A stretch of 63,209 nt of DNA from Oscillospiraceae bacterium (GTDB lineage Bacteria > Bacillota > Clostridia > Oscillospirales > Acutalibacteraceae), in the NCBI GenBank assembly GCA_902802375.1, contig CADCLS010000002.1:1-63209 (forward strand). The letters run 5' to 3'. This document shows positions 1 to 63,209 of this stretch, piece after piece. Position 1 is the stretch's first letter. Each line of letters starts with the position of its first letter. A program made the translations under genes and the position numbers. Below the pieces are notes generated by a model that worked only from the letters and a program-made list of their open reading frames with translations, did not search any database and was not told the DNA's origin.

Positions 1-330
1 AAGGGAGTAGAAATCATAGAGGCGGAATTATGCCCAGACCATGTGCATATGTTGGTAAGCATACCGCCAAAATATAGTGTATCACAAATAATGGGATACC
101 TCAAAGGAAAAAGTAGTCTAATGATTTTCGATAGACATGCGAATTTAAAATACAAGTATGGAAATAGACATTTCTGGGCAAGGGGTTATTATGTAGATAC
201 AGTAGGACGCAACAAAAAGCAAATACAAGAATACATAAAGCACCAATTAGACGAAGATCAAGTAGCAGACCAAATGAGCCTTAAAGAATATATCGACCCG
301 TTTACGGGTAGCGAGAACAAGAAGGCATAA
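1..330 (+). CDS. tnpA: IS200/IS605 family transposase TnpA (5' end outside window)
   Basis: The frame is open from base 1 and ends at 330, so at least 109 C-terminal residues are present of a family that is usually about 130-150 residues. The HUH-type metal motif is visible as HVHML (near residues 15-19 of the visible part), preceded by a CPD segment. The region RGYYVDTVG followed by the helix QEYIKHQ is typical of the family and should carry the nucleophilic tyrosine in the EYIKHQ helix. The protein cuts and rejoins single-stranded DNA at IS ends. No stop or frameshift is seen in the visible part, so the copy may be active. No TnpB-like gene follows it. Confidence 0.85.
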   Translation, partial: KGVEIIEAELCPDHVHMLVSIPPKYSVSQIMGYLKGKSSLMIFDRHANLKYKYGNRHFWARGYYVDTVGRNKKQIQEYIKHQLDEDQVADQMSLKEYIDPFTGSENKKA

Positions 331-332
331 AT

Positions 333-454
333 AAAACCCCTTGAGGGGTAGCCCGAAAAAGAAATGCAGTCGGCAAACCTTTCGGTGCCCCTTTAGGGGT
401 TTTGTCTGTAAAACGCCCTTGAAGGGCGAGTCAAGCCTCCGGCTTAGCCGGAGG
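333..454 (+). repeat. Hairpin cluster at IS right end
   Basis: Three kinds of small palindrome lie here. CCCC-TTGA-GGGG (337-348) and CCCC-TTTA-GGGG (388-399) can also pair with each other at long range (AAAACCCC at 333-340 with GGGGTTTT at 396-403). A short stem CGCCC/GGGCG lies at 414-428. A perfect 8-bp stem with a TTA loop lies at 436-454. The last is the best candidate for the subterminal hairpin bound by the transposase. The first pair could also stop transcription out of tnpA. Confidence 0.6.
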
Positions 455-594
455 TCCTGACTATCGCTCGAAATCGCAAAACGGAAAAACGGCAAAAAAT
501 ATATTTTGATATCGCCAGCAACACTCCTATATCGCAACCTGATATAGGCAAATTACGTTATGTTTGGGTTTCCGCTTTTCCTTCTCCGTTTCAT

Positions 595-1686
595 TTATGT
601 TTTGCGTCTGGATTTTCCGCTTTGCGTATAATAGTGTTCTTTTGCGGCGTACATCATTATATCCGACGCTTTGAGCATATCATCTATAGACTTTTCCCCG
701 ACAGCGCGATAACTGTAACCTATGGCGCAGTTATATTCTGTTTCACCGACTTTATCTTCAATGCGTTTTATTAGTTTCTTCACATCTTCCTGAGAAGTTT
801 TCCGGCAAATAATAACGAACTCATCTCCGCCTATCCTGTAGCCATACTGCCTGTTCCTGAGGGCTTTATGAAAGCATAACGCCAGGGTGAGCAACGCTTC
901 ATCTCCCGCCGCGTGTCCCAGCGTATCGTTCAGGGTTTTAAGACCGTTCATATCAATAGACAAAAGTGCTGTGATCTCTTCCGGGCTTGTGCATATATCC
1001 GATTGATACGCGTGCCGGTTAAGCAGTCCCGTCAGGGAATCTTTTTTTGTCTGCTGTAAGATTTCAAAAACATAGTATATGAACAATGCCGTGGCGATCG
1101 TAGAACAAAAGATTTTGGAAAAAGCGCTTCCGAAAATAAACGGATATACCAGTCCTGAAAGTAACGCAAAACTCAAAAAAAGGATGGGAACGATCTCCAT
1201 CAACTTCCTGTTACTTCTTATTATAAGGAAATAAACCAGGGCAACGGAATACAGCCCCGTCAGAGCAAAAGGAAGGTAACCGAGTGCGCCGCGTGAGAAA
1301 CTGTTATCCTCTTCAATTTTGAAAACAACGCCTGTGGATATTGAAGCGAAATCAATCACCGCAAGGACAATCGCAGGTGTGAAAATAAATCCGGTCTGCT
1401 TTTTTACCAGAGTATATATCAATTGTGCGATGATAAAAGGCGTTGCGCTATAGCGAATTGCCATCAAAACGCTTCGTAGGAGCTTGTGCTCTGCAGGCGC
1501 GGCGTATTCAAACTCAACAAAAACGGTGATTGAAAGCAAAAAAACGCCAATAATCAAAATATATAAACGCCTTATCGTTTTCTTATCAAGAAAAACCGTG
1601 ATATGAAGCGCTATCGCAAACGCAGACAGAACAAGCATCAGCGACCAGTCCTGCATCAAATATTCAGAAAAGTAAACTTTTAACAT
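595..1686 (-). CDS. Membrane-anchored diguanylate cyclase (GGDEF protein)
   Basis: A 363-residue protein with about seven hydrophobic helices in the first 205 residues, then a GGDEF domain. The domain carries DSLTGLLNRHAY at its start, the metal/substrate segment IDMNGLKTLND, and an intact RIGGDEFVI signature at about 286-290. It should make cyclic di-GMP from two GTP at the membrane. The inhibitory I-site (RxxD before the signature) reads RNRQ, so product inhibition may be weak. I chose the ATG at 1686 because AAGGGA sits 6-7 bases before it; an upstream ATG at 1701 lies at that site. The N-terminal part resembles 7TM sensor modules but I cannot name a ligand. No partner gene is adjacent. 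Confidence 0.88.
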   Translation of the reverse strand: MLKVYFSEYLMQDWSLMLVLSAFAIALHITVFLDKKTIRRLYILIIGVFLLSITVFVEFEYAAPAEHKLLRSVLMAIRYSATPFIIAQLIYTLVKKQTGFIFTPAIVLAVIDFASISTGVVFKIEEDNSFSRGALGYLPFALTGLYSVALVYFLIIRSNRKLMEIVPILFLSFALLSGLVYPFIFGSAFSKIFCSTIATALFIYYVFEILQQTKKDSLTGLLNRHAYQSDICTSPEEITALLSIDMNGLKTLNDTLGHAAGDEALLTLALCFHKALRNRQYGYRIGGDEFVIICRKTSQEDVKKLIKRIEDKVGETEYNCAIGYSYRAVGEKSIDDMLKASDIMMYAAKEHYYTQSGKSRRKT

Positions 1687-1917
1687 ATAATATCCCTTCA
1701 TAAATCCTTATAATTTCAAAATAATTGCCCGCTTAGAAGATTTAACTCCAAAAGGGTGTAGAGCCGTCCTGTGTACTACACCGGCGTTCCCGCTTCTATC
1801 AGATTACCGTCCTGATCTTTCGGTGTCTTTAACAACTATCATGGAGTTTTTAGTTGCATGTGTCTTCCTCTTTTCCTTGTCAACTTTGAAAAACCGAAAC
1901 TTGTCGTTGTATTCTCT

Positions 1918-1956
1918 AAAAAAAAAACAGCTCGGCAAATTACAGCTTGCCGAACT
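1918..1956 (-). terminator. Rho-independent terminator, minus strand
   Basis: On the minus strand a roughly 10-bp stem (1929-1956, one G-U pair) is followed by ten T. No protein gene is visible upstream on that strand, so it may end a non-coding transcript coming from the 2041-2212 region or read-through from the tRNA unit. Confidence 0.6.
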
Positions 1957-2040
1957 AATTATACCATACTGATCTGCAAAAGAAAAGCCTTGAGGAAAAA
2001 AGGTTTTTCCGCGGAGATGTTTATAACGGTCAATATAATA

Positions 2041-2212
2041 GGAACCTACGACAAGCACTCTTGCAGCGCCCGAAAGTTGCTTTCCGCTTTGAGTGCGGGC
2101 AACTTTCTACCGCAGCGCCAACCACTTCTCGCTGTATCTGCCACAGGCAGCGCTCGGCGGCGTTGCAGATAACAGCCGCGATGCGGCTGCCGAAACACAA
2201 GGTCATAGTTCC
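2041..2212. ncRNA. Candidate structured non-coding RNA, family not recognised
   Basis: No convincing protein gene lies between 1702 and 2273. This part holds nested palindromes: a closing helix joining 2041-2052 with 2202-2212 (about ten pairs and one bulge), a long hairpin at 2072-2107 (nine pairs GAAAGTTGC/GCAACTTTC plus inner CCGC/GCGG), a helix near 2134-2175 (TATCTGC/GCAGATA core), and a hairpin AGCCGC-GAT-GCGGCT at 2173-2187. The octamer GCAGCGCC occurs twice (2064-2071, 2112-2119), and either copy could pair with GGCGTTGC near 2158-2165, so alternative folds are possible. The strand is unclear: the closing helix has a G-U pair on the minus strand but C-A on the plus, while the 2112/2158 helix favours the plus. 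I do not see signatures of tmRNA, RNase P or SRP RNA; 6S RNA cannot be excluded. Confidence 0.4.
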
Positions 2213-2238
2213 AGGTCTTATGGAATAAATGCCAACGC

Positions 2239-2266
2239 AAAAACGGGCATCCTTTCGGATGTCCGT
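2239..2266 (-). terminator. Terminator of the tRNA-Ala unit (possibly bidirectional)
   Basis: A 10-bp stem (2243-2266) closes a four-base loop that reads GAAA on the minus strand. On that strand it is followed by TTTTT and lies just behind tRNA-Ala. On the plus strand the single mismatch becomes a G-U pair and TTT follows, so it could also end a plus-strand transcript from 2041-2212. Confidence 0.65.
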
Positions 2267-2273
2267 TTCGCAT

Positions 2274-2350
2274 TGGTGGAGCATACCGGGATCGAACCGG
2301 TGACCTCTTGAATGCCATTCAAGCGCTCATCCCAGCTGAGCTAATGCCCC
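2274..2350 (-). tRNA. tRNA-Ala (anticodon GGC)
   Basis: Read on the minus strand the acceptor arms GGGGCAT and ATGCTCC pair over seven positions (one G-U). The D arm contains AGCTCAGCTGGGATGAGC, the anticodon stem CTTGA/TCAAG encloses ATGGCAT with anticodon GGC, and the T arm has GGTTCGATCCC. The CCA end is encoded. It reads GCC (and GCU by wobble). It lies behind a tRNA fragment in the same transcript and ahead of the terminator at 2239-2266. Confidence 0.95.
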
Positions 2351-2369
2351 GAGAGAGTGTTTTTTGTGT

Positions 2370-2416
2370 GGGGTATGTTAGTTGGTTGCTCACGCTCCCA
2401 GCTGAGCTATACCCCC
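2370..2416 (-). pseudogene. Truncated tRNA remnant (acceptor stem and D arm only)
   Basis: On the minus strand this begins like an alanine-type tRNA (GGGGGTATAGCTCAGCTGGG) with a complete D arm. It then runs into unrelated sequence instead of an anticodon arm, and closes with TACCCC, which pairs with six bases of the acceptor strand. Anticodon and T arms are missing and no CCA end is seen. It is the first element after the promoter at 2427-2455 and would be co-transcribed with tRNA-Ala. It is probably the relic of a deleted alanine tRNA gene; a retained tRNA-like leader is the alternative. Confidence 0.6.
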
Positions 2417-2426
2417 GAACAAAGGT

Positions 2427-2455
2427 ATAATATCATAAAATCTAAAAAAACGCAA
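2427..2455 (-). promoter_or_regulatory. SigA-type promoter of the tRNA-Ala unit
   Basis: On the minus strand TTGCGT (2450-2455) and TATTAT (2427-2432) are separated by 17 bases. Transcription would start near 2420, just before the truncated tRNA. Confidence 0.6.
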
Positions 2456-2463
2456 CAAAAAAA

Positions 2464-2847
2464 TTATAGTTTTTCGTTTTTCTTTTCGTAATAATCTTCA
2501 ATAGCTTTTTTTATCGCCTCTTCTGCTAAAACAGAGCAGTGCATTTTGATTTTCGGCAGTCCGTCAAGCGCTTCGGCTACTGCTTTGTTTGTGAGGTCCA
2601 GTGCCTCACTTATCGGCTTCCCTTTTATAAGCTCTGTAGCCATAGAGCTTGAAGCAATCGCACTGCCGCAACCGAATGTTTCAAACTTTACATCGGTAAT
2701 TATATCATTATCTATTTTAAGATATATTTTCATAATGTCGCCGCATTTTGCGTTACCGACTTCGCCGATACCGTCGGCGTTTTCAATTATACCGAGATTT
2801 CTCGGGTTTCTGAAATGGTCCATAACCTTGTCGCTGTATAATGCCAT
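2464..2847 (-). CDS. iscU: Fe-S cluster scaffold protein, NifU/IscU type
   Basis: A 127-residue scaffold on which [2Fe-2S]/[4Fe-4S] clusters are built from sulfur given by the cysteine desulfurase encoded just upstream. The three conserved ligand cysteines are visible: C35 in GNAKCGD (with the conserved Asp37), C60 in FGCGSAIASSS, and C104 in MHCSVLAEEA. The length matches the NifU N-terminal domain alone, as in clostridial NifU-like proteins. It is separated by 12 bases from iscS and shares its promoter. Clostridial copies are often annotated nifU although nitrogenase is not implied. Confidence 0.95.
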   Translation of the reverse strand: MALYSDKVMDHFRNPRNLGIIENADGIGEVGNAKCGDIMKIYLKIDNDIITDVKFETFGCGSAIASSSMATELIKGKPISEALDLTNKAVAEALDGLPKIKMHCSVLAEEAIKKAIEDYYEKKNEKL

Positions 2848-2859
2848 TTTTATATCCTC

Positions 2860-4047
2860 CTACAATATGAAATTTGCTTTTCCGGCGGTAAGGTCGCGCC
2901 AGACCGGCGAAAAATTTCTCAGATGTGTAACTACCTCATTTACGGATTTAATAATATAATCGACCTGCTCTTCGTCTGTGTCATCTCCAATGGTAAGCCT
3001 GAGTGAGCCGTGTGCTACATCGTGAGGTCTTCCGATACTAAGCAGTACATGGCTTGGGTCAAGCGAACCCGATGTACAGGCAGAGCCTGACGACGCGCAG
3101 ATACCTTTGTCGTCAAGTAAAAGTAAAAGAGATTCTCCCTCTATACCCTCAAAACAGAAATTTACATTTGAGGGCAGGCGTTTTGTCTTGTCGCCGTTTA
3201 GCGCGCTGTGGGGAATTCCGGATAAGCCTATAATAAGCTTATTTCTTAGCTCGGTGAGTTTTTGGGATGCGTTTTTCATATTGGCAACAGACTCTTTAAG
3301 TGCCGCCGCCATAGCGGCAATACCGCCGACATTTTCGGTGCCGGCGCGTTTTCCTCGCTCCTGGGCGCCGCCCTCAATAAGATTAGTAAGCGCTATGCCG
3401 CGCTTTACATATAAAAAACCTACGCCTTTAGGACCGTGAAATTTGTGTGCCGAAGCGGATAGCATATCAATATTGTCGTCTTTAACATTTACGGGTATAT
3501 GACCTACCGCCTGAACTGCATCGGTGTGAAAAATCACGCCGTGTTTTTTGCAGATTTCTCCGATTTCTTTTATCGGCTGAATGGTGCCTATTTCATTGTT
3601 CGCATACATAATAGTTACAAGGCAGGTATCATCACGCAAAGAACTTAAAAGGTCTTCGGGTTTCACTATTCCGTTTTCATATACCGGAAGATATGTTACT
3701 TCAAAGCCGGATTTTTCAAGCTTCTTCAGCGTGTTTAACACGGCGTGGTGTTCGATACCGTCTGAAATAATATGTTTTTTACCGTTCTTCTCGCCGATTT
3801 TTGCCGCAGACAGAATTGCTTGATTATCACCCTCAGAACCCCCTGAAGTAAATATTATTTCTCTTTGGCTTGCCCCAATACATTCTGCGATATCCTCTCT
3901 TGCAGCTTCCAAGGCGTCCTTAGCCTCTTGACCGAGCGCATAAAGGCTTGAAGGGTTATAATATATATCACTTAAAAACGGCAGCATTGCCGCGATTGCC
4001 TTTTCGCTCATTTTTGTGGTAGCGGCATTGTCTGCATATATTCTCAT
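2860..4047 (-). CDS. iscS: Cysteine desulfurase, NifS/IscS type
   Basis: A PLP enzyme of 395 residues that converts cysteine to alanine and passes persulfide sulfur to IscU and possibly to tRNA thiolation. It begins MRIYADNAATT as family members do. The PLP lysine lies in SASAHKFHGPKG (about K202) and the persulfide cysteine in SSGSACTSG (about C324). I use the ATG at 4047 because AAAGGATG gives a good Shine-Dalgarno site at the right distance; the ATG at 4059 is itself part of that site. It is the first gene of the iscS-iscU pair, divergent from the Rrf2 regulator at 4188, and is read from a near-perfect SigA promoter overlapped by a palindrome. Confidence 0.95.
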   Translation of the reverse strand: MRIYADNAATTKMSEKAIAAMLPFLSDIYYNPSSLYALGQEAKDALEAAREDIAECIGASQREIIFTSGGSEGDNQAILSAAKIGEKNGKKHIISDGIEHHAVLNTLKKLEKSGFEVTYLPVYENGIVKPEDLLSSLRDDTCLVTIMYANNEIGTIQPIKEIGEICKKHGVIFHTDAVQAVGHIPVNVKDDNIDMLSASAHKFHGPKGVGFLYVKRGIALTNLIEGGAQERGKRAGTENVGGIAAMAAALKESVANMKNASQKLTELRNKLIIGLSGIPHSALNGDKTKRLPSNVNFCFEGIEGESLLLLLDDKGICASSGSACTSGSLDPSHVLLSIGRPHDVAHGSLRLTIGDDTDEEQVDYIIKSVNEVVTHLRNFSPVWRDLTAGKANFIL

Positions 4048-4072
4048 AATATTTCTCATCCTTTCTTTGGAG

Positions 4073-4110
4073 ATTATACAACTATTTACCTACTATGTCA
4101 ATAGGTAAAT
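4073..4110 (-). promoter_or_regulatory. iscS promoter overlapped by a palindromic operator
   Basis: On the minus strand TTGACA (4096-4101), a 17-base spacer and TATAAT (4073-4078) form a perfect consensus promoter. A perfect inverted repeat ATTTACCTA-N9-TAGGTAAAT (4084-4110) covers the -35 box and most of the spacer. This is the likely site of repression by the divergently encoded Rrf2 protein. Confidence 0.8.
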
Positions 4111-4137
4111 AAATATTTGTGCTGTTCCCTTTACCGC

Positions 4138-4169
4138 TTGAAAACCTATTCACCTTGTAGTAAAATAGG
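4138..4169 (+). promoter_or_regulatory. iscR promoter with second inverted repeat
   Basis: TTGAAA (4138-4143) and TAAAAT (4161-4166) are 17 bases apart. The inverted repeat CCTATT/AATAGG (4145-4150 and 4164-4169) brackets the spacer and -10 box and shares the CCTA core with the iscS operator. This suggests autoregulation. Confidence 0.65.
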
Positions 4170-4187
4170 CGAGTAGGAGGAATATAT

Positions 4188-4583
4188 ATGATTTCAACAA
4201 AGGGAAGATACGCGCTTCGCGTTATGTTAGATTTGGCAGAACACAGTGAACTCGGGTTTGTACCGCTTAAGGATATTGCCGAAAGACAGGAAGTTTCCAA
4301 AAAGTATTTAGAAATTATTGTAAAAGACCTTGTTAAAGGCAAGCTTATTAAAGGCTCAAGCGGTAAAGGTGGGGGATATACGCTCTGCCGAAAGCCTCAA
4401 GAGTATTCAATAGGCGAAATAATAGAGATTATGGAAGGGAACCTCGCTTCGGTCGCGTGTTTGTCGTCAGGCGCCGAAGAGTGCCCACGCGCAAAAAGGT
4501 GTAAAACACTGCCGTTATGGCGCGAATATGATAGCATGGTTCACGATTTTCTGTATTCAAAAAAACTTTCTGATATTTTATAA
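4188..4583 (+). CDS. iscR: Rrf2 family Fe-S-sensing repressor (IscR-like)
   Basis: A 131-residue winged-helix regulator. It starts MISTKGRYALRVMLDLA as in Rrf2 proteins, has the wing segment GSSGKGGGYTL, and three cysteines C91, C99 and C105 (CLSSGAEEC then KRC) that fit a Fe-S cluster site of the IscR/CymR-like group. It lies divergent to iscS-iscU, so it most likely measures cluster supply and adjusts that operon and itself. TAGGAGG lies seven bases before the ATG. The closely related CymR (cysteine metabolism) lacks this cysteine set, which favours IscR. Confidence 0.88.
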   Translation: MISTKGRYALRVMLDLAEHSELGFVPLKDIAERQEVSKKYLEIIVKDLVKGKLIKGSSGKGGGYTLCRKPQEYSIGEIIEIMEGNLASVACLSSGAEECPRAKRCKTLPLWREYDSMVHDFLYSKKLSDIL

Positions 4584-4589
4584 AACCGC

Positions 4590-4650
4590 TTGACAAATAC
4601 TCCGGTTTAGTTATAATAAACATATAATCATTTGAGCAATTGTTCAAATG
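4590..4650 (+). promoter_or_regulatory. cadC-cadA promoter and ArsR/SmtB operator
   Basis: TTGACA (4590-4595) and TATAAT (4612-4617) are 16 bases apart. Just downstream, a 22-bp palindrome (4629-4650) with the core TTGAGCAATTGTTCAA has a single mismatch between arms. This matches the known ArsR/SmtB operator form TGAACA-N2-TGTTCA. A repressor there would block the start region of the transcript. Confidence 0.85.
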
Positions 4651-4667
4651 AAAACGGAGGGGATATA

Positions 4668-5057
4668 ATGTCGGATAACAAAATAAAGGATAAACATACA
4701 GAAGATATAACCTCGATAGGCAGCGAGGGCGAAGTTCACGGAGATGTAGTGAAAAGCGTCAGTGCCGATATGCCGGATATTGATGTTCTTTATGATTTGG
4801 CGGAGCTTTACAGAATATTTGCTGACAGCACGCGCATAAGAATACTTTATGTTCTGTTCGAGAACGAAGTTTGCGTTTGCGATATAGCCTCTGTGCTGGG
4901 GATGACTGTTTCTGCGGTATCACATCAGTTAAGAGTGCTGAGAAGCGCTCATCTTGTACATTTTAAGCGGGTAGGAAAAACCTGTTTCTATTCTCTCGCT
5001 GATGACCATGTCAAAACCATAATAGCTCAGGGCATGGAACATATAACTGAGGGGTGA
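4668..5057 (+). CDS. cadC: ArsR/SmtB family metal-sensing repressor (CadC/SmtB type)
   Basis: A 129-residue winged-helix repressor that releases DNA when it binds metal. Two metal sites can be read. The alpha3 box ENEVCVCD supplies C69 and C71 as in CadC/ArsR. At the C-terminal helix D112-x-H114, ten residues, then H125-xx-E128 reproduces the SmtB alpha5 zinc site. The N-terminal cysteines that complete the CadC site are absent. It precedes a CPC-type metal ATPase by five bases and has its own palindromic operator, so it most likely controls Zn/Cd/Pb export. GGAGG lies eight bases before the ATG at 4668; an upstream in-frame ATG lies inside the operator. Confidence 0.9.
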   Translation: MSDNKIKDKHTEDITSIGSEGEVHGDVVKSVSADMPDIDVLYDLAELYRIFADSTRIRILYVLFENEVCVCDIASVLGMTVSAVSHQLRVLRSAHLVHFKRVGKTCFYSLADDHVKTIIAQGMEHITEG

Positions 5058-5062
5058 TATGT

Positions 5063-6895
5063 ATGCGTGAACATAAAGAGGACATAATAAAAATCTTACT
5101 TTCGGCAGTAATCCTGATTTTTGGAGTTGTCGCCTCGAAAATGGGCTGGTTTAATGAGGCGGTCCGCTTAATAATATTTGCGGCAGCGTATATAATTGCA
5201 GGTTTTGAAGTATTAAAAGAATCAATTGAGAATATTTTGAAAGGTGAAATATTCGACGAAAACTTTTTGATGAGTATCGCAAGCATTGGTGCTTTTATAA
5301 TCGGTCAGCACGCCGAGGCGGTATTTGTTATGCTGTTTTTCGGGGTGGGCGAGCTGTTTGAGCATATAGCCGTAGACAAAAGCCGAAAATCGATAGAAGC
5401 TCTCACCGAAATAAGGCCCGATACGGCACGCCTTGTAACCGAAAACGGAGAAATTATGTTGGAAGCCGAAAAGGTGAATATAGGTGATATAATTTCGGTA
5501 AATCCCGGTGAGATAATACCGCTTGACGGCATAGTGGCAGACGGGGCTTCTTCACTTGATACTTCGGCGGTTACGGGAGAGTCAGTGCCCACTGACACCT
5601 CTATTGGTGACAGGGTATACAGCGGATGTATAAATCTAAGCGGTGTTATCAGAATAAGGGTAACAGAGGCGTTTTCAAATTCAACCGCGTCAAAGATACT
5701 TGATATGGTGGAAAACTCAAATAAGAAAAAGGCAAATACTGAGCGATTTATCACACGGTTTTCAAGGGTTTATACTCCGATAGTTGTGATACTGGCGTTA
5801 GTGCTCGGCGTGATACCCTCATTAATCACAAAACAGTACTCAGTGTGGATATACAGGGCATTGATGTTTTTGGTGGTATCCTGCCCATGTGCGCTTGTTG
5901 TATCGGTTCCGCTTACATATTTTGCGGGTATTGGCGGTGCGGCAAAGAAAGGGATACTAATTAAGGGCGGAGATTCTTTGGAGGCTATGGCTAACACAAA
6001 TACGGTGGTTTTTGACAAGACCGGAACTCTTACAAAGGGTGATTTCTCGGTTGTAGCCGTTCATCCGCAAAAAATAGATGAGCACGCTCTTTTAGGTATT
6101 GCCGCGGCGGCAGAATATCACAGCAATCACCCAATTTCGGTTTCACTTAAAGCGGCTTACGGTAAGCTTCCCGAAAATTTGGAAATAGGAAATGTGAAAG
6201 AAATTGCAGGTCAGGGCGTAGAGACACAAATCGGCAGTAAGACTGTGCTTGTCGGAAACGATAAGCTTATGGCGGCAAACGGTGTGGATTTTCGCGACTG
6301 TCACCACTTAGGCACAATAGTGCATATTGCAGTAGACGGCGAGTATTTCGGACATATAGTAATATCGGATACAATAAAACCACAGTCTAAATCGGCAGTA
6401 TCAACTCTAAAAAAAGCCGGAATGAAAACAGTAATGCTCACCGGTGACAGCGAGCGTAAAGCGCTCAATACAGCTATGGAAATATCAATCGACGAATATC
6501 ACGCAAGGCTTTTGCCCGAAGATAAGGTTGATATTCTGGAAAAGATGTTGAATAACGGCGGAAAGGTAGCCTTTGTCGGTGACGGCATAAATGACGCACC
6601 GGTGCTTGCGCGTGCAGATGTTGGTGTTGCTATGGGGGCGCTCGGCAGTGATGCGGCAATAGAAGCGGCGGATATAGTGCTTATGGATGATAATCCCGAA
6701 CGGATTGTTACGGCTATTGATATATCAAAAAAGACTTCTTTGATAGCAAAAATGAATATTTACTTTTCGATAGGTATAAAGGTGTTCGTTTTGCTTCTTT
6801 CGGCGTTAGGTCTTTGCAATATGTGGACGGCGTCTTTTGCAGATGTCGGGGTACTTGTTTTAGCAGTTCTCAACAGTATACGCGCCGCAAAATAA
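5063..6895 (+). CDS. cadA: P1B-type heavy-metal exporting ATPase (Cd/Zn/Pb)
   Basis: A 610-residue membrane pump. In order it shows N-terminal membrane helices, the actuator segment TGESVPTD, the ion-binding motif SCPCALVV (about 274-276), the phosphorylated aspartate in DKTGTLTKG (about 318), the nucleotide-binding HP of HSNHPIS (about 355) and GDGINDAPVLARADVG (about 506). CPC plus the ADVG helix near the C-terminus place it in the Zn/Cd/Pb group. The usual N-terminal HMA metal-binding domain is missing, so the protein starts directly with helices. I chose ATG 5063 behind AGGGG; a GTG at 5054 overlaps the cadC stop. The gene follows cadC in one operon. Confidence 0.92.
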   Translation: MREHKEDIIKILLSAVILIFGVVASKMGWFNEAVRLIIFAAAYIIAGFEVLKESIENILKGEIFDENFLMSIASIGAFIIGQHAEAVFVMLFFGVGELFEHIAVDKSRKSIEALTEIRPDTARLVTENGEIMLEAEKVNIGDIISVNPGEIIPLDGIVADGASSLDTSAVTGESVPTDTSIGDRVYSGCINLSGVIRIRVTEAFSNSTASKILDMVENSNKKKANTERFITRFSRVYTPIVVILALVLGVIPSLITKQYSVWIYRALMFLVVSCPCALVVSVPLTYFAGIGGAAKKGILIKGGDSLEAMANTNTVVFDKTGTLTKGDFSVVAVHPQKIDEHALLGIAAAAEYHSNHPISVSLKAAYGKLPENLEIGNVKEIAGQGVETQIGSKTVLVGNDKLMAANGVDFRDCHHLGTIVHIAVDGEYFGHIVISDTIKPQSKSAVSTLKKAGMKTVMLTGDSERKALNTAMEISIDEYHARLLPEDKVDILEKMLNNGGKVAFVGDGINDAPVLARADVGVAMGALGSDAAIEAADIVLMDDNPERIVTAIDISKKTSLIAKMNIYFSIGIKVFVLLLSALGLCNMWTASFADVGVLVLAVLNSIRAAK

Positions 6896-7022
6896 TTACC
6901 GTATATTTTTTAAGGTGTGTATTTATAAACTTTTCACAAAAGAATTTCAAAGAAATTTATTGAATGAAGAGATTTTCGTCTATTTGCACAAAATATTGCT
7001 GATATATGATTTTTAATACTAC

Positions 7023-7051
7023 TTGAAAAATTGCGAATAATATAGTATTAT
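7023..7051 (+). promoter_or_regulatory. glgP promoter
   Basis: TTGAAA (7023-7028) and TATTAT (7046-7051) are 17 bases apart and lie about 30 bases before the glgP start. The rest of the 6896-7081 gap is AT-rich; I see no clear terminator for cadA and no riboswitch in it. Confidence 0.65.
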
Positions 7052-7081
7052 GTCATTGTTAAATATTTTGGAGGTATGAAG

Positions 7082-9484
7082 ATGGCAGATTATACTATTT
7101 CAAGATTGAAAGAAGATATAGAGCGTAAGCTTTCTCATAATTTCGGTGTAACGCCGAGTCAAGCATCGGATGAAATTTTTTATAAGGCTTGCGTGCTGGT
7201 GATAGTTGATATCATGCGCGAGTGCCGTGCAAAATTCAGAGAGCGTGTGGAAAAAAGCGAGGCTAAAACGGTTTATTACCTCAGTATGGAATTTCTTATG
7301 GGGCGCTCGCTTAAAAATAATCTTTATAATTTGGGGCTCACCGAGCAGATGCGTAAAGCCCTTGCAGCTTATAGGGTAAATCTTGATAGGCTTTATGAAC
7401 TTGAGCCGGATGCGGGTCTTGGTAACGGGGGACTGGGCAGACTTGCCGCCTGCTTCCTTGACAGCCTTTCTTACGGCGGATATTCGGCTATGGGGTATTG
7501 TATAAGATATGAACTTGGTATTTTCCGTCAGAAGCTTGTTGACGGCTGGCAAATGGAAATGCCCGATTTCTGGCTTCCCGGTGGTGAAGTTTGGCTTGAA
7601 GAGCGTCCGTCCGCCGCAGTTGATGTTCTGTTCGACGGTTATATTGACGACTGGTGGGATAACGGATATCACCATGTAGAACATAAAAACTATAATAAGG
7701 TGCGTGCAATCCCTTATGACCTCAAGGTTGCCGGTAAAGACGGTAAGACGATAGATGTTTTGCGCCTTTGGAGTGCTCAGTGCCAGGATTTTGATATGTC
7801 GGCATTTAATCAGGGCGACTATGTTCGCGCGCTCGAACAACGAGCTATGGCTGAGTCAATTTCAAAGATTTTGTATCCTGCTGACAATCATATTGAGGGT
7901 AAGTCTTTAAGACTTCGTCAGCAGTATTTCTTGGTGTCTGCTTCCATTCAGGATATTTTAGCTCGCCATATGCGCCGCTATAATACCCTTGACAATCTGC
8001 CCGATAAGGCGGCAATCCATATTAACGATACTCACCCGACACTTGCTATCCCCGAGCTTATGCGTTTGCTTCTTGACGAATGCGGATATTCCTGGGAAAA
8101 GGCGTGGGATATAATCGGTCGCACATTTGCTTATACAAATCATACCATTATGTCAGAGGCGCTTGAATGCTGGCAGGTAGATTTGTTCAGAGAGAGACTT
8201 CCCCGTATTTATCAAATAGTAGAGGAAATAGACCGCAGATATCGAGACGAGATAATTGAAAAGACAGGAGACTTCAACCTTGCAGAACGCACCGCGATAA
8301 TTCAGAACGGCGTTGTAAGAATGGCGAACCTCTGCGTTGCGGCGTGCCACAGCGTAAACGGTGTTTCAAAGCTTCACAGTGGTATTATTAAAGACGAATT
8401 ATTTAATGATTACTACCGCTTGACCCCGGAAAAATTCACCAATGTTACAAACGGTATAGCGCACAGGCGCTGGCTGTGTCAGTCAAACCCTGAGCTCAGC
8501 GGTTTAATTGAAGAGCTTATCGGAAAAGATTTCATTAAGGACGCCTCAAAGCTTTCAGGTCTGCTTAAATTTGCGGATGATAAATCGGTGCTCGATAGAC
8601 TCGACCAAATAAAACATAATAATAAAGTGCGTCTTGCAAATTATATAAAAGAAAACTGTAATATGACTTTTGACCCTGACAGTATCGTTGATATGCAGGT
8701 TAAAAGACTTCACGAGTATAAGCGCCAGCATATGAACGCACTGCATATCATAAGCGATTATTTATATCTTAAGAATAATCCAAACGCTGAGTTTATGCCT
8801 AAAACCTATATTTTCGGCGCTAAGGCGGCACCGGGTTATGCTTTCGCAAAAGAGATAATTCAGATGATTTACAAGCTTTCACAGCTTATAAATTCGGATA
8901 GCTCTGTAAATGATAAGATGAAGGTATTATTCCTTGAAGATTACAGAGTAACCCTTGCAGAGATTATGATACCTGCCGCGGAAATAAGTGAGCAAATATC
9001 TCTTGCGTCCACCGAGGCGAGTGGTACAAGTAATATGAAGTTTATGATGAACGGCGCGATAACACTCGGTACTGAGGATGGCGCAAATGTTGAGATTCAT
9101 TCTGCTGTCGGAGACGATAACATAATAATTTTCGGTATGCAGACGCCCGAAGTTTTGCATTTGCAAAAGCAGGGATACTGGCCTATGCAGTATTATAATA
9201 ACAATGCCGATTTGCGTGCGGCTCTCGATTTTATCGGGTCGGGCATCGGCGGTCAAAGATTTGATAATATCTATAATACTCTTAAAAATGTTGACCATTA
9301 TATGGCGCTTGCCGATTTTGCCGATTACTGTGCGGCACAGAAAAAAGCCGGTGAGATTTATGCCAATCGTGATAAGTGGAACAAAATGTCGCTGATAAAT
9401 ATCGCGTCTTCGGGCATTTTTGCGGCAGACCGTTCTATAAAGGATTATGCTGAAAACATCTGGAAAGTAAAGCCTGTAAAATAA
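7082..9484 (+). CDS. glgP: Glycogen/starch alpha-glucan phosphorylase
   Basis: An 800-residue GT35 enzyme that releases glucose 1-phosphate from glycogen or maltodextrin using phosphate. The pyridoxal-phosphate site is unmistakable: EASGTSNMKFMMNGA with the PLP lysine at about 653, followed by the GTEDGANVEI segment. The N-terminal DAGLGNGGLGRLAACFLDS and MEFLMGR blocks are also typical. Length is normal for the family. GGAGG at 7070-7074 is seven bases from ATG 7082; the ATG at 7076 is too close to it. The gene is alone between its own promoter and a strong terminator, with no other glycogen gene nearby. Confidence 0.97.
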   Translation: MADYTISRLKEDIERKLSHNFGVTPSQASDEIFYKACVLVIVDIMRECRAKFRERVEKSEAKTVYYLSMEFLMGRSLKNNLYNLGLTEQMRKALAAYRVNLDRLYELEPDAGLGNGGLGRLAACFLDSLSYGGYSAMGYCIRYELGIFRQKLVDGWQMEMPDFWLPGGEVWLEERPSAAVDVLFDGYIDDWWDNGYHHVEHKNYNKVRAIPYDLKVAGKDGKTIDVLRLWSAQCQDFDMSAFNQGDYVRALEQRAMAESISKILYPADNHIEGKSLRLRQQYFLVSASIQDILARHMRRYNTLDNLPDKAAIHINDTHPTLAIPELMRLLLDECGYSWEKAWDIIGRTFAYTNHTIMSEALECWQVDLFRERLPRIYQIVEEIDRRYRDEIIEKTGDFNLAERTAIIQNGVVRMANLCVAACHSVNGVSKLHSGIIKDELFNDYYRLTPEKFTNVTNGIAHRRWLCQSNPELSGLIEELIGKDFIKDASKLSGLLKFADDKSVLDRLDQIKHNNKVRLANYIKENCNMTFDPDSIVDMQVKRLHEYKRQHMNALHIISDYLYLKNNPNAEFMPKTYIFGAKAAPGYAFAKEIIQMIYKLSQLINSDSSVNDKMKVLFLEDYRVTLAEIMIPAAEISEQISLASTEASGTSNMKFMMNGAITLGTEDGANVEIHSAVGDDNIIIFGMQTPEVLHLQKQGYWPMQYYNNNADLRAALDFIGSGIGGQRFDNIYNTLKNVDHYMALADFADYCAAQKKAGEIYANRDKWNKMSLINIASSGIFAADRSIKDYAENIWKVKPVK

Positions 9485-9498
9485 ATGAATTGCAAAAC

Positions 9499-9524
9499 AA
9501 AAAACCGCCGACCGGCGGTTTTTT
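9499..9524 (+). terminator. Bidirectional terminator between glgP and PAP2 gene
   Basis: A GC-rich stem CCGCCG/CGGCGG (9505-9518) is flanked by six A on the left and six T on the right, so it can stop transcription from either side. The two neighbouring genes converge here. Confidence 0.9.
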
Positions 9525-9525
9525 G

Positions 9526-10170
9526 TTATTTGTTTATGAATAGCTTGAAAACCGATAGCAGAAATACTGAAAGTAAAATGCCTCCTAAAATATCGGTAAG
9601 CCAGTGTACACCCGATAAAAGCCTGCCTACAACAGTTATTACGCAAATAATCGCACAAACGGAAGATAAAATCTGTCTTGCGGTTTTATTTTTAATATAT
9701 TTCTCGAGAAGCATTAAAATACTTCCCATAATAACTACCGTAAGCACTGTATGTGATGACGGGAAAGAGCTTTCAGCTATCGTTTCGTCCGGTGCCAGCA
9801 TTGGGCGGAGGTTAACTGTTACCTTGTCAAAAAACACATATACAATGCCGAGTACCGCATAAAGTCCGCCGAGTGAGAGAATTTCCCTGTCAACTTTAAT
9901 CAGACTTTTTCTTTTTATCAGCTGTATTAACCCGACAACGGCAAAAATACCGCCGGAGGCTATCGCAAAAAGCCCTAAGACTTCTGTTACCTCAAACCAA
10001 GCCTCACTGCTTCCGAAAAAGTTTAAGGCGGCAAGGTTTAGGTGAGATAGACCAACCTCGCTTTTAAGCGGTCCTACTGCCCTCACATCAACTGTTTTTA
10101 AGATTATAATCAGTACAACAAACAATATAGCGGAGAATACCGGAAGTAAGTAATTTTGTTTTCGTTTCAT
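9526..10170 (-). CDS. PAP2 family membrane phosphatase
   Basis: A 214-residue protein with about six hydrophobic helices and the three acid-phosphatase signatures in order: KVTVNLRP, then FPSSHTV, then GRLLSGVHWLTDI (R, H and D of motif 3). Proteins of this kind dephosphorylate lipid phosphates such as undecaprenyl pyrophosphate or phosphatidate at the outer face of the membrane. The exact substrate cannot be read from the sequence. It lies 48 bases behind the aldo-keto reductase gene and may be co-transcribed with it. Confidence 0.88.
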   Translation of the reverse strand: MKRKQNYLLPVFSAILFVVLIIILKTVDVRAVGPLKSEVGLSHLNLAALNFFGSSEAWFEVTEVLGLFAIASGGIFAVVGLIQLIKRKSLIKVDREILSLGGLYAVLGIVYVFFDKVTVNLRPMLAPDETIAESSFPSSHTVLTVVIMGSILMLLEKYIKNKTARQILSSVCAIICVITVVGRLLSGVHWLTDILGGILLSVFLLSVFKLFINK

Positions 10171-10218
10171 AATATCAGTCCTTTAATAGTTTTGAGTTTT
10201 CAAGGGCACGAATTAGAA

Positions 10219-11220
10219 TTAAGAGTTTGTGCCAATGGATATTTTATCTATTTCAATCAGTTCTTCTTCAGTAAATGAAGTATTCTCTGCCGCTTTCACA
10301 TTATCGAGTATTTGGGACGGCTTTGACGCGCCAATTAAAACGGAGGTTATCGTGTCATCCCTTAAAAGCCACGAAAGCGCCATTTGGGCAAGAGTTTGCC
10401 CCCTTTTTTCAGCAATATCATTGAGCTTCTTAATTTTCTGAATTTTTTCTTCGGTGATATGTGAAGAGTTCAAAAACCGCCCGTCGGTTTTTACTCTGCT
10501 GTCATCCGGTATACCGCAGAGGTATCGGTTTGTAAGCATTCCCTGTGCTAAAGGAGAAAAACATATTATACCCTTTTTAAGGCGTGCTGAAGTTTCTTTC
10601 AGTCCGTTTCTTTCAATGTTGCGGTCGAAAATATTATAGCAGTTTTGGTTAATTATAAACGGTACTTTTAATTCATCGAGAATGGCAGTCGCCTTTTCCA
10701 ATGTGGCGCCGTTGTAGTTTGAAAGTCCCACATAAAGAGCCTTTCCGCTTTTAACTATCTGCGAGAGGGCAAGCATGGTTTCTTCAAGAGGTGTGTTAGG
10801 GTCCATTCTGTGATGATAGAATATATCCACATAATTAAGCCCCATTCTTTTAAGAGACTTATCGAGACTTGATATTAAATATTTTCTGCTTCCGCCGTCG
10901 CCGTAAGGACCATCCCACATATAATATCCGGCCTTTGTGGATATTATAAGCTCGTCGCGGTAAGGCATTAAATCATTACATAGAATTTTTCCAAAGTTGA
11001 TTTCCGCACTGCCTGCTTTCGGGCCGTAGTTGTTTGCAAGGTCAAAATGTGTAATACCGTTATCGAATGCGGTAAAGCACATCTCTTTCATATTATCATA
11101 TATACCGGTATCACCGAAATTATGCCAAAGACCTAATGAAACGGCAGGCAACATCAAACCGCTGTTTCCGCAGCGGTTATACTTTATTTTTTTATATCTG
11201 TTTTCACTTGCTGTGTACAT
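10219..11220 (-). CDS. Aldo/keto reductase (YghZ / L-glyceraldehyde 3-phosphate reductase-like)
   Basis: A 333-residue TIM-barrel NADPH oxidoreductase. The catalytic tetrad is present as D and Y in FDLANNYGPKAGSAE, K in IISTKAGY, and H in FYHHRMDP. The run GGSRKYLISSLDKSLKRM and the segment MDPNTPLEETM are typical of the AKR14 subgroup that includes E. coli YghZ, which reduces L-glyceraldehyde 3-phosphate and methylglyoxal. A detoxifying role is inferred. AAGGAG lies upstream of the ATG. It is transcribed away from the rlmCD-like gene end, with a 56-base gap that has a TATAAT box but no obvious -35. Confidence 0.88.
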   Translation of the reverse strand: MYTASENRYKKIKYNRCGNSGLMLPAVSLGLWHNFGDTGIYDNMKEMCFTAFDNGITHFDLANNYGPKAGSAEINFGKILCNDLMPYRDELIISTKAGYYMWDGPYGDGGSRKYLISSLDKSLKRMGLNYVDIFYHHRMDPNTPLEETMLALSQIVKSGKALYVGLSNYNGATLEKATAILDELKVPFIINQNCYNIFDRNIERNGLKETSARLKKGIICFSPLAQGMLTNRYLCGIPDDSRVKTDGRFLNSSHITEEKIQKIKKLNDIAEKRGQTLAQMALSWLLRDDTITSVLIGASKPSQILDNVKAAENTSFTEEELIEIDKISIGTNS

Positions 11221-11276
11221 AATCTTACACTCCTTAATCGTCGTAAGTTTTTAATTATACCTGGTGTAAACCGATA

Positions 11277-12635
11277 CTAATCGTACAAACCGTTTTCCCT
11301 CGTTAACACACATACCGTCTCGACATGCGCAGTTCTTGGGAACATATCGAACACAGTATATTCTTGAGGATTATAGCCGAGTGAAATGAGTATTTTTACA
11401 TCTCTTGCCAGTGTGGCCGGGTCGCAGGAAACATAGATAATTCTTTCGGGTGAAAAATCGTTTGCCACGGTATTAAGCAGAGCTTCGTCGCAGCCCTTTC
11501 TCGGTGGGTCAAGTATCACGACATCGGCTTTTTCGCATCTGCTTAATAGTGTATTTGCCGCCGTGGCGGCGTCACCGCATATAAACTCGGCATTTTCTAT
11601 GCCGTTTTGAGAAGCGTTTGTTTTGGCGTCTTCTACCGCCTCAGGCACTATTTCCACGCCTATGATATGCCGTGCGTCTTTTGCCATAGAAAGACCTATT
11701 GTGCCGGCGCCGCAGTAAAGGTCGATTATCGACTTACCTTGAGGCTTGGCATACTCTGCCGCTTTTTCGTATAGTTTTTCTGCCATATCGTGATTTACCT
11801 GATAAAAAGTAAACGGCGACAGGCGTATTTTTACCCCACACAGAACATCTGTAATATACGGCTTACCATATATTACGGTGTTTTTATCTCCGAGAATAAC
11901 ATTGTTTCTTTTTGTGTTGATATTTATTTGGACACTTTTAAGTTCTTCGCCGAGAAGGTTTTTAAGTTTTGCTGTAAGCTTGTCTTTATAAGGCAGGGAA
12001 GCGCCGTTTATTACAAGTACCACCATTATTTCGCCGCTTAACGCGCCTTTTCTTATGTAAAGGTGACGAAGAAGTCCTGTGCCTGTTTCTTCGTTATAAA
12101 CAGGTATATTGTATTGTTCGCAAAACTCCGATACACACCGGGCGATACCGTTAAAAACATCGGGCAATAAAGCGCAGTTTTTAATCGGTATTACTCTGTG
12201 CGAACGCGGCGCGAAAAAACCGGTCTCAAAGCTTGGCGCGAACGGGAATTGCGCCTTGTTTCTGTATTTGCCCGGTATATCTGCACCTACAATGCCGCCA
12301 CAGGGAATATCAACTCCGGCAATTCTTTTAAGAGCTTCTTTAACGCGCCTTTGTTTTATTTCAAGCTCCGAAGAGTAGCTTATATGCCTGAAAACACATC
12401 CGCCGCACTTGCTAAAATAGGGACAGTCATCATCCATTCTGAACGGCGATGGCGAAATCATTTTTTCAATTATGCCGTAAGCATAGCGTGGCTTTAGTTT
12501 TACTATTCTTGCCTTTACTTTATCGCCCACCGCGGTCATAGGTACAAATACTGTCATACCGTCCGCCTTGCCGATGCCCGACCCTTCTGCCGTTATATCG
12601 GTAATATCGAGAGTTACTATATCGTTTTTATTCAT
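11277..12635 (-). CDS. rlmD: 23S rRNA (uracil-5-)-methyltransferase, RumA/RlmCD family
   Basis: A 452-residue SAM-dependent enzyme that methylates uridine C5 in rRNA (or tRNA in some relatives). An N-terminal TRAM-type RNA-binding domain is followed by the Fe-S cluster cysteines in CPYFSKCGGC (about 71-80) with a fourth in IKNCALLP. The SAM motif is IDLYCGAGTIGLS, the catalytic region LDPPRKGCDEAL, and the nucleophile lies in VSCDPATLARD. Gram-positives carry RlmCD-type enzymes that modify U747 and U1939, and this is the best guess. It overlaps the preceding DUF5412 gene by four bases and ends the long minus-strand run. Confidence 0.9.
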   Translation of the reverse strand: MNKNDIVTLDITDITAEGSGIGKADGMTVFVPMTAVGDKVKARIVKLKPRYAYGIIEKMISPSPFRMDDDCPYFSKCGGCVFRHISYSSELEIKQRRVKEALKRIAGVDIPCGGIVGADIPGKYRNKAQFPFAPSFETGFFAPRSHRVIPIKNCALLPDVFNGIARCVSEFCEQYNIPVYNEETGTGLLRHLYIRKGALSGEIMVVLVINGASLPYKDKLTAKLKNLLGEELKSVQININTKRNNVILGDKNTVIYGKPYITDVLCGVKIRLSPFTFYQVNHDMAEKLYEKAAEYAKPQGKSIIDLYCGAGTIGLSMAKDARHIIGVEIVPEAVEDAKTNASQNGIENAEFICGDAATAANTLLSRCEKADVVILDPPRKGCDEALLNTVANDFSPERIIYVSCDPATLARDVKILISLGYNPQEYTVFDMFPRTAHVETVCVLTRENGLYD

Positions 12636-13045
12636 TTGTTATTATTTGTTATCTGTTCGGCAGTAGAGCCTTCACTGAAAATAGCAGTGCCTCTGCGACT
12701 GTCAAATTTATCCGTAAGCACATTAATCGGCAATTCGTTTATTATAATGCTGTAATCATTCTCCCAAAGAACATCGGCGGTATCAATACCGGTTTGCCAG
12801 TAAATGTTAGTGCGATGGTCCCCGTCTATTAGCTCGCCCCTTATTGCACTTCCCATATTGTTTTTCACAATATAAAAATCAACCTTCAATTTACCTGACG
12901 GCGATACACTTGAAAAGAGCAATTCGCCACTTGGTAAATCATTAATATCAGGCGTCAGAGACTTAACCGCAGAAATGGCGGTGTTCGCTGTAATAATCAG
13001 GAAAGCTAAAATATAAAGAACCTTTATCAGAATATTATTCTTCAT
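12632..13045 (-). CDS. DUF5412-like secreted/anchored protein of unknown function
   Basis: A 137-residue protein with one N-terminal hydrophobic segment (about residues 7-28), probably a signal anchor. The body shows a pattern known from DUF5412: LPSGELLFSSVSPSGKLKV, then AIRGELIDGDHRTNIYWQ, then DVLWENDYSIIINELPINV. The fold is likely beta-rich and outside the membrane. No catalytic residues are evident. It overlaps both neighbours by four bases, which suggests translational coupling with the membrane protein upstream. Confidence 0.7.
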   Translation of the reverse strand: MKNNILIKVLYILAFLIITANTAISAVKSLTPDINDLPSGELLFSSVSPSGKLKVDFYIVKNNMGSAIRGELIDGDHRTNIYWQTGIDTADVLWENDYSIIINELPINVLTDKFDSRRGTAIFSEGSTAEQITNNNK

Positions 13046-13842
13046 AATGTCACCTCAAAACTCGGTATTTCTTTATTAATTTTATCAACTGCGTTGTTAT
13101 AATAAGCCAAACAAAAACGGCAGTGTACGCAGTAAGAAGCCGAAAAATACGGAAATATAAAGATGTTCGGTATCACAAAAAGGCAGGCTAAAATATATCC
13201 TGAAAAACTAAGCATCAGCCATATAAAATCCTTCTTTGTGACCGACGAAATGACTTTTGATATGTGTAGGGTTTGAATAGGCGCCATATCCTCATTTGCC
13301 ACAAATAAAAACGGCGCAAGATAAAATTTCATCATAACGGCTATCAGCGATATAAAAGCCAGGATTTTGAGAAAAGCTGAAATACCTGACAGACCCGATG
13401 TCCAAAGTGGAATTTGTGCACCGAAAAGCTTAAAAATCCTGCCGTCTGCAATGATATCAACGGTAAATGAAGGGATGAGCAACAAAAATCCGTAAAAAAG
13501 CGCATTTCCCAAAACAGAAAAAGCGAATATAAGCGCGCGCTTAAAGTCTTTTCTGCACGAAAAGTATTTGAAAATAAGTATCGGCTCTGCCTCAGCTCCG
13601 AAAATAAAGCGTACCGTGAAATATATAAGGCCGAGCGTCAGCGGAATTATTAAAAACATCGTGATTAGCAGTAAAAAAGCAAAAGAAAAAACTGCACCTA
13701 ACACTGAATACACCATTTCATAGCAAATCTCGCATACAATAAATGCGAAAATATAAAGTGTGCAAGCTACCACACTGCCGGAATAATTCCCTTTAAGTGC
13801 GGTTTTGGCTGTTTTTTTAACTGCAACGGTTGATAAATTCAT
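13042..13842 (-). CDS. Integral membrane protein, DUF975-like
   Basis: A 266-residue protein with about six hydrophobic segments. The C-terminal pattern, a TLHISKVISS helix, KKDFIWLMLSFSGYILAC, then IPYFSASYCVHCRFCLAYYN-like residues, resembles DUF975 membrane proteins of Firmicutes. Function is unknown. It ends with a four-base overlap into the DUF5412-like gene and begins nine bases after pcrA. Assignment to DUF975 is by memory of the pattern and is tentative. Confidence 0.65.
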   Translation of the reverse strand: MNLSTVAVKKTAKTALKGNYSGSVVACTLYIFAFIVCEICYEMVYSVLGAVFSFAFLLLITMFLIIPLTLGLIYFTVRFIFGAEAEPILIFKYFSCRKDFKRALIFAFSVLGNALFYGFLLLIPSFTVDIIADGRIFKLFGAQIPLWTSGLSGISAFLKILAFISLIAVMMKFYLAPFLFVANEDMAPIQTLHISKVISSVTKKDFIWLMLSFSGYILACLFVIPNIFIFPYFSASYCVHCRFCLAYYNNAVDKINKEIPSFEVTL

Positions 13843-13851
13843 ATTATTCTC

Positions 13852-16194
13852 CTATAACACTTTGAGTTTGGCAAATGTCGCCATAAGCTTTTTAGTGCCT
13901 ACGCTTTCAAACGCTATTTCAAGTAATGTATCGTTACCCATAATCTTTGCAGATATAATCATACCTTTGCCAAAGGTTTTGTGTTCTACAGTTTGGCCGG
14001 GTGAATAATGCACTGTATCAGCTGGCTTTTGAGGTGTTCTGCTTATGAACGAGCTTGTGCTTCTGCCGCTTTGTGTGATTTTGTTTTGATATCCGTTTGA
14101 GTAATTTGTAAAGGTTGGCTCGGCTTCTTTTATAATGCAGTATTCATCAGGTATCTCCCTTAAAAACCTTGACGGAAGATTTCTGCCGGTTGAGCCGTAA
14201 AGCATACGGGTATTAGCGCGGGATATTGTCAGGTTTTCCTTTGCCCTTGTTATTGCAACATAGGCGAGTCTACGCTCTTCTTCTATCTCCTCGGGTCCGC
14301 CGTAAAGCGACTGCGTGCCGGGGAAAATGCCCTCTTCCATACCCACTAAAAACACATTCTTGAATTCAAGTCCTTTGGCGGAGTGCACAGTCATTAAAGT
14401 GACTCTGTCCTCAGAGCCGTCATACGCGTCAATATCGCTTACAAGAGCTATTTCTTCCAAGAAGCCGGAAAGCGAAGCGTTTTCTGTCTCCTGTTCGTAA
14501 AGGCTTACCGTATTGAAAAACTCTTTAATATTTTCAAGACGGTCCTTCGCTTCGTCTGTGTTTTCAAGAATAAGCGCGTTACGGTATCCTGTTTTTTGAA
14601 GTAGGCGTTCTGTAAGCTCTGAAAGGCTTAAATCTTCTTTTAATCCTATAAGCTCGCTTATAACGGAATAAAATTCGTTTAGTTTAACCGAGGCTCGCGA
14701 AAGGGTTGCAAACTCGTTATTTTCTGATATTACGCTTAACATACTTGTATCTTTAGCCGCGGCAATATCTTTTATTTTAGTAATTGTAGTATTTCCTATT
14801 CCGCGCACAGGCTCGTTAATAATTCTGGTTAGGCGTAAATCGTCGGCAGGGTTATTTATCACACATAGATATGCCAAAATATCTTTAATTTCCTTGCGGT
14901 CATAGAATTTCATACCGCCTATAATTTTGTATGGGATACCCGAGCGAGCCAAAACATTTTCAAAGCTTGCCGATTGGGCGTTCATTCTATAAAGTATTGC
15001 ATTTTCCGAAAATTTATATCCGCACTGAGAATTCTCAAGTATTTTATCGGCTACAAACCTTGCTTCTCCCCGTTCGCTTTCGGCAACATATACCGTTATT
15101 TTAGCACCGTTTCCGCTTTCGGTCCAAAGGGTTTTTCCTTTTCTGCCTAAATTATTCTTAATAACAGTGTTTGCGGCTGAAAGGATGTTGCCGGTTGAAC
15201 GGTAGTTTTGTTCGAGCCTTATAACCTTCGCGTTTTTGAAGGTCTGCTCAAAGCTCAGGATATTCTCAATCGTGGCGCCTCTGAAGCGGTAGATACTCTG
15301 GTCATCATCGCCCACAACACAAAGGTTTTTGTGCACCCCGGACAGAAGCCTTACAAGCTCATACTGCGCGTGATTTGTGTCCTGATATTCGTCTACCATT
15401 ATGTACTTGAACCTTGTTGCGTAATAATCAAGTGCGTCACTGCATTTGTTAAACAGCAAAACCGTATTGGCTATCATATCGTCAAAATCCATAGCGTTAG
15501 CTGCTTTAAGTCTCTTTTGATATTCGCGGTATAGCAGAGCTACGGTTTTATTGCGGTAATCATTCCCGGCAGTACTTTCAAATTCGGCAGGGGATATAAG
15601 CGAGTCCTTCGCATGAGATATTGCGGATAAAACGGACTTTGGCGTAAACATTTTTTCGTCAACTCCGGCTGACTTTATAATATCCTTCATAACACGCTTT
15701 TGGTCATCTGTATCGTATATGGTAAAGCTTGATGTGTAGCCTATCTCTTCCGCAAATCTTCTTAGTATCCTGCCGCAAATGCTGTGAAATGTGCCTGCCC
15801 ATATATTATCCGAAAGGTTTCCGAGCTTACTTTTTATACGAGCCTTAAGCTCGTCTGCCGCCTTATTTGTAAAGGTTATAGCCAGTATTTCCCAGTCTCT
15901 CGGAGGATTTACGGCATAAGAGGTTTCGGGCAAATAATCGCTTTTACCCGTTATATAATCCTCTGCCGCTTTGATTTCATCGTCAGTGAGTATCGGCGCA
16001 CGGTCACAAAGATATGCATTGCCGTATTTTATCAGATATGCGGTGCGGTTTACGAGCACAGTCGTTTTTCCGCTGCCGGCGCCTGCAAGCACCAAAAGCG
16101 GACCGTTCACCGTTGTAACAGCCTCAAATTGCCGCCCGTTCATATCCCTGAATTCGTATTCTATAAGTTTCTTGATCAGTTCTTTATTTTCCAT
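13852..16194 (-). CDS. pcrA: ATP-dependent DNA helicase PcrA (UvrD/Rep family)
   Basis: A 780-residue SF1A 3'-to-5' helicase acting in repair, replication restart and removal of RecA. Motifs in order: Walker A LAGAGSGKTTVL near residue 35, motif II VDEYQDTNHAQY, motif III VVGDDDQSIYRFRGA, EQNYRSTGNIL, MTVHSAKGLEF and VAITRAKENL. The C-terminal 50 residues (PGQTVEHKTFGKGMI onward) form the Tudor-like RNA-polymerase-binding domain typical of PcrA rather than Rep. It lies in the middle of the long minus-strand run, eight bases after the HPr-like gene. Confidence 0.96.
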   Translation of the reverse strand: MENKELIKKLIEYEFRDMNGRQFEAVTTVNGPLLVLAGAGSGKTTVLVNRTAYLIKYGNAYLCDRAPILTDDEIKAAEDYITGKSDYLPETSYAVNPPRDWEILAITFTNKAADELKARIKSKLGNLSDNIWAGTFHSICGRILRRFAEEIGYTSSFTIYDTDDQKRVMKDIIKSAGVDEKMFTPKSVLSAISHAKDSLISPAEFESTAGNDYRNKTVALLYREYQKRLKAANAMDFDDMIANTVLLFNKCSDALDYYATRFKYIMVDEYQDTNHAQYELVRLLSGVHKNLCVVGDDDQSIYRFRGATIENILSFEQTFKNAKVIRLEQNYRSTGNILSAANTVIKNNLGRKGKTLWTESGNGAKITVYVAESERGEARFVADKILENSQCGYKFSENAILYRMNAQSASFENVLARSGIPYKIIGGMKFYDRKEIKDILAYLCVINNPADDLRLTRIINEPVRGIGNTTITKIKDIAAAKDTSMLSVISENNEFATLSRASVKLNEFYSVISELIGLKEDLSLSELTERLLQKTGYRNALILENTDEAKDRLENIKEFFNTVSLYEQETENASLSGFLEEIALVSDIDAYDGSEDRVTLMTVHSAKGLEFKNVFLVGMEEGIFPGTQSLYGGPEEIEEERRLAYVAITRAKENLTISRANTRMLYGSTGRNLPSRFLREIPDEYCIIKEAEPTFTNYSNGYQNKITQSGRSTSSFISRTPQKPADTVHYSPGQTVEHKTFGKGMIISAKIMGNDTLLEIAFESVGTKKLMATFAKLKVL

Positions 16195-16202
16195 TTGAAG
16201 AG

Positions 16203-16439
16203 CTATTTTTCCTCATAAATAAATTTTTTGATTTTTCTCATCAGTTCGCCCGGCGCTTCGCAGTGAGCCACCATAATTACAGGCTTTGTGAGGTCAAGAC
16301 TGAACACACCCATAATTGATTTTGCGTTGATTACATACTTTCCGTACATAAGCTCTATATCGTACGGCTCGCTGTTTGCAATTTCAACAAATTCCTTTAC
16401 CGAACTAAAGTCTTTCAGAAATATGGTTTTTTCAAACAT
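16203..16439 (-). CDS. HPr-like protein lacking the catalytic histidine
   Basis: A 78-residue protein with the HPr fold signature INAKSIMGVFSL, including the serine (S41) that HPr kinase phosphorylates in true HPr. The region that should carry GLHARPA reads DFSSVKEFV, so the phospho-accepting His15 and its neighbouring arginine are gone. It therefore cannot pass phosphate in the sugar phosphotransferase system. A regulatory role like that of Crh is possible. No PTS genes lie nearby; it sits between an alkyltransferase-like gene and pcrA. A GGGGG site lies seven bases before the ATG. Confidence 0.8.
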   Translation of the reverse strand: MFEKTIFLKDFSSVKEFVEIANSEPYDIELMYGKYVINAKSIMGVFSLDLTKPVIMVAHCEAPGELMRKIKKFIYEEK

Positions 16440-16440
16440 A

Positions 16441-16773
16441 TTAATCCCCCTGTATTGTTAAAAGAAATGTATCAACCATATATTTTTTAAGGTCAACAAA
16501 TCCCTCTTCGTTTACAAATACTCCTTCGCTTTCGAGAAGCTTTTTTTGCATATTTTCTCCGCCGAAAGCAAACGCCGGAGAAATTCTGCCGTCACGGTTT
16601 ACCACGCGGTGGCATTTTATATTGTCAGTATCAGGATTTACATGAAGCGCATAACCTACAACTCTTGCCCAGTGTACATTTCCTGCGGCGAATGCCACTT
16701 GCCCGTATGTTGCGACATTTCCTTTCGGTATTTTTTTTACCACTTCATAAATACGCTCAAAGACATTACCCAA
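16441..16773 (-). CDS. O6-alkylguanine-DNA alkyltransferase-like protein (MGMT/ATL domain)
   Basis: A 110-residue protein consisting only of the DNA-binding/active-site domain of the MGMT family (no N-terminal domain). It shows IPKGNVATYGQVA at the start and IKCHRVVNRDGRIS at the active site (C54). True enzymes have PCHRV; alkyltransferase-like ATL proteins usually replace the cysteine. Here cysteine is kept but proline is changed to lysine, so activity is uncertain. It probably recognises O6-alkylguanine in DNA. I use the TTG at 16773 behind AAGGGTGA; it gives the usual ATL length and removes a 41-base overlap with the previous gene. Confidence 0.8.
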   Translation of the reverse strand: MGNVFERIYEVVKKIPKGNVATYGQVAFAAGNVHWARVVGYALHVNPDTDNIKCHRVVNRDGRISPAFAFGGENMQKKLLESEGVFVNEEGFVDLKKYMVDTFLLTIQGD

Positions 16774-16783
16774 AATATCACCC

Positions 16784-17452
16784 TTAAAATTGATATATAC
16801 CGTCGTCGAGCAGTACAAATTCATATATCCCTACTTTAATATAGCTTTTAACACTTTTATCAAATTCGTAGTATCTGCTGACGGCGTATGTATCCAGGTT
16901 TACCTTTGTAAGGCTGCCGTCACCCGAGTTGCTGACGACGGCGGTATTGCCCTCAATAAACAGCCCCTTAGGACTTGAAAACGGTGATTTAGAGCCTCCT
17001 ATTCTCAATTCCTCACGCATAGAGGCGATATTAAAGCGGATAAGCACATTATCTTTTTCAAAGCTCGCCCAAATGCAGTTGTCATAAAGCGCTATACTGC
17101 TCGGAGGATTTTCGCGGTAAAGAATAATACCGTTCCAGATAACAGAGCCGTCACTGTCAAGTAGATAGCAACTTCCGTCTTTTTTACATAAAAACAGTTT
17201 TCCGCTTGGCAAATTTATAGTTTTAACCGTTATAAAGTTATCGCACATATCCACTGCCGGCTTATAGTTACTGCCGAATTTTGTGAGCAGATAAACATTC
17301 TTTGCTATATCGGTTATTATTCCCGACTTTGCGTCAAACATTTTGAATTTTATAAGTACATTATCGTCAATTACATCTTCAAGATATGAAAAAACAATAC
17401 CGTCCGGCTTTTTAATCATATCGTAGACTTTGCCGTCAAATATTTTATGCAA
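16784..17452 (-). CDS. Unknown protein with beta-propeller-like repeats
   Basis: A 222-residue protein I cannot assign to a family. It has no signal peptide or membrane helix. Short beta-strand-turn units with DGS or DG turns recur (KDGSCYLLDSDGSV, SGDGSLTKVNLDTYAV, LDDGIYQF), much like NHL or WD-type propeller blades. It might read out or bind a ligand or partner. It starts with TTG 17452 behind AAGGGGG, five bases after the PLP-lyase gene. Confidence 0.6.
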   Translation of the reverse strand: MHKIFDGKVYDMIKKPDGIVFSYLEDVIDDNVLIKFKMFDAKSGIITDIAKNVYLLTKFGSNYKPAVDMCDNFITVKTINLPSGKLFLCKKDGSCYLLDSDGSVIWNGIILYRENPPSSIALYDNCIWASFEKDNVLIRFNIASMREELRIGGSKSPFSSPKGLFIEGNTAVVSNSGDGSLTKVNLDTYAVSRYYEFDKSVKSYIKVGIYEFVLLDDGIYQF

Positions 17453-17457
17453 TCAGT

Positions 17458-18732
17458 TTACCCCCTTAAATCAATTATACCGTCTTTAATCAGGCGGTCT
17501 GCCGCCAAAAGTATGCCAACCTTACCGCTGTAAAAATTAAGTCCGCCCTGCATATAAACGCAAAAAGGTTCTCTAAGCGGTGCGTCGGCTGAAAGCTCTA
17601 TTGAAGCACCGCCGGTAAACGCACCGGCCGCCATAATAACCTCATCCGAATATCCGGGCATTGGCGCCGGTGTAGGCACTGCCGAGGCGTCAACCGGCGA
17701 GCCGGACTGCAGACCTTGGCAAAAGCTTATCAGTGCATCTTTGGATTTTAAGTTTATTATTTCAATTATATCTGCGCGTGCTTCGTCCGTTTTAGGACTT
17801 ACCGTATATCCCAACAGGCTGAAAAGAGCCGAAGCATAGACTGCGGTTTTAAGAGCTTCGGCTGTTGTATGAGGTGCGGCGAAAAAGCCCATATAAAGCT
17901 CTCGGTTATGACCGAGCGTTGCCCCTACCTCGCGACCTACGCCTGCACAAGTCATCCTGTGAGAACACATTTCGATATACTCTTTTTTGCCTGCTATGTA
18001 ACCGCCGCCCGGAGCAATACCGCCGCCCGGGTTTTTTATAAGAGAGCCTGCCATTAAATCGGCACCCACCTGCGTCGGCTCGCGAGTTTCCACAAACTCA
18101 CCGTAGCAGTTATCCACCATAATAACAGTATCGGGAGATACTGATTTTACGGCACTGCACAGCTCTTCAATTTGGCTTATAAGCAAACTTTTTCTGGTGT
18201 TGTACCCGCGTGAACGCTGAATGTACGCCATTTTGTAATGCTTGCTTGAAAGACGAAGCTTAATTTCTTCAATATCGGGTGTGCCGTCAGAGAGAAGCTC
18301 TACCTGTTCATAATTCACGCCGAAATCTTTAAGTGAACCGTCGAGTTTTTCGTCAACACCGAAAACGCCGGTTATAGTGTCATACGGTCTGCCGGTGAGA
18401 ACTATAACGGTATCGCCCGGGCGTAAAATTCCGAAAAGTGCCACAGAGAGCGTGTGGGTGCCCGAAGCAAAGCTGTGGCGAATGAGCGCATCCTCTGCGC
18501 CGAATGCCTTTGCTGCCACCTTATCGAGCGTATCGCGGCCCACATCATCATATCCGTATCCTGTGGAAACGCCCAAATGCATTTCGCTAACACCCGAGTC
18601 TATAAAAGCGGATAAAACCTTTTGCTGGTTGTATTCGCTGTTCTTTTCTATTCTGCTGAATGCTTTACTGCATTTCTCCGTCGCTTTTATATCAAGCAAC
18701 TCAAGATTTTTATCTATTTTGAAATAATCCAA
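17458..18732 (-). CDS. PLP-dependent lyase, methionine gamma-lyase / 'aluminium resistance' family
   Basis: A 424-residue fold-type I PLP enzyme of the group often annotated as cystathionine beta-lyase family involved in aluminium resistance (YnbB in Bacillus). Visible marks are GVSTGYGYDDVGRDTLD, RHSFASGTHTLSVALFG near residues 80-100, the aspartate in IMVDNCYGEF, and the PLP lysine in LIKNPGGGIAPGGGYIAG. The true substrate of this group is not settled. A TTG at 18732 follows GGAGG at a perfect distance and removes an overlap with the upstream gene; the ATG at 18771 lacks such a site. Confidence 0.85.
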   Translation of the reverse strand: MDYFKIDKNLELLDIKATEKCSKAFSRIEKNSEYNQQKVLSAFIDSGVSEMHLGVSTGYGYDDVGRDTLDKVAAKAFGAEDALIRHSFASGTHTLSVALFGILRPGDTVIVLTGRPYDTITGVFGVDEKLDGSLKDFGVNYEQVELLSDGTPDIEEIKLRLSSKHYKMAYIQRSRGYNTRKSLLISQIEELCSAVKSVSPDTVIMVDNCYGEFVETREPTQVGADLMAGSLIKNPGGGIAPGGGYIAGKKEYIEMCSHRMTCAGVGREVGATLGHNRELYMGFFAAPHTTAEALKTAVYASALFSLLGYTVSPKTDEARADIIEIINLKSKDALISFCQGLQSGSPVDASAVPTPAPMPGYSDEVIMAAGAFTGGASIELSADAPLREPFCVYMQGGLNFYSGKVGILLAADRLIKDGIIDLRG

Positions 18733-18733
18733 G

Positions 18734-19399
18734 TTATTTCCTCCAGTATCCTGCCTTGTATAAAGGCTCAAATCCGAACTTAAAATAAAATGGCAAAACC
18801 TCGTCTCTCGCGACGCACACTATCGGCTTGTTTGAGTTAATCGCGGCACTGAGAAGCGCGCCGCCAAGACCCTTTTGCCTTGAAGCAATACCGCCGAGCA
18901 TTCTGTAATTCTTTGTTTCAAGCGTTATTGCCGCACACTTGTCGCGCTTGCTGAAAACTTTTATTTTCCCATGGTTAAGCCTTCTGCAATAATCGGTTGC
19001 AAAATATTCATAGTCGGGCAAATCAAATTCGTCTACACTTAAAATATCATAAATTTCACGGCTTGAAAGCTTGTCCGAAAACAGATTACTTTTGCTTGTC
19101 ACCGGCTTTTCGTTTATGAGTACATTAACTTCCTCAAACTCATAGTCAAGTCGTTTAAGATTATCACTGCTTGAAAAAATCGACTTTGGGCGCAAAAACG
19201 ATAAAAACTTTTTTGTTTCAGACACCTCAGGTTTTCCGCTTATTATCACATCACCGTCAAGCAGAAATATCAGTGCGCCCGTCTCGTTTTGCAAAAATAG
19301 CTGTGATATATCCGGATAGGTATCAAATAGGTTTTGTATCTTTATCAACTCAGCCGAAGGCTTACTCCATTCGGGCACACTGTAAATTCTATTTATCAT
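18734..19399 (-). CDS. GNAT-like acetyltransferase (putative)
   Basis: A 221-residue protein whose C-terminal third resembles a GNAT domain: AAITLETKNYRMLGGIASRQ, the acetyl-CoA pyrophosphate loop RQKGLGGALLSAA, and ARDEVLPFYFKFGFEPL. The N-terminal half is not recognised. The probable activity is transfer of an acetyl group from acetyl-CoA to an unknown amine. I prefer ATG 19399; a TTG two codons upstream is possible. The start overlaps the end of the M42 peptidase gene by 11 bases. Confidence 0.65.
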   Translation of the reverse strand: MINRIYSVPEWSKPSAELIKIQNLFDTYPDISQLFLQNETGALIFLLDGDVIISGKPEVSETKKFLSFLRPKSIFSSSDNLKRLDYEFEEVNVLINEKPVTSKSNLFSDKLSSREIYDILSVDEFDLPDYEYFATDYCRRLNHGKIKVFSKRDKCAAITLETKNYRMLGGIASRQKGLGGALLSAAINSNKPIVCVARDEVLPFYFKFGFEPLYKAGYWRK

Positions 19400-20393
19400 T
19401 GGCAATATAATCTATCATATATTTGCAAACTTCAAATACAGAGGTTATATCACGGAGACTTGCAACCGAACTTGCCGAATGAATATATCTGCAAGGCACG
19501 CTTAAAGATACGGTCCTTACACCCTCACGAGATAAATGCACGGCACCAGAGTTGTTGCCGCCGGTTACCGCCCGTTTTGGCTGAACGCTCATACCGCTGT
19601 TAATTGCCGCTAAATAGTATTCGCGGTCATAAACGGTAGCGCGGTCCATAAACGAGACGACAGCGCCGCGCCCTAAATTGCAAACCGTTTTATCATCACC
19701 GACACCTGAAATATCCGCGGCAGTTGTGCCTTCTATAATTATTGCGGCATCGGGGTTTACGGAGTATGCCGCCACTCGCGCTCCACGAAGTCCTATTTCC
19801 TCCTGCACCGAGAAAACGGCGGTAAAATCGTATTCATTGTATTCTTTTATGAGCTTTATCAGTATTGCACAGCCTACGCGGTCATCAAGTGCTTTTGATA
19901 TTATATTTTCCCCGCATTCGGTAAAATCGGATATGCAAACCGCCCTGTCGCCGAGCCTTACCATACCTTCGGCTTCCTCTTTTGAAGCGGCGCCTATATC
20001 GATATAAAGACTGTCCGCCTTTGGAAGCTTTTTGCTCTCTTCACCGTGAGTCAAGTGTATCGGTTTTCCGCTTATAACGCCGTTTATTTTGCCGTTTATT
20101 CTCACCGACCGGAACATAAGCGCAGATGTGTTAATACCGCCGAGCGTCTTAAACCGCAAAAAACCTCCTTCTGTAATAGAAGATATAATAAGCCCCACCT
20201 CATCCATATGCGCGTCGAGCATTATTTTGCGTTTCGGTGTGCGTTTACCCTTCTTTACGGCGATGATGTTGCCAAGCGGGTCAACACTTGTTTCACAAAA
20301 ATCCGATATCTCTTTTAATATAAAATCTCTTACTAAATCTTCGCCGCCCGAAGTGCCGTCTATAAGGCACAGTTTTTTCAGTAATTCTATCAT
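19389..20393 (-). CDS. M42 family metallopeptidase (second of a tandem pair)
   Basis: A 334-residue dinuclear-zinc aminopeptidase/endoglucanase-type protein. Metal ligands and catalytic residues can be seen as H in LDAHMDEVG, D in ALDDRVG, the EE pair in VQEEIGLRGA, an acidic residue in IIEGTTAADISG, and H in RYIHSASS. Such enzymes form dodecamers that trim peptides in the cytoplasm. The ATG at 20393 overlaps the stop codon of the upstream M42 gene (TAATG) and follows GGTGGA. It shares roughly the same motif order with its neighbour, so the pair looks like an old duplication. Confidence 0.9.
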   Translation of the reverse strand: MIELLKKLCLIDGTSGGEDLVRDFILKEISDFCETSVDPLGNIIAVKKGKRTPKRKIMLDAHMDEVGLIISSITEGGFLRFKTLGGINTSALMFRSVRINGKINGVISGKPIHLTHGEESKKLPKADSLYIDIGAASKEEAEGMVRLGDRAVCISDFTECGENIISKALDDRVGCAILIKLIKEYNEYDFTAVFSVQEEIGLRGARVAAYSVNPDAAIIIEGTTAADISGVGDDKTVCNLGRGAVVSFMDRATVYDREYYLAAINSGMSVQPKRAVTGGNNSGAVHLSREGVRTVSLSVPCRYIHSASSVASLRDITSVFEVCKYMIDYIANDK

Positions 20394-21394
20394 TATTCCA
20401 CCGCCTTTATATACTCTTCCAAAATGTCGCAAACGCTGATAATATCCGAAACGGATATTATTTCACAGTCGCTGTGCATATTGCGAAGCGGAATTGATAC
20501 AAGTCCTGTTCTGATACCCGATTTTGTGACAGAGATTATATCGGCGTCGGTTCCTGTTGATTTGCCCATAACTTCGGTTTGATACGGAATATTTTTTTCT
20601 TTTGCGAGGCGTATCAGTTTATCTGATATTGCGCGGTCTGCTACCGGGGAAATGCCTATCATAGCGCCTTTGCACATTTTTCCACAGTCTTCGGGGTTTA
20701 TATCAGGCCCGTCGGCAAAGCTTACATCTATTGCTATCGCTTCGTCAGGCGAAATTCTGAAACTGGATGTTTTAGCACCGCGAAGCCCTATTTCCTCCAT
20801 ATCCGAAAGGCAGAAGACAAGATTTACAGGAGGCTTCTTGCCCTCAAACCGCGAGGCAAGCTCAATAAGCACTGCACAGGCGGCGCGGTCATCAAAAGAT
20901 TTTGAACAGAGCTTATCACCTGAAAGCTCATTAAACGCAGAAGAAAATGTGACATAATCGCCGAGTGAAATTATATCTTTCGCCTTTTCGCCAAGGCACG
21001 AATCGATTTTCATATCGGAAATTTTGTCGAAGGTTACATCCTCTTCGCTTAAATGAGGAGGAGTTGAGCAGAAAACTCCGCGAACTGTCTTTTTGCCGTG
21101 AATATCAACCTGTCTTGACGGCAACGCTCTAAGGTCTATACCGCCGCAGGTGGATACGGTTAAAAATCCTTTGTCGTCAACATCAGTTACAATAAAGCCG
21201 ATTTGGTCAATGTGTGCTTCGAGCATAAGGGTATAATCACGCTCGCCTGTAATTCTCCCGATAACACCGAGGTCGCTCCCGTATGAGACATCACAAAAGC
21301 GCGAAAGATATTCGCCTGCTATATCAGTTGCTTCTCTTATATTACCTATACCGACGGCGGCGGTAAGATTTTTTAATATTTCCTTAATATCCAT
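20393..21394 (-). CDS. M42 family metallopeptidase (first of a tandem pair)
   Basis: A 333-residue M42 aminopeptidase paralogue of the next gene. Motifs are LEAHIDQIG, SFDDRAA, LSDMEEIGLRGA, IDVSFADGPDIN and RNMHSDCE, which supply the metal ligands and catalytic glutamates of the family. It follows murD with a one-base overlap and couples to the second M42 gene by a shared stop/start. A role in cytoplasmic peptide turnover is inferred. The paralogues differ enough in sequence to suggest different substrates or mixed shells. Confidence 0.9.
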   Translation of the reverse strand: MDIKEILKNLTAAVGIGNIREATDIAGEYLSRFCDVSYGSDLGVIGRITGERDYTLMLEAHIDQIGFIVTDVDDKGFLTVSTCGGIDLRALPSRQVDIHGKKTVRGVFCSTPPHLSEEDVTFDKISDMKIDSCLGEKAKDIISLGDYVTFSSAFNELSGDKLCSKSFDDRAACAVLIELASRFEGKKPPVNLVFCLSDMEEIGLRGAKTSSFRISPDEAIAIDVSFADGPDINPEDCGKMCKGAMIGISPVADRAISDKLIRLAKEKNIPYQTEVMGKSTGTDADIISVTKSGIRTGLVSIPLRNMHSDCEIISVSDIISVCDILEEYIKAVE

Positions 21395-22773
21395 TACAGT
21401 TTATTTACCAAGTCCTTATAATAATTGCCTCTTGCCACGAAGTTGGGGAAGGCGTCAAAGCTTGCGCAGGCAGGAGAAAGGGTTACAATATCGCCGTTTT
21501 CGGCGTTGTCATGAGCGAGCTTTACTGCCTTTTCGAGATTTTCACATCTTATAATTTCGGGCGCGCCTTTGTATCCCTTATACTCACGAACGCACTTTTC
21601 TATCTTGTCGGCAGTAGCGCCGCAAAGATAGAGTGTTTTTACGCGGTCAACAATATAAGGTGCAAGCGGCTCAAACGGAATGTGCTTGTCGTAACCGCCG
21701 GCAATGAGGATTACTTTTTTATCAAACGCCTTGAGTCCTGCAATTGTTCGCGTGGGACTTGAAGCAATAGAGTCGTTATAATATTTTACGCCGTCAAGCT
21801 CGCGTACAAGCTCAATTCTGTGCTCAACTCCGCCAAACTCGCGCGCCACTTTACAAATACTGTCAACCCCTACATATCCCCAAACGGCGGCTATCGCGGC
21901 TAAATAGTTTGAAACATTGTGGTCGCCTATAACCTTTATCTCTTTGCGATTTATTATAGGCACATCAACTCCACGGTATGCCATATGAAGAAAGCCGTCG
22001 TCATCAAGCCAAGCGCCGTTGTTAAGTCTCCTGTTCATACTGAAGCCGAGGCTCTGACCTCTGACATCTTTTCTAAAGCCTTCGGTTATCTCATCGTCAC
22101 GGTTGAGCACTGTGCGAGAAAAGGCATTCTGATGAAGGAGAATGTTTTTCTTGGCTTCAACATATTCGTCCATATCCTTGTGAACATCGAGGTGGTTTGG
22201 CGACACATTGGTAACCACCGCCACATCCGGGCTTTTGCGCATTGATATAAGCTGGAAAGATGAAAGCTCTACAACCACAAAATCTTCAGGTTTGATATTT
22301 TCAATTTCCGGCAAAAGCGGATTGCCGATATTGCCGCCTATGTGTACGGTTTTACCCTCAGCCTCCAGCATTTTTGCTATAAGGGTGGTTGTGGTAGTCT
22401 TACCATCAGAGCCGGTGACAGCGAAAACAGTTGCAGGGCAGAGGTCGAAAAACACCTCCATTTCGCTTGTAACCGCAATACCGCGTTTTCGGGCGCGTTC
22501 CAGCTCTTCGAGGTGGAAGTTCATTCCGGGTGTGCGGAAAATTATATCCACTTCAAGATTTTCGAGATAATCTTCGCCGAGCTTGAGCTCGGCGCCTGCC
22601 GCTTCAAGACGGTCGGCAAGCTCGCCTACAAGCGCGCGCTCGCGTCTGTCACAAGCTATAACGCGCGCACCCTGCTTTAAGAAGCTTAGTATCAGCGGGG
22701 TGTTGCTGATACCTATTCCGCACATTGCTATTCTTTTACCCTTGATTTGACTGAAAAACTGTTTGAAATCCAA
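21394..22773 (-). CDS. murD: UDP-N-acetylmuramoyl-L-alanine--D-glutamate ligase
   Basis: A 459-residue cytoplasmic Mur ligase that adds D-glutamate to UDP-MurNAc-L-alanine during peptidoglycan precursor synthesis. Seen are the N-terminal Rossmann start IAMCGIGISN, the ATP loop TGSDGKTTTTTLIAKML (about 110-125), VVELSSFQL, NVSPNHLDVH, GDHNVSNYLAA, EHRIELVRELDGVKYYNDS and GGYDKHIPF. It starts at TTG 22773, seven bases behind GGGAGGG. It is not in a dcw cluster; neighbours are a VanY-type peptidase and M42 peptidases. Confidence 0.95.
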   Translation of the reverse strand: MDFKQFFSQIKGKRIAMCGIGISNTPLILSFLKQGARVIACDRRERALVGELADRLEAAGAELKLGEDYLENLEVDIIFRTPGMNFHLEELERARKRGIAVTSEMEVFFDLCPATVFAVTGSDGKTTTTTLIAKMLEAEGKTVHIGGNIGNPLLPEIENIKPEDFVVVELSSFQLISMRKSPDVAVVTNVSPNHLDVHKDMDEYVEAKKNILLHQNAFSRTVLNRDDEITEGFRKDVRGQSLGFSMNRRLNNGAWLDDDGFLHMAYRGVDVPIINRKEIKVIGDHNVSNYLAAIAAVWGYVGVDSICKVAREFGGVEHRIELVRELDGVKYYNDSIASSPTRTIAGLKAFDKKVILIAGGYDKHIPFEPLAPYIVDRVKTLYLCGATADKIEKCVREYKGYKGAPEIIRCENLEKAVKLAHDNAENGDIVTLSPACASFDAFPNFVARGNYYKDLVNKL

Positions 22774-22801
22774 ATTTAGCCCTCCCAAAAAGCTGTATGC
22801 A

Positions 22802-23650
22802 TTAATTCACATCGGCTGTTGCATTGTCGTATATTCCGCCTTGCGGTTCTAAGCCTTTTAATTTAATATATTCCTCAAGCGTAATATTTAGATTATTTAT
22901 CTCTTTAGCGCAGTTTATTCCAACAAACCGCCAGTGCCACGACTCATACATAACGCCTGTAATGTCTATACTGTCTTTCGGATAACGGAGTATAAAGCCG
23001 TAATCTTCGGCATTTTCGCACATCCACTTAAACATTTCGGTGCCCTCAAATTTACTTGAAGCCATATTAAAGTCGGCGCAAAGACCGGTGTTGTGCTCGC
23101 TCGTTCCGGGGCGCGCTACCGCCGTCGCCGCTTTTACTTCGTCTCCGCCCTCTTTTTTAACGCGGTTTTCAAAGAGCATTTTCTGTGTGGCGTAAGAACG
23201 GTACGGAGACCACACTTTAAGGTCCACTCCGTCTTTCCACGCCGCTTCCACCATGGCGCGCATATAAGGCCATATTCCCGCGTCGATTTGGTCTAATTGG
23301 CCGTTATGATATTTGGCTTCTATTTTAGTTAAATTCCAGCCGTATTTGTAATCCTCAGGCAGTGGATACTCGGCGTTTACAAGCAAAAGCCTCGAATAAT
23401 CCGCGTTAAGCGTGTATTCTCCTCTTTGTACCATTTCGGGACCTTTTTTCTCAGGTGTTGAGGTTTCCTGACTGCTTACTTCATTAACAGAGGAAAGATT
23501 GTTTTGTTTAGCGGTATCTTTATCTTTGATTGCGTTCATTATCACTGTAACCGATAATGCTATAACGGCTACCGCAAGCACTAACACAAGAGCGCAAAGG
23601 GATAAAAATATTCTTCGCTTTTTTATAGCTGCTTTTCTATTACTGTTCAT
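22802..23650 (-). CDS. D-alanyl-D-alanine carboxypeptidase, VanY type (M15B)
   Basis: A 282-residue protein with one N-terminal transmembrane helix (about 14-38), a Ser/Thr/Gln-rich linker, and a zinc peptidase domain. The M15 signatures are SEHNTGLCADF (H and D ligands, near residue 190) and ESWHWRFVG (catalytic Glu region and third ligand His). SPYRSYATQ precedes them, as in VanY/DacB-like enzymes. It likely removes the terminal D-alanine from peptidoglycan stems outside the membrane. There are no vancomycin-resistance genes around, so a housekeeping wall role is more likely. It sits between lepA and murD. Confidence 0.9.
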   Translation of the reverse strand: MNSNRKAAIKKRRIFLSLCALVLVLAVAVIALSVTVIMNAIKDKDTAKQNNLSSVNEVSSQETSTPEKKGPEMVQRGEYTLNADYSRLLLVNAEYPLPEDYKYGWNLTKIEAKYHNGQLDQIDAGIWPYMRAMVEAAWKDGVDLKVWSPYRSYATQKMLFENRVKKEGGDEVKAATAVARPGTSEHNTGLCADFNMASSKFEGTEMFKWMCENAEDYGFILRYPKDSIDITGVMYESWHWRFVGINCAKEINNLNITLEEYIKLKGLEPQGGIYDNATADVN

Positions 23651-23660
23651 TTTGCCTCAC

Positions 23661-25466
23661 CTATTCGTCAAGCTTAAGTACCGCCATAAATGCGTCCTTC
23701 GGCACCTCTACACTGCCAAGTCTGCGCATTTTCTTTTTGCCTTCCTTTTGCTTTTCGAGTAATTTTTTCTTTCTTGTTATATCACCGCCGTAGCACTTCG
23801 CCAAAACATCTTTGCGGAGCGCCTTTACGGTCTCTCTTGCGATTATTTTGCCGCCTACCGCTACCTGAACGGGAACTTCAAATAACTGCCTCGGTATATA
23901 CTCTTTAAGCTTTTCTGCAATTCTGCGCGCACGGGCATAAGAGTTTGAATTGTGTACTATGAAAGACAGCGCGTCCACAGTATCTCCGGCGAGCATAACA
24001 TCAAGCTTTACAAGATTTGATTTTTGGTATCCTGCCGGCTCATAGTCGTAACTTGCATAACCCTTCGTACGGGATTTTAATGCGTCAAAAAAGTCATATA
24101 CTATCTCGCCGGTAGGCAGAACATAATGAATATCAACTCTGTCTCCCATATACTTCATATCAATATATGTTCCGCGCCTGTCCTCGCAAAGCTGCATAAT
24201 TGTGCCGACATAGTCGTTCGGCGCATAGATGTTCACATTTGATATAGGCTCAAGCGCTTCGGATATTGTCGCAGGGTCGGGATAGTTTGTAGGATTATCC
24301 ACCGTTACCGTCTGCCCGTTTGTAAGATGAAATTCATACTGCACGCTCGGCGCCGTGGTAATAATATCAAGATTATATTCGCGTTCAAGTCTTTCTTCTA
24401 TTATTTCCATATGCAAAAGACCTAAAAATCCGCAACGGAAGCCGAAACCGAGAGCCTGTGAGGTCTCCGGCTCGAAAAGTAACGACGCATCATTAAGCTG
24501 AAGCTTTTCAAGTGCCTCGCGAAGGTCGGGGTATCTTGCGCCGTCCGCCGGGTAAATACCGCAGAAGACCACCGGCTTTACGCTTCTGTAACCATCAAGC
24601 GGCTCGCTCGCAGGATTGGCAGTTAGTGTAATTGTATCGCCGACGCGCGCTTCGCTTACGGTCTTAATCGAGGCGGCAAGGTAACCTACTTCGCCGGCCT
24701 CAAGGCTTTCACACGGCACCATGGCAGTGGCGCTTTTCCGCCCGAGCTCTACTACTTCAAATTCAGCACCGGTAGCCATCATCTTTATTTTGTCGCCGTT
24801 TTTAATTTTACCGCTTACAACGCGGAAGTAAACTATTGCACCCTTGTAAGCGTCATAATATGAATCAAATATAAGGGCCTTAAGAGGTGATGTGCGGTCG
24901 CCTTTAGGCGCCGGCACACTTTTTACAATCATTTCGAGGACTTCTTTAGTATTCTGTCCCGTTTTAGCTGAAATCAGAGGCGCCTTGTCTGCAGGGATAC
25001 CGATGACATCCTCAATTTCTGCTTTTATTCTTTGAGGGTCTGCACTCGGCAGGTCTATTTTGTTTATGACCGGCAGTATTTCAAGACCGTGGTCCGCCGC
25101 AAGATATGTGTTTGCAAGCGTTTGCGCCTCAATGCCCTGAGAAGCGTCAACTACAAGTATTGCTCCCTCACACGCCGCAAGTGAGCGTGAAACCTCATAG
25201 TTAAAATCTACATGTCCCGGAGTGTCGATTAAATTAAGCTCATATTCTTTGCCGTCATCCGCTTTGTAGTAAAGCGTTACGGCATGTGCCTTTATGGTAA
25301 TGCCGCGCTCGCGCTCTAAATCCATACTGTCAAGTATCTGATTTTCCATATCTCTTGCGGATACCGAGCTTGTAAGCTCCAAAAGACGGTCGGCAAGCGT
25401 GGATTTTCCGTGGTCTATATGTGCGACAATGCAAAAATTCCTGATATTTTCCAAAGGAAAAGACAA
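23661..25466 (-). CDS. lepA: Elongation factor 4 (LepA), ribosome-associated GTPase
   Basis: A 601-residue translational GTPase that remodels ribosomes. G motifs are [16 protein letters not shown] (G1), [10 protein letters not shown] (G2), [12 protein letters not shown] (G3), [10 protein letters not shown] (G4) and SAKTGQN (G5). The C-terminal region contains [18 protein letters not shown], typical of LepA. Length is normal. The start is TTG 25466 behind AGGGG. It has its own promoter (25498-25526) and is the first gene of a tightly spaced run that continues through vanY, murD and the peptidases. Confidence 0.97.
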
Positions 25467-25497
25467 GGTACATTTCCCCTTATAATATATTTTTTAT

Positions 25498-25526
25498 ATA
25501 ATAACACAAACTATATACTTTTACAA
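25498..25526 (-). promoter_or_regulatory. lepA promoter
   Basis: On the minus strand TTGTAA (25521-25526), 17 bases, TATTAT (25498-25503). It lies about 30 bases before the lepA start and is the only strong promoter I see for the long downstream gene run. Confidence 0.6.
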
Positions 25527-25537
25527 TAGCGAATTGC

Positions 25538-25566
25538 TTGACAATTCTGTGTTACGCGGATAAAAT
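25538..25566 (+). promoter_or_regulatory. Promoter of the EamA-ispE unit
   Basis: TTGACA (25538-25543), 17 bases, TAAAAT (25561-25566), just before the GTG start at 25590. It is back to back with the lepA promoter. Confidence 0.75.
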
Positions 25567-25589
25567 TAACAAAGTCAGGAGATGTTATT

Positions 25590-26477
25590 GTGGTAAAGAA
25601 AGGCTCGGCTTTAATATTTTTAGCTGCGGTTTTATGGGGCGCTGCAGGAATTTTTGTAAAAACCTTAAGCGGTTTTGGCATAACCTCAATGCCGATAGTG
25701 GTTTTCCGCTGCGTATTCACAGTTTTGCTTATCGGAATTATTATGCTTGCCAACAATCCGAGTGGTTTTAAGATAAAACTTCGAGATATTTATCTTTTTG
25801 CGCTTAACGGTATATTCAGCATAGTTATGTTCAACTTTTGTTATTATAAAACAATGGAGTTGTCTACTCTGTCCGTTGCGGCGATACTTCTGTACACCGC
25901 GCCGATATTCGTTATGATAATATCGGTGATTTTTTTAGGAGAAAAATTAAGCTTAAAAAAGATAGCGGCACTTATACTGTCGTTTGGCGGATGTACCTTT
26001 GTTTCAGGTGTTTTAGGCTCGGCGGCAAAAATACCTTACAGCGCTTTAATCTACGGTTTGCTCACGGGATTTGGCTACGCCCTTTATACGATTTTCGGAA
26101 ATATTCTTATTAAAAAGAGTTACAGTACGCTCACAATAATTTTTTACACCTTTCTTTTTGCACTTTTAGGCTCGCTTATAATTACGGCATTTACTCACGA
26201 AACAGCACAGCTGAGGTTTAACGGTGCGGTTTGGCTTTGGGCGCTTTTAATGGCTCTTTGCAATACAATTTTGCCATATATTTTATATACTTCGGGGCTT
26301 AAATTTGTAAGCGCTTCGACGGCGCCGATTATAGCTACTGCCGAGCCTGTCGCCGCCACTGTGGTGGGACTTTTCTACGGTGAAAGGTTAACTTTATACG
26401 GTGTAATCGGAATAGCGTTGGTTTTGGCTTCTGTGGTTATACTTAATATTCGGGGCGGTGAAAAAGGTGGTAATTAG
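25590..26477 (+). CDS. EamA/DMT family transporter
   Basis: A 295-residue membrane protein with about ten hydrophobic helices in two EamA repeats. The second half shows the usual STAPIIATAEPVAATVVG...FYGERLT ending, and the first has AAILLYTAPIFVMIISV. Members export or import metabolites such as amino acids or nucleotides; the substrate is not readable. GTG start behind AGGAG. The end overlaps the ispE start by 20 bases. Confidence 0.88.
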   Translation: MVKKGSALIFLAAVLWGAAGIFVKTLSGFGITSMPIVVFRCVFTVLLIGIIMLANNPSGFKIKLRDIYLFALNGIFSIVMFNFCYYKTMELSTLSVAAILLYTAPIFVMIISVIFLGEKLSLKKIAALILSFGGCTFVSGVLGSAAKIPYSALIYGLLTGFGYALYTIFGNILIKKSYSTLTIIFYTFLFALLGSLIITAFTHETAQLRFNGAVWLWALLMALCNTILPYILYTSGLKFVSASTAPIIATAEPVAATVVGLFYGERLTLYGVIGIALVLASVVILNIRGGEKGGN

Positions 26478-27303
26478 AGCATACGCGAAAATAAATCTTA
26501 CACTTGATATAGTCGGCAAAAGGGAAGACGGTTATCACAATATCGACTCGGTTTTTCAGTCGGTTGGGCTGTTTGATACCGTAAAAGTTGAGAAAAGTGA
26601 TAAGATTTTGGTCGTGTGCGACGGTGTAGAGGAAGAAAAAAACACTGCATTCGCCGCCGCACACGAGTTTTTCGGGTTTACGGGAATATCGGGCGGTGCA
26701 AAAATAGAGATAGAAAAAAGAATACCTATGTTGTCAGGACTCGGCGGCGGCTCGGCTGACGCGGCGGCTGTCATAATTGCGCTGGATAGAATTTATAAAA
26801 CAAATCTGAAAAAACAAGAGCTTGTAACGATAGCCCTGTCTTGCGGTGCCGATGTGCCGTTTTGCATTTCGGGCGGTACTGCAAGAGTGTCGGGTATAGG
26901 TGAGAAAATAACAGAAATGCCTGAAATCAGCGGTCTTTGGGCGGTGATTGTAAAGCACGGTGAAAAGAAGTCGACCGCTGATATGTACAAAAAAATCGAT
27001 AATATAACCGATATTAAACTTTATACTGAAGAATTTGTAAAACACGCCCTGAACGGTGAAAAGGAAATGGCAATTTCGGGTGTGGGCAACGCGTTTTCAG
27101 CCGTTTTTGACGATGATGGCGTATTAAAAATTTTGAGCGAATTAAAGCCTATCGGCGCGGCGCTTTCGGGCAGCGGACCGGCTTGCTTTGCGGTGTTCAG
27201 ATGTGAAATGGAAGCAAAGGCAGCAGCTCAAAAGCTAACAGACTCAGGCTTTTCCCCGTATACTGTGCCGTTTGTAAATTCGGGTAACGCCGTGATTGAA
27301 TAA
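26458..27303 (+). CDS. ispE: 4-diphosphocytidyl-2-C-methyl-D-erythritol kinase
   Basis: A 281-residue GHMP kinase that phosphorylates CDP-ME in the MEP route to isoprenoids. It begins with VIRAYAKINLTLDIVGKREDGYH (N-terminal catalytic Lys/His region), has the ATP loop PMLSGLGGGSADAAAV near residues 85-100, SCGADVPFCISGG, and the C-terminal GAALSGSGPACFAVF. The start is taken as GTG 26458, giving a 20-base overlap with the transporter; a GTG three codons later is also possible. Confidence 0.94.
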   Translation: MKKVVIRAYAKINLTLDIVGKREDGYHNIDSVFQSVGLFDTVKVEKSDKILVVCDGVEEEKNTAFAAAHEFFGFTGISGGAKIEIEKRIPMLSGLGGGSADAAAVIIALDRIYKTNLKKQELVTIALSCGADVPFCISGGTARVSGIGEKITEMPEISGLWAVIVKHGEKKSTADMYKKIDNITDIKLYTEEFVKHALNGEKEMAISGVGNAFSAVFDDDGVLKILSELKPIGAALSGSGPACFAVFRCEMEAKAAAQKLTDSGFSPYTVPFVNSGNAVIE

Positions 27304-27314
27304 GAATTAGAAAT

Positions 27315-27356
27315 CCTGCCAATAATTACCGTAAATTATTGACAGGAGATTTTTTA
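27315..27356 (+). promoter_or_regulatory. Stem-loop overlapping the spoIIR ribosome-binding site
   Basis: A stem CCTG-x-CAATAATT / AATTATTG-x-CAGG (27315-27346, twelve pairs, one mismatch, six-base loop) is followed by ATTTTTT, so it resembles a terminator for ispE. Its 3' strand contains part of the Shine-Dalgarno site CAGGAG of spoIIR, so folding would also hide that site. Confidence 0.6.
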
Positions 27357-27970
27357 TGAAAAAACAAATAAGAAGAAATATCGAAAAAGGCGTGCTGTTC
27401 GGTCTTATCTGCGCTATTATGCTGAGCTTTGCGCGGTTTGATACAAGGTGTGATGAACTCAGAACTTCGGTACTGCGGCTTCATATATTGGCAAATTCCG
27501 ATACTTACGAGGACCAACAGCTTAAATTAAAAGTCAGGGATAAGATTTTAAGTGTAACCGGCGAGCGCTTAAGCAACGCTCAAAATCTTGATGAGGCGAT
27601 TAAAATTGCAAGGTCGGATTTGAATATAATCACCGACGCGGCAAAAGAGGAAATAAGCGCCGAGGGGTACGATTATTCTGTTACGGCAAACATAGAGAAA
27701 AACTTTTTTGAAAACAGAGATTACGGAGATTTCACGCTTCCGGCAGGCGTTTATAATTCGCTTACGGTAAGAATAGGAAATGCTCAGGGGCATAACTGGT
27801 GGTGCGTGGTTTTTCCCGGCGTTTGCCTTCTTGCCGCAAAGAAAACAACACTTAAAGGGGCGGTGTCAGGCGAGAGTGCAAAAGTCGCTTTCGGCGCTGA
27901 TAAATACAAGATTTGCTTCAAGACGGTTGAAATATATCAAAAAATCAGGCATAAATTTTCAAAAAAATAA
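27356..27970 (+). CDS. spoIIR: Stage II sporulation protein R (SpoIIR)
   Basis: A 204-residue signalling protein with an N-terminal hydrophobic segment (about 13-27). In spore formers it is made in the forespore and secreted to activate SpoIIGA, which processes pro-SigmaE in the mother cell. The family blocks LRLHILANSD, QQLKLKVRDKIL, YGDFTLPAGVYNSLTVRIG and GHNWWCVVFPGVC are all present. This is the clearest evidence that the organism belongs to a sporulating lineage. No other sporulation gene is in the window. No clear SigF-type promoter could be recognised. Confidence 0.95.
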   Translation: MKKQIRRNIEKGVLFGLICAIMLSFARFDTRCDELRTSVLRLHILANSDTYEDQQLKLKVRDKILSVTGERLSNAQNLDEAIKIARSDLNIITDAAKEEISAEGYDYSVTANIEKNFFENRDYGDFTLPAGVYNSLTVRIGNAQGHNWWCVVFPGVCLLAAKKTTLKGAVSGESAKVAFGADKYKICFKTVEIYQKIRHKFSKK

Positions 27971-27978
27971 AAAATATA

Positions 27979-28007
27979 CTTGATTTTTAGCGCAGTATGT
28001 GATAATA
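27979..28007 (+). promoter_or_regulatory. rpmE promoter
   Basis: TTGATT (27979-27984), 17 bases, TAATAT (28002-28007), about 37 bases before the rpmE start. Confidence 0.55.
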
Positions 28008-28043
28008 TCACAATGTTACAATTCTTGAAAGGGGTGACTCAGA

Positions 28044-28250
28044 ATGAAAGAAGGTATACATCCGCAGTATGAAAAGGTAACTATCAAGTGTGCTTGCGGT
28101 GCCGAGTTCGAGACGCGCTCTACAAAGAAGGATATTCGTTTGGATATTTGTTCTAAATGTCATCCGTTTTTCACAGGTAAGCAAAAGTTGGTAGATACCG
28201 GTGGTCGTGTTGACAGATTCAAAAAGCGTTTCGGTATTGAAGAAAAATAA
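28044..28250 (+). CDS. rpmE: 50S ribosomal protein L31 (zinc-binding type)
   Basis: A 68-residue ribosomal protein. It is the C+ zinc-binding form, with C16 and C18 in KCACG and C36 and C39 in [10 protein letters not shown]; zinc-starved paralogues lack these. The motif [21 protein letters not shown] is typical of L31 (shown here by its first part [10 protein letters not shown]). GAAAGGGGTGA lies before the ATG. It has its own promoter and terminator. Confidence 0.97.
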
Positions 28251-28263
28251 TTTAACCCAAATT

Positions 28264-28293
28264 CCGCGACTGTGCTTACAGTTGCGGTTTTTT
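28264..28293 (+). terminator. Rho-independent terminator of rpmE
   Basis: Ten-bp stem CCGCGACTGT/ACAGTTGCGG (one G-U) with a GCTT loop (28264-28287) followed by six T. Confidence 0.92.
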
Positions 28294-28316
28294 GGTATTT
28301 AGCAGGGAGGAAAAGC

Positions 28317-28937
28317 GTGGAACATATAACGGTTATGTCCGAAGGAATGGGCGAATACAGTGAAAAGCATTCACGGTTTATAGGCTTTATAATTCCCTGT
28401 AAAAACGAGCAGGAGGCTTCGCGTATTATTGCGGAAAAACGCAAAGAATATTGGGATGCGCGCCACGCGGTTTATGCCTATATTCTGGCGGATGGAACTG
28501 CTCGCTTTTCCGATGACGGCGAGCCTCACGGCACTGCAGGCAAGCCTGTTTTAGAGGTTTTATCTTCAAGCGGTATAAAGAACGCGGTGGTTGTGGTTAT
28601 ACGCTATTTCGGCGGTATATTGCTCGGCACCGGCGGACTTGTACGCGCATATACAGCCGCGGCAAAGGCCGCCGTTCAGAATTGCAGTAAGGCTAAAACG
28701 GTGCCGGCTTGCCGCTTTACAGTAAATGTCTCTTATGCTGAGTATGACCGTTTTTTGTTCCTGCTTCATGACTTCGGAGCGATAATCGAAAAATCGGAGT
28801 TTGCCGATAAGGTCAGTCTGCAATTTACGGTAAAATCAAGTTTAAGCGATAATTGCATCACAAAAATCAGTGAGGCTTTTTCTTCGTCTTTACTGCCGGA
28901 ATTTGAAGAAAAAACCGAAATTTATGATAAAATCTGA
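28317..28937 (+). CDS. yigZ: YigZ/IMPACT family protein (UPF0029 with DUF1949)
   Basis: A 206-residue protein with the N-terminal IMPACT domain (SRFIGFIIPCKNEQEA, DARHAVYAYIL, FSDDGEPHGTAGKPVLEVL, VVVVIRYFGGILLGTGGL) and a C-terminal ferredoxin-like DUF1949 domain. Relatives bind ribosomes or nucleic acid and influence the stress response; the molecular role in bacteria is not settled. GTG 28317 follows GGGAGG at the right distance, so I reject a longer frame that runs into the rpmE terminator. Confidence 0.9.
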   Translation: MEHITVMSEGMGEYSEKHSRFIGFIIPCKNEQEASRIIAEKRKEYWDARHAVYAYILADGTARFSDDGEPHGTAGKPVLEVLSSSGIKNAVVVVIRYFGGILLGTGGLVRAYTAAAKAAVQNCSKAKTVPACRFTVNVSYAEYDRFLFLLHDFGAIIEKSEFADKVSLQFTVKSSLSDNCITKISEAFSSSLLPEFEEKTEIYDKI

Positions 28938-28951
28938 GTTTTTAGAGGATT

Positions 28952-28979
28952 TTGAAGAGTTTTAGCGAATATCTATATT
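28952..28979 (+). promoter_or_regulatory. Possible promoter before dgt
   Basis: TTGAAG (28952-28957), 16 bases, TATATT (28974-28979). It lies 25 bases before the dgt start and could drive dgt-dnaG-sigA. Confidence 0.4.
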
Positions 28980-29003
28980 AGAAGGCTTTTTTGGGGGTGT
29001 GTT

Positions 29004-30002
29004 ATGAATCCGCGCGAGATTTCAGAAAATAACGAAAGGCTTATATTGTCAGAGTTTGCAACATTGAGCGTAAACACCAAAGGTCGTCGCAGAGAGGAAG
29101 AAAAGTGTGATTTGCGTACGGATTTTCAGCGTGACCGCGACCGAATAATCCACTGTAAAGCTTTCCGCAGGCTAAAGCACAAAACACAGGTGTTTTTATC
29201 CCCTGAATCGGATCATTACCGTACGCGCCTTACGCATACATTAGAGGTTTCTCAGATAGCAAGAACCGTTGCAAGGGTGCTTAGGCTCAACGAAGACCTT
29301 ACAGAGGCGATAGCGCTCGCACACGACCTTGGTCATACACCTTTCGGTCATGCAGGGGAGCGAGCGATAAACAGTCTTGTAGAAGGTGGATTTACACATT
29401 TCGAGCAGGGCGTGCGTGTTTGCGAGGTCTTGGAAAAAGGTGGAGTAGGGCTTAATCTTACAGCCGAGGTGCTGGACGGCATTCTTAACCATACGCGCGG
29501 CGATTGGGCTTCAACTCCCGAAGGCAAAATCGTTCGCTTCAGCGATAGAATAGCGTATATAAATCACGATATTGATGATGCGATAAGCGCAGGAATTATA
29601 ACCGAAAACGACCTGCCGAGGGAAGCTACCGAGTATCTCGGAAATAAAAAAAGCAAGCGTATAAACAGCCTTGTAAAATCGCTTGTTGAAAATAGCCGCG
29701 GCGCTGATATAAAAATGGATGGCGAGACGGAAAAGTATTATGAAATAATGCATAAATTCCTCTTTGATTCGGTTTATACAAACCCTGTTGCAAAGTCTGA
29801 AGAAAAGAAAGTCGGCGGCATAATTGAGGGCATTTACGAGCATATAATGAAGCACCCTGAGAAGCTCGTGGGAGAGTATAAATCAGTGTTGGAAACCGAC
29901 GGCATATCCCGTGCCGCGGCGGACTATATTGCAGGTATGACCGACCATTTTGCGGTAGCTACATTTGATAACATTTACATACCGAAATTCTGGAGAATAT
30001 AA
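29004..30002 (+). CDS. dgt: dGTPase-like dNTP triphosphohydrolase (HD domain)
   Basis: A 332-residue HD-superfamily enzyme that splits dNTPs into deoxynucleoside and triphosphate. The HD metal ligands are visible: H in RLTHTLEVSQIAR, and the HD pair in LAHDLGHTPFGHAGERA, with a later D in FSDRIAYINHDIDD. The N-terminal RTDFQRDRDRIIHCKAFRRL block is typical. Length fits the shorter Gram-positive form. It begins behind GGGGGTG and is followed after 24 bases by dnaG, a gene order common in Clostridia. Confidence 0.92.
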   Translation: MNPREISENNERLILSEFATLSVNTKGRRREEEKCDLRTDFQRDRDRIIHCKAFRRLKHKTQVFLSPESDHYRTRLTHTLEVSQIARTVARVLRLNEDLTEAIALAHDLGHTPFGHAGERAINSLVEGGFTHFEQGVRVCEVLEKGGVGLNLTAEVLDGILNHTRGDWASTPEGKIVRFSDRIAYINHDIDDAISAGIITENDLPREATEYLGNKKSKRINSLVKSLVENSRGADIKMDGETEKYYEIMHKFLFDSVYTNPVAKSEEKKVGGIIEGIYEHIMKHPEKLVGEYKSVLETDGISRAAADYIAGMTDHFAVATFDNIYIPKFWRI

Positions 30003-30026
30003 ACTTAATTGTAAAGGAGGGTTTTT

Positions 30027-31808
30027 GTGGCGATAAGCGAGTCGACTATTAACGAAATCAAATACCGTAATGATATAGAATCTGTAATATCGCCTTATGT
30101 GGAGCTTAAACGCAGAGGGAAAAATCTTATAGGTCTTTGCCCGTTCCATAACGAAAAAACCCCTTCCTTTACTGTTTATCCCGAAAGCGGTTCTTTTTAC
30201 TGCTTCGGTTGCAAAGCAGGCGGAGATATTTTCACATTTGTAAAGCTCATAGAGAATCTTGATTATATAGACGCGGTGCGATTACTTGCAGAGCGCTCAG
30301 GTATTGCGATTGAAGAGGATAGTTACGATAATTCACTCAGTAAACTCAAAGAAAAAGTTTATGACATTAATCGGGAAACCGCAAGGTTTTTTCACGAATA
30401 TTTAATGTCGCCCGATGGCAAATGGGCGCTTGATTATCTTGTGGGCAGAGGACTTAAAATCTCAACAATAAGGCATTTCGGGCTTGGCGCCGCGCCGGAT
30501 AGTTGGGACATGCTTACAAATCACCTTAAAGCAAAAGGATATTCATTTTCTGATATGCTTGCGGCAAATGTTATAGGAAAAAGCCAGAGGGGAAGCTATT
30601 ACGATAGGTTCAGACGGCGAGTGATGTTCCCGATAATTGATATAAGGGGCAGAGTTATAGCATTCAGCGGACGGGCTATGCCGGGCGAAGATAAAAAAAG
30701 CGGCAAATATGTAAATACATCTGATACGCCTGTTTATAAAAAAAGCGAAAATCTTTTCGGTATGAATTTTGCAAAAAGCCATTGTGCTGAGAGCGTTATA
30801 CTTGTTGAAGGCAATATGGATGTTATATCTCTTCATCAGGCGGGCTTTGAAAATGCCGTGGCGGCGCTAGGAACATCCTTTACGAACGAGCAGGCAAAGC
30901 TTTTATCGCGTTACACTAAAGAGATAGTTTTAACGCTTGACGCGGACGCCGCAGGTATAAACGCGGCGGCGCGTGCAGGAGAGATACTTAAAAACACAGG
31001 ACTTCGGGTGCGTGTTGTATCTGTGCCTGACGGCAAAGACCCGGATGAATTTATAAAGAAACACGGTGCGGCAGGCTTTCGCGCAGTGCTTGACGGCGCT
31101 GTTAACGAGATAGAGTACAAGCTTTTGAGCGCGGTAGCAGATATAGATGTCAATACCGATGACGGAAAGGTTAAATATATTTCGCGTGCGGCAGAGATTA
31201 TAGCACAGTCTGATAATGCAATCGAGCGTGATGTTTATATAGGGAGACTCAGCGAGAAATACAGTATATCCCGTTCGGCGGTTACGGCGAGGGTAGATGA
31301 AATAAGGCGGTCAAACGCGAAAAAAAGCCAAAAGAAAGCAATAAACGAGGTAATTAGGCCGAAGTTTGACGCAAACGCCGCCAATCCTCAAAAACGCTTA
31401 AATCCGACGGCTACCGCGGCGGAGGAATGTGTAATATCGGTGCTTTTTTCTCACCCCGATTATTTTGAAGAGGCGTATAAGAGGCTTAAGCCGGACGGTA
31501 TGATAACCTCCTTAAACTCACGGATATATGAAAAGATTTGCGAGGTGTTGTCAGCAGGGAAGACACTTGATATATCTCTTTTTTCAGACACTTTAAGCGA
31601 CTCGCAAATGGGTTATTTAGTATCGCTTGTAAACAGTGACAGAGCCCGGGAAAACCCGCTTATAGTATTAAAAGACAGTATTTCGGTAATATTAGACGAA
31701 GGTGAAAAAAAGAGCACGGCGGACATTAAAAATATGGGTATTGACGAATGGGCTCAAAATCTTAAAAGGGTTATAGAAAACAAAAAAAGGGGAAATAAAA
31801 ATGGCTGA
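30027..31808 (+). CDS. dnaG: DNA primase
   Basis: A 593-residue primase that makes RNA primers at the replication fork. The N-terminal zinc-binding domain shows [11 protein letters not shown] and [10 protein letters not shown] (near residues 40-65). The Toprim part has [17 protein letters not shown] and [13 protein letters not shown]. The C-terminal helicase-interaction domain is present. GTG start behind AAGGAGG. The stop overlaps the sigA start by eight bases, so translation is probably coupled, as in the classical macromolecular-synthesis operon. Confidence 0.96.
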
Positions 31809-32868
31809 AGAAAAAAATGAAAAATCTTTATCTAAAGAGGAGCCGGCGGTATCCGAGCCGATAGACGAAGAAGAAAAGAACGAAAGCATAGACGATATAG
31901 AAAACGCTCCGGACGACCTTGAAGGGCTTTTCAGCGAGCCGAGCGTTCTTGATATTGACTATGACGAGGAACCGAGCGAGGAACAGTTAAAGCTCGAAGA
32001 AGTAGATGTTGAGAATTTAACCGACGATATATCGCTTGACAGTATATCGCTTGACGACCCTGTAAAGGTTTATCTGCGTGAAATAGGCAGAGTGCCGCTT
32101 CTTACCTCAGAGGAAGAAATTGAGCTTGCCGTCAGAATAGCCGACGGTGACGAGATTGCAAAGCAAAGACTTACCGAAGCAAATTTAAGGCTTGTTGTCA
32201 GTATAGCAAAAAAATATGTAGGCAGAGGAATGTACTTTTTGGACCTTATTCAAGAGGGAAATGTAGGTCTTATAAAAGCAGTAGATAAATTTGATTACAC
32301 TAAAGGCTTTAAGTTTTCAACATACGCTACTTGGTGGATAAGGCAGGCAATAACCAGAGCTATTGCAGACCAGGCGCGAACAATACGAATACCCGTTCAT
32401 ATGGTGGAAACAATAAACAGGCTTAAGAAGATACAAAGTCAGCTTCTGCACGAAAACGGATACGAGCCGAGCGAAGAAATAATTGCCGAGAAAATGGGAC
32501 TTCCCGTTGAGCGCGTACGCGAAATAATGAGAGTCGCTCAAGAGCCGGTTTCTATGGAGACGCCGATAGGTCCGGAGGAGGATTCCCGTCTTATGGACTT
32601 TATAAAAGACGAAGAGGCTTTAGCACCGGATGAGGCTGCGCTTAAAACCATAACAAACGAGGATATTGACAGCGTGCTTCATACCCTCACTCCCCGTGAG
32701 GAAGCGGTAATAAGGCTTCGCTTCGGTCTTAAAGACGGGCGCTGCCACACGCTTGAAGAGGTCGGAACGGAATTTAATGTAACCCGTGAGCGTATTCGTC
32801 AGATAGAGGCTAAGGCATTAAGAAAACTCCGTCATCCGGTAAGAAGCAACAAATTCAGGGAGAAATAA
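31801..32868 (+). CDS. sigA: RNA polymerase primary sigma factor (SigA/RpoD)
   Basis: A 355-residue housekeeping sigma factor. After an acidic N-terminal stretch of about 85 residues (shorter than E. coli and without a full region 1.1) come region 1.2 ([16 protein letters not shown]), region 2 with [19 protein letters not shown] and [14 protein letters not shown], region 3, and region 4.2 with [20 protein letters not shown]. The TTGACA/TATAAT boxes across the window fit recognition by this protein. It overlaps dnaG and is followed by an unknown gene. Confidence 0.97.
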
Positions 32869-32908
32869 TTAAAAGATTTTGATTTTACTGCAAGGGAGGC
32901 AGACCGAT

Positions 32909-33442
32909 ATGTTACCTGATAATGACAGCGATGTTAAAATATACGGAAAAGCTAATAAAGATACAAAGGCCGCATCTGCGGAAATGTCCGGCAAAGGGAT
33001 TACAAGCGCTCAGAGAGCCGCCGCTAAGAAGGTGGGTATCGTTGTTGCCGAGCAGTTTCTAAAGGACGCAAAGAATTCCGATTTTGGGGAGAATTCCGAT
33101 TACAGCCTTATAATACAAAGGCGTCTGCTTTTATCATTTTCCGCAACTGCCGGCTTTGAGCAGTATATAGGCGACGATGCACTTGTGGGCATTGCGCAAA
33201 AGAGCTTTCTTGATACTATAAAAAGAGCGAGCGACGATATATATAAAACCTCATCGGATATGGGCGCGTTTTCTTTTTATTACCTGGCTTTTCGCCGAGG
33301 CTCGGATATAGAAAGAAGAATGGGGCAGACCTTTGCTATGCTCTGCTCGCACGACGGAGACCCCATTTTTCAAGAACTTGGAGAGGCACTTTACTGCTGG
33401 TTTACTTCGGTGGTGAGAAAAGCAGTAAAAGAATACATTTAA
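32909..33442 (+). CDS. Conserved-looking protein of unknown function downstream of sigA
   Basis: A 177-residue soluble protein, probably mostly helical, that I cannot assign. It has a polar N-terminal tail of about 30 residues, then helices with segments SAQRAAAKKVGIVVAEQFL, DYSLIIQRRLLLSFSATAG and GAFSFYYLAFRRG. There is no signal peptide, membrane helix or metal motif. The ATG at 32909 lies behind GGGAGG; a longer frame to 32879 has no such site. The 40-base gap to sigA suggests co-transcription. Confidence 0.65.
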   Translation: MLPDNDSDVKIYGKANKDTKAASAEMSGKGITSAQRAAAKKVGIVVAEQFLKDAKNSDFGENSDYSLIIQRRLLLSFSATAGFEQYIGDDALVGIAQKSFLDTIKRASDDIYKTSSDMGAFSFYYLAFRRGSDIERRMGQTFAMLCSHDGDPIFQELGEALYCWFTSVVRKAVKEYI

Positions 33443-33449
33443 TTTATTG

Positions 33450-33478
33450 TTGAAAAAGATAATAAGTTGATATAAAAT
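33450..33478 (+). promoter_or_regulatory. Promoter of the beta-CASP hydrolase operon
   Basis: TTGAAA (33450-33455), 17 bases, TAAAAT (33473-33478). Transcription would start near 33485, leaving a leader of about 100 bases before the GTG at 33584. Confidence 0.65.
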
Positions 33479-33502
33479 ATAAGTCGGTAGGGTTTGCCGG
33501 CT

Positions 33503-33567
33503 TAAGCATAGCGCAAAATTCGTCCGCTAAAATCGAGTTCGGGTATGTGCGCTATGCTTATATTTTT
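33503..33567 (+). promoter_or_regulatory. Leader stem-loop with terminator-like T-tract
   Basis: A perfect 13-bp inverted repeat (33503-33515 with 33548-33560, TAAGCATAGCGCA/TGCGCTATGCTTA) encloses 32 bases and is followed by TATTTTT, shortly before the Shine-Dalgarno site of the next gene. It could work as an attenuator or as a processing or binding site for an RNase. Confidence 0.65.
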
Positions 33568-33583
33568 CGTTAGGAGAATTGTT

Positions 33584-35182
33584 GTGAAAATCACATTTAT
33601 CGGTGCTGCTCATGAGGTTACAGGCTCTTGTACTTTAATAAGCGCCTGCGGTAAAAACATTCTTGTTGACTGCGGACTTGAGCAGGGTATAAACATATAT
33701 GAAAATATTGATATTCCCGTGCCGTTTTGCGATATAGACGCGGTGCTTCTCACTCACGCGCATATCGACCATTCGGGAAAAATTCCTTATATTGTTGCAA
33801 ATGGCTTTAAGGGTAAAATATACTGCACTCAGGCAACGCGCAAGCTATCGGATATAATGCTTAAGGATTCGGCTCACATTCAGGAATTTGAGGCTCAATG
33901 GCGCTCGCGTAAGGCGCGCAGAGCAGGTGAGGCTGAATATGTACCGCTTTACACCGTACGCGATGCCGAAAATGCTATCAAGCTCTTCCGCGGTGTCTCA
34001 TATGGCGAAAAAATAAAGATATTTGAGGGTATAACTGTCCGTTTTTTTGATGCAGGTCATCTTTTGGGTTCGGCAAGTATAGAGGTTGAAATAGGCGAAA
34101 ACGGTATAAGCAGAACCATAGTGTTTTCGGGCGATGTCGGCAATATCGACCGACCGCTTATAAATAACCCGACGCCGGTTAAATGCGCTGATTATGTTGT
34201 TATAGAGTCCACCTACGGCGATAGGCTTCACGGAGAGCGTCCTGATTATGTAAGGCAGCTAGCGGATATTATTGAGGATACCTTTAGCCGCGGCGGTAAT
34301 CTGATAATCCCCTCATTTGCAATAGGCAGAACGCAGGAAATGCTTTATCTCATACGGATTATAAAGGAAAAGGGACTTGTAAAAACAAACCCCGATTTTC
34401 CCGTATTTATTGATAGCCCTCTGGCGCTTGAGGCGACGAAGATTTATTCTTCCGGTATGACCGATTATTATGATAATGAAACGATTGATTTGCTGTCTCG
34501 CGGTATTGACCCGATAAGCTTTAAGGGGCTAAATCTTGCTGTCACAAGCGAGGAATCAAAGAATATAAATTTTGATAACACCCCTAAAATTATAATTTCC
34601 GCCTCTGGTATGTGCGATGCAGGCAGGATAAGACATCACTTAAAGCATAATCTTTGGCGCGCCAATTCGACAATTCTTTTTGTCGGTTTTCAGGCACAAG
34701 GTACTATTGGCAGAAAGCTGATAGACGGAGAAAAGCAGATTCGTCTTTTCGGGGAGGATATAGCTGTCAAAGCAAAGATAGAAATGCTCAAGGGCGTTAG
34801 CGGTCACGCGGACAAGGACGGACTGCTTCGCTGGCTTTCCGCGATAGATACACCGCCGGAGCTGGTATTTGTAAATCACGGCGAGGATAGCGTATGCGAT
34901 GAGTTTGCAAATACGATAAGTGAAAAGCTCGGTATGAATGCTTTTGCACCGTTCAGCGGGGACTGCTTTGATATAGCAAATGGCGAATGGGTCTTTAGGG
35001 CAAGCGCTAAAAAGGTGGATAAAGGCACGGAGGCAAGGCTCAGGGCTGATACCGTTTATGCAAGGCTTTTATCGTCGCTCGATAGAATAACGCACCTCGT
35101 AAGAGGCTTTCGCGAGCGTTCAAACAAAGAAAAAGCCGCTTTTGCGGACAGTATAAATTCAGTGTGTGACAAATATGAATGA
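33584..35182 (+). CDS. Metallo-beta-lactamase/beta-CASP hydrolase (RNase-like)
   Basis: A 532-residue protein with the MBL signature LTHAHIDHSGKIPY, GDVGNIDRP, and the beta-CASP plus RMMBL parts (SFAIGRTQEMLY, SASGMCDAGRIRHHL, VSGHADKDGL). Proteins of this CPSF73/RNase J-like group cut RNA; bacterial members are often annotated as exonuclease or MBL hydrolase. Zinc ligands H, H, D, H of motif 2 are all there, so it is likely active. GTG 33584 follows TAGGAGA. The leader stem-loop just upstream may be a target for its own product. It overlaps the next gene by eight bases. Confidence 0.88.
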   Translation: MKITFIGAAHEVTGSCTLISACGKNILVDCGLEQGINIYENIDIPVPFCDIDAVLLTHAHIDHSGKIPYIVANGFKGKIYCTQATRKLSDIMLKDSAHIQEFEAQWRSRKARRAGEAEYVPLYTVRDAENAIKLFRGVSYGEKIKIFEGITVRFFDAGHLLGSASIEVEIGENGISRTIVFSGDVGNIDRPLINNPTPVKCADYVVIESTYGDRLHGERPDYVRQLADIIEDTFSRGGNLIIPSFAIGRTQEMLYLIRIIKEKGLVKTNPDFPVFIDSPLALEATKIYSSGMTDYYDNETIDLLSRGIDPISFKGLNLAVTSEESKNINFDNTPKIIISASGMCDAGRIRHHLKHNLWRANSTILFVGFQAQGTIGRKLIDGEKQIRLFGEDIAVKAKIEMLKGVSGHADKDGLLRWLSAIDTPPELVFVNHGEDSVCDEFANTISEKLGMNAFAPFSGDCFDIANGEWVFRASAKKVDKGTEARLRADTVYARLLSSLDRITHLVRGFRERSNKEKAAFADSINSVCDKYE

Positions 35183-36002
35183 GTTTTATGAGCAGATAAG
35201 ACGGAGTCTGCAAAAAAAATACCGCCGGTCAATTACTGGCAAGTTTAACAAGGCGCTTAAGATTTATAAGCTTGTAAACGAGGGCGACCGGGTTGCCGTA
35301 TGCATTTCGGGCGGTAAGGATTCGTGGCTTACGGCGGTGCTTTTTAAGGAATTAAAGAAATATTCCGATGTGCCTTTTGATGTAAAATATATTGTTATGG
35401 ACCCCGGTTATAACGAGGAAAATCGCCGTCTTATAGAGGAAAACGCGAAGCTTTTGGATATACCGGTGCAGATTTTTGAGAGTAATATTTTTGACGCGGT
35501 TCACGAAATTCCGAATTCCCCTTGCTACCTATGCGCCAGAATGAGACGAGGATATCTTTATAGCTATGCAAAAGAACTGGGATGCAATAAAATTGCTCTC
35601 GGTCACCATTATGACGATGTTATAGAAACCACTCTTATGGGACTTTTGTACGGTGCGCAAATGCAGGGTATGATGCCGAAGCTTCACAGCACAAATTTTG
35701 AGGGTATGGAGCTGATTCGCCCACTTTATCTTATAAGGGAAGAGGATATTATATCCTGGCGAGATACGAATGGACTTAAATTTCTGCGTTGTGCCTGTCG
35801 ATTTACCGAAAAGAGCGAGCAAAACGAGGAGCTTTCAAAGAGAAAAGAGATAAAAATGCTCATAAGGCAGTTAAAGACGAAAAACCCTGATGTTGAAAAG
35901 TGTATTTTTGCAAGTCTTGAAAATGTGAATATTGATACAGTCTTAGCCTATAAAACAAAGGGCAAAAAGCATTATTTTTTGGATAATTACGATAAAGACT
36001 GA
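35175..36002 (+). CDS. ttcA: tRNA thiolation enzyme, TtcA family (PP-loop, Fe-S)
   Basis: A 275-residue ATP-dependent enzyme. The PP-loop CISGGKDSW is at about residue 46-50. Cysteines that bind a [4Fe-4S] cluster in TtcA/TtuA are present as CYLCARMRRG (about 116-119) and in LRCACRF (about 205-208). LGHHYDDVIETTLMG is also typical. TtcA makes 2-thiocytidine at tRNA position 32; related TtuA/Ncs6 enzymes make 2-thiouridine. No Shine-Dalgarno site is seen; translation is probably coupled to the preceding gene (eight-base overlap). The two genes after it encode thiol-redox proteins, which suggests a link between tRNA sulfur transfer and thiol redox. Confidence 0.8.
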   Translation: MNEFYEQIRRSLQKKYRRSITGKFNKALKIYKLVNEGDRVAVCISGGKDSWLTAVLFKELKKYSDVPFDVKYIVMDPGYNEENRRLIEENAKLLDIPVQIFESNIFDAVHEIPNSPCYLCARMRRGYLYSYAKELGCNKIALGHHYDDVIETTLMGLLYGAQMQGMMPKLHSTNFEGMELIRPLYLIREEDIISWRDTNGLKFLRCACRFTEKSEQNEELSKRKEIKMLIRQLKTKNPDVEKCIFASLENVNIDTVLAYKTKGKKHYFLDNYDKD

Positions 36003-36039
36003 TTTAATCCACATAATATATGTAATTGGAGAAGGAAAT

Positions 36040-36237
36040 ATGGCTGTAAAACTTAATCCCGATAAGGAAATCGTTAAGGTAATAAAAGAAGGGCTCGAGC
36101 GTACAGGCGGATACTGTCCTTGCAGAACCGCGCGTACAGATGAGTACAAATGTATGTGCAAAGAATTCCGTGAGCAGATAGCCGACCCTGATTTTGAGGG
36201 CTTTTGCCATTGTATGCTTTATTACAAATCAAAATAA
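36040..36237 (+). CDS. Ferredoxin:thioredoxin reductase catalytic-subunit-like protein
   Basis: A 65-residue protein with six cysteines in three CxC pairs: C26/C28 (GYCPCR), C38/C40 (KCMCKEF) and C56/C58 (FCHCML). This is the signature of the FTR catalytic subunit, which holds a [4Fe-4S] cluster next to a redox-active disulfide and passes electrons from ferredoxin to thioredoxin. The protein is shorter than plant FTR and has different spacing, as in versions from anaerobes. A thioredoxin gene starts 11 bases after its stop, which strongly supports the assignment. AGGAGAAGGAAA precedes the ATG. No separate FTR variable subunit is encoded nearby. Confidence 0.82.
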   Translation: MAVKLNPDKEIVKVIKEGLERTGGYCPCRTARTDEYKCMCKEFREQIADPDFEGFCHCMLYYKSK

Positions 36238-36248
36238 GGAGAATTGTT

Positions 36249-36560
36249 ATGACAGAATTTGAAGTAAAAATTACGGATGAAAACTATGAGGAAGTAGTAT
36301 CCGGCGCCGATAAGCCGGTACTTATTGATTTTTATGCCGATTGGTGCGGACCCTGCAGAATGCTCTCTCCTATTGTTTCTCAAATCGCCGAGGAGCGCGA
36401 TGATATAATCGTCGGCAAGGTGAATGTTGACGAAAACCCGCTTCTTAGTGCAAAATTCGGAATTGTGAGCATACCTATGCTTGCGGTAGTAAAGGACGGA
36501 GAAATAACAGCTAAAAATATAGGATATTGTGATAAAGAGACGATAGAGGGTATGCTTTAA
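36249..36560 (+). CDS. trxA: Thioredoxin
   Basis: A 103-residue thioredoxin with the active site FYADWCGPCRML (C33 and C36), the conserved buried Asp region LIDFYA, and the cis-proline in SIPML. It reduces protein disulfides. No thioredoxin reductase (TrxB) gene is near; instead it follows a ferredoxin:thioredoxin-reductase-like gene, so electrons may come from ferredoxin. The stop codon shares a base with the start of the next gene (TAATG). Confidence 0.95.
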   Translation: MTEFEVKITDENYEEVVSGADKPVLIDFYADWCGPCRMLSPIVSQIAEERDDIIVGKVNVDENPLLSAKFGIVSIPMLAVVKDGEITAKNIGYCDKETIEGML

Positions 36561-37591
36561 TGAGGTTTGCTTTTTATGATACTAAGCCTTATGACAGGGA
36601 AAGCTTTGAAGCGGTAAAAGACGCCGGAATTGAGTTTAGGTTTTATGAGGATAAGCTAAGCCTTAACACCGCCGAGCTTGCTCGGGGTTGTGAGGGCGTT
36701 TGCATTTTTGTAAACGACACTGCCGACGCAGCCGTTATAGACAAGCTCTATGATTTGGGCGTCAAGGTTATAGCTTTACGGTGTGCCGGGTATAACAATG
36801 TGGATGTCCGTCACGCTTTCGGTAAAATTCATGTTTTTCATGTGCCGGCGTATTCTCCTCACGCAATAGCCGAGCATGCCATGGCTTTGCTTCTTACAAG
36901 TATACGCCGTGTTCATAAAGCTTATATAAGAACAAGGGATTATAATTTTACCCTGAACGGTCTTACCGGCTTTGACCTTTACGGAAAGACCGTAGGCGTA
37001 ATAGGTACGGGGCGCATAGGTAAGGCCTTTATAAATATTTGTAACGGCTTCGGTATGCGTGTTCTCGCATACGATAAATTCCCCGATAATTCGCTTAATG
37101 CGGAGTATACTTCGCTAGATACACTGTTTAAGGAAAGTGATATTATTTCGCTTCACTGCCCGTTAAACAAAGAAACCTATCATATGATAGGCGCTGACGC
37201 CATTAAAGAAATGAAAAAAGGTGTTGTAATTATCAACACATCGCGTGGTGCGTTGATTGATGCGGACGAGCTTTTAGAAGGAATAAAGTCACGCAAAATC
37301 GGTGCCGCCTGCCTTGATGTTTATGAGGAAGAAGCGGATATATTCTTTGAGGATTTTTCAGGGCATATTATTGACGATGATACTATTGCCCGTCTTATTT
37401 CAATGCCGAATGTTATAGTTACTTCACATCAGGCGTTTCTTACAAATGAGGCGCTTGCAGGAATAGCCAAAACCACCATAGAGAATATAAAAGAGTTTTT
37501 CGCGGAAGGCTGTTGTAAAAACGAGCTTTGTTACCATTGCGGAAAGACGGCTGACTGCGGCTCAGGCGGTAAACCCAAGAAGTGTTTTTAG
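36560..37591 (+). CDS. D-2-hydroxyacid dehydrogenase (D-lactate dehydrogenase-like) with Cys-rich tail
   Basis: A 343-residue NAD-dependent enzyme. The nucleotide loop is GVIGTGRIGKAF (about 147-158); catalytic residues lie in INTSRGALID (R229), LDVYEEE and TSHQAFLT (H290). These fit the fermentative D-lactate dehydrogenase group (pyruvate + NADH to D-lactate). After the normal end (about residue 315) comes a tail of 26 residues with six cysteines (C318, C319, C324, C327, C333, C342) including CYHCG, which is not part of the usual fold. It is translationally coupled to thioredoxin. A redox-controlled or metal-binding tail is an inference. Confidence 0.85.
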   Translation: MRFAFYDTKPYDRESFEAVKDAGIEFRFYEDKLSLNTAELARGCEGVCIFVNDTADAAVIDKLYDLGVKVIALRCAGYNNVDVRHAFGKIHVFHVPAYSPHAIAEHAMALLLTSIRRVHKAYIRTRDYNFTLNGLTGFDLYGKTVGVIGTGRIGKAFINICNGFGMRVLAYDKFPDNSLNAEYTSLDTLFKESDIISLHCPLNKETYHMIGADAIKEMKKGVVIINTSRGALIDADELLEGIKSRKIGAACLDVYEEEADIFFEDFSGHIIDDDTIARLISMPNVIVTSHQAFLTNEALAGIAKTTIENIKEFFAEGCCKNELCYHCGKTADCGSGGKPKKCF

Positions 37592-37601
37592 AAAATAACT
37601 C

Positions 37602-37629
37602 TTGCAAAATACAATTTATATGGTAGAAT
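37602..37629 (+). promoter_or_regulatory. Promoter of tRNA-Val
   Basis: TTGCAA (37602-37607), 16 bases, TAGAAT (37624-37629), ten bases before the tRNA. Confidence 0.5.
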
Positions 37630-37638
37630 AATACCGTC

Positions 37639-37715
37639 GGGGGCGTAGCTCAGCCGGTTAGAGCGCATGCTTGACATGCATGAGGTCATTGGTTCGATCC
37701 CAACCGTCCCCACCA
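37639..37715 (+). tRNA. tRNA-Val (anticodon GAC)
   Basis: Acceptor strands GGGGGCG and CGTCCCC pair over seven positions (one G-U). The D arm has AGCTCAGCCGGTTAGAGC, the anticodon stem CATGC/GCATG holds TTGACAT (anticodon GAC, reading GUC/GUU), and the T arm has GGTTCGATCCC. CCA is encoded. The tandem repeat described next starts at this CCA. Confidence 0.96.
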
Positions 37716-37908
37716 GCGGCAAGGTGCCGCACCCAATACGGGAATAAAGACTTGATAAAACAAGAGCCTATATCCCGACCGGGTGTTCTTTTTTAGGACA
37801 TCTTGTCTCGCCAGCGGCAAGGTGCCGCACCCAATACGGGAATAAAGACTTGATAAAACAAGAGCTTATTTTCCGACCGGGTGTTTTCCTATCAGTCATC
37901 TTGCTTTA
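37713..37908 (+). repeat. 98-bp tandem repeat, structured, behind tRNA-Val
   Basis: Two copies lie head to tail (37713-37810 and 37811-37908). The first 55 bases are identical (37713-37767, 37811-37865); the rest is similar. Each copy starts with CCA and contains a hairpin GCGGCA-AGG-TGCCGC, then a longer nested fold: CACCC with GGGTG, CGGGA with TCCCG, and CTTG with CAAG around ATAAAA. Copy 1 ends in TTCTTTTTT and so may terminate tRNA-Val; copy 2 has GTTTTCC instead. In copy 2 the middle helix changes from TCCCG to TTCCG, which still pairs by a G-U. No reading frame is seen. Confidence 0.85.
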
Positions 37909-37910
37909 CC

Positions 37911-37943
37911 AAAAAACGAGCGACCTTTTGGTTGCTCGTTTTT
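37911..37943 (-). terminator. Bidirectional terminator at the end of proS
   Basis: A 9-bp stem CGAGCGACC/GGTTGCTCG (37917-37938, TTTT loop) with six A on the left and five T on the right. It closes proS on the minus strand and the tRNA-Val/repeat unit on the plus strand. Confidence 0.88.
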
Positions 37944-37948
37944 CTATG

Positions 37949-39385
37949 TTAATATGCTTTTCCCCAATATAGCATTTTGTCTGCTTTTTTTCCGCAGCAA
38001 ACGCAGGTATCGGAAATACTTTCCTGTTCAAACGGAATACAACGCGATGTAACGCCTGCAACCTCTTTGAGCCTATCTTCACACTCACGGTCACCGCACC
38101 ACATAGCCTTTATAAAGCCGGGCTTTGTTTCGGCAATTTCTTTAAGCTCATCAAGTGTTTTTGCCGTGTATGTCATTTTCTCACGGCGTTCAAGCGCTCG
38201 GTTATACATAACATTGTGCGCCTCGGCTAAGAGCTTCGGTATTTCTGTTTCAATGCTGTCAAGGCTTACCGTAATCTTTTCACCGTCCACACGCCGAGCA
38301 ATTACGCACTGATTATTCTCAATATCGCGCGGACCAAGCTCAATTCTAAGAGGTACGCCCTTCATCTCATACTCGGCAAATTTCCAGCCGGGAGACTGCT
38401 CGCCTTCGTCAAGCTTTATCCTACATACTGCTTTCAGCCTGTCACGAAGCTCGCGCGCTTTATCAAGCACACCCTCTTTATGAGAGGCAATAGGCACTAT
38501 GACTGCTTGTACCGGTGCGATAGCAGGTGGGAGAACCAAACCGTTATCATCGCCGTGGGTCATAATAACCGCGCCTATAAGACGGGTTGTAGTACCCCAA
38601 GAGGTTTGATACGGATATACAAGCTTGTTTTCCTTGTCTGTATACTGTACGCCAAACGCGCGTGAAAAACCGTCTCCGAAATAATGTGATGTTCCGCTTT
38701 GTAAAGCCTTGCCGTCGTGCATAAGAGCCTCTATCGTATATGTAGCTTCAGCACCGGCAAAGCGTTCCTTTTCGGTTTTCTGCCCCTTTACTACCGGCAT
38801 AGCAAGTGCCTCTTCTGCAAAGCGAGCATATACATTAAGCATCTGCTCGGTCTCGCTTCTTGCTTCTTCGGCAGTTGCGTGAAGGGTATGCCCTTCTTGC
38901 CATAAAAACTCGCGTGAGCGCAGGAATGGACGGGTAGTTTTCTCCCATCTCACCACACTGCACCACTGATTATAAAGCTTCGGTAAATCTCTCCACGAAT
39001 GAACTATGTTTTTGAAATGGTCGCAGAAAAGCGTTTCACTTGTAGGACGCACGCAAAGTCTCTCTTCAAGCTTTTCATCCCCTCCGTGGGTTACCCATGC
39101 AACCTCAGGTGCAAAGCCCTCAACATGGTCTTTTTCTTTTTGTAAAAGACTCTCAGGTATAAAAAGAGGCATATATACATTCTCATGCCCGGTTTCTTTG
39201 AACATACCGTCCATAATATGCTGTATATTTTCCCATATCGCATACCCGTAAGGACGGATTATCATACATCCTTTTACAGAGGCATAATCTATAAGCTCAG
39301 CTTTAAGACATACATCGGTATACCATTTTGCGAAGTCCTCGTCCATAGATGTGATTTCTTTTACTAATTTTTTACTGTCTGCCAT
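37949..39385 (-). CDS. proS: Prolyl-tRNA synthetase, archaeal/eukaryal-type (ProS type 3)
   Basis: A 478-residue class II synthetase that charges tRNA-Pro. Motif 2 and proline pocket regions are visible: [33 protein letters not shown] and [10 protein letters not shown], and motif 3 in [13 protein letters not shown]. The C-terminus has zinc-type cysteines ([24 protein letters not shown]) and ends YWGKAY as in the eukaryal-like form; the bacterial type would be about 570 residues with an editing insert. It lies 18 bases behind the fnlA-like gene. No T-box leader is seen. Confidence 0.95.
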
Positions 39386-39403
39386 AATATCACCAAGAAA
39401 TAT

Positions 39404-40441
39404 TTATTTGTTTTCTAACTGTTCCTTTACATAATCGGTAGTAAGTATCTTTGCTACCGTGCCGTCAACATCTAAAAGCCTCGTGTTATGGCTTGTGTAC
39501 GCTTCATCAGACTCGGTCTGTACCTGACCGTCCACAACAAACTTATCATAGTTTAAGTCTCTGCTGTCTGCTGCTACGCGGAAATAGTCTCCCATATCCT
39601 CGGCACGAAGCTTTTCTTCTCTTGTCATAAGTGTTTCGTAGAGCTTTTCGCCGTGGCGCGTGCCTATGATATTGGTGCCGGTATCTCCGAAAAGCTTTTG
39701 AACAGCTTTCGCCAAATCGCCTATTGTTGAAGCGTCCGCCTTTTGTATAAACAAATCACCCGGATTTGCATTTTCAAACGCAAATTTCACAAGGTCAACC
39801 GCCTCGTCAAGGTTCATAAGAAATCTCGTCATAGCCGGATTTGTAATGGTTATCGGGTTGCCGGATTTTATCTGGTCGATAAAAAGCGGAATAACAGAAC
39901 CGCGCGAACACATAACATTTCCGTAACGCGTACAGCATATGACCGTTCCTCCGCGCTCGGCGGCAACTCTTGCGTTTGCATATATTACATGCTCCATCAT
40001 AGCCTTGCTGATACCCATAGCGTTTATTGGGTATGCCGCTTTATCGGTTGAAAGACAAACTACTCGCTTAACGCCCTCATTTATTGCGGCATGCAAGAGA
40101 TTGTCCGTTCCCTCAACATTGGTTTTTACCGCCTGCATCGGGAAAAATTCGCAGGAAGGCACCTGTTTAAGCGCCGCCGCGTGGAAAATATAGTCTACAC
40201 CCGGCATAGCGTCAGCTATAGACTGCGGGTCTCTCACATCGCCCACAAAGAATTTAACCTTTCCGGCAGTTTCCGGATGCTTCGCTTGTAGCTCGTGGCG
40301 CATATCGTCCTGCTTTTTCTCGTCGCGCGAGAAAATGCGTATTTCGCCGATGTCGCTATCCAAAAAGTGTTTAAGTACTGTGTTTCCGAACGAACCGGTA
40401 CCGCCGGTTATCATAAGTGTTGAGCCTTTGAAGGATGACAT
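39404..40441 (-). CDS. fnlA: UDP-GlcNAc 4,6-dehydratase/5-epimerase (FnlA/CapE/WbjB type)
   Basis: A 345-residue short-chain dehydrogenase/reductase that starts the route from UDP-GlcNAc to UDP-L-FucNAc or related 2,6-dideoxy sugars for surface polysaccharide. It shows ITGGTGSFGNTVLKHFL (NAD loop), FSRDEKKQDDMRHEL, AAALKQVPSCEFFPMQAVKTN and TRYGNVMCSRGSVIPLF, and IGTRHGEKLYETLMTREE. The active-site lysine lies in GISKAMMEH with Met in place of the usual Tyr of SDR enzymes, as in CapE-like members. No FnlB/FnlC (CapF/CapG) genes follow in the window. It has its own promoter at 40482-40510. Confidence 0.88.
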   Translation of the reverse strand: MSSFKGSTLMITGGTGSFGNTVLKHFLDSDIGEIRIFSRDEKKQDDMRHELQAKHPETAGKVKFFVGDVRDPQSIADAMPGVDYIFHAAALKQVPSCEFFPMQAVKTNVEGTDNLLHAAINEGVKRVVCLSTDKAAYPINAMGISKAMMEHVIYANARVAAERGGTVICCTRYGNVMCSRGSVIPLFIDQIKSGNPITITNPAMTRFLMNLDEAVDLVKFAFENANPGDLFIQKADASTIGDLAKAVQKLFGDTGTNIIGTRHGEKLYETLMTREEKLRAEDMGDYFRVAADSRDLNYDKFVVDGQVQTESDEAYTSHNTRLLDVDGTVAKILTTDYVKEQLENK

Positions 40442-40481
40442 AAAATTACTCCTTAATCAGTTAGTGATACGAAACAGAATT

Positions 40482-40510
40482 ATTATAAACTATAATTCAT
40501 CTGATTTCAA
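40482..40510 (-). promoter_or_regulatory. fnlA promoter
   Basis: On the minus strand TTGAAA (40505-40510), 17 bases, TATAAT (40482-40487). fnlA-proS can thus be read apart from the exporter cluster. Confidence 0.75.
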
Positions 40511-40521
40511 ATATAATTTTT

Positions 40522-41805
40522 TTACTTTTCTATGTATTTTATTGGATTAAGCATAACATTTCCGTGCCTCGATGCTATCAGGCTTATACCCTCAGGGTGT
40601 TTATCAATTACCGTAAAATAAATATCGCAAACGGGATGGTCGTATATCATATAGCGACCCAAATTATCACAGGCAACGATATTAGGGGTAAAGAAATATC
40701 TTCCGGGCGCAAGATTTGAAATATCAAACTCAAACTCAAAGCTGTAATGTTTACCTTCGGTGACACTCGCAAAAGCTTCAAGGGTTTGTGATACACCAAC
40801 CTTAATATCAGACGATTTGATGACAAATAGAAGCTTCAGGTCGTTTATGCTCTTTTTCGCGTCAATACCAACTGAAAAGCGCATATTCTCACGCCGTTCA
40901 AAAACCGCCTTATCTTTTTCTGCAAATGTGAAATCTGTGATAAAAACGCCATCACCGAGTCGTTTGTGCGGTCGCGGAGTTTTAGTAAAATCGTATGAAA
41001 CCAAGTTTTCAAACCCGGAATTTCCCGAATAAATGCTTATTGCATTTTCCACATCTCCGTCAAATATTATCTTCCCGTGTTCCATAACAACACATCTGTC
41101 GCAAAGCTGGCGTATTGTACTCATATTATGCGAAACATAAAGAATTGTACGGCCCTCAGTGCGTGACACATCGTTCATCTTATCAAGGCACTTTTTCTGA
41201 AACGCCATATCTCCTACTGCCAAAACCTCGTCCATTATAAGTATTTCACTGTCAAGATGTGCGGCTACTGCAAAGGCAAGCTTCACATACATACCGCTTG
41301 AATATCTTTTAACAGGAGTATCAATGAACTGTCTGCATTCGGAAAAATCTATAATCTGCTCAATTTTAGAATTAACCTCTGCTCGTGTCATACCGAGTAT
41401 CGCACCGTTAAGATATATATTCTCTCTGCCGGTAAGCTCCCGGTTAAACCCGGTGCCTACTTCAAGCATTGAGGACATTCTGCCGTCAATATAAACGGCG
41501 CCATCTGTCGGTCCTGTTACCCTTGAAAGAATTTTAAGAAGTGTGGATTTGCCTGCGCCGTTATGTCCTATAATACCGATTCGCTCGCCTTTATATATTG
41601 TGAGGTCAATGCCGTCAAGCGCCATAAAGGTTTCATTCTTTTCATAAGCCTTTTCCCCGATTTTTAAGTTCGGGTCCTGCTTGCCGCGCTTTCTTGCCCA
41701 AAAGCTTTGAAGGTCGCCCACAAGCGTACCACCGCCGATTGTGCCAAGACGGTATTTTTTCTTTAGCCCCTCAATTTTTATTGCTATATCTTTTTCGTTT
41801 TCCAT
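40522..41805 (-). CDS. wzt: Polysaccharide ABC exporter ATPase with C-terminal sugar-binding domain (Wzt-like)
   Basis: A 427-residue ATPase that powers export of a finished glycan (O-antigen or wall teichoic acid type). Walker A IGHNGAGKSTLLKIL (about 80), signature YSSGMYVKLAFAVAAH, Walker B ILIMDEVLAVGD and the H-loop YVSHNM are intact. About 150 extra C-terminal residues (from about 275) form a beta-sandwich like the Wzt domain that recognises the capped end of its polymer. It lies three bases behind its permease gene. TagH is a related alternative name. Confidence 0.92.
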   Translation of the reverse strand: MENEKDIAIKIEGLKKKYRLGTIGGGTLVGDLQSFWARKRGKQDPNLKIGEKAYEKNETFMALDGIDLTIYKGERIGIIGHNGAGKSTLLKILSRVTGPTDGAVYIDGRMSSMLEVGTGFNRELTGRENIYLNGAILGMTRAEVNSKIEQIIDFSECRQFIDTPVKRYSSGMYVKLAFAVAAHLDSEILIMDEVLAVGDMAFQKKCLDKMNDVSRTEGRTILYVSHNMSTIRQLCDRCVVMEHGKIIFDGDVENAISIYSGNSGFENLVSYDFTKTPRPHKRLGDGVFITDFTFAEKDKAVFERRENMRFSVGIDAKKSINDLKLLFVIKSSDIKVGVSQTLEAFASVTEGKHYSFEFEFDISNLAPGRYFFTPNIVACDNLGRYMIYDHPVCDIYFTVIDKHPEGISLIASRHGNVMLNPIKYIEK

Positions 41806-41808
41806 AAC

Positions 41809-42654
41809 TTATACCGTATCCAAAAAGTTTTTCTCGATTTTGTTGAATATAAGCACGCCTATAAAAAGTACAACTGCCGTAACAATAAGGCTTATGCCCC
41901 AGAACATCCAAGGTGTTGAGCCTGCACCGAGCCAGCCGTGGCGCAGAAGCTCTAAAAGCGGTGATACGGGATTGAGCATAAGCGCTGTATAAAGCCCGTG
42001 TGATTTGATAGAGCGGGAACTGTATACTACCGGCGAAAGGTACATAAGAAAAGTAATTCCAAAGCCTACAAATACCTGCAAGTCACGGTATTTTGTTGTA
42101 AGCGACGAAATGATTATGCCAAGTCCCAATCCCAGCAAAGCCATTTGCAAAACTATCAAGGGGGTAAGTAATGCTACCCAGGTGACGCTGAATTTGTTCC
42201 CCGAAAGGAAAAATACAAGTGATATTATGAGATAAAGACCGAACTGTATGAGGAAATTGCCTATCTGCGTTATGGCGGTTGAAACAGGGGAAACGAGCCT
42301 CGGAAAATATACCTTGCTAAATAACCCGGCGTTACCTGTGAATGTTTCGGAAGTTGCGGAAAGGCAGGAGGAAAACAATCCCCACGAAACCGAGCCTATT
42401 AAATAGAATAAATATCTCGGCACGCCGTCGGTTGAGAGCCCTGCGATTGTACCGAATACCAGCATGTGTATAACGGATGTAAAAAGCGGCTGTATTACAA
42501 ACCATAAGGGACCTAATACGGTCTGCTTATATCTTGTTTTGAAATTACGGCCCACATTGAGCCAAATTAAATCACGGTATTGCCACAGCTCTTTCAAATT
42601 CAAATCCAAAAGCTTTCGCTTCGGGCGTATTACCGCAGTCCACTGCTTTTCCAT
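41809..42654 (-). CDS. wzm: Polysaccharide ABC exporter permease (Wzm-like)
   Basis: A 281-residue ABC-2 type permease with about six membrane helices. The N-terminal part LNLKELWQYRDLIWLNVGRN and RYKQTVLGPLWFVIQPL are typical of Wzm/TagG/RfbA proteins. Together with the following ATPase it should move an undecaprenyl-linked glycan across the membrane. Confidence 0.92.
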   Translation of the reverse strand: MEKQWTAVIRPKRKLLDLNLKELWQYRDLIWLNVGRNFKTRYKQTVLGPLWFVIQPLFTSVIHMLVFGTIAGLSTDGVPRYLFYLIGSVSWGLFSSCLSATSETFTGNAGLFSKVYFPRLVSPVSTAITQIGNFLIQFGLYLIISLVFFLSGNKFSVTWVALLTPLIVLQMALLGLGLGIIISSLTTKYRDLQVFVGFGITFLMYLSPVVYSSRSIKSHGLYTALMLNPVSPLLELLRHGWLGAGSTPWMFWGISLIVTAVVLFIGVLIFNKIEKNFLDTV

Positions 42655-42670
42655 TTTTCACTCCTTGTCT

Positions 42671-43831
42671 TCAGAAGTTTCTTTGTAAAAAATCCAATAC
42701 TTTCTTCGACTGAATATAATTTGATTTCTGCTTTGTTACAAATTCGCTCGCTTTTTTGCCAAACTCTGTTCTTTCTTCAATGGGCAAGGCAAAAAACCTT
42801 TTGAGCGCGTCGGCAATGCCGAAAGGCGTCTCGTCTTCAATCAAAAGCATATAAGGCAAATATTCTTTTGGTATGCCGGGAAGCTTCGTTGACAGAACGG
42901 GGGTTCCCGATGCCATATATTCGGCATTTTTTAAGGGAAAAGAGTATTTTGTATATTCCGGCGCCGTCGGTCTCGGATTTACAAGAAGGGAAGCTGAATG
43001 CTGAGCTTTTACCACCTCAGAGTTGTCATGTACTCCCATATACTTGATATTTTTTTCAGTTGTATTTTTAACCTCATCGGCGTAATCGCCGTCACCGTAT
43101 ATTAAAAGCTCGGCGCTATCAAGATTTGCGAGCAAAAAACCGTCTATCAGATTTTTAATTTTGTAACGCTTTCGCACCGAGCCGGAGTATACTATTTGCT
43201 TTACTCCTTCGGTGAGCTCTTTTTTATCTGTAATGCCGATAGGATTTGTGTCAACAAGTCCTTCTATTACAACGCTTGGCTTAGAATTTGGATTTATACG
43301 CGAATTCATAGCTTCGGTAATAAGTATAAATCCGTCAGCAAGCTTAAAGAAATTATTTGCTGTTTTTCTTGTGACTTTTGAAGTGTACATAAAATCAGGC
43401 AGGTCTGTAACAACGGTTATTACCGGAATTCTTTTAAGCTTTGCCGCCAGTGCCATTCCATAGGAATTTGCAATATTAAGGCAATCGCAAATCAAAAAAG
43501 TGTCATCCTGCTTTTTCTCACTTAAAACACAGAAAAATGCTTTTAAGAAAATAATCAGTTGCCTTAAAACAGGCAGGTTAACAGTATTATAATAGTGGTA
43601 ATATACACCGTCTTGTATTTCGTCCTTTTCGCGGATGAATATTTTATTTGTGAGACTGCGGTTTATAGGCAATCCCGAAAAGCATTTAACATCAGCACCG
43701 TTGCGCGCGAGTCCTTTTATAAGCAACCCGTGATACTTTTGGTCCGGGAGAAGCACCGCTATTTCTTTGCCGAATGTAAGCTCTTTGTATTTTTTATCCG
43801 TGCAGTTTGAAAATCCGTAAAGTATACGCAT
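42671..43831 (-). CDS. Glycosyltransferase, family 4-like (GT-B)
   Basis: A 386-residue protein with two Rossmann-like halves. The C-terminal half shows IVYSGSVRKRYKIKNLIDGF, LLIYGDGDYADEV, IKYMGVHDNSEVVKAQHSA and NAEYMASGTPVLSTKLPGIP, the last being the donor-binding region. The N-terminal half is less typical (no clear GG loop). It likely adds a sugar to the surface glycan. It overlaps the ChbG-like gene by one base. Confidence 0.82.
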   Translation of the reverse strand: MRILYGFSNCTDKKYKELTFGKEIAVLLPDQKYHGLLIKGLARNGADVKCFSGLPINRSLTNKIFIREKDEIQDGVYYHYYNTVNLPVLRQLIIFLKAFFCVLSEKKQDDTFLICDCLNIANSYGMALAAKLKRIPVITVVTDLPDFMYTSKVTRKTANNFFKLADGFILITEAMNSRINPNSKPSVVIEGLVDTNPIGITDKKELTEGVKQIVYSGSVRKRYKIKNLIDGFLLANLDSAELLIYGDGDYADEVKNTTEKNIKYMGVHDNSEVVKAQHSASLLVNPRPTAPEYTKYSFPLKNAEYMASGTPVLSTKLPGIPKEYLPYMLLIEDETPFGIADALKRFFALPIEERTEFGKKASEFVTKQKSNYIQSKKVLDFLQRNF

Positions 43832-44586
43832 TACAAGTCTCCGTAACTGATAAGACGGGCGCCGTATTTATCGCCGATACTATATAACGAAACGCCGGTA
43901 GGAAAACCGTCTATAAACCCTCTTCGGTCAATAAGCAAACCGTCCTTATCGTAATCGGGGTGAACCATTATTTCGATGTTATCGGGTACACCGTCTTCAA
44001 TATCAATAAGCCCCCCGAAATAATCAGTCGTCTTAAAACCCTTGCATTTCAAGTTATCGTTATAAATCCTCTTGAATGCTTTTTTATAAGGTCTTATTTT
44101 TCCTATATTTCTGTTAAGCCTTATTTTGCAAATACCGAACTCTTTGCATATTTCAAATACTATGGGAGCTATAAAAACCGCGGTGTGTATATGATGATGA
44201 GAGTCGGCGTGGTCGATTTTAATGCCTGACGATAAGATTTTTTCCGCTTGTGCTTTAAGCTCTTTATACACGGCGTTCTTTTCGGTCGGATTAAGAGCGC
44301 GAAGTCTATTTGTGTTGCCGTGAAAAATTCCGTTTTCGCAAAACATAGTCAGATTTGCTATTTCGCGCGTTATAGGCTTGCCGTGGGTAAGATTAAAATG
44401 AATGCCGATTTTATCACAGAAGCCTTTATCCTTTGCAATACATACTGCCGCTTTGAAAGCCTCGCCGTTTGCAAGCATTGTGGAGCTGGATATAAAACCA
44501 CTCTCAAAGCAACTTGCAATCGCCGTATTTACGCTGTGTGAAAGGCCTAAATCGTCGCCGTTTACAATCACTCTTTTATCTGTCAC
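43831..44586 (-). CDS. ChbG/HpnK (YdjC) family carbohydrate deacetylase
   Basis: A 251-residue protein with the YdjC fold. Metal-binding and catalytic residues show in VNGDDLGLSHSVN (DD), IGIHFNLTHGKP (H), HADSHHHIHTA (HxxxH region) and EIMVHPDYD. ChbG removes N-acetyl groups from chitobiose; HpnK acts on hopanoids. Here, placed among glycosyltransferases, it more likely deacetylates an N-acetyl sugar of the polysaccharide or its precursor. All ligands are present. Confidence 0.85.
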   Translation of the reverse strand: MTDKRVIVNGDDLGLSHSVNTAIASCFESGFISSSTMLANGEAFKAAVCIAKDKGFCDKIGIHFNLTHGKPITREIANLTMFCENGIFHGNTNRLRALNPTEKNAVYKELKAQAEKILSSGIKIDHADSHHHIHTAVFIAPIVFEICKEFGICKIRLNRNIGKIRPYKKAFKRIYNDNLKCKGFKTTDYFGGLIDIEDGVPDNIEIMVHPDYDKDGLLIDRRGFIDGFPTGVSLYSIGDKYGARLISYGDL

Positions 44587-44589
44587 TTT

Positions 44590-45723
44590 TCATTCTCCGA
44601 TAGATTTCTTAGCGATATTTTTATATGAGAGTATCGGTATACCTCGTTTATTTGTCACTGCCGACATTTTATTAATGTTTTTGACGGCTCTGCTTATAAC
44701 TTTTATATATTCATCTGTGCTGTCATCATCAAAAAACATACAGTTTCCGCCGAGGTCTATATGCTCAAAACCGGGTATTCTTTTGAAAACACAAGGCTTG
44801 CCCATTCCGACAGCCTGTTCCCACAGTACCGAATGCAGTCCGGGAAAAACGGCCAAATCCGCCGCGGAAAAAATCGAGTATATTTCTTCTCCTGTTTTCC
44901 AGCCGGCATATAAAACGCTGTCGGATAAAAGGGAAAAGAACTCGCTACCAAATTTTTTGTCAACACTACCGAAAACGATAAGCTTTATGCTTTTATCATT
45001 TAGCTTATTTACCGCACGCATTAAATTTAAGGTTTGCGGTTTATTACGGTCGATTTTTCCGCCTGTGACGAGAAGGGTATGGCCTTCGGATATTCCAAAC
45101 TCTTTGCGCACGCTCTCTCTGATATTGCTATCAGACATTTTTTGAACTAAGTCATCATCCGCACAAAGGGGCAAAAGCTCTGTTTTTTCATCCGGCACGC
45201 CGTAAACCCTAATGAGAAAATCCACTCTGCCCGGCGTTACGCCGTAGAATTTTTCCGTATACGGCAAGGCTTTTTTTGCTAAATTTTTCCAGATTATTCC
45301 GTGAAGTATTTTTCTCGACAAAAGACCCCTTGCACTGTTATAAAAATCGGCGTGCGAATCTATATAAAGCTTAATATCCGGATGAAGTTTTTTGTATTTT
45401 ATCACTTTTCTCAAATCCAAAAACTGAAACATATGGCAAAATATAATATCCGGATTGGCTTTTTCTATTTCGGTATATAAACTTTTGAAGCGCTTAAATC
45501 TGCCCTTGCCGGAAGCGGAAATGCGCCTTACTTTAACACCGTTATTATCTGTAAATTCTCTTTGCCTGCTTTTTCTTATTTCTCCGCTTTCGGAATACTC
45601 ATAATCACAGGCAATCACCGTAACATTATTGCCGATTTGCTTTTGATATTTCGGCAAAAGGTTTTCCTGGTATAAAAAGCCGTCAGTATACGGAGAGTTT
45701 ACGCAAATATTAACAATATTCAT
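44590..45723 (-). CDS. Glycosyltransferase, family 4
   Basis: A 377-residue GT-B enzyme. The C-terminal domain has LLVTGGKIDRNKPQTLNLMRAV, KLIVFGSVDKKF, VLYAGWKTGEEIYSIFSAADLAVFPGLHSVLWEQAVGMGKP in broken order along about residues 215-310, including the E-x7-E donor site (here within LWEQAVGMGKPC). The N-terminal half starts NIVNICVNSPYTDGFLYQENLLP. It likely builds the repeat unit exported by Wzm-Wzt. It overlaps the preceding truncated transferase gene by four bases. Confidence 0.84.
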   Translation of the reverse strand: MNIVNICVNSPYTDGFLYQENLLPKYQKQIGNNVTVIACDYEYSESGEIRKSRQREFTDNNGVKVRRISASGKGRFKRFKSLYTEIEKANPDIIFCHMFQFLDLRKVIKYKKLHPDIKLYIDSHADFYNSARGLLSRKILHGIIWKNLAKKALPYTEKFYGVTPGRVDFLIRVYGVPDEKTELLPLCADDDLVQKMSDSNIRESVRKEFGISEGHTLLVTGGKIDRNKPQTLNLMRAVNKLNDKSIKLIVFGSVDKKFGSEFFSLLSDSVLYAGWKTGEEIYSIFSAADLAVFPGLHSVLWEQAVGMGKPCVFKRIPGFEHIDLGGNCMFFDDDSTDEYIKVISRAVKNINKMSAVTNKRGIPILSYKNIAKKSIGE

Positions 45724-46595
45724 TTGCCCTCCAATGCTTTTTCGAGCTTTTCAATAAAGGTCTGTTTGTTGAAATTCTTTTCGTAGTATTCTCTTGCGTT
45801 CTTTGAAAGACTGTCCTTTTCGGCGGTTATGAATTTCCGTATATTGCTTGCAAGTGCGCTCACATCATCTGCCGGGGAACAGTATCCGCATCCGGCGGCG
45901 TTTATTGTATCGCGTGTTATGCCGTCTGCCGAAGCGATTATCGGTTTTCCTGCTGCAAGATATGCCTGTACCTTTCGACAACTATCGGGTGTATAAAAAT
46001 CTTCTGCATACTGCGGTAAATACATTGTGCCCTTTATGCCGAACTCGTGCTCAAAATAATCAGAAAACCCCGGACTTGTAACAAGGATTTTATCCACCCT
46101 TCGATATATTATCCGCGAAATCCTGTGAATGTATTTGTATACAAAGCTTCTACGAGTAAACCCACCTTCAATAAGGCTTTCAGGCCAAATGTCAAGACAG
46201 TAAAGTACTGTTGGCTTTTTGTGGCGTCTGCCGTACACTATTCCGGCTTTTGCCATAAGAACAGGTGAAAGTTGGTTGATAAACACTACATCAAATTCTT
46301 CTTTAAGGCGCCTTATATAGCGAGTTGAGAAAAAAGCAAAGCTGTAATAATTGAGCGCGCGAAAGAACGGCCCCGTTTTTCGAGGAATGGTTAAACAACG
46401 GTGGATTTTTACGCCGTCTATTATCTCATCTCTGCGTTTTTTGCCTTTGTATTCCTCGTATATTTCACCTGTCGGATAATTCGGAATACCGGTTACAACA
46501 AACACATCATGGCCTCTTTTTACAAGCTCTTTGCAAATATCCGGGTGCCTGCAAGGTTCAGGAAAATAGTACTGGCAAATAAAAAGTATTCTCAC
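45720..46595 (-). CDS. Glycosyltransferase family 4 with large in-frame internal deletion
   Basis: A 291-residue protein where relatives (WbuB/GT4-like) have about 400. The acceptor half is normal (ILFICQYYFPEP, VVTGIPNYPTGEIY, LYCLDIWPESL, KILVTSPGFSDYF). After YLPQYAEDFY near residue 201 the sequence jumps straight to RKVQAYLAAGKPIIASADG, which normally lies some 110 residues further on. The missing part carries the first strands of the donor-binding domain, so the enzyme is probably inactive or changed. The frame is kept. It is the first gene of the cluster, with a GTG start and promoter at 46638-46666. Confidence 0.8.
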   Translation of the reverse strand: MRILFICQYYFPEPCRHPDICKELVKRGHDVFVVTGIPNYPTGEIYEEYKGKKRRDEIIDGVKIHRCLTIPRKTGPFFRALNYYSFAFFSTRYIRRLKEEFDVVFINQLSPVLMAKAGIVYGRRHKKPTVLYCLDIWPESLIEGGFTRRSFVYKYIHRISRIIYRRVDKILVTSPGFSDYFEHEFGIKGTMYLPQYAEDFYTPDSCRKVQAYLAAGKPIIASADGITRDTINAAGCGYCSPADDVSALASNIRKFITAEKDSLSKNAREYYEKNFNKQTFIEKLEKALEGK

Positions 46596-46637
46596 TCAAC
46601 CGGCACCCACTTTCTTATTACGGCATAATTATTAATA

Positions 46638-46666
46638 ATTATATCATACACATAGTATCAATTCAA
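46638..46666 (-). promoter_or_regulatory. Promoter of the polysaccharide cluster
   Basis: On the minus strand TTGAAT (46661-46666), 17 bases, TATAAT (46638-46643), about 40 bases before the GTG of the first glycosyltransferase. Confidence 0.75.
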
Positions 46667-46698
46667 GTATTTTGATTTTTGGCAGAAAGCGGTTCTGC

Positions 46699-46727
46699 TT
46701 GACAAATCATAGCTTTCGGAGCATAAT
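46699..46727 (+). promoter_or_regulatory. Promoter of the TSCPD gene
   Basis: TTGACA (46699-46704), 17 bases, CATAAT (46722-46727), 20 bases before the start. The transcript leader must be very short. Confidence 0.7.
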
Positions 46728-46746
46728 TGATGAGGAGGTTGATTAT

Positions 46747-47001
46747 ATGAGATATACATATGAACCGCAGTCAGTCTGCTCAAGGCAGATAGAATTTGAC
46801 CTTGAGGGTAATGTTGTTAAAAATATAAAGTTTTTCGGCGGATGTAACGGTAACCTAAAAGCTGTTTCAAAACTGCTTGAAGGGCAAACCGTTGAGTATA
46901 TAGAAGAAAAGCTCCGCGGTAACCTATGCGGTATGAAAGGCACATCGTGTGCTGATCAGTTAGCAATCGCGGTGAGAAAAGCGTATGACGGTGAAAAATA
47001 A
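46747..47001 (+). CDS. TSCPD-domain protein (TIGR03905-like)
   Basis: An 84-residue protein with the TSCPD signature in the form GTSCADQLA near the C-terminus, preceded by FFGGCNGNLKAVSKLLEG and LRGNLCGMKG. Four cysteines (about 11, 33, 61, 68) may bind metal or an Fe-S cluster. The same domain occurs at the end of some ribonucleotide reductases, but stand-alone copies in Clostridia have no known function. GGAGG precedes ATG 46747. It is alone between two divergent or convergent units. Confidence 0.85.
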   Translation: MRYTYEPQSVCSRQIEFDLEGNVVKNIKFFGGCNGNLKAVSKLLEGQTVEYIEEKLRGNLCGMKGTSCADQLAIAVRKAYDGEK

Positions 47002-47043
47002 GATTCCAAACGACAAGGTTTTCCTCTGCGCTTTTATATCCCT

Positions 47044-49071
47044 TTAGTTTTCGTTCAGTCTTCTATACATCTCTATTACCGCCGCACGAAGAGTCGAATT
47101 TTCGGGGGCTTTCAGTTTCGGGTCATGTTCGAGTGTGTTTGCCGCCGCCATTGATGCGAGCTTCAAAACATCATTATCTGCATAAAGGTCGGCGATTTTA
47201 AGGTCAGGGAGCCCGTGTTGGCGCTCGCCTAAAAAGTCGCCCGGTCCGCGCAGTCGCAAATCCTCTTCCGCTATTTTGAAGCCGTCCGAAGTGGTTTTCA
47301 TAACCTGCATTCGCTCATTTGCTGTGCCACCTTTAAGGTCGCTTATGAATATACAAGATGAAGCGTATTTTCCTCTGCCTATTCTACCCCTGAGCTGGTG
47401 AAGCTGAGAAAGCCCGAACCTTTCGGCATTTTCTATCACCATTATCGCCGCGTTCGGCACATCAATACCCACTTCAATAACGGTGGTGCAGACGAGCAGG
47501 TCTATTTTTCCATCTTTGAAATCACGCATTATTTCATCCTTTTGTGCGCCTTTCATTTTGCCGTGCAAAAGACCGACCTTGTAGTCCTTAAAAGCGCCTT
47601 CACTTATATCCGCAAAGTATTCTTCCGCGCTCTTAATGCCTGACATCTGCTGACTTTCCTCAACCATAGGGCATACGATATAACCTTGACGACCTTCGTC
47701 AAGGTGTTTTTTTATATAGTTATAAACGCGAGGTCTCAGCTCGCTCGATACAACATAGCTTTCTATTTTACCGCGGCCGTGCGGGTATTCGTCGAGAATG
47801 CTTATATCAAGGTCACCGTAAATGATAAGCCCAAGCGTCCTCGGAATTGGCGTTGCGGACATTACAAGCGTATGTGCATTCTTGCCCTTAAGAGCCAATG
47901 CCGCGCGCTGAGATACGCCGAAGCGGTGCTGTTCGTCGGTTATAACAAGCGCTAAATTATTAAATTCTACATTATCCGTCAAAAGCGCGTGTGTGCCTAC
48001 GGCAATTTGCGCCTCTGACGACAAAAGCATTTGCTTTGCTTTGGTTTTTTCGCTCTTTTTAAGCGAGCCGGTAAGCAGAACGCACTCTATATCACTACCC
48101 CGGAAGAACTCCGAAAGGCTCTTGAAATGCTGTTCGGCTAAAATCTCGGTGGGTGCCATAAGGACGGACTGATAACCGCATTTCGCCGTATTGTACATAA
48201 GCGTCGCGGCGACAAGAGTTTTTCCGCTTCCCACATCGCCTTCAATAAGCCGGTTCATAACCCTGCCTGAAGCCATATCAGAAAGACAGTCCTTAACGGC
48301 ATTTCTTTGCGCGTTCGTAGGTTCAAATTTAAGAGACTTATAAAACCTTTCGGTATAATCGTGATTTATAACGGCGAAAGCCGCCGCCTTTTTTTTACCT
48401 TTGAGTAACATCAGTGATGTGCTGAGAACAAAAAGCTCTTCGAAGACAAAATATTTTTTTGCCTGTTCAAGCGCTTCACGACTTTTAGGAAAATGAATAT
48501 TCACTATTGCGTCACTCGCCGCCAAAAGGCGGTTTGATACTCTTACGCTTTCCGGCAAAATTTCCTCGATTTGAATTTGGGGAAGAGCTGTGCGCACTAA
48601 TTTTTCTATCGCCGCAGAAGAGATATTTGCACTCGCGCGGTAGATAGGGATAATCCCCTCAAAATTTGTCTCCCTGATTTCGGGAGAGGACATATTAAAA
48701 CCGAATTTATCAAGCTGAACTTTCCCTAAAAACAGATATTCAGAGCCTTTATGCAGCCTTGCGGCAAGGTATTTATTATTAAATATCGTAACAAATATAC
48801 TGCCGCTGCCGTCATATACCGAGAATTTATACAAGGTCATATTTTTCCTTATAAAATACTCGGTAATTTCGCTTGATATTTTTCCTTTTATGCATACAGA
48901 TTCGCCTGAAATCAAATCCTTAATTTTCCTTATGTTCTTAAAATCCGCATAGTCCCTCGGAAAAAAACGCAAAAGGGCACCGACAGTATCGATGCCCATA
49001 GCATTCAGGTATTCGGCGCGGCGTGCGCCTACGCCTTTAAGAAATCTTATGTCTGTATTAATCTCAAACAT
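47044..49071 (-). CDS. recG: ATP-dependent DNA helicase RecG
   Basis: A 675-residue branch-migrating helicase that remodels stalled forks and Holliday junctions. The N-terminal wedge region (about 1-220) is followed by Walker A IEGDVGSGKTLVAATL, MAPTEILAEQHF, the DEQH box VITDEQHRFGVSQR, SATPIPRTLG, VEVGIDVPNAAIMVIENAERFG and QLRGRIGRG. The C-terminal LRGPGDFLGERQHG block is typical of RecG. It is last in the ymdB-gls24-fakA-recG run, as in other Firmicutes. Confidence 0.96.
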   Translation of the reverse strand: MFEINTDIRFLKGVGARRAEYLNAMGIDTVGALLRFFPRDYADFKNIRKIKDLISGESVCIKGKISSEITEYFIRKNMTLYKFSVYDGSGSIFVTIFNNKYLAARLHKGSEYLFLGKVQLDKFGFNMSSPEIRETNFEGIIPIYRASANISSAAIEKLVRTALPQIQIEEILPESVRVSNRLLAASDAIVNIHFPKSREALEQAKKYFVFEELFVLSTSLMLLKGKKKAAAFAVINHDYTERFYKSLKFEPTNAQRNAVKDCLSDMASGRVMNRLIEGDVGSGKTLVAATLMYNTAKCGYQSVLMAPTEILAEQHFKSLSEFFRGSDIECVLLTGSLKKSEKTKAKQMLLSSEAQIAVGTHALLTDNVEFNNLALVITDEQHRFGVSQRAALALKGKNAHTLVMSATPIPRTLGLIIYGDLDISILDEYPHGRGKIESYVVSSELRPRVYNYIKKHLDEGRQGYIVCPMVEESQQMSGIKSAEEYFADISEGAFKDYKVGLLHGKMKGAQKDEIMRDFKDGKIDLLVCTTVIEVGIDVPNAAIMVIENAERFGLSQLHQLRGRIGRGKYASSCIFISDLKGGTANERMQVMKTTSDGFKIAEEDLRLRGPGDFLGERQHGLPDLKIADLYADNDVLKLASMAAANTLEHDPKLKAPENSTLRAAVIEMYRRLNEN

Positions 49072-49081
49072 AAATTACTTC

Positions 49082-50758
49082 TCACTCTACAGAAATTATA
49101 TAGTAGTATACCGGCTGACCGCCGTTTACAAGGGTGATTTCAAGTTTATCGCCATATTTCTCGTTGAGTTGTTTTTCAAGGTCCTCAGCGGCAACATCTG
49201 TAATATCCTTGCCGTAAATTACAGTTACAAACTCACTGCTCCTCTTGACCATTTTGTTTATCAGTTTAAGAGTTGCGCGCTCAACATCACTGTCAGTAAA
49301 CGCAATTTTACCGCCTGTGAGCGCCATTATTTCGCCCTCTTTTATTTTGTGACCGTCAAAATCCGAATCACGCGCGGCAAAAGTTACCTGACCGGTGGCG
49401 ATTTTCTCCGCCGCCTTTTGCATTTCTATTGCGTTAGTCTCATCGTCCGCTTCGTCGTTGAAGTTGAGCATAGCGGTAATACCTTGAGGAATTGTTCTTG
49501 TGTGAAGCACTATAACCTTTCTTGTGCTTATCGGTACTGTCTGCTCTGCCGCCATTATAATATTTTTATTGTTCGGCAAGACAAACACCGTAGAAGCCGG
49601 ACATTTTTCAACAGCCCTCAAAATATCATCAGTGCTCGGGTTCATCGTCTGACCGCCGGACACCACCATATCAACGCCTAAATCACGGAAAAGCTCTGCG
49701 AGGCCGTCGCCTGCGCAAACCGATACGAAACCTACGGATTTTGTTATCTCTACCGGCTCTATTGTTTCTGTAAGGTCGGCACTTTTTGTAGGCTTCTTTG
49801 CCGCTTCTTCAGCGTCGTGCTTTGCGCGCTCGTGCTGGTCGCGCATATTCTCGATTTTAAGGTGAACAAGACCGCCGAATGTAAGACCGTTTTCTATCGC
49901 GTTGCCCGGATGGTCGGTATGAACATGCACCTTTATTATTTCTTCGTCATCAACTACAACTACGCAGTCACCGATAGATTCAAGATAAGCCCTTAATTCC
50001 TGAGGCTCTTTTGCGCATTCGGGATCACGGTTTACAATAAACTCAGTGCAGTATGTAAATGTGATTTCACCGTCAAATTCGCCTGCGGCGTTGCGATTTT
50101 CGTTTTCTTCAGGTTCAGAAGAAGTATTGACAAGCTCGCTCTTTACAATTATGCCGTCACGAAGGACAGACTGCATACCCTCAAGGATCAATACGAAGCC
50201 TCTGCCGCCCGCGTCTACAACGCCGGCTTTTTTAAGAGTGGGTAAAAGCTCAGGCGTTTGCTCTAATGCCTCTTTTGCACCCTTAAGCGCTTCGTCAAAC
50301 ACGCCGAGAACATCAGCGCCGTTAGTCAGAGCCTCTTGTGCTTTCTCACTGGCAACGCGTGCAACGGTCAGAATAGTGCCCTCGGTCGGCTTCATAACCG
50401 CCTTATATGCACCCTCAACACCCAATTTTAATGCTGCGGTAAGGTTTTCGGCAGTAAGATATTCCTCTTCACCTATACCCTTTGCAAAACCGCGAAAGAG
50501 CAGGGAAGTGATAACACCCGAATTGCCTCGAGCGCCCCTTAGCAGAGCCGAAGCGTTGACTGCCGCCACCTTACCGGCTGTGGCACCCTCTAATTTTTCG
50601 AGCTCCCTTACGGAATTGCTGAGCGTCATAGACATATTTGTTCCCGTATCGCCGTCCGGCACCGGGAAGACATTCAAATCGTCAACTGCTTTTCTGTTAT
50701 TTGTAAGATTATTTGCGGCGGATATAATAGCATCACGCAGCGTATTACCGTTAAACAA
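49082..50758 (-). CDS. fakA: Fatty acid kinase subunit FakA (DAK2-domain protein, YloV)
   Basis: A 558-residue ATP-binding kinase that works with FakB fatty-acid carriers to make acyl phosphates from exogenous fatty acids. The N-terminal DhaL domain has LNVFPVPDGDTGTNMSMT (Asp ligands of the two Mg ions), RGARGNSGVI and DAGGRGFVLILEG. A middle Cys-containing domain starts near FTYCTEFIV and a C-terminal EDD-like part has VSGGQTMNPSTDD and LPNNKNIIMAAEQ. TTG 50758 lies behind AAAGGAG. It follows a Gls24 gene, the usual neighbour. Confidence 0.92.
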   Translation of the reverse strand: MFNGNTLRDAIISAANNLTNNRKAVDDLNVFPVPDGDTGTNMSMTLSNSVRELEKLEGATAGKVAAVNASALLRGARGNSGVITSLLFRGFAKGIGEEEYLTAENLTAALKLGVEGAYKAVMKPTEGTILTVARVASEKAQEALTNGADVLGVFDEALKGAKEALEQTPELLPTLKKAGVVDAGGRGFVLILEGMQSVLRDGIIVKSELVNTSSEPEENENRNAAGEFDGEITFTYCTEFIVNRDPECAKEPQELRAYLESIGDCVVVVDDEEIIKVHVHTDHPGNAIENGLTFGGLVHLKIENMRDQHERAKHDAEEAAKKPTKSADLTETIEPVEITKSVGFVSVCAGDGLAELFRDLGVDMVVSGGQTMNPSTDDILRAVEKCPASTVFVLPNNKNIIMAAEQTVPISTRKVIVLHTRTIPQGITAMLNFNDEADDETNAIEMQKAAEKIATGQVTFAARDSDFDGHKIKEGEIMALTGGKIAFTDSDVERATLKLINKMVKRSSEFVTVIYGKDITDVAAEDLEKQLNEKYGDKLEITLVNGGQPVYYYIISVE

Positions 50759-50782
50759 AAATATACACTCCTTTAAGAGAAA

Positions 50783-51133
50783 TTACTCTTTTATACCGTC
50801 AACCATAACGGAAACCTTGTCTACGGTTATCCCCGTTACTTCTTTAACGGCGTATTTTACCTTTTCGGTTATGCTCGCCGCGATAGCGTTAATGTTCATA
50901 CCGTAAATAACTACTATATGGATTTCAACATCTATTGAATTCGCGTCACCTGTAACCTTTATGCCGGTATCAAGCGATTGTTCTTTTGAGAAAACACCGA
51001 TGATTTTCTGCTTCGAGCCGCTTGGCACCATACCTACAACGCCGAAGCAGGCAGTAACCTCAAAGCCGATAAGCTTTGACAAAAACTGCTCGGTAATTGT
51101 TATTGTACCGGTTCTTGTTTCATAAGAAATCAT
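50783..51133 (-). CDS. Asp23/Gls24 family envelope stress protein (YloU)
   Basis: A 116-residue protein of the Asp23/Gls24 (DUF322) family with TGTITITEQFLSKLIGFEVTACFGVVGM at the start (seen here in part), VEIHIVVIYGMNINAIAASI and KYAVKEVTGITVDKVSVMVDGI. Such proteins lie at the membrane face and are linked to envelope stress. It stands directly before fakA, as YloU does before YloV in Bacillus. ATG 51133 follows GGAGG. Confidence 0.92.
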   Translation of the reverse strand: MISYETRTGTITITEQFLSKLIGFEVTACFGVVGMVPSGSKQKIIGVFSKEQSLDTGIKVTGDANSIDVEIHIVVIYGMNINAIAASITEKVKYAVKEVTGITVDKVSVMVDGIKE

Positions 51134-51146
51134 AAAAACTCCTCCG

Positions 51147-52691
51147 TTAAAATTTATAGTTTTCAAAGCCAAAGAATATATCACTCACTGTAGGCTCAGC
51201 AGTGTTTTTAATGCGTGAAGTATAAAAAAGTATTCCGTTTCGGTAACAAACGGGTATTTGCGGCATTTCCGTGAGGAATGCGCCTGCCAGGTCCGCTATG
51301 CCGCACTGACCCTGACGGTATCTGCCTATCATTTCTTCGCATACTGTCTTAGACGCCGGAAGATTATCCTCACCAGACTTGGCCGTCACGCCGTAAGCGG
51401 CACTGCCGCCCGGCAATACGAGGCTTGACATATCGTGGTTTGCGGGTACTTTTATCTCGCCTAAATAAAGTTGAAATCCGCCGGAAGAAAGCAAAGAAAG
51501 ATATTCGTTGTACGGGCGCTCTGACACCGTTATTTCTATCCCTGCCGCGCGGCACTCTTCTGAAATCAGGCGCGCCGCAAGTACGCGGGATGAATTATCT
51601 GAATTTACTAACAATGAAAGCCTGAGACGGTTACCCGAATTATTAACATAATATCCGTTTACTAACCTATTATAACCTATTTTGTCAAGATTCTCAACTG
51701 TTATTTGCGTATCAGATATATTTTTAAGTGACTGTACCGCGGCAGTCTCCCGAATTTTAGGGTTAAAATAGCCTGTTGCCGGTACTGCGTTGTCAAAATA
51801 AGCGTTGTGACAAATTTCTGTTCTGTTTATTGCCGCTGAAAGTGCATATCTTAAAAAACTGTTTGATAACGGCTCGTATGCCGAGTTTATTCCTATGTAT
51901 ACAAAGCTGTTTGTATTCACATCAGCGCGTTTTCCACTCATACGGGCAATATTTTCTACCGATTCATCAGCGTAATAAATATCGGCGGCACCTACTTCCA
52001 CATAGTGAAAAGCGGAAATTTCATCAGGCGCGTTTATAAGGTTGATTTTTGAAACCGCGCCCTTTTTGCCGAAATAGCTTTCGTTGCGAAGAAGTGCTCC
52101 GTCCAGCACATAGTATCTGCCGGAACCTATCGGGGGCTGCTCGACACCGTCGGAGTTTTTTATACCGTCACTGTTTTTCTTTATAATGGGAAAATCAAGC
52201 AGATTAAGGAAATATGGGTCTGTTCTGTCAAGCGTAAATTCTACCGCGCCGGAGACCTCAACCGCCGACACCACTTCGTAAAGCGAGGCGGCAAACGGAG
52301 TATCGCTTTTCTTTGCGATATTATACGAATATATCACATCTGCCGCAGTGACAGGCGAGCCATCCGTAAAATTTGCGGAATTAAGCGAAACTATGCACCG
52401 ATTTCCGTCAAGCTCGGCGCTTTTTGCAAGGCAGTATACTGGGTTAAAATCATTATCACACTTAATAAGACGGTCATATATTAGCCTTGATATTTCGCGA
52501 TTATATTTGGTTTTGGCGGTATATGGATTAAAACTGTCCCCAGAAAAATAGAGCAAATTTATCTCTTCGTTTTTGACTTTCACATTTTCGCTTACAATAG
52601 ACGAAGAGGATAAACCATTGTCCTGCGATTTGCAAGAGGCGAGACAAAAGCACAGTAATGCCGAAACAAAAACACATACTGCCTTTTTCAT
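51147..52691 (-). CDS. Extracellular solute-binding lipoprotein, family 5 (peptide/nickel ABC)
   Basis: A 514-residue SBP_bac_5 protein. A lipoprotein signal peptide ends in LCFCLASCKS (lipobox LASC, about residues 17-20). The body has SRLIYDRLIKCDNDFNPV, AKSAELDGNRCIVSL, FTDGSPVTAADVIYSYN, DRTDPYFLNLLDFPI and YIGINSAYEPLSNSFLRYALS, all typical. It would bind peptides or metal chelates for an ABC importer, but no permease or ATPase gene is in the window, so it is an orphan. It sits between ymdB and gls24 with short gaps. Confidence 0.9.
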   Translation of the reverse strand: MKKAVCVFVSALLCFCLASCKSQDNGLSSSSIVSENVKVKNEEINLLYFSGDSFNPYTAKTKYNREISRLIYDRLIKCDNDFNPVYCLAKSAELDGNRCIVSLNSANFTDGSPVTAADVIYSYNIAKKSDTPFAASLYEVVSAVEVSGAVEFTLDRTDPYFLNLLDFPIIKKNSDGIKNSDGVEQPPIGSGRYYVLDGALLRNESYFGKKGAVSKINLINAPDEISAFHYVEVGAADIYYADESVENIARMSGKRADVNTNSFVYIGINSAYEPLSNSFLRYALSAAINRTEICHNAYFDNAVPATGYFNPKIRETAAVQSLKNISDTQITVENLDKIGYNRLVNGYYVNNSGNRLRLSLLVNSDNSSRVLAARLISEECRAAGIEITVSERPYNEYLSLLSSGGFQLYLGEIKVPANHDMSSLVLPGGSAAYGVTAKSGEDNLPASKTVCEEMIGRYRQGQCGIADLAGAFLTEMPQIPVCYRNGILFYTSRIKNTAEPTVSDIFFGFENYKF

Positions 52692-52703
52692 ACTATCGCC
52701 TCT

Positions 52704-53483
52704 TTATTCTCTATAAATTCGCTTTACAGTCTTTGTAAGACCAGTGTTATCGTCAAGCTCAAAAATACAACCGTTTAACATACATTTGCCGTGTGCCTGT
52801 AAGAACTTTTCACTGCCACCCGACCTCAGACGGTTTATTATTATTTGTTTTTCCACACCCAGTATAGAATCTATAACCCCGGTCATACCGAGGTCGGTTA
52901 TATAACCTGTACCGCCGGGTAAAATCTGCTCATCTGCTGTCTGCACATGGGTGTGCGTGCCGAAAACCGCGCTCACCTTGCCGTCAAGGAAAAAGCCCAT
53001 AGCGCGTTTTTCGCTTGTCGCCTCAGCGTGAAAATCAACTAATATAAATCGCGCGTTTTCACTCTTCGCACGCTGTACTAAGTTTTCAGCCGCCGCTAAG
53101 GCGTTTTCAGCGCCTACTCTTTCAAGATACACCTGCCCCGAAAGATTTATTACAGCAACCGAGTATTTTCCCATATCGCAAAGTATATAACCGCTGCCGT
53201 ATTCGGAATTTATATTATCGGGTCTGAGAATACAGCGGTTTGAGTCCAACACTTCGTATATTTCCTTTCGGCGAAGTGAGTGATTACCGCCTGTGATAAT
53301 ATCTGCGCCGGCACTAAAGAGCATATCGGCACTTTCGGGAGTAATGCCGTTGCCCTCGGCTGAGTTTTCACCGTTTACCACCGTAAAATCTATACTGTAT
53401 TCACGCTTCAAAGCAGGCAGTATACGGATAGCCGCCGCACATCCTTCCGGCGAGCATACATCTCCTACGCATAAAACACGCAA
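52704..53483 (-). CDS. ymdB: YmdB family metallophosphoesterase (2',3'-cyclic nucleotide phosphodiesterase)
   Basis: A 259-residue enzyme of the TIGR00282 family. Metal ligands lie in MRVLCVGDVCSPEG (D8), VNGENSAEGNGIT (E/N), GGNHSLRRKEI (N, H), VDFHAEATSEKRAMGFFLDGKV (shown in part: VDFHAEATSEK) and FGTHTHVQTAD. YmdB hydrolyses 2',3'-cAMP and influences biofilm and RNA levels in Bacillus. TTG 53483 lies behind AAGGGA and gives the normal length; the longer frame upstream is not supported. It probably heads the operon that ends with recG. Confidence 0.9.
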   Translation of the reverse strand: MRVLCVGDVCSPEGCAAAIRILPALKREYSIDFTVVNGENSAEGNGITPESADMLFSAGADIITGGNHSLRRKEIYEVLDSNRCILRPDNINSEYGSGYILCDMGKYSVAVINLSGQVYLERVGAENALAAAENLVQRAKSENARFILVDFHAEATSEKRAMGFFLDGKVSAVFGTHTHVQTADEQILPGGTGYITDLGMTGVIDSILGVEKQIIINRLRSGGSEKFLQAHGKCMLNGCIFELDDNTGLTKTVKRIYRE

Positions 53484-53519
53484 TATAAACAATCCCTTAC
53501 TTATTTTACATACAAGGCA

Positions 53520-53548
53520 ATAATAACACATATTGCAAAACATTTCAA
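53520..53548 (-). promoter_or_regulatory. ymdB promoter
   Basis: On the minus strand TTGAAA (53543-53548), 17 bases, TATTAT (53520-53525), 36 bases before the proposed TTG start. The rest of the ymdB-rplM gap is purine-rich and I see no further element apart from the rplM promoter. Confidence 0.65.
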
Positions 53549-53653
53549 TGATGTTTTTTTCAAAATCGTAAGTGAGAAAAAAAGAGTAAATAAGCGAAAA
53601 CGAGAGAAAACAAGAGATTTTATTTAATAGATTAAATTTTTGAAAAAATGTTG

Positions 53654-53682
53654 TTGACATAAGGGTTCGGCTATGGTATTAT
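53654..53682 (+). promoter_or_regulatory. rplM-rpsI promoter
   Basis: TTGACA (53654-53659), 17 bases, TATTAT (53677-53682), 33 bases before rplM. No L13-type autoregulatory leader is obvious in such a short leader. Confidence 0.8.
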
Positions 53683-53715
53683 ATTCGGGCACAAGAAAAT
53701 TTGGAGGTTTTGATT

Positions 53716-54144
53716 ATGTCTACATTTATGGCAAAACCTGCCGATATTCAGCGTAAGTGGTATATAATTGACGCGGCAAATAAGCCCATGGGCAGAACCG
53801 CGGTTAAGGTTGCTGATTTGCTTCTCGGCAAAGGCAAGCCGGAGTTTACCCCTCATGTTGATTGCGGCGACCATGTCGTTGTAATCAATGCTGATAAGGC
53901 AGTGCTTACAGGTAAGAAGCTTGACAAGAAATATTATCGTCGTCACACAGGTTATATCGGCGGTCTTAAGGAAGTAAAGTATTCAACCCTTATGGCCACC
54001 CGTCCGCAGCTCGCATTTGAGCTTGCTGTTAAGGGTATGGTTCCCGATACTACTATCGGCAGAAAGGCGCTTACACGCCTTCATGTATATGCCGGCGAGG
54101 ATTATGCTCAGAAGGCTCAGAAGCCTGAGAAAATCGAATTTTAA
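53716..54144 (+). CDS. rplM: 50S ribosomal protein L13
   Basis: A 142-residue ribosomal protein. It starts [20 protein letters not shown] and contains [38 protein letters not shown], the [15 protein letters not shown] block and a short C-terminal tail. GGAGG lies ten bases before ATG 53716. rpsI follows after 17 bases, the usual pair. Confidence 0.97.
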
Positions 54145-54161
54145 GAAGGGAGACAGAAGTT

Positions 54162-54560
54162 ATGTTTGAAGGAAAACCTTATTTCTACGGCACAGGCAGA
54201 AGAAAAAGCTCTGTCGCCCGTGTACGCGTTTATAACGGAACCGGCAAGGTTACGATAAATGATAGGGATATAGATGATTATTTTGGTCTTGAAACCTTGA
54301 AGCTTATCGTTCGCCAGCCGCTTACTATTACCGATAATGCCGATAAGTTTGATATCGTTTGCCGCGTTGCAGGCGGTGGTGTTACCGGTCAGGCAGGCGC
54401 TATCCGCCACGGAATTGCCCGTGCTCTTTTGCAGGCTGATGAAAATTTCCGTCCTGCTCTCAAAAAAGCAGGTCTTCTCACACGCGATCCGCGTATGAAA
54501 GAGAGAAAGAAGTACGGTCTCAAAGGCGCTCGTCGCGCTCCGCAGTTCTCAAAGAGATAA
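54162..54560 (+). CDS. rpsI: 30S ribosomal protein S9
   Basis: A 132-residue ribosomal protein. It has [20 protein letters not shown] near the start, [36 protein letters not shown], and ends with QFSKR; the C-terminal tail reaches the P-site tRNA. It pairs with rplM and is followed by a strong terminator. Confidence 0.97.
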
Positions 54561-54576
54561 TTGCATACAAAACAAA

Positions 54577-54606
54577 GACCATCGCAACGCGGTGGTCTAT
54601 TTTTAT
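54577..54606 (+). terminator. Terminator of rplM-rpsI
   Basis: Nine-bp stem GACCATCGC/GCGGTGGTC (54577-54597, AAC loop, one G-U) followed by TATTTTTAT. Confidence 0.85.
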
Positions 54607-54623
54607 AAAAAGCAGGGAGTTAT

Positions 54624-55928
54624 TTGATTCGATTAATTATTAAAATAATTTCGTGGACTTCTAAAATTGTCGGATATTTATATAAATATCGCACTGTTTA
54701 TATGGTGACCGGTTTTTTTGCCACGCGAAAATTCAAACCCGCAAAGGTGAATCATTCGTATGCGATACTTATTGCGGCGAGAAACGAGGAATCCGTTATC
54801 GGCAATCTGATAGAGAGCATCAGAAGGCAGGATTATCCGGGCCATGTTGAGATTTTCGTTGTAGCGGACAACTGTACCGATGATACCGCGCGTATTGCCG
54901 GCGAGGGCGGTGCAATAGTCTACGAGCGATTTGATACCGAGCACCGAACAAAGGGGTATGCACTTCAGTTTTTGGTTGAGTGCATAAGGCGAGATTTCGG
55001 GATTGACTCATACGAGGGATATTTTATATTTGACGCGGATAATTTGCTTAAAAGCGATTATATCTCCCGTATGAATGATGCGTTTGATGCCGGCGAGAAA
55101 ATAGTTACATCTTACCGTAACACCAAAAACTTCGGGGATAACTGGATTTCCGCGTCTTACGGTATCCACTGGCTGAGAACTATCAGGAACGAGCATCGCG
55201 CCCGTTCACTGTTTCGACTTGCAACCCGTATACAGGGAACAGGCTTCTTGTTTGCAAGCGAGGTCATTCGTGAAGACGGCTGGAAATATGTGTCTTTAAC
55301 AGAAGACCGCGCCTTTTGCGCTGACGCCGTAGTGAACGGTTATCGGATTTCATACCAGAATGACGCTGAATTTTACGATGAACAGCCGATTGATATTAAG
55401 GTGGCTATGCGCCAGCGAATCCGTTGGGCAAAAGGGCATTTGCAAGCGTTTGTTGAGACGGGCGGCAAATTATTTCTGAATATTTTTAAGCGTCCGTTTA
55501 ATGCTCATAATTTTATGAGCTTTGATATGCTTACTGTCGTATATCCGCGCTCGATTGTCTCGCTTTTCAGAAAGCTAATTGTATTTCTTTTAAGGCTTTC
55601 TCTGCTGATTGGCGCAGGCTTTGCCTGGGGACCTTTTTGGGCGCTCGTCTGGGGAACGCTTTATTGGACGGTTTACGCCTGGGGCAAGAATATGCTTAAT
55701 GCGCTTTATGTATTTGTGATAGAATACCGCCGTATCGCACCAATTCGTTGGTATAAAAAGCTCTGGTATATATTTATGTTTCCTACATTTGACCTTATAG
55801 GAAAGCTTTCAATGGTAATAGCACTGTTTTCAAAGGTTGAGTGGAAGCCTATAGAGCATAAGGTCGCAACCCGAATAGATGAAATTGAAAAAGAGCGTAA
55901 TACAAAAGATGAAAAACTTTACCGTTAA
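54624..55928 (+). CDS. Glycosyltransferase family 2, processive type with membrane helices
   Basis: A 434-residue GT-A enzyme. The N-terminal domain has YAILIAARNEESVIGNLIESI, VVADNCTDDTA, the DxD region FDADNLLKSDY and the TED motif in SLTEDRAFC; then QRIRWAKGHLQA (the QxxRW motif of processive synthases such as BcsA and hyaluronan synthase). Two to four hydrophobic helices follow (about 310-400). It probably polymerises or extends a surface glycan, but the sugar is not readable. It starts with TTG 54624 behind GGGAG, just after the rpsI terminator. Confidence 0.85.
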   Translation: MIRLIIKIISWTSKIVGYLYKYRTVYMVTGFFATRKFKPAKVNHSYAILIAARNEESVIGNLIESIRRQDYPGHVEIFVVADNCTDDTARIAGEGGAIVYERFDTEHRTKGYALQFLVECIRRDFGIDSYEGYFIFDADNLLKSDYISRMNDAFDAGEKIVTSYRNTKNFGDNWISASYGIHWLRTIRNEHRARSLFRLATRIQGTGFLFASEVIREDGWKYVSLTEDRAFCADAVVNGYRISYQNDAEFYDEQPIDIKVAMRQRIRWAKGHLQAFVETGGKLFLNIFKRPFNAHNFMSFDMLTVVYPRSIVSLFRKLIVFLLRLSLLIGAGFAWGPFWALVWGTLYWTVYAWGKNMLNALYVFVIEYRRIAPIRWYKKLWYIFMFPTFDLIGKLSMVIALFSKVEWKPIEHKVATRIDEIEKERNTKDEKLYR

Positions 55929-55942
55929 TTTGAGGTGATTTT

Positions 55943-56449
55943 ATGGACTTTGAAAAAATAATTGAAACAAGACAGTCTACAAGAAAGTTTTCGGATAAAA
56001 AACCGGAAAAAGAAATCATGGAGAAAATACTTGACGCAGGCAGGCGTGCACCAACGGCTAAGAATGTTCAGCCTGTAAAGGTATATGTTGCCGAAAGCGA
56101 GAAAGCAATAGAGGCGATAGATAAAGCGTCGCCTTGTCGCTACGGCGCACCGACAGTGCTGATAGTAGGAGTTAACACCGATGAGGCGTGCGTACTGAAC
56201 GGTCATTCAACCGCCGAAATAGACGCTTCAATAGTTGCAACCCACCTGATGCTTGCGGCTACAAATTACGGGGTTGACAGTATATGGATAGAGAGATTTG
56301 ACCGAAAGATACTGAAAACCGAACTCGATATACCGGAAAGCATTTTACCCGTATGTCTGTTGCCTATAGGCTTCCGCGCGGAAGACTGCCCGATAAGCCG
56401 TAATTTCCATAACCGCAAGCCGATAGAGGATGTTATAGAGCATATATAA
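55943..56449 (+). CDS. Nitroreductase family protein (FMN-dependent)
   Basis: A 168-residue flavoprotein. FMN-binding marks are ETRQSTRKFSDK near residue 8, the APTAKNVQP segment, and the VCLLPIGFRAED stretch near the C-terminus. Short forms like this act as NAD(P)H-dependent reductases of unknown natural substrate. It starts 14 bases after the glycosyltransferase and probably shares its transcript. AGGTG precedes the ATG. Confidence 0.88.
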   Translation: MDFEKIIETRQSTRKFSDKKPEKEIMEKILDAGRRAPTAKNVQPVKVYVAESEKAIEAIDKASPCRYGAPTVLIVGVNTDEACVLNGHSTAEIDASIVATHLMLAATNYGVDSIWIERFDRKILKTELDIPESILPVCLLPIGFRAEDCPISRNFHNRKPIEDVIEHI

Positions 56450-56450
56450 T

Positions 56451-56488
56451 AACAAGCCCTGAGATTGTATCGTCTCAGGGCTTGTTTA
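56451..56488 (+). terminator. Terminator after the nitroreductase gene
   Basis: A perfect 14-bp inverted repeat (56451-56464 with 56473-56486; AACAAGCCCTGAGA and its complement) with an eight-base loop. It lies between convergent genes and probably serves both. Confidence 0.85.
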
Positions 56489-56490
56489 TA

Positions 56491-57615
56491 TTATTCAACT
56501 TTCATTTTGCCTTTGAAATAAAGCTTAAGTTTTTCTATCAGATTTAGTATTAGATTTTCCATCCGAACTATAATGATTTTACTAAAGAATTGATACATTA
56601 GGTTAAGAATTATGGAAATACACCAAATTGCAATAAATATCAGTATTATAACCGGAACAAGCATATAACTTTCCGCCCACTTTGTTATGTTCACAAAATT
56701 CCAGATATAGGGTCTAACAGCACAGTGTTCTTGGAAAAGATATATAACAAATGTTGCAGGTATGCAGAATAGCAGCGGCTTTGAAATTCGTTTTTTATAG
56801 GTGATGTTAATGTTTGTAAACATAATGAAAGAAGATACTGTAAGTAAAAGTGGTAATATAGAATTGTATTCAAGTATGTTCACATGTTCCAAAACAGTAT
56901 TGATTATCAGATGACGCTCTATTAATCTGCCAAATCCGTTGTTTGTAACAATATATACTATGAAAAGCATAAGTGCTGTCACGGAAAAAACACCTAAACC
57001 GAAAATTTTCGGCCTTTTAACTCCGTAGATTTTGATATAGGCTGCAATAAGATACAGGAGTATGAAGTATAATAGACTATGCGTTTGGTGACCTATAAAA
57101 TCTGCCGGCGAAAAAAACGGGTCAATGTTAAAAAACAGCGAAACCACCGATGAAAGTATAATGAGTAATACCAGCATTTCGTTTTTTGTCAGCGCCTTGA
57201 ATGCCTTATTCAAAAACGGAGCCAATATGAGTAAAATCACATAATTGACAGGATACCAATAATGATTAAATATTAAAGGAAAAAAGGAATACAATACTGT
57301 CGTTATTTTTATGTCGCGTGATATAAAGATTAGGGATATAAAAAATATCAATATGGAGAAAAACCAAAGCTGCAAGATGAAATTAATCAGCTTTTTTGTT
57401 GTTGATACTCTGTCAATCAAAAAATAAGCAGAAATCATTGTAAATCCGCTTATAGAAAAGGATTGAAAAGTTTGTATTATGTTTACAATATAAAAATTCA
57501 AATGCGTTTGCGGTATAAATGTAATTAAACCGCTGTAAGAAATAATATGTATTGTTGTGATTAGAAACATACAAAGAATTCTGTATATATCAATTGAAAT
57601 ATTCCTGTCTTTCAT
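56491..57615 (-). CDS. Acyltransferase 3 family membrane protein
   Basis: A 374-residue protein with about ten hydrophobic helices. It begins RNISIDIYRILCMFLITTIH, the usual start of the family with the catalytic His region, and continues with TMISAYFLIDRVSTTKK and NHYWYPVNYVILLILAPFL. Members acetylate or succinylate sugars of surface glycans. AT content is higher and codon use looks different from neighbours, which hints at horizontal transfer. It lies 44 bases behind the XRE regulator gene, probably in one operon. Confidence 0.85.
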   Translation of the reverse strand: MKDRNISIDIYRILCMFLITTIHIISYSGLITFIPQTHLNFYIVNIIQTFQSFSISGFTMISAYFLIDRVSTTKKLINFILQLWFFSILIFFISLIFISRDIKITTVLYSFFPLIFNHYWYPVNYVILLILAPFLNKAFKALTKNEMLVLLIILSSVVSLFFNIDPFFSPADFIGHQTHSLLYFILLYLIAAYIKIYGVKRPKIFGLGVFSVTALMLFIVYIVTNNGFGRLIERHLIINTVLEHVNILEYNSILPLLLTVSSFIMFTNINITYKKRISKPLLFCIPATFVIYLFQEHCAVRPYIWNFVNITKWAESYMLVPVIILIFIAIWCISIILNLMYQFFSKIIIVRMENLILNLIEKLKLYFKGKMKVE

Positions 57616-57659
57616 AACTTAAAAGCCCCTCATTATAAATACTGCTTAACTACTGTGAT

Positions 57660-57866
57660 TTATTTCGGCATATTCGGATTGTCTGTGCGCTCTAAAAGAT
57701 AATCTAAAGAAATATTAAAATAATCAGCAAATTTAATGAGCGTATTATAATCTGCCTCTCGCTCACCGCATTCATATCGACTGATACTGTTTTGATTCAT
57801 ATTTAAGTCTATAGCAAGCTTTAATTGTGAAATTCCTCGACTTTTTCTTATTTCCTTGAGTCTCAT
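57660..57866 (-). CDS. XRE family helix-turn-helix repressor
   Basis: A 68-residue Cro/CI-type protein that is almost only the HTH domain: RLKEIRKSRGISQLKLAIDL, NQNSISRYECGEREADYNT, IKFADYFNISLDYLLER. No dimerisation or sensor domain is attached. Two copies of a partly symmetrical sequence lie just upstream (57888-57928) over a divergent promoter, so it likely represses that promoter and possibly itself. AGAGGTG precedes the ATG. Confidence 0.9.
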   Translation of the reverse strand: MRLKEIRKSRGISQLKLAIDLNMNQNSISRYECGEREADYNTLIKFADYFNISLDYLLERTDNPNMPK

Positions 57867-57877
57867 AAATTCACCTC

Positions 57878-57928
57878 TTTACATTATTATCCCACAATGG
57901 TATAATCTTAATATCCCATTTTGGTATA
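57878..57928 (+). promoter_or_regulatory. Divergent promoter with two XRE operators
   Basis: TTTACA (57878-57883), 17 bases, TATAAT (57901-57906) read toward the frameshifted DUF4190-like gene. TATCCCA-N3-TGGTATA occurs twice (57888-57904 and 57912-57928), 24 bases apart, overlapping the spacer/-10 box and the start point. These are likely sites for the XRE repressor. Confidence 0.7.
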
Positions 57929-57946
57929 TTTTAAGGAGAGATGATT

Positions 57947-58074
57947 ATGAGTGAAGTGAAAAAATCAGGTCTTGCCACTGCAGGCTTGTAGTAGGTATTG
58001 TAGGGATATGTCTTTCTTTTATTCCAGTAGTGAATAATGCTGAATTCAGAGTTTATAAGGCGTCAATGTATTGA
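57947..58074 (+). pseudogene. Frameshifted and truncated DUF4190-like small membrane protein gene
   Basis: Behind AAGGAG an ATG (57947) opens MSEVKKSGLATAGL and meets TAG at 57989. Reading on one frame over from 57988 continues naturally with VVGIVGICLSFIPVVNNAEF, a typical membrane start of small DUF4190-like proteins, then ends at 58074 after an unrelated tail. A one-base loss at about 57986-57988 and loss of the 3' part explain this. It has a good promoter and operators, so it was or is the target of the neighbouring XRE repressor. Confidence 0.7.
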
Positions 58075-58094
58075 TAACAACTCCCCGGTTGTTG

Positions 58095-58124
58095 CGGCTC
58101 GCCGTTTGGTGAGCCGTTTTCTTT
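58095..58124 (+). terminator. Terminator behind the DUF4190-like remnant
   Basis: Nine-bp stem CGGCTCGCC/GGTGAGCCG (58095-58116, GTTT loop, one G-U) followed by TTTTCTTT. The rest of the gap 57867-58209 holds the promoters, operators and remnant listed separately. Confidence 0.85.
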
Positions 58125-58148
58125 ATAAAATGTTTACATTTAGCCGTA

Positions 58149-58177
58149 TTTACAAATTAAAATTTTTCGGGTAAAAT
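58149..58177 (+). promoter_or_regulatory. uvrA promoter
   Basis: TTTACA (58149-58154), 17 bases, TAAAAT (58172-58177), 33 bases before uvrA. No LexA/DinR box (CGAAC-N4-GTTCG) is visible in the gap. Confidence 0.6.
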
Positions 58178-58209
58178 AATAAGGTAATTATAATTCGCGG
58201 GGGAAGAAT

Positions 58210-61050
58210 ATGGCGAAGGATAAAATCGTAATTAAGGGTGCAAATGAGCATAATCTTAAAAACATTGATGTAGAAATACCAAGGGACAAGCTTGTGGTAT
58301 TTACCGGCCTTTCAGGAAGCGGAAAATCCTCACTTGCCTTTGATACTATTTATGCCGAGGGGCAAAGGCGGTATGTTGAGTCGCTTTCAAGCTATGCAAG
58401 GCAGTTTTTAGGTCAAATGGAGAAACCGGATGTTGAGACTATTGAGGGGCTTTCTCCTGCGATTTCAATCGACCAGAAAACCACATCAAAAAACCCGCGC
58501 TCGACAGTCGGCACAGTAACGGAGATTTATGATTATCTGCGCCTTTTGTATGCAAGGGTTGGTGTTCCGCACTGTCCTGTTTGCGGTAAAGAAATATCGA
58601 GTCAATCTACAGACCAGATAGTAGACGCGATTATGTCACTCGACGAGGGCAGTAAAATCCAGATACTTTCCCCGGTTGTAAAGAACCGCAAGGGTGAGCA
58701 TACGAAGGAATTTGACCGGGCGAGAAAATCAGGATATGTGCGTGTTCGTGTTGACGGTAACATTTATGATTTATCAGAAGAAATAAAACTTGAAAAAAAT
58801 AAGAAGCACACTATAGAAGTTGTGGTTGACCGACTTGTTATTAAGCCGGAAATTCGTTCACGGCTTACTGACAGTATAGAAACCGCCTTGTCACTTTCCG
58901 GCGGTCTGGTTGCGGCGGATGTAATAGGCTCAGACGAGTTACAGTTTTCAGAAAGCTATGCCTGTGACGAACACGGCATCAGCATACCGAAGCTCACACC
59001 CACTATGTTTTCCTTTAACAGTCCTATCGGAGCCTGTCCTACATGTACCGGTATCGGTGTGTTTATGAAGGTAGACCCGAGACTTATTATAAACGACGAG
59101 GATAAATCTTTGCTTGAAGGATGCATTCGCGCCTCAGGCTGGGGGGTAAACTCTTGGTTCAATCCCGATGCCGGGGCTATTGCCGAAATGTATTACAGAG
59201 GTATTGCAAAGAAGTTTGATATTGATATAAATACTGCCTGGAAAGACCTGCCGGAAGAGATGAAAAATGCCGTGCTTTATGGTACGGGAGAAGAAAAGCT
59301 TGAGCTTGAAAGAAGTAATACTTATTATTCTGGGGGAACATATTACGCACCTTTTGAGGGCGTGATAAACAACCTGCAAAGGCGCTATGAGAATACTAAA
59401 AGTGACTATTCAAGGGCGGAAATAGAAAGCTATATGACTGAAAGCGACTGCCCGGACTGTCACGGCGCGCGCCTTAAGCCTGAGTATTTGGCAGTGACAG
59501 TGGGCGGAAAAAACATAAAAGAGTTTTCGGATATGTCCATAACCGAGGCGCTTGAATTTATAGGCGGACTAAAATTTTCCAAAATGGACGAGATGATAGC
59601 AAAGCCAATTATAAAAGAATTAAACGCGCGTCTTAAGTTCCTTGCAAGCGTGGGTCTTGAATATTTATCACTTTCACGCTCGGCAGGTACTCTTTCCGGC
59701 GGTGAGGCGCAGAGAATACGGCTTGCCACTCAAATAGGCTCGGCGCTTTGCGGAGTTTTATATATACTTGACGAGCCGAGTATAGGACTTCACCAGCGTG
59801 ACAATGAGAGACTGATAAATACCCTTAAAGGTCTTCGTGATATCGGGAACACTCTTATAGTAGTAGAGCATGATGAAGATACAATGCGCGAGGCGGATTA
59901 TATAGTAGACATAGGTCCCGGCGCCGGTATTCACGGCGGTGAGGTTGTATTTACCGGTACCCCCGAAGAGCTTTACAAATGCCAAGGCTCTGTGACTTCT
60001 GATTACCTTACCGGCAGAAAGAAAATTCCCGTGCCGATAAAAAGGCGCGAGGGCAACGGTAAAACCCTTACTGTTTTCGGCGCTTGTGAAAATAATCTTA
60101 AGAACCTTACAGTAAGGCTGCCGCTTGGCGAGTTTATCTGTGTTACCGGCGTTTCGGGAAGCGGAAAATCTTCGCTTGTAAACGATATTATTTATATGGT
60201 TTTGGCGAATAAGCTTAACCGTGCAAAGACCATACCGGGGAAATACAAATCTATCGAGGGCGTAGAAAACCTCGATAAGGTTATAAATATTGACCAGTCG
60301 CCAATAGGCAGAACGCCACGAAGCAACCCTGCAACATATACCGGCGTTTTCGGGGACATACGCGAGCTTTTCGCAAGCACGCCGGATGCAAAGGCAAAAG
60401 GCTATTCTGCCGGTAGATTTTCCTTTAATGTTAAGGGAGGCAGATGCGAGTCCTGCCAAGGCGATGGAATTATTAAGATTGAAATGCACTTTTTACCCGA
60501 TATTTATGTGCCCTGCGAGGTATGCGGCGGTACTCGTTATAACCGCGAAACCTTAGCGGTGCAGTATAAGGGCAAGAGTATTTACGATGTGCTTGAAATG
60601 ACGGTCGAAGAGGGTATGAACTTCTTTGAAAGTCACCCGAAAATACACAAAAAGCTTAAAACTCTTTACGATGTGGGGCTCGGCTATATAAAAATAGGTC
60701 AGCCGGCAACTACTCTTTCGGGCGGAGAAGCGCAGCGTGTAAAGCTTGCTACCGAGCTTTCTAAAAAGTCAACAGGCAGAACTATATATATACTTGATGA
60801 GCCTACTACCGGTCTTCACACTGCTGATGTTCACCGCCTTGTTGAAGTGCTGCAAAAGCTCGTAGATACCGGCAACACTGTGCTTGTGATTGAGCACAAC
60901 CTTGATGTAATAAAGGTTGCGGACCATATTATAGATTTAGGACCTGAAGGCGGTAATCGCGGCGGAGAGATAGTGTTTGAGGGTACGCCTGAGGGAATTT
61001 GCAAATGTGAGAAGTCGTATACCGGGAAATTCCTTAAAAAACTACTTTAA
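58210..61050 (+). CDS. uvrA: Excinuclease ABC subunit A
   Basis: A 946-residue DNA damage-recognition ATPase of nucleotide excision repair. Two ABC cassettes are complete: Walker [17 protein letters not shown] (about 31-45) and [15 protein letters not shown] (about 640-655), signatures [16 protein letters not shown] and [16 protein letters not shown], and Walker [14 protein letters not shown] and [13 protein letters not shown]. Zinc fingers show as CPVC, CPTC with CPDC, and CESC with CEVC. Length is normal. uvrB is not in the window. Confidence 0.98.
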
Positions 61051-61120
61051 TTTACACATTATTCACCAATTTTTGAGTTTTAAGTATTAGAATACAATAA
61101 AAACGGGGTAGGTGAAAGGT

Positions 61121-61948
61121 GTGTTCGGGTATATTCGCGCAGAAAAGGAAGAACTGAAAATGCGTGAGTATGAGATTTACCGCGGTGTTTATTGCTCATT
61201 GTGTAAAAGGCTCGGTAAAAGCTATGGCTTTCTCTCACGGATGACGCTCAGTTATGATTTCACATTCTTAGCGCTTCTCGACATCTCGCTTAAACAAGGT
61301 TGCACAGCGTTTGTGCCCGGCAGGTGTGCCTTTAATCCGGCAAAAAGATGTAATTATTTGAAAGACGGCGGCGAGCTTGATTTTTCCGCCGCTACTGCTA
61401 TGATAATGCTTTACTATAAGATAGCCGATGATATTAAAGATGAAAATGGCTTTAAGAAATTTTCGGCAATGCTTATAAAACCGCTGTTTTCCCGTGCTCA
61501 TAAAAAAGCGGCGGCAGCTTTTCCTCAAATTGAGAATTATGTTTCCGATTATATGGAAAGTCAAAATAAGCTTGAAATGGAAAATACTAAAAGCGTTGAT
61601 ATGGCAGCGGAGCCTACCGCCAAGGTTATGGCAAATATTTTGATGTTTTTAAGTGAAGATGAGGCACAAAAAAGGGCGTTATCCAGGCTTGGTTATTGCC
61701 TTGGCCGATATATTTATTTGCTTGACGCCGCCTGCGACTTAAAAGACGATATAAAATCCGGCTCATACAATGTTTTAAGGAATATAAAGGGAGATATAAA
61801 AGAGTATATTTCCTCGCAACTGTATATTTCCATAAACGAGGCGGCAAAGGCATTTGAGCTGGTAAGCATAAAAAAGCATAAACCGATTTTAGGAAATATA
61901 ATTTATTTGGGGCTTGAACAGACCTTCAAAAAGGAGTTAAGTAAATGA
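61121..61948 (+). CDS. DUF5685 family protein, unknown function
   Basis: A 275-residue, mostly helical protein starting [20 protein letters not shown]. It has a Cys pair in [13 protein letters not shown] (about 24-27) and further cysteines in [14 protein letters not shown], which could hold metal. The later parts KIADDIKDE and [18 protein letters not shown] recall the Asp-rich helices of isoprenoid-type all-alpha enzymes, but no activity is known. It lies four bases over the start of a J-domain gene, so the two are translationally coupled. GTG 61121 lies behind AGGTGA. Confidence 0.8.
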
Positions 61949-62550
61949 ACGATCCTTATGTAGTTTTAGGTGTATCGCGCGACGCGAGCGATGAGGAAAT
62001 AAAGCGTGCATACAAGGAGCTTGCAAGAAAGTATCATCCGGACAATTATGCGGATAATCCGCTTTCCGACCTTGCGGCGGACAAGATGAAAGAAATAAAT
62101 GAAGCATACGACGCAATAATAAATAGTCGCAGGGGCTCTGCAGGCGGTAAAAATGCAGGATATAATCCGAATGCGGCGTCCTCTTTTCCGGAGGTGCGAA
62201 GCCTTATAAACTCCGGCAGGCTTGAACAGGCGCAAGAGGTGCTTGACGGTGTACCTCCGGCATCCAGAAATGCCGAGTGGTATTTTCTTAACGGAACTGT
62301 GCTTTACAGGCGCGGTTGGTTCGATGAAGCTTTTACAAGCTTCACCCGTGCTTCTCAAATGGACCCGGGAAATCCTGAGTATCAGACGGCGGTTAATAAT
62401 GCAAGGCGTCAGTCAGGTAGGGTGAATACTAACCCATACGGATATTATGGCGGCGGCAGCGACTGTTCTGCTTGTGATGTCTGCCAAGGTCTTATCTGTG
62501 CAGACTGCTGTTGTGAATGTATGGGCGGAGACCTTATTCGTTGTTGCTGA
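61945..62550 (+). CDS. J-domain protein with Cys-rich C-terminal tail
   Basis: A 201-residue DnaJ-type co-chaperone. The J domain fills residues 1-65 ([20 protein letters not shown] at 31-33, [11 protein letters not shown]). A TPR-like pair of helices follows (about 85-150: [32 protein letters not shown]). The last 30 residues hold ten cysteines beginning [16 protein letters not shown], spaced like a zinc or Fe-S cluster. It lacks the Gly/Phe and zinc-finger domains of true DnaJ. It overlaps DUF5685 by four bases, which suggests that it delivers Hsp70 to, or assembles, that protein. Confidence 0.88.
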
Positions 62551-62551
62551 T

Positions 62552-63082
62552 ATGAAAAAAAGTATAAGAATTGCTTTTTGCGGTATTATTTCGGCGCTAA
62601 TCAGCGTTGTTATGATAGCAAGCCTTATTCCCGATGTCACGCTGGCGGTACCGGCAATAGCAGGGCTTTTTATAATCCCGGTGTTTGCAGAACTGGGTGT
62701 AGGTTCGGCGATTGCCTGTTTCATTGCAAGTAGTGCGGTATCGTTTTTTGTAAGCGATAAAACCTCTTGGCTCGTGTTTGTTTTTCTGTTTGGGTATTAT
62801 CCGATATTAAAGCCTTTTTTAGAAAAAATCAAAAGTTCACCATTAAAATGGTTGCTGAAGGCTTTTGTTTTTAATCTGGCGGCAGTGACCGGCTTCCTTT
62901 TAGCAAGGCTTACCGTGGGAGTAGAGCTTAAAGGCTGGTGGCTTATAGCGGCACTTGTGGTCGGCAATATAACCTTTGTGCTTTACGATATAGCCGTATC
63001 AAGAATGGCGGCGCTTTACTATATAAAATTACACAAAAGAATATCATCAATACTGAAAAAAGACGGAGAGAGTAGAACCTAA
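62552..63082 (+). CDS. Small integral membrane protein of unknown function
   Basis: A 176-residue protein with about five hydrophobic helices (ISALISVVMIASLIP, LFIIPVFAELGVGSAIACF, WLVFVFLFGYYPILKPFL, FVFNLAAVTGFLLAR, LIAALVVGNITFVLYDIA) and a basic C-terminal tail. No family could be named with confidence. It starts one base after the J-domain gene stop. Its stop codon lies in the loop of the hairpin at 63066-63097. Confidence 0.75.
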   Translation: MKKSIRIAFCGIISALISVVMIASLIPDVTLAVPAIAGLFIIPVFAELGVGSAIACFIASSAVSFFVSDKTSWLVFVFLFGYYPILKPFLEKIKSSPLKWLLKAFVFNLAAVTGFLLARLTVGVELKGWWLIAALVVGNITFVLYDIAVSRMAALYYIKLHKRISSILKKDGESRT

Positions 63083-63097
63083 AGGTTCTACTCTCTC
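63066..63097 (+). terminator. Perfect 14-bp hairpin at the end of the uvrA-region genes
   Basis: GAGAGAGTAGAACC and its exact complement (63066-63079, 63084-63097) with loop TAAA that includes the stop codon. There is no T-run directly after it on the plus strand. It lies between convergent genes and may stabilise or end both transcripts. Confidence 0.6.
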
Positions 63098-63101
63098 AAA
63101 A

Positions 63102-63209
63102 TTAATAGCACTTTTTGCAAGATTCATATCCGCGTTTTTCCGCCTCTTGCCGTGTAACCTGTCTCGGGGTTTTCATATTACTGCAACTTGCATTTCTGTG
63201 ATATTTGAC
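63102..63209 (-). CDS. C-terminal end of a gene with Ada-like zinc-binding motif (partial)
   Basis: On the minus strand a frame open at the window edge ends at 63102. The 35 visible residues read KYHRNASCSNMKTPRQ followed by VTRQEAEKRGYESCKKCY. The pattern YHR-x-x-x-C ... EA...GY..C..C is the metal-binding module known from the N-terminus of Ada and found as a C-terminal knob in several Firmicutes secreted or phage-related proteins. The rest of the protein is outside the window, so the function cannot be told. Confidence 0.7.
   Translation of the reverse strand, partial: VKYHRNASCSNMKTPRQVTRQEAEKRGYESCKKCY

Follow-up and report, generated by a model that had tools for sequence, protein, structure and literature searches.

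A possible two-part thioredoxin system with a 65-residue Fe-S reductase in a clostridial order

In nonphotosynthetic bacteria, thioredoxin is usually taken to be run by NADPH. The 63,209-nucleotide stretch of an Oscillospiraceae bacterium genome analyzed here (the window) encodes a thioredoxin directly behind a 65-residue protein with three CxC pairs, within a row of four genes at 35175-37591 (table 1), raising the question of where this thioredoxin obtains its electrons and which of its neighbors share in the process. The original prediction described the row as a TtcA-like tRNA thiolase, an FTR-like protein, a thioredoxin, and a D-2-hydroxyacid dehydrogenase with a cysteine-rich tail, and profile matches and motifs bear out these families. 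The close packing that it noted is also present, with gaps of 37 nt between ttcA and the FTR-like gene and 11 nt between the latter and trx, and a TAATG overlap joining trx to the dehydrogenase gene. Upstream, the end of a metallo-hydrolase gene (35182) overlaps the start of ttcA (35175); its product (33590-35182) scored 131.1 bits against PF10996 and 65.1 bits against PF07521, and the GTG start at 33584 is our own reading. Promoter and terminator scans performed no better than shuffled sequences.

Table 1. Genes at the locus, with positions in the window
Feature	Position	Strand	Basis
beta-CASP/RMMBL metallo-hydrolase	33584..35182	+	PF10996, PF07521; neighbor only
TtcA-like PP-loop protein (tRNA thiolase type)	35175..36002	+	PF01171; linkage not conserved
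Minimal FTR/FDR-type catalytic protein of 65 residues; CPC-x9-CMC-x15-CHC	36040..36237	+	PF02943, predicted fold, conservation
Thioredoxin, WCGPC, 103 aa; likely reductase substrate	36249..36560	+	TIGR01068, adjacency
D-2-hydroxyacid dehydrogenase (D-lactate type), Cys-rich C-terminal tail	36560..37591	+	PF02826, PF00389; linkage not conserved

The 65-Residue Protein

The FTR-like protein is the only match to PF02943 in the source genome, scoring 28.9 bits in the profile search against a curated cut-off of 22. Its CxC pairs (CPC, CMC, and CHC) fit a family motif of CPC-x9-CxC-x15-CHC, and the six cysteines and the histidine of CHC are invariant across 81 aligned family sequences, all 81 of which match PF02943 at E 0.001 or better. 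The predicted structure (pLDDT 95) has the fold of FTR/FDR catalytic chains, resembling 4tpu, 7pwe, 2pvd, 2pu9, and 1dj7, with the six cysteines aligning with those of 7pwe; a prediction from the lone sequence reached a pLDDT of 52 and was left unused. In searches of PDB chains, an earlier family profile retrieved 7pwe at E 0.041, and neither the profile built from the 81-sequence alignment nor the lone sequence returned a match. Judged by sequence and predicted fold, the protein resembles an FTR/FDR-family enzyme pared down to its catalytic core. Its very small size would also suit a structural metal-binding protein (e.g., for zinc) devoid of reductase activity, but we find this hardly credible given the invariance of the six cysteines and the CHC histidine, the predicted catalytic-chain fold, and the linkage to thioredoxin.

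We infer that the protein carries a [4Fe-4S] cluster, takes ferredoxin as its electron donor, and has thioredoxin as its substrate. Four of the six cysteines would hold the cluster next to a redox-active disulfide formed by the other two, predicted by analogy with FTR to be Cys 28 and 58. Reduced ferredoxin would deliver electrons singly to the protein, which would in turn reduce the disulfide of the WCGPC thioredoxin encoded by the next gene, using neither a variable subunit nor NADPH, and the reduced thioredoxin would then serve general thiol repair and thiol enzymes.

Conserved and Local Neighbors of the Reductase

The thioredoxin belongs to TIGR01068, scoring 105.6 bits (cut-off 96.8) with the WCGPC motif present, and is the only protein in the source genome above the PF00085 cut-off. 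Across the order, the reductase family is present in 88 of 297 genomes (89 copies), many of the survey genomes being fragmented assemblies. A thioredoxin gene directly adjoins the reductase in 62 of the 89 copies, with both gene orders occurring, and in 57 of these adjacent pairs the thioredoxin is of the WCGPC type. This recurrent pairing exceeds chance. The remaining copies comprise 22 without a thioredoxin in the fetched flanks, three with one further off, and two at contig ends; among the named loci, 34 of 80 have no adjacent thioredoxin. Ferredoxin-like genes adjoin the reductase in some relatives. A first survey with PF02943 had given 60 matches in 59 genomes, revised to 58 genomes once two spurious ones were dropped; L055 (G070) and L099 (G198) were rejected as reductase copies, as those places hold no FTR-type protein and no match to the family profile. 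No title in the PMC literature searched concerned this short protein in Clostridia, which leaves its absence from the literature unproven.

The outer genes of the row do not share this conservation. The TtcA-like protein carries SGGKDS, CYLC, and CAC motifs and scored 61.6 bits against PF01171 (cut-off 27); because its score against the equivalog model NF007972 (194.4 bits) falls below the cut-off of 272, we call it TtcA-like only. The dehydrogenase belongs to both PF02826 and PF00389 and has six cysteines within its last 28 residues; the specific NCBIfam models for D-lactate dehydrogenase and its kin gave at best 254.8 bits against a cut-off of 540. In the original prediction, the reductase and thioredoxin might serve the cluster chemistry of the thiolase or a thiol switch within the tail of the dehydrogenase; it had proposed a neighborhood survey for conserved linkage of all these genes, whose lack across related genomes it named as refuting. 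Such linkage extends to trx but not to ttcA or the dehydrogenase gene. Taking a distance of 2.5 kb from the reductase, both genes are present at a single one of the 89 survey copies, that of the window, and neither occurs at the other 88 or at any of the 80 named loci.

Approached from the neighbors, the result is the same. No FTR-like, thioredoxin, or dehydrogenase gene lies within 1.5 kb of TtcA at 29 other TtcA loci, and the metallo-hydrolase is beside it at none of the 29; a TtcA from the same genus (L270, 85% identical) has no partner genes alongside. The reductase is likewise absent from within about 1.5 kb of the dehydrogenase at 29 other dehydrogenase loci, one of which has a thioredoxin nearby, on the opposite strand. 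The cysteine-rich tail is conserved within its own dehydrogenase family and found elsewhere without the reductase, and its being a peculiarity of this operon is thereby ruled out. Gene order, short gaps, and the TAATG overlap speak locally for a joint pathway, and matches reaching into the dehydrogenase tail are commoner in reductase carriers (23/51 vs. 26/146, p 3e-4, uncorrected for kinship), a weak sign in the same direction, whereas carriers less often have the close TtcA subfamily (3/26 vs. 33/91, p 0.016). With the linkage confined to the window, we consider a joint pathway highly improbable, and ttcA and the dehydrogenase gene are local neighbors outside the reductase-thioredoxin machine.

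Other Reductases and Other Clients

The original prediction had also noted the lack of TrxB, which holds inside the window but not for the genome, where a TrxB-like gene adjoining nrdD lies about 0.8 kb beyond the window end (C2:63995-64888). Its flavoprotein product scored 282 bits against TIGR01292, below the cut-off of 343, and has an LQDLDYF region in place of HRRxxxR, and so falls outside the canonical NADPH thioredoxin reductases. Seven of 88 carriers have a TrxB scoring above the cut-off, compared with 88 of 209 other genomes; this comparison ignores genus-level kinship. In 14 of 40 sampled carriers, even a threshold of E 1e-25 brings up no TrxB-family protein. Motifs were classified in 76 of 81 sampled genomes, with G090, G149, G161, G177, and G196 left out for weak TrxB matches. 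The source genome and a further 31 of the 47 carriers classified retain a TrxB-like flavoprotein (again ignoring genus-level kinship), 25 without HRRxxxR and six with it, the motif being assigned by eye in L251, L252, and L256. As a similar QNL motif stands in place of HRRxxxR in 7jyp, a solved TrxB, the QNL-type proteins may use NADH, and we dropped the reading that they are unable to use NAD(P)H. The retained flavoprotein could also reduce the thioredoxin. Because most carriers are without the usual NADPH-type enzyme, their thioredoxin is probably recharged from ferredoxin.

Two other clients were weighed. The protein might be an FDR for anaerobic ribonucleotide reductase, reducing a C-terminal redoxin-like domain of NrdD, with thioredoxin adjacency secondary. 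The FDR of Methanosarcina barkeri is said, in work by Wei from 2015, to feed class III RNR; the NrdD encoded beside the TrxB-like gene has such a domain in the source genome and in many carriers, and NrdD matches lie within 2.5 kb of the reductase at 1/89 survey and 2/80 named loci. This domain already has a neighboring reductase, however, since 24 of 25 QNL-type TrxB genes, including that of the source genome, adjoin nrdD (hand count), and it is a free-standing thioredoxin that adjoins the FTR-like gene in most copies. We therefore regard this role as improbable. A general ferredoxin:disulfide reductase acting in oxygen defense and on other redoxins, with thioredoxin as just one client, is somewhat unlikely. 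Superoxide reductase, rubrerythrin/rubredoxin, or flavodiiron matches lie within 2.5 kb of the reductase at 7/89 and 10/80 loci (L069 runs flavodiiron, superoxide reductase, reductase, rubrerythrin), DsbD/CcdA-type matches lie near it at 3/89 and 7/80, and the glutaredoxin fusion in 7pwe counts in its favor, but such contexts are far rarer than thioredoxin adjacency. A broad activity of this kind is in any case compatible with, rather than opposed to, a two-part thioredoxin system.

Accordingly we favor, with considerable confidence, reading the pair at 36040-36560 as a two-part thioredoxin system, a putative ferredoxin-fed Fe-S reductase plus a WCGPC thioredoxin. The proposed route from ferredoxin through the reductase to thioredoxin, as the original prediction had it, has strong indirect support from protein family, predicted fold, thioredoxin adjacency, ferredoxin-like genes nearby in some relatives, and TrxB scarcity, and is well supported by genomics. 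The chances are about even that, in many lineages of this order, a 65-residue Fe-S protein recharging canonical thioredoxin from ferredoxin has replaced the NADPH thioredoxin reductase and is the sole thioredoxin reductase in some species. If so, the whole thiol pool of those species would be tied to the ferredoxin pool of fermentation, and thiol balance, oxygen tolerance, and the response to fermentation state would follow that pool in a large part of the order. To our knowledge, the protein would then be the smallest thioredoxin reductase. It would also allow FTR chemistry to be studied in a minimal, single-domain protein and would hint at the origin of the photosynthetic FTR heterodimer.

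Comparison with Known Systems

The FTR of oxygenic phototrophs is described as a heterodimer with a variable chain (PMC9025218). Its catalytic chains (1dj7, 2pu9, 2pvd) span 107-110 residues against 65 here, and the variable chain (PF02941) is absent from all 41 carrier genomes searched, one control genome being positive as expected; the 65-residue protein is not part of a heterodimeric FTR. The FDR of Methanosarcina acetivorans (4tpu) is a 169-residue chain, 31% identical over the aligned part. According to PMC6262447, this FDR reduces a noncanonical thioredoxin, and the reduction of canonical (WCGPC) thioredoxin by Methanosarcina FDR and NTR is described there as undemonstrated, which counts against a two-part system here. 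The glutaredoxin/FDR fusion of Desulfotalea psychrophila (7pwe) has the catalytic core and six aligned cysteines in common with the 65-residue protein, but joins redoxin and reductase in one chain of about 194 residues, whereas here a stand-alone reductase is encoded beside the thioredoxin. In anaerobic Clostridia, a TrxB-family flavoprotein is also reported to pass electrons from ferredoxin to thioredoxin; that enzyme is a flavoprotein, whereas the reductase described here is a predicted Fe-S protein.

Gene row and spread of the FTR-like protein

Re-reading of the window sequence bore out the gene calls and positions given for the four-gene row that had been proposed to carry electrons from ferredoxin to thioredoxin (table). 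At its center is a 65-aa minimal FTR/FDR-type catalytic protein (PF02943), the only PF02943 protein in the genome, and the WCGPC thioredoxin beside it is the only thioredoxin over the cut-off. A 93-nt unit is repeated in tandem directly after the tRNA-Val gene that follows the row; its two copies are 89% identical at a spacing of 98, and the first begins at the CCA end of the tRNA.

Features of the gene row and its flanks
Feature	Position	Remarks
Beta-CASP metallo-hydrolase	ends 35182	precedes TtcA-like gene
TtcA-like PP-loop protein	35175-36002	
FTR-like protein, 65 aa	36040-36237 (+)	CPC, CMC, and CHC pairs
Thioredoxin	36249-36560	WCGPC
D-2-hydroxyacid dehydrogenase	36560-37591	last 28 residues hold six Cys
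Dehydrogenase C-terminal Cys-rich tail	37480-37591	NELCYxCG...C...KCF
tRNA-Val	37639-37715	
Tandem 93-nt repeat	37713-37903	two copies
TrxB-like flavoprotein	contig C2:63995-64888	0.8 kb beyond window end

The FTR/FDR scheme proceeds from ferredoxin through a [4Fe-4S] cluster and a neighboring active disulfide in one-electron steps. By analogy, ferredoxin would deliver single electrons in turn to the cluster of the FTR-like protein, and the active disulfide beside it would attack the thioredoxin disulfide. We infer the cluster, the donor, and the substrate from this likeness, and the support for the steps is genomic and structural.

A PF02943 search recovered the FTR-like protein from 59 of 297 Oscillospirales genomes (58 after removal of one whose only hit was spurious), and the family's own profile recovered it from 88 genomes and 54 of 145 genera, in 89 copies including one weak match (genome G025, 47.6 bits). 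Scanning named genomes yielded at least 585 relatives; judged by their titles, the best 80 are largely clostridial MAGs and include four Coriobacteriia-type records.

Neighbors of the reductase

A same-strand thioredoxin gene lies within 600 nt of the reductase in 62 of the 89 copies (downstream in 48, upstream in 14), and 57 of these 62 encode WCGPC; the remaining copies comprise 3 with a thioredoxin further off, 2 at contig ends, and 22 without one. The pairing spans 11 of 13 families and 39 of 54 genera, which together with the occurrence of both gene orders argues for repeated association. The window's own family has the pair in four of six carriers. Among 80 named loci, thioredoxin is downstream in 41, upstream in 4 (3 of them TlpA-like), and nonadjacent in 34 (4 of them with thioredoxin 0.8-0.9 kb downstream), with 1 locus at a contig edge. 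The same adjacency test found one thioredoxin, on the opposite strand, at 29 other dehydrogenase loci and none at 29 other TtcA loci.

Conserved linkage extends to thioredoxin but not to TtcA and the dehydrogenase, which occur near the reductase only in the window among the 89 survey copies and 80 named loci; the original prediction had suggested TtcA cluster chemistry or a thiol switch in the dehydrogenase tail as possible outlets of the pathway. The tailed dehydrogenase does co-occur with the reductase to a degree (23/51 vs. 26/146, kinship uncorrected), and carriers less often have a member of the close TtcA subfamily (3/26 vs. 33/91). The Cys-rich tail, kept in most of 30 order relatives examined, may bind metal.

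Ferredoxin-like matches within 2.5 kb of the reductase were found at 4 of the 89 survey copies and 7 of the 80 named loci (one of the 7 on the other strand); five loci (L090, L098, L166, L178, and L205) have the order reductase, ferredoxin, membrane 4Fe-4S protein, thioredoxin. DsbD/CcdA-type matches, with a TlpA-like gene in between, occur at 3/89 and 7/80 loci, both genes standing just upstream of the reductase in L073, L051, L305, L134, L141, L144, L170, L197, L200, and L207, a context suggesting that ferredoxin-derived thiols may be handed across the membrane. TlpA neighbor counts of 56 (survey) and 49 (named) mostly represent the adjacent thioredoxin itself. Superoxide reductase, rubrerythrin/rubredoxin, or flavodiiron matches accompany 7/89 and 10/80 (two of these being on the opposite strand), and NrdD 1/89 and 2/80. 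Loci L069, L154, and L156 hold oxygen-defense clusters of flavodiiron, superoxide reductase, FTR-like reductase, and rubrerythrin-type genes (rubrerythrin seen in L069, by match in L154 and L156).

Possible alternative thioredoxin reductases in carriers

The NADPH-type reductase TrxB is present over the cut-off in 7 of 88 carriers versus 88 of 209 non-carriers. TrxB types were classified in two samples of 40 genomes drawn by PF02943 result, seven of the second proving to be carriers by the family's own profile; five sampled genomes (one carrier, four non-carriers) fall outside the classification. Among 47 classified carriers, own genome included, 15 lack any TrxB-family match at E 1e-55, 26 have solely a form that lacks the canonical HRRxxxR motif, and 6 have the HRRxxxR form; the 29 classified non-carriers comprise 24 with HRRxxxR and 5 without a TrxB match. 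A permutation of carrier labels within families yielded p 1e-5. At E 1e-25, 14 of the 15 match-free carriers still lack a TrxB-family match, and in 8 of these 14 thioredoxin adjoins the reductase.

The reported lack of TrxB holds for the window only, since a TrxB-like flavoprotein is encoded just past its end, directly after an nrdD (L010) with a redoxin-like C-terminal domain. It reads LQDLDYFTGEE where HRRxxxR is expected. Forms without HRRxxxR mostly read QNLxxLTGE, and this QNL type adjoins nrdD in 24 of 25 cases (hand count, one QDL and one QKL included), as do at least three HRRxxxR forms (L221, L258, and L266). The nrdD-adjacent flavoprotein may be a dedicated reductase of class III ribonucleotide reductase. 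As the solved TrxB 7jyp carries a similar QNL motif, the QNL type may use NADH, and that of the own genome is a possible second reductase of the window thioredoxin.

Comparison with known systems

Our literature search found no account of the 65-aa FTR form, of its conserved pairing with a canonical thioredoxin, or of how scarce NADPH-type TrxB is among the genomes carrying this form. A survey of clostridial thioredoxin systems names the ferredoxin-linked type FFTR, its main text not using the term FTR (PMC10880999). FTR catalytic homologs and FDR have already been described, the former in bacteria beyond oxygenic phototrophs and the latter in archaea and bacteria, and the FTR variable chain is described as restricted to oxygenic phototrophs (PMC9025218, PMC7278568, PMC6262447).
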